NCBI RefSeq assembly: GCF_000721935.1
Contig: NZ_KL585383.1
Span: 202,046 to 214,464 of the forward strand
Length of the DNA stretch: 12,419 nt
Source of the DNA: Streptomyces sp. NRRL WC-3549
GTDB taxonomy: Bacteria; Actinomycetota; Actinomycetes; Streptomycetales; Streptomycetaceae
Direction of reading: 5' to 3'
In this document: one piece after another, positions 1-12,419 of the stretch
Numbering within the stretch: position 1 is the stretch's first letter
Layout of the letters: each line of letters begins with the position of its first letter
Notes under the pieces: model-generated
Databases searched by the model: none
What the model was told of the DNA's origin: nothing
Seen by the model: only the letters and a program-made list of their open reading frames with translations
Made by a program: the position numbers and the translations under genes

Positions 1-1492
1 TCTGGGTGCCGCCGGTACCGATCGGGTGCCAGGCGTCGGCGTACCGCCCCCACAGACCGGAGACGTCCTCCGGCGCGGGCAGCAGGGCGCCGCCCGCGAG
101 CGCGCCGCCGCCGATGAGGCCGCGGCAGGCGACCAGGGAGACGAGGAGCAGCACGGCGAAGAGCACGGGGCCGGGCTTGCGGCCGATCCGCTTGAGCCGC
201 GCGAACTGGTCGATCTCCAGGAAGTCCGCGTCGTCGCCGCCGGGCCCGGACTCGACGGCACCGTGCCGGGAGCCGCCCGCGTCGGAGTCGGTACGGCTGC
301 CGAAGTCGCCGGCGAACTGTTCGACGGTCGCGCGGACGGTGGCGCCGGGCGGCGGGAAGAGCGCGCGCAGTTCGGCGGCCTCCACGGCGCCCTTGCCCCG
401 CGCCCGGCGTCCGGCGAGGATCCTTCCGGGACGCAGCAGGGTGCCGAAGAGCCCGGCCACCTCGTCCAGCGCCTGCCCGGGCGCCTTGCCGACGAGGTAG
501 GCGAGCGTACGGAGCAGGGTGCCGAGGACGAGACGGAGCATCGCCCAGGGCAGCTGCCTGCCACGGGCGTTGACGAGCATCGTGTAGACGGCGCCCGCCT
601 TGTCGACGCGGTGCGGGCTGGCGACGGAGCGTCCCGCACAGTCGATGGGCCGGCGTTCCCGGGCGGACGCCTCGGCGTGCCGCAGGACCGCGTCGGGGGC
701 CACGAGCACCCGGTGGCCCGCCATGTGGGCGCGCCAGCAGAGGTCCACGTCGTCACGCATGAGCGGGAGCCGCCGGTCGAACCCGCCGAGTTCCTCCCAG
801 ACGTCCCGGCGGATCAGCATGCCCGCGGTGGAGACGGACAGGACGGTGCGGACCTGGTCGTGCTGGCCCTGGTCCTGCTCGCGCCGGTCGAGTCCGGTCC
901 AGCGGCGTCCGCTGCTCGCGATGGACACGCCGACTTCGAGGAGTTGCTTGCGGTCGTACCAGCCGCGCAGCTTGGGTCCGACGATCGCGGCGTGCTCGTC
1001 GTTGTCCACGACGCGCAGCAGTCCGGCGAGCGCGTCGGGCGCGGGCGCGCTGTCGTCGTGCAGCAGCCAGAGCCACTGGACGGGTTCGCCGTGCGGGAGT
1101 TCGGGGAGGTCGTACGCGTCGTCGCGCCAGGTGCGGGTCACCGGGTCCCAGCCGCTGGGGCGCTTGAGGTACGGCAGGTCGTCCGGCGTCGGCGTCCCGG
1201 CCGTGCGGGCCGCCTCGTCGACGGCGGTGCCGAAGTTCGTACGGCGGGCGAGGTGCAGCACCCGCTCGTCGCCCAGCGCCTCGGTGACCAGCAGGGCCGA
1301 GTCGTCGGCGCTCCCGGTGTCCGCGGCGACGACGTTCTGGACGGGCCGTTCCTGCCCGAGCAGCCCCGCGAGGACGTCGGGCAGCCAGCGTGCGCCGTCG
1401 TGGGTGACGAGCACGGCGGTGACGACGTGCCGGGGGAACTCTGGGGCGGCGGCCGCGTTCGGCTCCGCCGAATGGCTGCTGTGCACGGACAT
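1..1492 (-). CDS. Family-2 glycosyltransferase, large membrane protein (N-terminal 497 residues; runs off left edge)
   Basis: This is the start of a long minus-strand gene that continues beyond base 1; 497 residues are visible and no stop is reached. Residues about 21-270 form a GT-A fold of glycosyltransferase family 2: VVTAVLVTHDGARWLPDVL opens the nucleotide-binding half, HDD at 145-147 is the DXD-type metal/nucleotide-sugar site, and RDDVDLCWR at 246-254 matches the acidic acceptor/catalytic motif. Residues 300-365 are amphipathic, 400-430 are acidic and flexible, and about 440-457 (PGPVLFAVLLLVSLVA) is the first transmembrane segment, so the catalytic domain is cytoplasmic. Streptomyces homologues beside whiB are long polytopic proteins; I infer a role in cell-surface polysaccharide or glycolipid synthesis, with unknown substrate. 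The ATG at 1492 is preferred because GGAGG lies at 1505-1509; an in-frame ATG at 1546 has no Shine-Dalgarno sequence. It lies downstream of whiB on the same strand but behind a terminator. Confidence 0.88.
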   Translation of the reverse strand, partial: MSVHSSHSAEPNAAAAPEFPRHVVTAVLVTHDGARWLPDVLAGLLGQERPVQNVVAADTGSADDSALLVTEALGDERVLHLARRTNFGTAVDEAARTAGTPTPDDLPYLKRPSGWDPVTRTWRDDAYDLPELPHGEPVQWLWLLHDDSAPAPDALAGLLRVVDNDEHAAIVGPKLRGWYDRKQLLEVGVSIASSGRRWTGLDRREQDQGQHDQVRTVLSVSTAGMLIRRDVWEELGGFDRRLPLMRDDVDLCWRAHMAGHRVLVAPDAVLRHAEASARERRPIDCAGRSVASPHRVDKAGAVYTMLVNARGRQLPWAMLRLVLGTLLRTLAYLVGKAPGQALDEVAGLFGTLLRPGRILAGRRARGKGAVEAAELRALFPPPGATVRATVEQFAGDFGSRTDSDAGGSRHGAVESGPGGDDADFLEIDQFARLKRIGRKPGPVLFAVLLLVSLVACRGLIGGGALAGGALLPAPEDVSGLWGRYADAWHPIGTGGTQ

Positions 1493-1598
1493 CGGGGTAC
1501 GGGCCCTCCGGCCGGGTCCGGAGGGGTGTCCCCCCGGGGGCTGCATCGGTGTACACGTGCGCCCCGGTGGGGCGTTGGCGTGTCTCGGACGGGGCCCC

Positions 1599-1604
1599 AC
1601 ACTA
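1599..1604 (-). promoter_or_regulatory. Candidate -10 element for the glycosyltransferase gene
   Basis: Minus-strand TAGTGT fits the TAnnnT pattern of the main vegetative sigma factor and lies about 107 bases before the ATG at 1492. No recognisable -35 hexamer is present 16-19 bases further upstream. A GACAC motif, the WhiA half-site, occurs just downstream at 1580-1584, but a single pentamer is expected by chance. Confidence 0.22.
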
Positions 1605-1670
1605 ACGGTACGGATGTCCGCCCCGCGCCGAGCGGTTGGCCCGCGGGAGGCGGAGCGGTCCGGACAGGCG

Positions 1671-1719
1671 GACGGCCCGTGGTGCGGACCCCCGTGCGGG
1701 GGCCGGGCCACGGGCCGTC
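1671..1719 (-). terminator. Nested hairpin downstream of whiB
   Basis: Perfect 12-bp arms (GACGGCCCGTGG at 1671-1682 and its complement at 1708-1719) enclose a second perfect stem, CCCCC-GTGC-GGGGG at 1689-1702. The structure lies 30 bases past the whiB stop with no U-tract, which is common for Streptomyces terminators. It should insulate the glycosyltransferase gene from whiB transcription. Confidence 0.7.
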
Positions 1720-1723
1720 GGCG

Positions 1724-1743
1724 TCACCCGGGCGTCCGGGTGA
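1724..1743 (-). terminator. Second hairpin next to the whiB stop
   Basis: TCACCCGG-GCGT-CCGGGTGA forms an 8-bp perfect stem with a 4-base loop, 6 bases beyond the whiB stop codon. With the larger hairpin at 1671-1719 it makes a tandem terminator or a 3'-end-protecting structure. Confidence 0.5.
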
Positions 1744-1749
1744 GCCGGC

Positions 1750-2013
1750 TCAGATGGCGGCCTTCTTCAGGCGTCGCCGCTCACGCTCGGACAGGCCGCC
1801 CCAGATGCCGAAGCGCTCGTCGTTGGCGAGCGCGTACTCGAGGCACTCGGAGCGGACCTCACACGCGAGACAGACCTTCTTGGCCTCGCGGGTCGACCCG
1901 CCCTTCTCGGGGAAGAAGGACTCGGGGTCGGTCTGGGCGCACAGTGCGCGCTCCTGCCAGCCGAGTTCCTCGTCCGCGTCCTCGACCAGCAGTTGCTGGA
2001 ACAGCTCGGTCAT
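1750..2013 (-). CDS. whiB: Developmental transcription regulator WhiB (iron-sulfur Wbl family)
   Basis: The 87-residue protein carries all Wbl-family marks. Four cysteines at 25, 48, 51 and 57 (C-X22-C-X2-C-X5-C) ligate a 4Fe-4S cluster, the turn FGIWGGLS is at 68-75, and the basic tail RERRRLKK is at 77-84. Length and sequence fit Streptomyces WhiB itself rather than WhiD or WblA, and it is the orthologue of mycobacterial WhiB2. WhiB works with WhiA to switch aerial hyphae from growth to sporulation septation; WhiB2 is needed for septation in mycobacteria. The ATG at 2013 has GAGG seven bases upstream. It is divergent from the cysteine dioxygenase unit and ends at the two hairpins at 1671-1743. 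Its 5' region is long, relatively AT-rich and holds candidate regulator sites, as expected for a developmentally timed gene. No TTA codon is present, so it is not itself a bldA target. Confidence 0.96.
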   Translation of the reverse strand: MTELFQQLLVEDADEELGWQERALCAQTDPESFFPEKGGSTREAKKVCLACEVRSECLEYALANDERFGIWGGLSERERRRLKKAAI

Positions 2014-2083
2014 CTGCGCCCCTCGTCTGTCTCTTGCGTCCCCGTGATGCGGCCGTTACCGATGGCCGGACAACACGAGTGAA

Positions 2084-2113
2084 ATTACAAGTGTGTAGCT
2101 CTGGGCCAGTCAA
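2084..2113 (-). promoter_or_regulatory. Candidate whiB promoter (-35 TTGACT, -10 TGTAAT)
   Basis: Reading toward whiB, TTGACT (2113-2108) and TGTAAT (2089-2084) are separated by 18 bases, which puts transcription start near 2077 and gives a leader of about 64 bases. It fits a vegetative-type promoter better than anything else upstream. S. coelicolor whiB is known to have two promoters; I cannot tell which one this matches, if either. The -10 sits in an imperfect dyad (CACTTG...CTCGTG, 2074-2093) that could bind a regulator. Confidence 0.45.
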
Positions 2114-2140
2114 GCGAAGATCTGCTATTGGCCTCGGTAT

Positions 2141-2153
2141 TCACTCTGCGGAA
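2141..2153. promoter_or_regulatory. Candidate BldD-type operator upstream of whiB
   Basis: TCACTCTGCGGAA differs at one defined position (GG in place of GT) from the BldD pseudopalindrome, recalled as TnACnC(A/T)GnGTnA. BldD, the c-di-GMP-dependent repressor of Streptomyces development, is reported to target whiB. The site lies about 30 bases upstream of the candidate -35. It was found by eye and not scored against the genome background. Confidence 0.35.
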
Positions 2154-2224
2154 CCAAACGTATACAGAAAGTGTTCAAATCACCAAAAACCTGACATATG
2201 CCAGCGCCCTTCACCCTCGGCACT

Positions 2225-2239
2225 TCTCACCGAGTGAGA
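2225..2239. promoter_or_regulatory. Perfect palindrome TCTCAC-CGA-GTGAGA in the whiB-cdo gap
   Basis: This is a perfect 6-bp inverted repeat with a 3-base centre. Its half-sites TCAC/GTGA resemble BldD half-sites, but the spacing is two bases shorter than the BldD consensus, so BldD binding is doubtful. It may be an operator for another dimeric regulator of either divergent gene. Confidence 0.35.
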
Positions 2240-2427
2240 CGACCGGGGCCATTCCGATGTTTCGATTCGATCACCGACGCGACCAAGATCACAGCCGGGT
2301 CACGGTGCGTCAGCCGCTCGGCCGACGCGGTTGATGCGCCACCTTGCCCCTCTCGCCGATGCCAAAACCTTTCTCCCGACCCGGCAACCGAATGGGGTGA
2401 AAGATTGGGGCCAAATCGGGCATTGAG

Positions 2428-2457
2428 TTGACAGGGGGCAGACCGAGCCGGTCTGCT
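2428..2457 (+). promoter_or_regulatory. Promoter and operator-like repeat for the leader peptide and cysteine dioxygenase
   Basis: A consensus -35 TTGACA (2428-2433) is followed 18 bases on by a weak -10 TCTGCT (2452-2457). Transcription would then start at or within a base of A2465, the first base of the leader-peptide ATG. Between the two boxes lies a perfect inverted repeat, GCAGACC-GAGCC-GGTCTGC (2438-2456), with 7-bp arms and a 5-base centre. A repeat in that position is a classic place for a repressor, or for an activator that corrects a poor -10. Confidence 0.5.
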
Positions 2458-2464
2458 TGACCGC

Positions 2465-2560
2465 ATGCCAGCGACCGCAGCCACGTACCCGACCCGCACC
2501 CGTGGGTTCCGTACGGCTGTCCAGGCCCGCTGTTGCTGTTCCAGCTGTCACAGCTGTTGA
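2465..2560 (+). CDS. Cysteine-rich leader peptide (31 residues) upstream of cysteine dioxygenase
   Basis: A short frame from ATG 2465 to TGA 2560 encodes 31 residues: a basic N-terminal half (YPTRTRGFR at 8-16) and a C-terminus of CCCSSCHSC at 23-31, with five cysteines in the last nine residues. Four of the five cysteine codons are TGT, the less-used Cys codon in Streptomyces. No Shine-Dalgarno sequence precedes the ATG, but the promoter at 2428-2457 would place transcription start on it, so leaderless translation is likely. The next gene, 129 bases on, oxidises cysteine. Known poly-cysteine leaderless short frames in mycobacteria act as cysteine-responsive attenuators of downstream genes, so I infer the same kind of role. 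Synonymous third positions are only about 70% GC, below the neighbouring genes, so a purely chance frame is not excluded. Confidence 0.6.
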   Translation: MPATAATYPTRTRGFRTAVQARCCCSSCHSC

Positions 2561-2689
2561 AGCCCCGCGCTCCAGCTCCGACCAGCGCTCCCCGCACGCC
2601 TCCGCCGCGGCCCTTCCGCCTGCTCCACCGCAGTCCGGCTCCCCGCGGCACCCTCACGCGTATCCCCCTGCCGAGGAACCACCGCACCC
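2561..2689 (+). promoter_or_regulatory. C-rich, G-poor mRNA leader before cysteine dioxygenase (possible Rho-loading region)
   Basis: Hand count of these 129 bases gives C 71, G 29, A 15 and T 14, a C:G ratio of about 2.4 in a genome where the two should be near equal. Little structure is possible beyond a weak CCGCGG/CCGCGG pairing (2605-2610 with 2643-2648). Unstructured C-over-G RNA following a short translated frame is the usual setting for Rho-dependent attenuation. The ribosome site for the next gene, GAGGA, is at 2673-2677. Confidence 0.4.
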
Positions 2690-3190
2690 ATGAACAGCGA
2701 CAGCGACCTCTCGATCGCCGGCGACCTCCTCGAGGTCCAGCACCTCCTCCAGCCGGCCCGCCCGCACCCCACCACCGTGGCCGAGTTCGCCGGACTGGCC
2801 CGCACCGTCGCGGCCGACCGCGACCGATGGGCCCCGCTCGTCCGGTACGACACCACCACCCGCTGGTACCACCGGCTGCACACCGGGCCCGGCTACGAAC
2901 TCTGGCTGCTCAGCTGGGTCCCCGGCCAGGGCAGCGGCCGCCACGACCACGGCCTCTCGTCCGGTGTACTCACGGTGCTGGCAGGCGAGTTGACCGAACA
3001 CACGGAACGCGGGACACACACCCTGCGCCCCGGCGCCCAGCACGTCTCCGCCCCCGGACACGTCCACGAGGTCGTCAACGACTCCCTCGAAGGCGCCGTC
3101 AGCCTGCACATCTACTACCCGGGCCTCACCGACATGCCGATGCACACGGCCCGGTGCTCCCCCGCCACCCAGAACCCGATCACCGCCTGA
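2690..3190 (+). CDS. Cysteine dioxygenase family protein (cupin thiol dioxygenase)
   Basis: The 166-residue protein matches type I cysteine dioxygenases, which use mononuclear Fe(II) and O2 to convert L-cysteine to cysteine sulfinate in the cytoplasm. Cupin motif 1 supplies H85 and H87 (GSGRHDHG) and motif 2 supplies H126 (PGHVHEVVN), the three-histidine iron site. Ser138, His140 and Tyr142 (SLHIY) match the conserved Ser-His-Tyr proton-relay triad. The residue equivalent to mammalian Cys93 is Gly92, so no Cys-Tyr crosslink can form, as in other bacterial enzymes. Arg62 may hold the substrate carboxylate, but a close relative, 3-mercaptopropionate dioxygenase, cannot be excluded from sequence alone. 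ATG 2690 is chosen because GAGGA lies 12 bases upstream. The preceding Cys-rich leader peptide argues for cysteine as the physiological signal. Confidence 0.88.
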   Translation: MNSDSDLSIAGDLLEVQHLLQPARPHPTTVAEFAGLARTVAADRDRWAPLVRYDTTTRWYHRLHTGPGYELWLLSWVPGQGSGRHDHGLSSGVLTVLAGELTEHTERGTHTLRPGAQHVSAPGHVHEVVNDSLEGAVSLHIYYPGLTDMPMHTARCSPATQNPITA

Positions 3191-3296
3191 CCCCCACCCG
3201 TCGCCCGCCACCACCCCCACAATGATCAGGCTCCGCCTGACAGTCCCACCCGTCGCCCGCCACCACCCCCACACCGATCAGGCTCCGCCTGACAGA
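3178..3296 (+). repeat. 52-bp tandem repeat with hairpins between cysteine dioxygenase and fbiA
   Basis: Two units (3193-3244 and 3245-3296) differ at 2 internal bases (3222-3223 against 3274-3275) and at the last base. Each ends in the stem TCAGGC-TCC-GCCTGA. The end of the cysteine dioxygenase gene (3178-3192, including its stop) is a shortened form of the same motif lacking GGCT, so the array may have grown from the gene's 3' end. The stems are weak terminators at best; they could reduce readthrough into fbiA or protect the upstream mRNA end. Confidence 0.85.
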
Positions 3297-3304
3297 CTGT
3301 CGGT
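3293..3304 (+). promoter_or_regulatory. Candidate -10 for a leaderless fbiA transcript
   Basis: CAGACT (3293-3298) lies six bases before the fbiA ATG and resembles TAnnnT with one mismatch. There is no Shine-Dalgarno sequence before that ATG, so the mRNA probably begins at the start codon. The box straddles the end of the second 52-bp repeat and sits within the small inverted repeat GACAG-A-CTGTC (3291-3301). No good -35 is visible. Confidence 0.33.
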
Positions 3305-4261
3305 ATGCGCATTGTGGTTCTGGCCGGCGGTATCGGTGGTGCTCGTTTTCTGCGTGGCCTCAAGCAGGCCGCCCCGGACGCGGACATCACGGTGATCGGC
3401 AACACCGGCGACGACATCCATCTGTTCGGGCTGAAGGTCTGCCCCGACCTGGACACCGTGATGTACACCCTCGGCGGTGGCATCAACGAGGAGCAGGGCT
3501 GGGGGCGTGCGGACGAAAGCTTCCAGGTCAAGGAGGAACTCGCGGCCTACGGCGTGGGCCCGGAATGGTTCGGGCTCGGCGACCGTGACTTCGCCACCCA
3601 TATCGTCCGTACCCAGATGCTCGCCGCGGGCTACCCGCTGAGCGCCGTCACCGAAGCGCTCTGCGCCCGGTGGAAGCCCGGGGTCCGGCTGATCCCGATG
3701 TCCGACGACCGCGTGGAGACCCACGTCGCGGTCGAGACCGACGGCGAGAGCAAGGCCGTGCACTTCCAGGAGTACTGGGTGAGGCTGCGGGCGTCCGTCC
3801 CCGCCCAGGCGATCGTCCCGGTCGGGGCCGAACAGGCGAAGCCCGCGCCGGGCGTCCTGGAGGCCATCGCCGAGGCCGACGTCATCCTCTTCCCGCCGTC
3901 CAACCCCGTCGTCTCGGTGGGCACCATCCTCGCCGTACCGGGGATCCGGGAGGCGATCGCCGAGGCCGGGGTGCCGGTCGTCGGGCTCTCCCCCATCGTC
4001 GGGGGCGCCCCCGTACGCGGGATGGCCGACAAGGTGCTGGCCGCGGTGGGCGTCGAGGCCACGGCGTCGGCGGTCGCGCGCCACTACGGTTCCGGGCTGC
4101 TCGACGGCTGGCTCGTGGACACCGTGGACGCCGGGTCGGTGGACGAGGTGGAGGCCGCCGGAATCCGCTGCCTCGCGGTGCCCCTGATGATGACGGACGT
4201 GGACGCCACCGCCGAGATGGCACGTCAGGCCCTCACGCTGGCCGAGGAGGTACAGGCATGA
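3305..4261 (+). CDS. fbiA: 2-phospho-L-lactate transferase family (CofD/FbiA), coenzyme F420 biosynthesis
   Basis: The 318-residue protein is a full-length CofD/FbiA. It joins the phosphorylated three-carbon unit of a guanosine-diphosphate donor to the deazaflavin Fo, giving F420-0; in mycobacteria the donor is enolpyruvyl-diphosphoguanosine and the product dehydro-F420-0. Family marks are the N-terminal strand-loop [13 protein letters not shown] (6-18), NTGDD (33-37), [10 protein letters not shown] (90-99), the nucleotide-side loop [13 protein letters not shown] (197-209) and [11 protein letters not shown] (233-243). The ATG at 3305 is certain from the conserved [12 protein letters not shown] start, although it lacks a ribosome site, which suggests a leaderless mRNA. 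Its stop overlaps the fbiB start as ATGA (4258-4261), so the two enzymes are translationally coupled and act in succession. F420 serves redox enzymes in Streptomyces, including steps of some antibiotic pathways. From sequence alone the donor (lactyl or enolpyruvyl) is not decided. Confidence 0.95.
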
Positions 4262-5577
4262 ACGGGCCGGAGACCGAGGCCCCCGCCTACCGCGTGTGGG
4301 CCCTGCCGGGGATCGGCGAGGTGCGCGCCGGCGACGACCTGGCGAAGCTGATCGCCGCCACCGAACCGGGACTCGTGGACGGCGACGTCCTGCTCGTCAC
4401 CTCGAAGATCGTCTCCAAGGCCGAGGGCCGCATCGTCGAGGCCGCCGACCGTGAGGCGGCGATCGACGCCGAGACGGTCCGGGTGGTCGCCCGGCGCGGC
4501 ACACTGCGGATCGTGGAGAACCGGCAGGGCCTCGTCATGGCCGCGGCCGGCGTGGACGCCTCGAACACTCCCGCGGGCACGGTGCTCCTGCTGCCCGAGG
4601 ACCCCGACGCCTCGGCCCGGGCGATCCGCGACGGGCTGCGGGACACCCTCGGCGTCGAGGTCGGCGTCGTCGTCACCGACACCTTCGGCCGGCCCTGGCG
4701 CAACGGGCTGACCGACGTCGCGATCGGCGCCGCAGGGGTCCGGGTACTGGACGACCTGCGCGGCGGCACGGACGGATACGGCAACCCGCTGAGCGCCACC
4801 GTGGTCGCCACGGCCGACGAGCTGGCCTCGGCGGGCGACCTGGTCAAGGGCAAGGCGTCCGGCCTGCCCGTCGCCGTGGTGCGGGGACTGGCCCACGTGG
4901 TGGCCCCCGGCGAGGAGACGGACGGGGCGCGGGCGATGGTGCGCGTCGCCGCGGACGACATGTTCCGGCTGGGCACGTCCGAGGCCGTACGGGAGGCGCT
5001 GAGCCTGCGGCGCACGGTGCGGGAGTTCACCGACGAGGCGGTGGACCCCGGTGCGGTACGGCGGGCGGTGGCGGCGGCCGTGACGGCTCCGGCCCCGCAC
5101 CACACCACGCCCTGGCGTTTCGTCCTGCTGGAGTCCGAGGCCGCCCGCACCCGGCTGCTCGACGCGATGCGGGACGCGTGGATCGCGGACCTGCGACGCG
5201 ACGGCAGGAGCGAGGAGTCGGTCGCCAAGCGGGTGCGGCGCGGCGACGTCCTGCGCAACGCGCCGTACCTGGTCGTGCCGTGCCTGGTGACGGAGGGCTC
5301 CCACCACTACGGGGACGAGCGCCGGGACACGGCCGAGCGCGAGATGTTCGTGGTCGCGGCCGGCGCCGGTGTGCAGAACTTCCTGGTCGCGCTCGCGGGC
5401 GAACGGCTGGGATCGGCGTGGGTGTCCTCGACGATGTTCTGCCGCGACGTGGTGCGCGAGGTCCTGGACCTGCCGGACGCGTGGGACCCGCTGGGCGCGG
5501 TGGCCGTGGGCCACGCGGCCGGGGCACCGAGGGAGCGGGCGCCGCGCGACCCGGAGGCGTTCCTCACCGTGCGGTGA
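4258..5577 (+). CDS. fbiB: Bifunctional F420-0:gamma-glutamyl ligase / FMN-dependent reductase (FbiB)
   Basis: At 439 residues this is the two-domain actinobacterial form. Residues 1-245 are CofE, which adds glutamates to F420-0 using [15 protein letters not shown] (48-59 region), GVDASN (98-103), [17 protein letters not shown] (141-157) and GKASG (198-202). Residues about 248-439 are a nitroreductase-fold FMN domain: [12 protein letters not shown] (251-262), PWRFVLL (285-291) and [15 protein letters not shown] (371-385). In mycobacterial FbiB that domain reduces dehydro-F420-0, which suggests the enolpyruvyl route here too. The ATG at 4258 has GAGGAGG seven bases upstream, inside the end of fbiA, and overlaps its stop. 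The frame stays open upstream to about 3670, but that part is out-of-frame fbiA. The gene converges on the DNA glycosylase with only 15 bases between stops. Confidence 0.95.
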
Positions 5578-5587
5578 CCCGCCCGGC

Positions 5588-5603
5588 CCCCGCTACAGCG
5601 GGG
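5588..5603. terminator. Small bidirectional hairpin between convergent fbiB and DNA glycosylase
   Basis: CCCCGCT-AC-AGCGGGG is a perfect inverted repeat that includes the stop codon of the glycosylase gene and lies 10 bases after the fbiB stop. It is the only structure between the two convergent stops and reads equally well on both strands. It is short and has no U-tract. Confidence 0.45.
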
Positions 5604-6588
5604 CGATGTCGCGCGGACTGAAGCGCGGCGCACGGCGGGGCGGGGTCTGCCCCGAGAGCATGAGCAGGCGGGTCGCCCGGTGGCGCTGGCCCTCGTACGG
5701 GGCCAGCAGCTCCAGCATCTCCGCGTCGTCGGCGTTCCGGTTGCCGGCCAGCGCGTGGCCGACGATGCCCGGCAGATGGAAGTCGCCGACCGAGACCGCG
5801 TCCGCCGCCCCGTTGGAGCGCTGCAGGGTCTCCGCCGCGGTCCACGGCCCGATGCCCGAGACCACCTGGAGCCGTGCCATCGCCTCGGGCAGCTCCATGG
5901 CCGCCGCCTCCTCCATGCGCCGGGCGACCCGCACCGCGCGCAGGATCGTGGCGGAGCGCTTGGCGTCCACCCCCGCGCGGTGCCACTCCCAGGAAGGGAT
6001 CAGCGACCAGGTCCTGGCGTCCGGCATGACGTACAGCCCGTAACTGCCGAACAGCGGGTCCGCGGGGCCCGGGGCCGGGGTGCCGTAGGTGCGGACCAGC
6101 AGCCGCCAGGCGCGGTACGCCTCGTCGGTGGTGACCTTCTGTTCCAGGATCGACGGGATCAGGGACTCCATGACCAGCCCGGTGCGCAGCAGGCGCAGCC
6201 CCGGCCGCAGATGCCGGGTCAGGGCGAGGACACGGTGGCGCGGGCGGAAGGCGTCCGGGTCGTCACCGGCGCCGAGCAGGGCGGGCAGCGCGTCCAGCAG
6301 CCACGGGGCGCCCGGCCCCCAGGCCGCCCCCGCGATCCGGCCGCCCGCGACCGCCGAGATCCGCAGGGTGCCGGGCCCGGCCGGGGTGCGGGTGGCCCGC
6401 CAGAACGTCCCGTCGGGCAGTGCCCGGTAGGTGGGGTCCGCCGGGCCGCGCCGCAGGGGGCCGAGGACCAGCCGCAGGTCGAGCGGGGCCGGCGGGGTCC
6501 AGACCCGGGCCTGCGGTGCGGCGGACACGTCCGGGGCCGGCTGCTGCCGGGGCACGGCGGTGGTGCGGGGTACGAAGCGTCCTGCCAC
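5593..6588 (-). CDS. HhH-GPD DNA glycosylase, AlkA-like (DNA-3-methyladenine glycosylase II type)
   Basis: The 331-residue protein has the helix-hairpin-helix/Gly-Pro-Asp signature of base-excision repair glycosylases. The hairpin VVSGIGPWTA is at residues 242-251, and the catalytic aspartate is Asp269 in VSVGDFHLP, as in AlkA. The core helix SLIPSILEQKVTTDEAYRAW (142-161) is also typical. AlkA-type enzymes remove alkylated purines by cleaving the N-glycosidic bond. The N-terminal 40-130 region resembles the AlkA beta domain only loosely. No iron-sulfur cysteine cluster is present. I chose GTG 6588 because GAGGA lies 9 bases upstream and the terminator at 6633-6677 precedes it; the frame is open to 6738, but that would run through the terminator and into the end of the preceding gene. 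Specific substrate is unknown, and it has no obvious link with the surrounding envelope and F420 genes. Confidence 0.82.
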   Translation of the reverse strand: MAGRFVPRTTAVPRQQPAPDVSAAPQARVWTPPAPLDLRLVLGPLRRGPADPTYRALPDGTFWRATRTPAGPGTLRISAVAGGRIAGAAWGPGAPWLLDALPALLGAGDDPDAFRPRHRVLALTRHLRPGLRLLRTGLVMESLIPSILEQKVTTDEAYRAWRLLVRTYGTPAPGPADPLFGSYGLYVMPDARTWSLIPSWEWHRAGVDAKRSATILRAVRVARRMEEAAAMELPEAMARLQVVSGIGPWTAAETLQRSNGAADAVSVGDFHLPGIVGHALAGNRNADDAEMLELLAPYEGQRHRATRLLMLSGQTPPRRAPRFSPRDIAPL

Positions 6589-6632
6589 GGGTGAAGGTCC
6601 TCGGTCGTCGGGGTGCCCCTCGAGGGTACGGC

Positions 6633-6677
6633 CGACGGGGACCGTCCGGGGACCGCCCTGCCGGACGGTCCCCGTCG
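6633..6677 (-). terminator. 17-bp perfect hairpin after the nucleotidyltransferase gene
   Basis: Arms at 6633-6649 and 6661-6677 are perfectly complementary over 17 bp with an 11-base loop, starting 10 bases past the stop of the gene at 6687. It is the strongest stem in the window and lies between two same-strand genes, so it should separate the nucleotidyltransferase from the glycosylase transcript. There is no U-tract. A CCCTCGAGGG palindrome follows at 6617-6626. Confidence 0.8.
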
Positions 6678-6686
6678 CCGGTCCGG

Positions 6687-7778
6687 CTACTGGTCCGACG
6701 AGAAGCGGACCGAGGCGTCCGGCAGGACGGCCCCGCACCAGACGCGGATGCCGTCACGCAGCTCGTTGTCGGCACCGACCTGGGCGCCGTCACCGATGAC
6801 CGCGCCGGTCAGGACCGTACGGCTGCCGATCCTGGCCCCGGCCCCCACCAGTGAGTCGGTGATCACGGCGCCCGCTTCGACGACCGCGTCCTGGAGCACG
6901 GTGGAGCCCGAGACGCGGGCGCCCTCGCCGATCAGCGCCCGCTCGCCCACGACCGTGCCCCCGGTGAGCTTGGCGTCGGCCGCCACCGACGCCGAGGGGA
7001 GCACGAGCCGGTCGCCGCAGCGCCCCGGGACGGCCGGGGACGGGGCGCGGCCCAGGACCAGGTCGGCCGAGCCTCGGACGAACGCCTGCGGGGTTCCCAG
7101 GTCCAGCCAGTAGGTCGAGTCGACCATGCCCTGGAGGTGGGCGCCGTCGGCGAGGAGGCCGGGGAAGGTCTCGCGTTCCACGGAGACCGGCCGGCCGGCC
7201 GGGATGGTGTCGATGACCGACCGGCGGAAGATGTACGCCCCCGCGTTGATCTGGTCGGTGACTATCTCCTGGGGTGTCTGCGGCTTCTCCAGGAAGGCCG
7301 TCACCCTCCCCGAGCCGTCGGTCGGTACGAGACCGAAGGCGCGCGGGTCCTCGACGCGGGTGAGGTGCAGGGAGACGTCCGCGCCGGAGGTGGCGTGCGA
7401 CGCGGCCAGGGCCTGGATGTCGAGGCCGGTGAGGATGTCCCCGTTGAACACGAGGACGGGTTCGTCCGGGCCCGCGGCCAGTCGCGACGCCACGTTGCGG
7501 ATGGCTCCGCCGGTACCGAGCGGTTCGCGCTCGGTGACGTACTCGAGGGAGAGGCCGAGCGACGAACCGTCACCGAAGTACGGTTCGAACACCTCTGCCA
7601 GGTAGGAGGTGGCGAGCACGACGTGCTCCACCCCGGCGGCCCGCGCACGCGCCAGTTGGTGCGTGAGGAACGGGACGCCCGCCGCCGGAACCATCGGCTT
7701 GGGCGTGTGCACCGTGAGCGGACGCAGCCGGGTGCCCTTGCCCCCGACCAGGAGGATCGCTTCTCTTGCCTCTGTCAC
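6687..7778 (-). CDS. manC: Sugar-1-phosphate nucleotidyltransferase, probable mannose-1-phosphate guanylyltransferase
   Basis: The 363-residue protein is a cytoplasmic nucleotidyltransferase making an NDP-sugar from NTP and sugar-1-phosphate. The signature VGGKGTRLRPLTVHTPKPMVP (11-31) binds the nucleotide phosphates. EPLGTGGA (85-92), FNGD with Asp114 for metal (111-114), FLEKP (162-166), NAG (178-180) and YWLDLGTP (223-230) complete the catalytic half. Residues about 250-350 form a left-handed beta-helix of hexapeptide repeats. The architecture and the match to mycobacterial ManB (Rv3264c) in the same gene neighbourhood favour mannose-1-phosphate and GTP, giving GDP-mannose for protein and lipid mannosylation; glucose-1-phosphate cannot be excluded by motif. 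The start is GTG 7778, which gives the expected short lead into the signature; the ribosome site (AGGAAG, about 12 bases upstream) is weak. A possible minus-strand -10, TACACT, lies near 7826-7831. Confidence 0.85.
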   Translation of the reverse strand: MTEAREAILLVGGKGTRLRPLTVHTPKPMVPAAGVPFLTHQLARARAAGVEHVVLATSYLAEVFEPYFGDGSSLGLSLEYVTEREPLGTGGAIRNVASRLAAGPDEPVLVFNGDILTGLDIQALAASHATSGADVSLHLTRVEDPRAFGLVPTDGSGRVTAFLEKPQTPQEIVTDQINAGAYIFRRSVIDTIPAGRPVSVERETFPGLLADGAHLQGMVDSTYWLDLGTPQAFVRGSADLVLGRAPSPAVPGRCGDRLVLPSASVAADAKLTGGTVVGERALIGEGARVSGSTVLQDAVVEAGAVITDSLVGAGARIGSRTVLTGAVIGDGAQVGADNELRDGIRVWCGAVLPDASVRFSSDQ

Positions 7779-7836
7779 AGCACCGTCTCTGCTTCCTGCT
7801 GGGGCCGGGCCTCGTATCGGCTGGCCAGTGTATGCA

Positions 7837-7858
7837 GACCGGTCGGGGGCGCCCGGTC
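7837..7858 (-). terminator. Weak hairpin overlapping the amidase stop
   Basis: GACCGG (7837-7842) and CCGGTC (7853-7858) pair across a 10-base loop, and the right arm includes part of the amidase stop codon. With only 6 bp it is a marginal terminator; the 78-base gap to the nucleotidyltransferase shows nothing stronger. Confidence 0.3.
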
Positions 7859-9320
7859 AGCGGCCCTGCAGCTTCGCCGCGGTGGTGCGGGCGGTGCCGA
7901 GCTTGTTGTAGAGACGGATTCCAGGGCATTCGGTTGCGAAACCGTCCCGGTGGCCGGAGATGACGTTCAGTTTGACGCGGGCCCCCTTCGCGTACTTGCC
8001 GCTCCCGCCCGACACGAGGGTCACCTTCCCCTTCGGGTTGCGTCCGAACAGGCCGAGCTTCCAGGCCGTGAGCTTCCCGATCGCCTTCACCGCGGCGGCG
8101 GACGGCTTCGCCGAGTCGAAGGTGCCGAGGACCGCGATGCCCATGGTGTTGGTGTTGAACCCCAGGGTGTGGGCGCCGAGGACGGCCTTGGTCACGCCGC
8201 CGGCCCGTCCCTCGTAGATGTTCCCGCACTTGTCGATCGCGAAGTTGTACCCGAAGTCGCGCCAGCCGCTGCTCTTGACGTGGTAGCGGTAGATGCCGCG
8301 CAGGACCGAGGGCGCCTGGGCGCAGGTGTAGTTGTTGCCGGTGGCGCTGTGGTGGACGAAGGCGGCCTTCACGGTGGACGTGTACGCGAAGGCGCGCTCG
8401 CGCAGGCTCTCGTCCGCGCCCCACCCCTTGCGGGTGATGATGCCGGGGCGCGGCCCGGCGTGCGGCTTGGCGCTCGCCGCGACGACCGCCTGCTCCTCCG
8501 ACTCCGCCGTGCTCAGGGCGGGGATCTCGGTGGCACCGAGCGGGGCGAGGTCGGCGTTGGCGGCGGAGCTCTCCGCCGCCGCCCGGCCGAGGGAGGCACC
8601 CGCCGGGAGCCCACCGGGCCGCGGGGAGGCGGACGCGGGGGTGACCGCGGCGGACGCGGCCGTCGCCGTGCCGGGGGCGGGGGCGGGGGCAGCGGTGGCG
8701 GGCTGCTGCTCCGGGTCGTCGCCCGGGTCGACGAGTTCGGCCCGCAGGCCCGCGGGGAGCGGTGCGGCGGCCCCGGACCGGTCCCGTGAGGAGGTGTCGT
8801 CGGACCGCACGCGCACCTCGACGCCGTCCGAATCGCCCACCCAGAGCGGGGCGGTGGCGCCGCGGACCCGGCCCGACTCGCGCTCGGCGCTGCCGGCGTC
8901 CGCGGCGTGGTCGGTGTTGTGGGTCTCCAGGTCCTGCCAGCCGGACCAGCGGCCGGTGCCGGTGGCGCGGGTGCGGACCTGGACGGTGCCGTGGAGTTCG
9001 GCGTCGGCGTCGTCCCAGACCACGCCGACGAGCGAGAAGCGGTGGGAGTCGCGCTGGAGGAGCCCTTGGCCGGCGGTGGGTGCGGAGTGCGACGACGTCG
9101 GACCGGTGGGTTCGCCGGAGGCCCGGGGCTCCGGCTCGGCGAGCGGCCGCAGGCGCAGGGACTGGGTCGAGCCCTGCGGTTCGGCGGCGGGGGCCCGGGC
9201 GGCGGTGGCGGGTACGGGCTCGGGGGCGGGGGCGGGGACGGCGGATCCGGGCACGGCGAGCGGGAGGGTGAGTGCCGCCGCGCAGGTGACGCCGATCGAG
9301 GTCGCAAGTAGTGCACGCAT
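7857..9320 (-). CDS. Secreted peptidoglycan-recognition / N-acetylmuramoyl-L-alanine amidase-2 family protein
   Basis: The 487-residue protein starts with a signal peptide (MRALLATSIG, hydrophobic to about 28, AVPGSA cleavage region), so it acts outside the membrane. Residues about 90-200 form a beta-rich N-terminal module (HRFSLVGVVWDDAD, RWSGWQDLETH) seen in Streptomyces amidases. Residues 200-290 are an Ala/Pro/Ser linker. Residues about 293-480 are the PGRP/amidase-2 domain, with predicted zinc ligands in FVHHSA (His323 or 324), His457 in SGHRDGFATECPG and Cys465; AHTLGFN (383-389) is also typical. Such enzymes cut the bond between MurNAc and the stem peptide. ATG 9320 has AAGGA eight bases upstream; the frame extends far further left of the start as antisense to the LCP gene, which is not real. 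It is divergent from the TIGR03089 gene and likely serves wall remodelling. Confidence 0.92.
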   Translation of the reverse strand: MRALLATSIGVTCAAALTLPLAVPGSAVPAPAPEPVPATAARAPAAEPQGSTQSLRLRPLAEPEPRASGEPTGPTSSHSAPTAGQGLLQRDSHRFSLVGVVWDDADAELHGTVQVRTRATGTGRWSGWQDLETHNTDHAADAGSAERESGRVRGATAPLWVGDSDGVEVRVRSDDTSSRDRSGAAAPLPAGLRAELVDPGDDPEQQPATAAPAPAPGTATAASAAVTPASASPRPGGLPAGASLGRAAAESSAANADLAPLGATEIPALSTAESEEQAVVAASAKPHAGPRPGIITRKGWGADESLRERAFAYTSTVKAAFVHHSATGNNYTCAQAPSVLRGIYRYHVKSSGWRDFGYNFAIDKCGNIYEGRAGGVTKAVLGAHTLGFNTNTMGIAVLGTFDSAKPSAAAVKAIGKLTAWKLGLFGRNPKGKVTLVSGGSGKYAKGARVKLNVISGHRDGFATECPGIRLYNKLGTARTTAAKLQGR

Positions 9321-9403
9321 ACAAGAGATCCTTGGCAGATACCGGCATCGCCTGCGACTGGAGGGGCGGGGAGGCCGACCTGACGACCCGTCTGCCGACC
9401 GGT

Positions 9404-9437
9404 GGACGGCCGCCGGTCGCGGACGGCCGCCGGTCGC
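9404..9437 (+). repeat. Perfect 17-bp tandem duplication upstream of the TIGR03089 gene
   Basis: GGACGGCCGCCGGTCGC occurs twice head-to-tail (9404-9420 and 9421-9437) in the 156-base gap between the amidase and TIGR03089 genes. The second copy ends 26 bases before the candidate -10 at 9464. It could be a recent slippage product or a repeated protein site. Confidence 0.9.
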
Positions 9438-9463
9438 GGCCCGGGGCGGCCTCGGCCGCCGCG

Positions 9464-9476
9464 TACGCTTGCCCGG
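9464..9476 (+). promoter_or_regulatory. Candidate -10 for a leaderless TIGR03089 transcript
   Basis: TACGCT (9464-9469) fits TAnnnT exactly and is seven bases from the ATG at 9477. There is no Shine-Dalgarno sequence before this ATG, so transcription probably starts on its A. No -35 is clear. Confidence 0.45.
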
Positions 9477-10229
9477 ATGAACGCCAGTGACCGTACCCCC
9501 GCCGACCTGCTGCGATCCGCGCTCGCCGCGGACCCGGCCCGCCCCCTCGTCACTTTCTACGACGACGCAACCGGAGAACGCGTCGAACTGTCGGTGGCCA
9601 CCTTCGCCAATTGGGTGGCCAAGACAGCCAATCTGCTCCAGGGCGACCTGGCCGCGGAACCGGGCGACCGGCTGGCCCTGCTGCTCCCCGCCCACTGGCA
9701 GTCCGCCGTCTGGCTGCTCGCCTGTTCCTCGGTCGGGGTCGTCGCCGACGTGCAGGGTGATCCCGCCTCGGCCGATCTGGTCGTCAGCGGGCCGGACACG
9801 CTGGAGCGGGCCCGCGCCTGCCGGGGGGAGCGGGTGGCGCTGGCGCTGCGTCCGCTCGGCGGCCGTTTCCCGCAGGCCCCGGAGGGGTTCTCGGACTACG
9901 CGGTGGAGGTGCCGGGCCAGGGCGACCGCTTCGCTCCGTACGCGCCGGTGGACCCGGACGCGCCGGCACTCTCCGTGGACGGCGAGGGGTGGACCGCCGC
10001 CCAACTGGTCGCCCGGGCCCGCGAGGACGCGGCGGAACTCGGACTCGGGCCGGGCTCCAGGCTCCTGACGGGGCGTACGTACGACACGTGGGAGGGGCTG
10101 TCCGCCGGCCTCTTCGCCCCGCTGGCCGCCGGCGCGTCCGTGGTGCTCTGCCGCCACCTGGACCGGCTGGACGAGGGGGCCCTGGCCGCGCGGGTCGAGA
10201 CCGAGCGGGTCACCGGTACGGCGGTATGA
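9477..10229 (+). CDS. TIGR03089 family protein (fragment-like relative of AMP-binding enzymes)
   Basis: The 250-residue protein resembles the N-terminal part of the acyl-CoA synthetase/AMP-binding superfamily. FANWVAKTANLLQGDL, EPGDRLALLLPAHWQSAVWLLA and the end segment GLSAGLFAPLAAGASVVLCRHLD...RVTGT look like the substrate-pocket half of those enzymes. The phosphate loop (SGTTG-P-G) and the whole C-terminal catalytic part are absent. This short form is normal for the family, which occurs in actinobacteria (Rv3268 in M. tuberculosis, also next to an LCP gene), so it is not a local truncation. Function is unknown; I infer a non-catalytic or partner role. ATG 9477 is preferred for the leaderless arrangement and for the MNASDRTPADLL start; upstream frame to 9402 is the 17-bp repeat and not coding-like. 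It is followed by a nested hairpin at 10255-10288. Confidence 0.83.
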   Translation: MNASDRTPADLLRSALAADPARPLVTFYDDATGERVELSVATFANWVAKTANLLQGDLAAEPGDRLALLLPAHWQSAVWLLACSSVGVVADVQGDPASADLVVSGPDTLERARACRGERVALALRPLGGRFPQAPEGFSDYAVEVPGQGDRFAPYAPVDPDAPALSVDGEGWTAAQLVARAREDAAELGLGPGSRLLTGRTYDTWEGLSAGLFAPLAAGASVVLCRHLDRLDEGALAARVETERVTGTAV

Positions 10230-10254
10230 CAAGCGCTCACCGGGCCACCCGTCC

Positions 10255-10288
10255 GGCCCAGGGCGGGCCGAGCCCCCGGGACTGGGCC
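10255..10288 (+). terminator. Nested hairpin after the TIGR03089 gene
   Basis: Arms GGCCCAG (10255-10261) and CTGGGCC (10282-10288) enclose a second stem, GGGC-CGA-GCCC (10265-10275). It lies 25 bases past the stop and before the sigma-E-like promoter, so the LCP gene is likely a separate unit. There is no U-tract. Confidence 0.5.
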
Positions 10289-10339
10289 CCGGCAGCGGTA
10301 CATGATCGGGCGGTACAGACCACTCAGCCCTTGGCGCAC

Positions 10340-10365
10340 AACCAAGCGTGAGGTTCAGCCGTCTA
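10340..10365 (+). promoter_or_regulatory. Sigma-E-type (ECF) promoter for the LCP gene
   Basis: AACC (10340-10343) and CGTCTA (10360-10365) are 16 bases apart, which matches the AAC / GTC(T) pattern of Streptomyces cell-envelope-stress sigma-E promoters. Start of transcription would be near 10372, giving a leader of about 35 bases. LCP genes are reported sigma-E targets, so position, spacing and gene function agree. A 7-bp hairpin (10376-10396) follows in the leader. Confidence 0.5.
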
Positions 10366-10406
10366 CTCCTGCGACCGGCGGCCCATCGCGCCGCCGAACG
10401 TGAAGG

Positions 10407-11924
10407 ATGGACGCAGACGTGAGCGACAGCGCCGGCCCCCCGGCCGACCCGGACCGTCCACAGGACCCGGCCGGGGACGGGCCGGGGAACGGACCGCGGG
10501 GCGATTCCGCGGCCACCGGACCGAAGGCGCCCGGAGCGGGACGGGACGGCGGTCCCGCTGACGCCCGACAGGACGGCCCCGCAACCGGGTCCGTACCGAC
10601 GCCGGACGGGGAGCCGGAGGAGCCCGGGTCCGACAGCCCGCGGGGCGCCGCCCCCACCGCCCCGGACGGGCCGGGCGCCGGGCCGGACGACGGGGGCGGC
10701 GGGGCCGACGACCGGTCCCCGGACACGGCGGCCGGCGAGGACCCCGGCCGTCCCGGGACCTGGGCGGCCCGGGCCGAGGCCCCCCGGAAGAAGCGCGGCT
10801 GGCTCCGCTGGGCCGCACTCGGCGCCTCGTTCGTCGTCCTGGTCGCCGCCGGGGCGGGCTGGTGGCTGTACCGGAAGCTCGACGGCAACATCACGACCGA
10901 CACGAGCGCCGCCGCCGAGCTCAAGGCGTACGAGAAGGAGCGGCCCACGCCGGCCGCCCAGGGGGACGCGCAGAACATCCTGCTCATCGGTTCCGACACC
11001 CGGTCGGGCGAGAACAGCAAGTACGGCCGCGACGACGGCGGCAGCCAGCGCTCGGACACCACGATCCTGCTGCACCTCGCGGCCGACCGCAGGAGCGCGA
11101 CCGCGGTGTCGCTGCCGCGCGACCTGATGTCCGAGATCCCCAGCTGCCACACGGCCGACGGGAAGCCCACCAAGAAGCAGTTCGCCCAGTTCAACTGGGC
11201 CTTCGAGCTCGGCGGCACCGCCTGCACGATCCGGACCGTCGAGAAGATGACGGGGGTGCGGATCGACCACCACATGGTGATCGACTTCAACGGCTTCAAG
11301 GACATGGTCGACGCCGTGGACGGGGTCGAGGTCTGCCTCAAGAAGCCGGTCGACGACAAGGACGCCCACCTCACGCTGCCCGCGGGCCGCCAGAAGCTCG
11401 ACGGCGAACAGGCCCTGGGATACGTACGGGCCCGTAAGTCGATCGGCAACGGGAGCGACACCGAGCGCATGGACCGCCAGCAGAAGTTCCTGGGCGCGCT
11501 CGTGAACAAGATGCAGAGCAACGGCGTCCTGCTCAACCCGACCCGGCTGTACCCGGTGCTGGACGCGGCGACGAAGTCACTGACCACGGATCCGGGGCTG
11601 GACTCGCTGAGGGACCTGTACGACCTGGTGCGCAGCATGCGGAACGTGCCCACCGACCAGGTGCAGTTCCTGACCGTGCCCCGTCAGGCCTACCGGGCGG
11701 ACCCGAACCGCGACGAACTCGTCCAGCCGGACGCGGACCAGCTCTTCGAGAAGCTGCGCGAGGACGAGACCGTCACCGTCCTCCCCGCCGACCAGATCAA
11801 CGGCGAGGATGCACAGGAAACTCACAGCTCCGACGACCGAAAGCCCGGCGACACGGATCTGGGTCCCACCCCCTCTCCCACCTATTCCGGGTCGAGCGCG
11901 GCCGACGACCCCTGCGACGTGTAA
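10407..11924 (+). CDS. LytR-CpsA-Psr (LCP) family glycopolymer transferase
   Basis: The 505-residue protein has a cytoplasmic disordered Pro/Gly/Asp-rich N-terminus (1-125), a basic stop APRKKRGWLRW (125-135), one membrane segment (about 136-155) and an extracellular LCP domain (about 188-420). Conserved sites are ILLIGSDTR (191-199), RSDTTILLHL (215-224), SLPRDL with Arg238 (235-240) and the Arg cluster LDGEQALGYVRARK...ERMDRQQ (331-359), which grip the lipid pyrophosphate. LCP enzymes move anionic glycopolymers such as teichoic-acid-like chains, or arabinogalactan in mycobacteria, from lipid carriers to peptidoglycan. The tail 465-505 is acidic and Ser/Pro-rich. ATG 10407 is reported, but GTG 10419 is a good alternative because AAGGA (10403-10407) is 11 bases before it and overlaps the ATG. 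Probably under sigma-E; a second LCP-like gene follows after 223 bases. Confidence 0.93.
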   Translation: MDADVSDSAGPPADPDRPQDPAGDGPGNGPRGDSAATGPKAPGAGRDGGPADARQDGPATGSVPTPDGEPEEPGSDSPRGAAPTAPDGPGAGPDDGGGGADDRSPDTAAGEDPGRPGTWAARAEAPRKKRGWLRWAALGASFVVLVAAGAGWWLYRKLDGNITTDTSAAAELKAYEKERPTPAAQGDAQNILLIGSDTRSGENSKYGRDDGGSQRSDTTILLHLAADRRSATAVSLPRDLMSEIPSCHTADGKPTKKQFAQFNWAFELGGTACTIRTVEKMTGVRIDHHMVIDFNGFKDMVDAVDGVEVCLKKPVDDKDAHLTLPAGRQKLDGEQALGYVRARKSIGNGSDTERMDRQQKFLGALVNKMQSNGVLLNPTRLYPVLDAATKSLTTDPGLDSLRDLYDLVRSMRNVPTDQVQFLTVPRQAYRADPNRDELVQPDADQLFEKLREDETVTVLPADQINGEDAQETHSSDDRKPGDTDLGPTPSPTYSGSSAADDPCDV

Positions 11925-12015
11925 AGCGATTACCAAACCATGAGCGAAAAACCGAGTGGAATAGGTGAAATGCCCGAATGTAAAGGGCGTGGAATATCTC
12001 ACGCGCGTCGCTTCG

Positions 12016-12037
12016 GGCCGAATCGGCCGGATAGTGT
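12016..12037 (+). promoter_or_regulatory. Candidate promoter with inverted repeat for the last gene
   Basis: TAGTGT (12032-12037) is a good vegetative -10. Just upstream is a perfect inverted repeat GGCCGA-A-TCGGCC (12016-12028), which sits where a -35 to -10 operator would be. No convincing -35 is present. The rest of the 223-base gap (11925-12147) is relatively AT-rich in its first half (about 11925-12000) and shows no terminator for the preceding LCP gene. Confidence 0.4.
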
Positions 12038-12147
12038 GACGCGATCCGGTGCTTACGGCGACCCCGCCGCGCACTGCTGGAGCGAAGGACCGAGCGCCCT
12101 GCAGGGGGAGGCGCCTCACGTGGCACCGACGGAGGATTCAGGCGACC

Positions 12148-12419
12148 GTGGATGCGCATAGCCGTGGGCGGGCGGAAGAAATGGACCCCGCCGACCAGTG
12201 GGTGCTCAACCCGCAGACCGGCGATTACGAATTGCGACTGAACAACTCCGGAAGAGAACCGTCCGGAGATTCGCCCGCGTCCAATCCCTCCTCTTCACGT
12301 TCCGCTGCCGAGGGCCCGTCCGCGACCGCCGTCCCCCAGGTGCCCGCCCAGCGGGACCGCCGCTCGGCACGCGAAGCCCCCCCGTCACCGCCGGCCGCCG
12401 GCCGCCGCAAGCGCAGGCC
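12148..12419 (+). CDS. Probable second LCP/LytR family protein (N-terminal 90 residues; runs off right edge)
   Basis: Ninety residues are visible and the frame is open at the window end. The start MDPADQWVLNPQTGDYELRL (12-31) matches the N-terminus I recall for Streptomyces LytR-type LCP proteins. It is followed by a Ser/Pro/Ala-rich disordered stretch and a basic run GRRKRR (85-90) that normally precedes the membrane anchor. The LCP domain itself is outside the window, so family assignment rests on the N-terminus and on the neighbouring LCP gene. GTG 12148 is chosen because GGAGG (12131-12135) lies 12 bases upstream; ATG 12181 is possible but has a poorer site. Codons in 12181-12300 include TTG, CGA, AGA, AAT, TCT and TCA, unlike the neighbours. 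Confidence 0.68.
   Translation, partial: MDAHSRGRAEEMDPADQWVLNPQTGDYELRLNNSGREPSGDSPASNPSSSRSAAEGPSATAVPQVPAQRDRRSAREAPPSPPAAGRRKRR

What the first reader, a model, noticed from the sequence alone, without database searches (positions are those of the whole stretch)
2465..2560. Unannotated Cys-rich leader peptide in front of a cysteine-degrading enzyme
Seen: a 31-codon frame ending CCCSSCHSC, with four of five Cys codons being TGT, whose ATG coincides with the predicted transcription start and lies 129 bases before a cysteine dioxygenase gene. Known: mycobacterial leaderless poly-Cys short frames are cysteine-responsive attenuators, and amino-acid catabolic operons can use inducible leader arrest (tnaC type). 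Inference: translation of this frame senses cysteine supply and sets dioxygenase expression. The downstream gene degrades cysteine, so the sign should be opposite to the biosynthetic cases: expression should rise with cysteine. That makes this either a catabolic version of the Cys attenuator or a cysteine-dependent arrest peptide.
Basis: partly seen in the sequence, partly recalled or inferred. Interest (0 to 1): 0.82.

Follow-up and report, generated by a model that had tools for sequence, protein, structure and literature searches.

The report
Cysteine-codon leader before cysteine dioxygenase
In Streptomyces, a tiny gene ending in a run of cysteine codons sits in front of the gene for a cysteine-destroying enzyme, and its RNA can fold onto that gene's start, so ribosomes stuck for lack of cysteine would probably switch the enzyme on, the opposite of what one would expect.

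Summary
The 31-codon frame at 2465-2560 is a conserved leader ORF of the whiB-CDO-cofD locus. An ATG-started Cys-rich frame precedes CDO in 86 of 89 loci (own genome plus unnamed relatives) and in 77 of 80 named genomes. It lies at a fixed distance from TTGACA (154 of 160 leaders). Its amino-terminal codons drift, while its TGT-rich tract is kept. The tract is complementary to the CDO start: 2528-2541 pairs over 14 bp with 2692-2705 in the predicted fold; over 86 loci this helix averages 11.5 bp against 6.0 bp for other windows. Best reading: a translation attenuator of the mycobacterial poly-Cys kind, in which ribosomes stalled on Cys codons open the CDO start. SCO3035, the S. coelicolor gene at this position, rises 6.5-fold with cysteine biosynthesis genes under H2O2 (PMC4991794). 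Translation, response and sign are inferred. 27 of 160 leaders lack a helix of 9 bp or more.

The parts
2428..2433 (+). -35 box TTGACA of the leader promoter (predicted)
   Evidence: TTGACA begins 36 or 37 nt before the leader ATG in 154 of 160 leaders
2452..2457 (+). -10 box TCTGCT (predicted; TCTCCT or TGTCCT in 115 of 160 leaders)
   Evidence: hexamer counts; 7 nt before the ATG, within the 4-9 nt range given for S. lividans start sites (PMC8079986, passages)
2465..2560 (+). Cys-rich leader ORF, 31 codons, start codon at the predicted transcription start
   Evidence: conserved in 86 of 89 and 77 of 80 loci
2531..2557 (+). poly-Cys tract (codons 23-31: CCCSSCHSC; 4 TGT, 1 TGC)
   Evidence: 593 TGT against 163 TGC in the last 10 codons of 159 leaders, against 13 and 24 further upstream
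2528..2541 (+). 5' arm of the sequestering helix (CGCTGTTGCTGTTC)
   Evidence: 14 pairs with 2692-2705, present in the minimum-energy fold
2692..2705 (+). 3' arm of the sequestering helix: last base of the CDO ATG through codon 5 and the next base (GAACAGCGACAGCG)
   Evidence: codon 3 is AGC in 146 of 151 Ser cases against 36% AGC in CDO bodies
2673..2677 (+). Shine-Dalgarno GAGGA of CDO
   Evidence: sequence; a GAGG, GGAG, AGGA or AAGG site precedes the chosen start in 85 of 86 loci, starts having been chosen with that in view
2690..3190 (+). cysteine dioxygenase family gene (PF05995)
   Evidence: PDB relatives named cysteine dioxygenase

Best explanation
The frame is a translation attenuator. 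A leaderless mRNA begins with the leader ORF. When charged Cys-tRNA is plentiful, ribosomes cross the poly-Cys tract quickly, the tract RNA (2528-2541) pairs with the CDO start (2692-2705), and the 30S subunit cannot load well, so CDO is low. When Cys-tRNA is scarce, ribosomes stall on the TGT/TGC codons, cover the tract, and free the start, so CDO is translated. Shown by computation: conservation, promoter spacing, tract-start complementarity, codon constraint on both arms. Inferred: translation of the leader, stalling, and the sign. CDO would thus be co-induced with the cysteine supply genes, perhaps as a brake installed ahead of the cysteine surge; this last part is speculation.
For: Conservation: 86 of 89 and 77 of 80 loci. 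Helix: mean longest contiguous helix 11.5 bp against 6.0 bp in other windows; in 60 of 86 loci no other window tested reaches it. Ensemble folding puts at least 5 expected tract-start pairs in 75 of 86 loci. The window leader folds with z -3.9. Recoding the same peptide with synonymous codons weakens the pairing (mean z of the real tract -2.3 with GC-rich third bases, -1.4 with uniform codons). TGT, not TGC, is what pairs with ACAGC, and TGT is kept in the tract (593 of 756) but not outside it (13 of 37). CDO codon 3 is AGC in 146 of 151 Ser cases. Two in-genus orthologs without the leader (L205, L206; starts guessed) lack AACAGC after the start, and so does L274, whose Cys codons are spaced out. 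Two Streptacidiphilus loci use other sequences on both sides that still pair over 11 bp (L281, L282). Sign: a ribosome with the best-placed Cys codon in the A site covers the whole helix; with the stop codon in the A site it covers 56% on average (footprint size assumed). SCO3035 rises 6.54-fold in S. coelicolor with cysI, cysA, cysM and metN under H2O2; it is the next number after whiB = SCO3034, and whiB lies upstream of CDO in 80 of 80 named loci. Relatives carry Cys-containing leader frames near cysA2 (25 of 26 loci), cysI (12 of the 13 best PF01077 loci) and metN (6 of 10) too.
Against: The energy-only test is weak: a median 7.7% of other windows pair as well, and only 34 of 86 loci reach 5%. 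Swapping partners between loci costs only 0.25 kcal/mol, so there is no covariation inside the genus. 27 of 160 leaders lack a helix of 9 bp or more. They include eight members of one clade (L050, L051, L053, L056, L060, L061, L077, L286), whose AUG is mostly in another predicted structure; L283, L284, L277, L278; and S. coelicoflavus L254 (8 bp), the named locus I take to be nearest S. coelicolor, so the helix is shorter just where the expression data come from. L256 keeps AACAGC without a leader that I found. The Streptacidiphilus tract L281 pairs just as long with Streptomyces starts (12 bp). In 45 of 133 leaders a ribosome at the stop codon also covers at least 80% of the helix. A cysteine-destroying enzyme made at low cysteine looks wasteful. 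The H2O2 data are RNA levels, and the authors credit the SenS-SenR system. That SCO3035 is CDO rests on gene order, not on a sequence fetched here.
Confidence: 0.6

Rival explanations
1. One reading: high cysteine causes the nascent Cys-rich peptide to arrest the ribosome, which opens the CDO start, so CDO rises with cysteine.
For: Same anatomy: a stall on the tract opens the start. The sign suits a catabolic enzyme.
Against: Amino-terminal codons show no amino-acid selection: synonymous fraction 0.276 against 0.295 neutral in group A, 0.349 against 0.317 in group B. Number and position of Cys vary (3 to 8 per leader). SCO3035 moves with cysteine biosynthesis genes.
Confidence: 0.12
2. Rho-dependent or other transcription attenuation: leader translation decides whether Rho ends transcription in the C-rich stretch between leader and CDO.
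For: The 129-nt gap holds 71 C and 29 G. The S. coelicolor change is at RNA level. Rho was proposed for mycobacterial cys leaders (PMC1262725, passages).
Against: It does not explain the complementarity to codons 1-5 of CDO. Rut sites were not tested. No intrinsic terminator on the + strand in 2050-3310.
Confidence: 0.15
3. The tract is kept as an RNA structure or a binding site, and the Cys codons are a by-product.
For: The TGT-NGC repeat fits RNA pairing; N varies among Cys, Arg, Ser and Gly.
Against: The repeat could be read in three frames (Cys, Ala-Val, Leu), yet the Cys frame is open, with ATG and TGA, in 86 of 89 loci although leader length varies from 21 to 40 codons (loci were picked by Cys content, so only the low miss rate counts). 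S. albidoflavus L274 keeps five Cys codons in a spaced pattern.
Confidence: 0.1

Closest known systems
Mycobacterial poly-Cys leaderless short ORFs (Ms5788A, Ms4527A; Canestrari et al. 2020, not held here; recalled abstract plus passages in PMC13236596, PMC9031893, PMC13091356)
   Same: Leaderless-type short ORF, Cys codons near the stop, in front of a sulfur amino acid gene, structure predicted to close the downstream start.
   Different: The downstream gene degrades cysteine; five CDO leaders match none of NF042933, NF042934, NF042936; the paired target in most Streptomyces is codons 1-5 of the gene.
Streptomyces leaders near cysA2 and cysI (found here)
   Same: Short Cys-containing leader frames on sulfur genes in the same genomes; G000 has both (L110, L117).
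   Different: They are of the RRxVDLxR type: the cysA2 and cysI peptides of G000 pass the NF042934 cut-off (29.7 and 32.9 against 27 bits) and have one or two Cys, not a run.
Other leaders on CDO genes: L171 (another family of the order), paralogs L194 and L202, Streptacidiphilus L281-L284
   Same: Cys-containing short frame in front of a CDO family gene.
   Different: Different peptide types; pairing to the start found for L281, L282, doubtful for L171, absent for L283, L284.
tnaC (E. coli tryptophanase leader; recalled)
   Same: Leader in front of an amino-acid catabolic gene.
   Different: No selection on amino-terminal residues; opposite predicted sign.

Membership tests
Poly-Cys leaderless attenuator (mycobacterial type) | Short ORF with a run of Cys codons near its stop | tested here: met
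   86 of 89 and 77 of 80 loci
Poly-Cys leaderless attenuator (mycobacterial type) | Leaderless: transcription starts at the ATG | tested here: inconclusive
   TTGACA spacing fixed in 154 of 160; no start-site data
Poly-Cys leaderless attenuator (mycobacterial type) | mRNA structure closes the downstream start and is opened by a ribosome on the Cys tract | tested here: inconclusive
   Structure predicted: helix of at least 9 bp in 133 of 160 leaders, at least 5 expected pairs in 75 of 86; opening not tested
Poly-Cys leaderless attenuator (mycobacterial type) | Downstream gene responds to cysteine limitation | not testable with these tools
   Only indirect: SCO3035 up under H2O2 with cys genes
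NCBIfam Cys-rich leader peptides NF042933, NF042934, NF042936 | Peptide matches the model | tested here: not met
   0 families at E up to 1 for five CDO leaders (window and L049; L026, L012, L005); the cysA2 and cysI leaders do match
Intrinsic-terminator attenuator (trp type) | G+C-rich hairpin plus U run between leader and gene | tested here: not met
   None on the + strand in window 2050-3310
tnaC-type arrest peptide | Conserved nascent residues needed for ligand-dependent arrest | tested here: not met
   No purifying selection seen on amino-terminal codons; the Cys residues themselves are kept
Known structured RNA (Rfam) | Match to a family model | tested here: not met
   0 matches at E up to 1 in window 2000-2800

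The most novel reading that the evidence does not exclude
Streptomyces wires an enzyme that destroys cysteine to the same starvation-triggered ribosome-stall switch that turns on cysteine synthesis: a feed-forward brake made ready before the cysteine surge, with its switch written in the leader's Cys codons and in the first five codons of the enzyme gene. Different leader types in front of CDO genes in other genera and paralogs suggest that this wiring arose or was kept more than once.
Probability: 0.42. Interest if true: 0.78.

Novelty: new variant of a known kind. Interest (0 to 1): 0.62.

Why it matters
It would carry the cysteine 'ribulon' idea from mycobacterial cysteine synthesis genes to a cysteine catabolic enzyme in Streptomyces. 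It gives a sharp, cheap test of a paradox: a degradative enzyme that seems to be switched on by lack of its substrate. It also shows a leader in which the same nucleotides act as sensor codons and as antisense to the start of the controlled gene, which would explain why TGT is kept in a G+C-rich genome. No family model covers the leader, so annotation pipelines that rely on such models will miss it.

Tried and rejected
Energy-only duplex comparison of tract and start against other windows: only weakly selective; the contiguous-helix count is sharper. Partner swaps inside Streptomyces: no covariation. A hairpin at the leader stop (AGCTG..CAGCT): supported only in the MLAN group, where the pair at columns 10-39 reads A-U in 30 and G-C in 10 of 48 sequences; RNAalifold gives no structure for the 61 sequences of the other group. 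Poly-Cys frames in front of cysA2, cysI, metN and mec genes of relatives: none with a TTGAC box when both orientations are read properly; other leader types instead. My first scans of those loci read minus-strand loci the wrong way round and so undercounted; one search replaces them. In one search the L026 reference was one base out of frame; replace it, with the same outcome. A genome-wide count of TGYTGYTGY in G000 (414 per strand, fewer than the reversed control) was not informative. I saw no paper on a leader of Streptomyces CDO in the listings of searches; some listings show only the best 20 (6), and most subscription papers are not held.

Full report
What was checked. The window lies in genome G000; its nearest named CDO relatives are Streptomyces. 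whiB runs leftward at 1750-2013, the leader frame lies at 2465-2560, CDO at 2690-3190 (PF05995) and cofD at 3305-4261 (PF01933).

Conservation. CDO was searched in 150 genomes; 126 match at E 0.001. The 89 ortholog loci read (L001-L089, own genome included) gave a short frame with at least 3 Cys in its last 12 residues in 86. L083 and L086 have none; the CDO start of L089 reads N. An ATG start is available in all 86, and all end with TGA. Two of the 86 (L080, L088) look weak to me. A scan of named genomes kept 80 of 95 relatives; 77 of the 80 have the frame. Of the three misses, L280 has a GTG-started leader with 11 Cys and L274 one with five spaced Cys; L256 has none that I found. Some named loci repeat unnamed ones; 163 loci with a leader gave 159 distinct leaders, 160 once L171 was added. 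whiB lies upstream in 80 of 80 and cofD downstream in 76 of 80 named loci.

Promoter. TTGACA begins 36 or 37 nt before the ATG in 154 of 160 leaders, and the hexamer at -13..-8 is TCTCCT or TGTCCT in 115. S. lividans leaderless promoters have TTGACn and a -10 box 4-9 nt from the start; their usual -10 is TAnnnT, which this is not (PMC8079986, passages). The leaderless start is therefore likely, but not measured.

What is selected. In the amino-terminal part, single-difference codons are synonymous about as often as expected without selection (0.276 against 0.295 in 69 group A leaders, 0.349 against 0.317 in 48 group B leaders; 42 other leaders were not used, and pairs are not independent). In the last 10 codons Cys is TGT 593 times and TGC 163 times; further upstream 13 and 24; in CDO bodies 0 and 10 from codon 9 on, 1 and 13 over the aligned part. 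TGT is preceded by GC in 544 of 606 cases. The CDO start reads ATG or GTG plus AACAGC in 145 of 159, and Ser codon 3 is AGC in 146 of 151 although AGC is 36% of Ser codons in CDO bodies.

Pairing. GCUGU in the tract is complementary to ACAGC at the CDO start. In the window 2528-2541 pairs with 2692-2705, 14 bp, in the minimum-energy fold; the whole leader folds with z -3.9. Over 86 loci the longest contiguous helix averages 11.5 bp (14 bp in 30 loci) against 6.0 bp for other windows downstream, and in 60 loci no other window tested reaches it. Ensemble folding gives at least 5 expected tract-start pairs in 75 of 86. Synonymous recoding of the tract weakens pairing (mean z -2.27 and -1.41 under two codon models), as does recoding of CDO codons 2-5 (mean z -1.75). 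Results against: by energy alone a median of 7.7% of other windows do as well and only 34 of 86 loci reach 5%; swaps between loci cost only 0.25 kcal/mol; 27 of 160 leaders have no helix of 9 bp or more, among them S. coelicoflavus L254 with 8 bp. In one clade (L046, L049-L051, L053, L056, L060, L061, L077) the AUG is paired with probability 0.91-0.99 in ensemble folds, in most cases in another structure. The helix covers the G of AUG and codons 2-5, not the Shine-Dalgarno sequence itself. L205 and L206, which lack the leader, lack AACAGC; L256, without a leader that I found, keeps it.

Outside the genus. Streptacidiphilus L281 and L282 have different tracts and starts that pair over 11 bp (shuffle fractions 0.006-0.019), though the L281 tract also pairs over 12 bp with Streptomyces starts. 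L171, from another family, pairs over 9 bp with its Shine-Dalgarno region but is not clearly beyond chance (0.18 and 0.035). L015, with an altered CDO start, reaches only 8 bp in the window tested (0.134 and 0.311) and 10 bp when the window is widened. L275 pairs over 10 bp (0.016 and 0.07). L283, L284, L277, L276, L080 and L056 show no such helix. Of 34 distant or paralogous CDO loci, a Cys-rich frame with a TTGAC-like box was seen in L171 and L202; L194 carries the same peptide type as L202 without the box; L189, L197 and L201 had frames that look accidental.

Sign. With a footprint from 18 nt before to 11 nt beyond the start of the A-site codon (assumed), a ribosome at the best-placed Cys codon covers all of the helix; at the first Cys codon of the tract 65%, at the stop codon 56% on average, under half in 56 and at least 80% in 45 of 133 leaders. 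So the switch should answer mainly to stalls on Cys codons, and lack of Cys-tRNA would give CDO on. In S. coelicolor 0.15 mM H2O2 raised 28 genes (M at least 1.5); they include cysI, cysA, cysM, metN and SCO3035 (6.54-fold), and none rose in the mutant lacking HbpS-SenS-SenR (PMC4991794, section 20 part 1). SCO3035 is the next number after whiB = SCO3034 (PMC4255298, passages), so by gene order it is CDO. This supports the same direction as cysteine synthesis, but a transcription factor could cause it.

Known systems. Mycobacterial poly-Cys leaders are the nearest kind (Canestrari 2020, not held; recalled, and passages). Seliverstov 2005 described Cys leaders before mycobacterial cys operons (PMC1262725, passages). 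The S. lividans table of eight leader peptides has none for cysteine (PMC8079986, passages). In relatives of the window genome, Cys-containing leader frames lie near cysA2 in 25 of 26 loci, near cysI in 12 of the 13 best PF01077 loci (L116-L128) and near metN in 6 of 10. The cysA2 and cysI ones are of the NCBIfam NF042933/NF042934/NF042936 kind, whereas five CDO leaders match no model.

Verdict. New variant of a known kind.

Noticed in passing
window 3193-3295: A 51-nt intergenic stretch between CDO and cofD is repeated in tandem (96% identical, spacing 52), each copy with the palindrome-like CAGGCTCCGCCTG.
   Followed up: partly
window 2440-2454: Inverted repeat AGACC-GAGCC-GGTCT inside the leader promoter; a possible operator, not generally kept in relatives by eye.
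   Followed up: no
L110 and the other cysA2 loci L090-L115 except L114: Leader frame with KRRAVDLCRVA near cysA2 in 25 of 26 loci; the G000 one scores just under the NCBIfam Ms5788A cut-off (43.6 against 45 bits).
   Followed up: partly
L157, L160, L162-L164 (mec loci): A leader frame ..LLVARLHVDLCRLASA follows the mec gene in 5 of 15 loci, probably in front of other genes (cysO-cysM is a guess).
   Followed up: no
L146-L149, L152, L155 (metN loci): Leader frame ending GARCMCR..F near metN in 6 of 10 loci, like the S. lividans metL of PMC8079986; it holds Cys as well as Met codons.
   Followed up: no
L194, L202: Streptomyces CDO paralogs preceded by a frame ending RRVHMDLVRYAGCVCRPSC, a further leader type on a CDO gene.
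   Followed up: no
L046-L061 (part), L077, L286: In this clade the tract can pair with an internal ACAGCAAC-like element and the AUG often sits in a local hairpin; perhaps a different switch layout.
   Followed up: partly
L280: Streptomyces sp. SCUT-3: GTG-started leader with 11 Cys codons in front of CDO.
   Followed up: no
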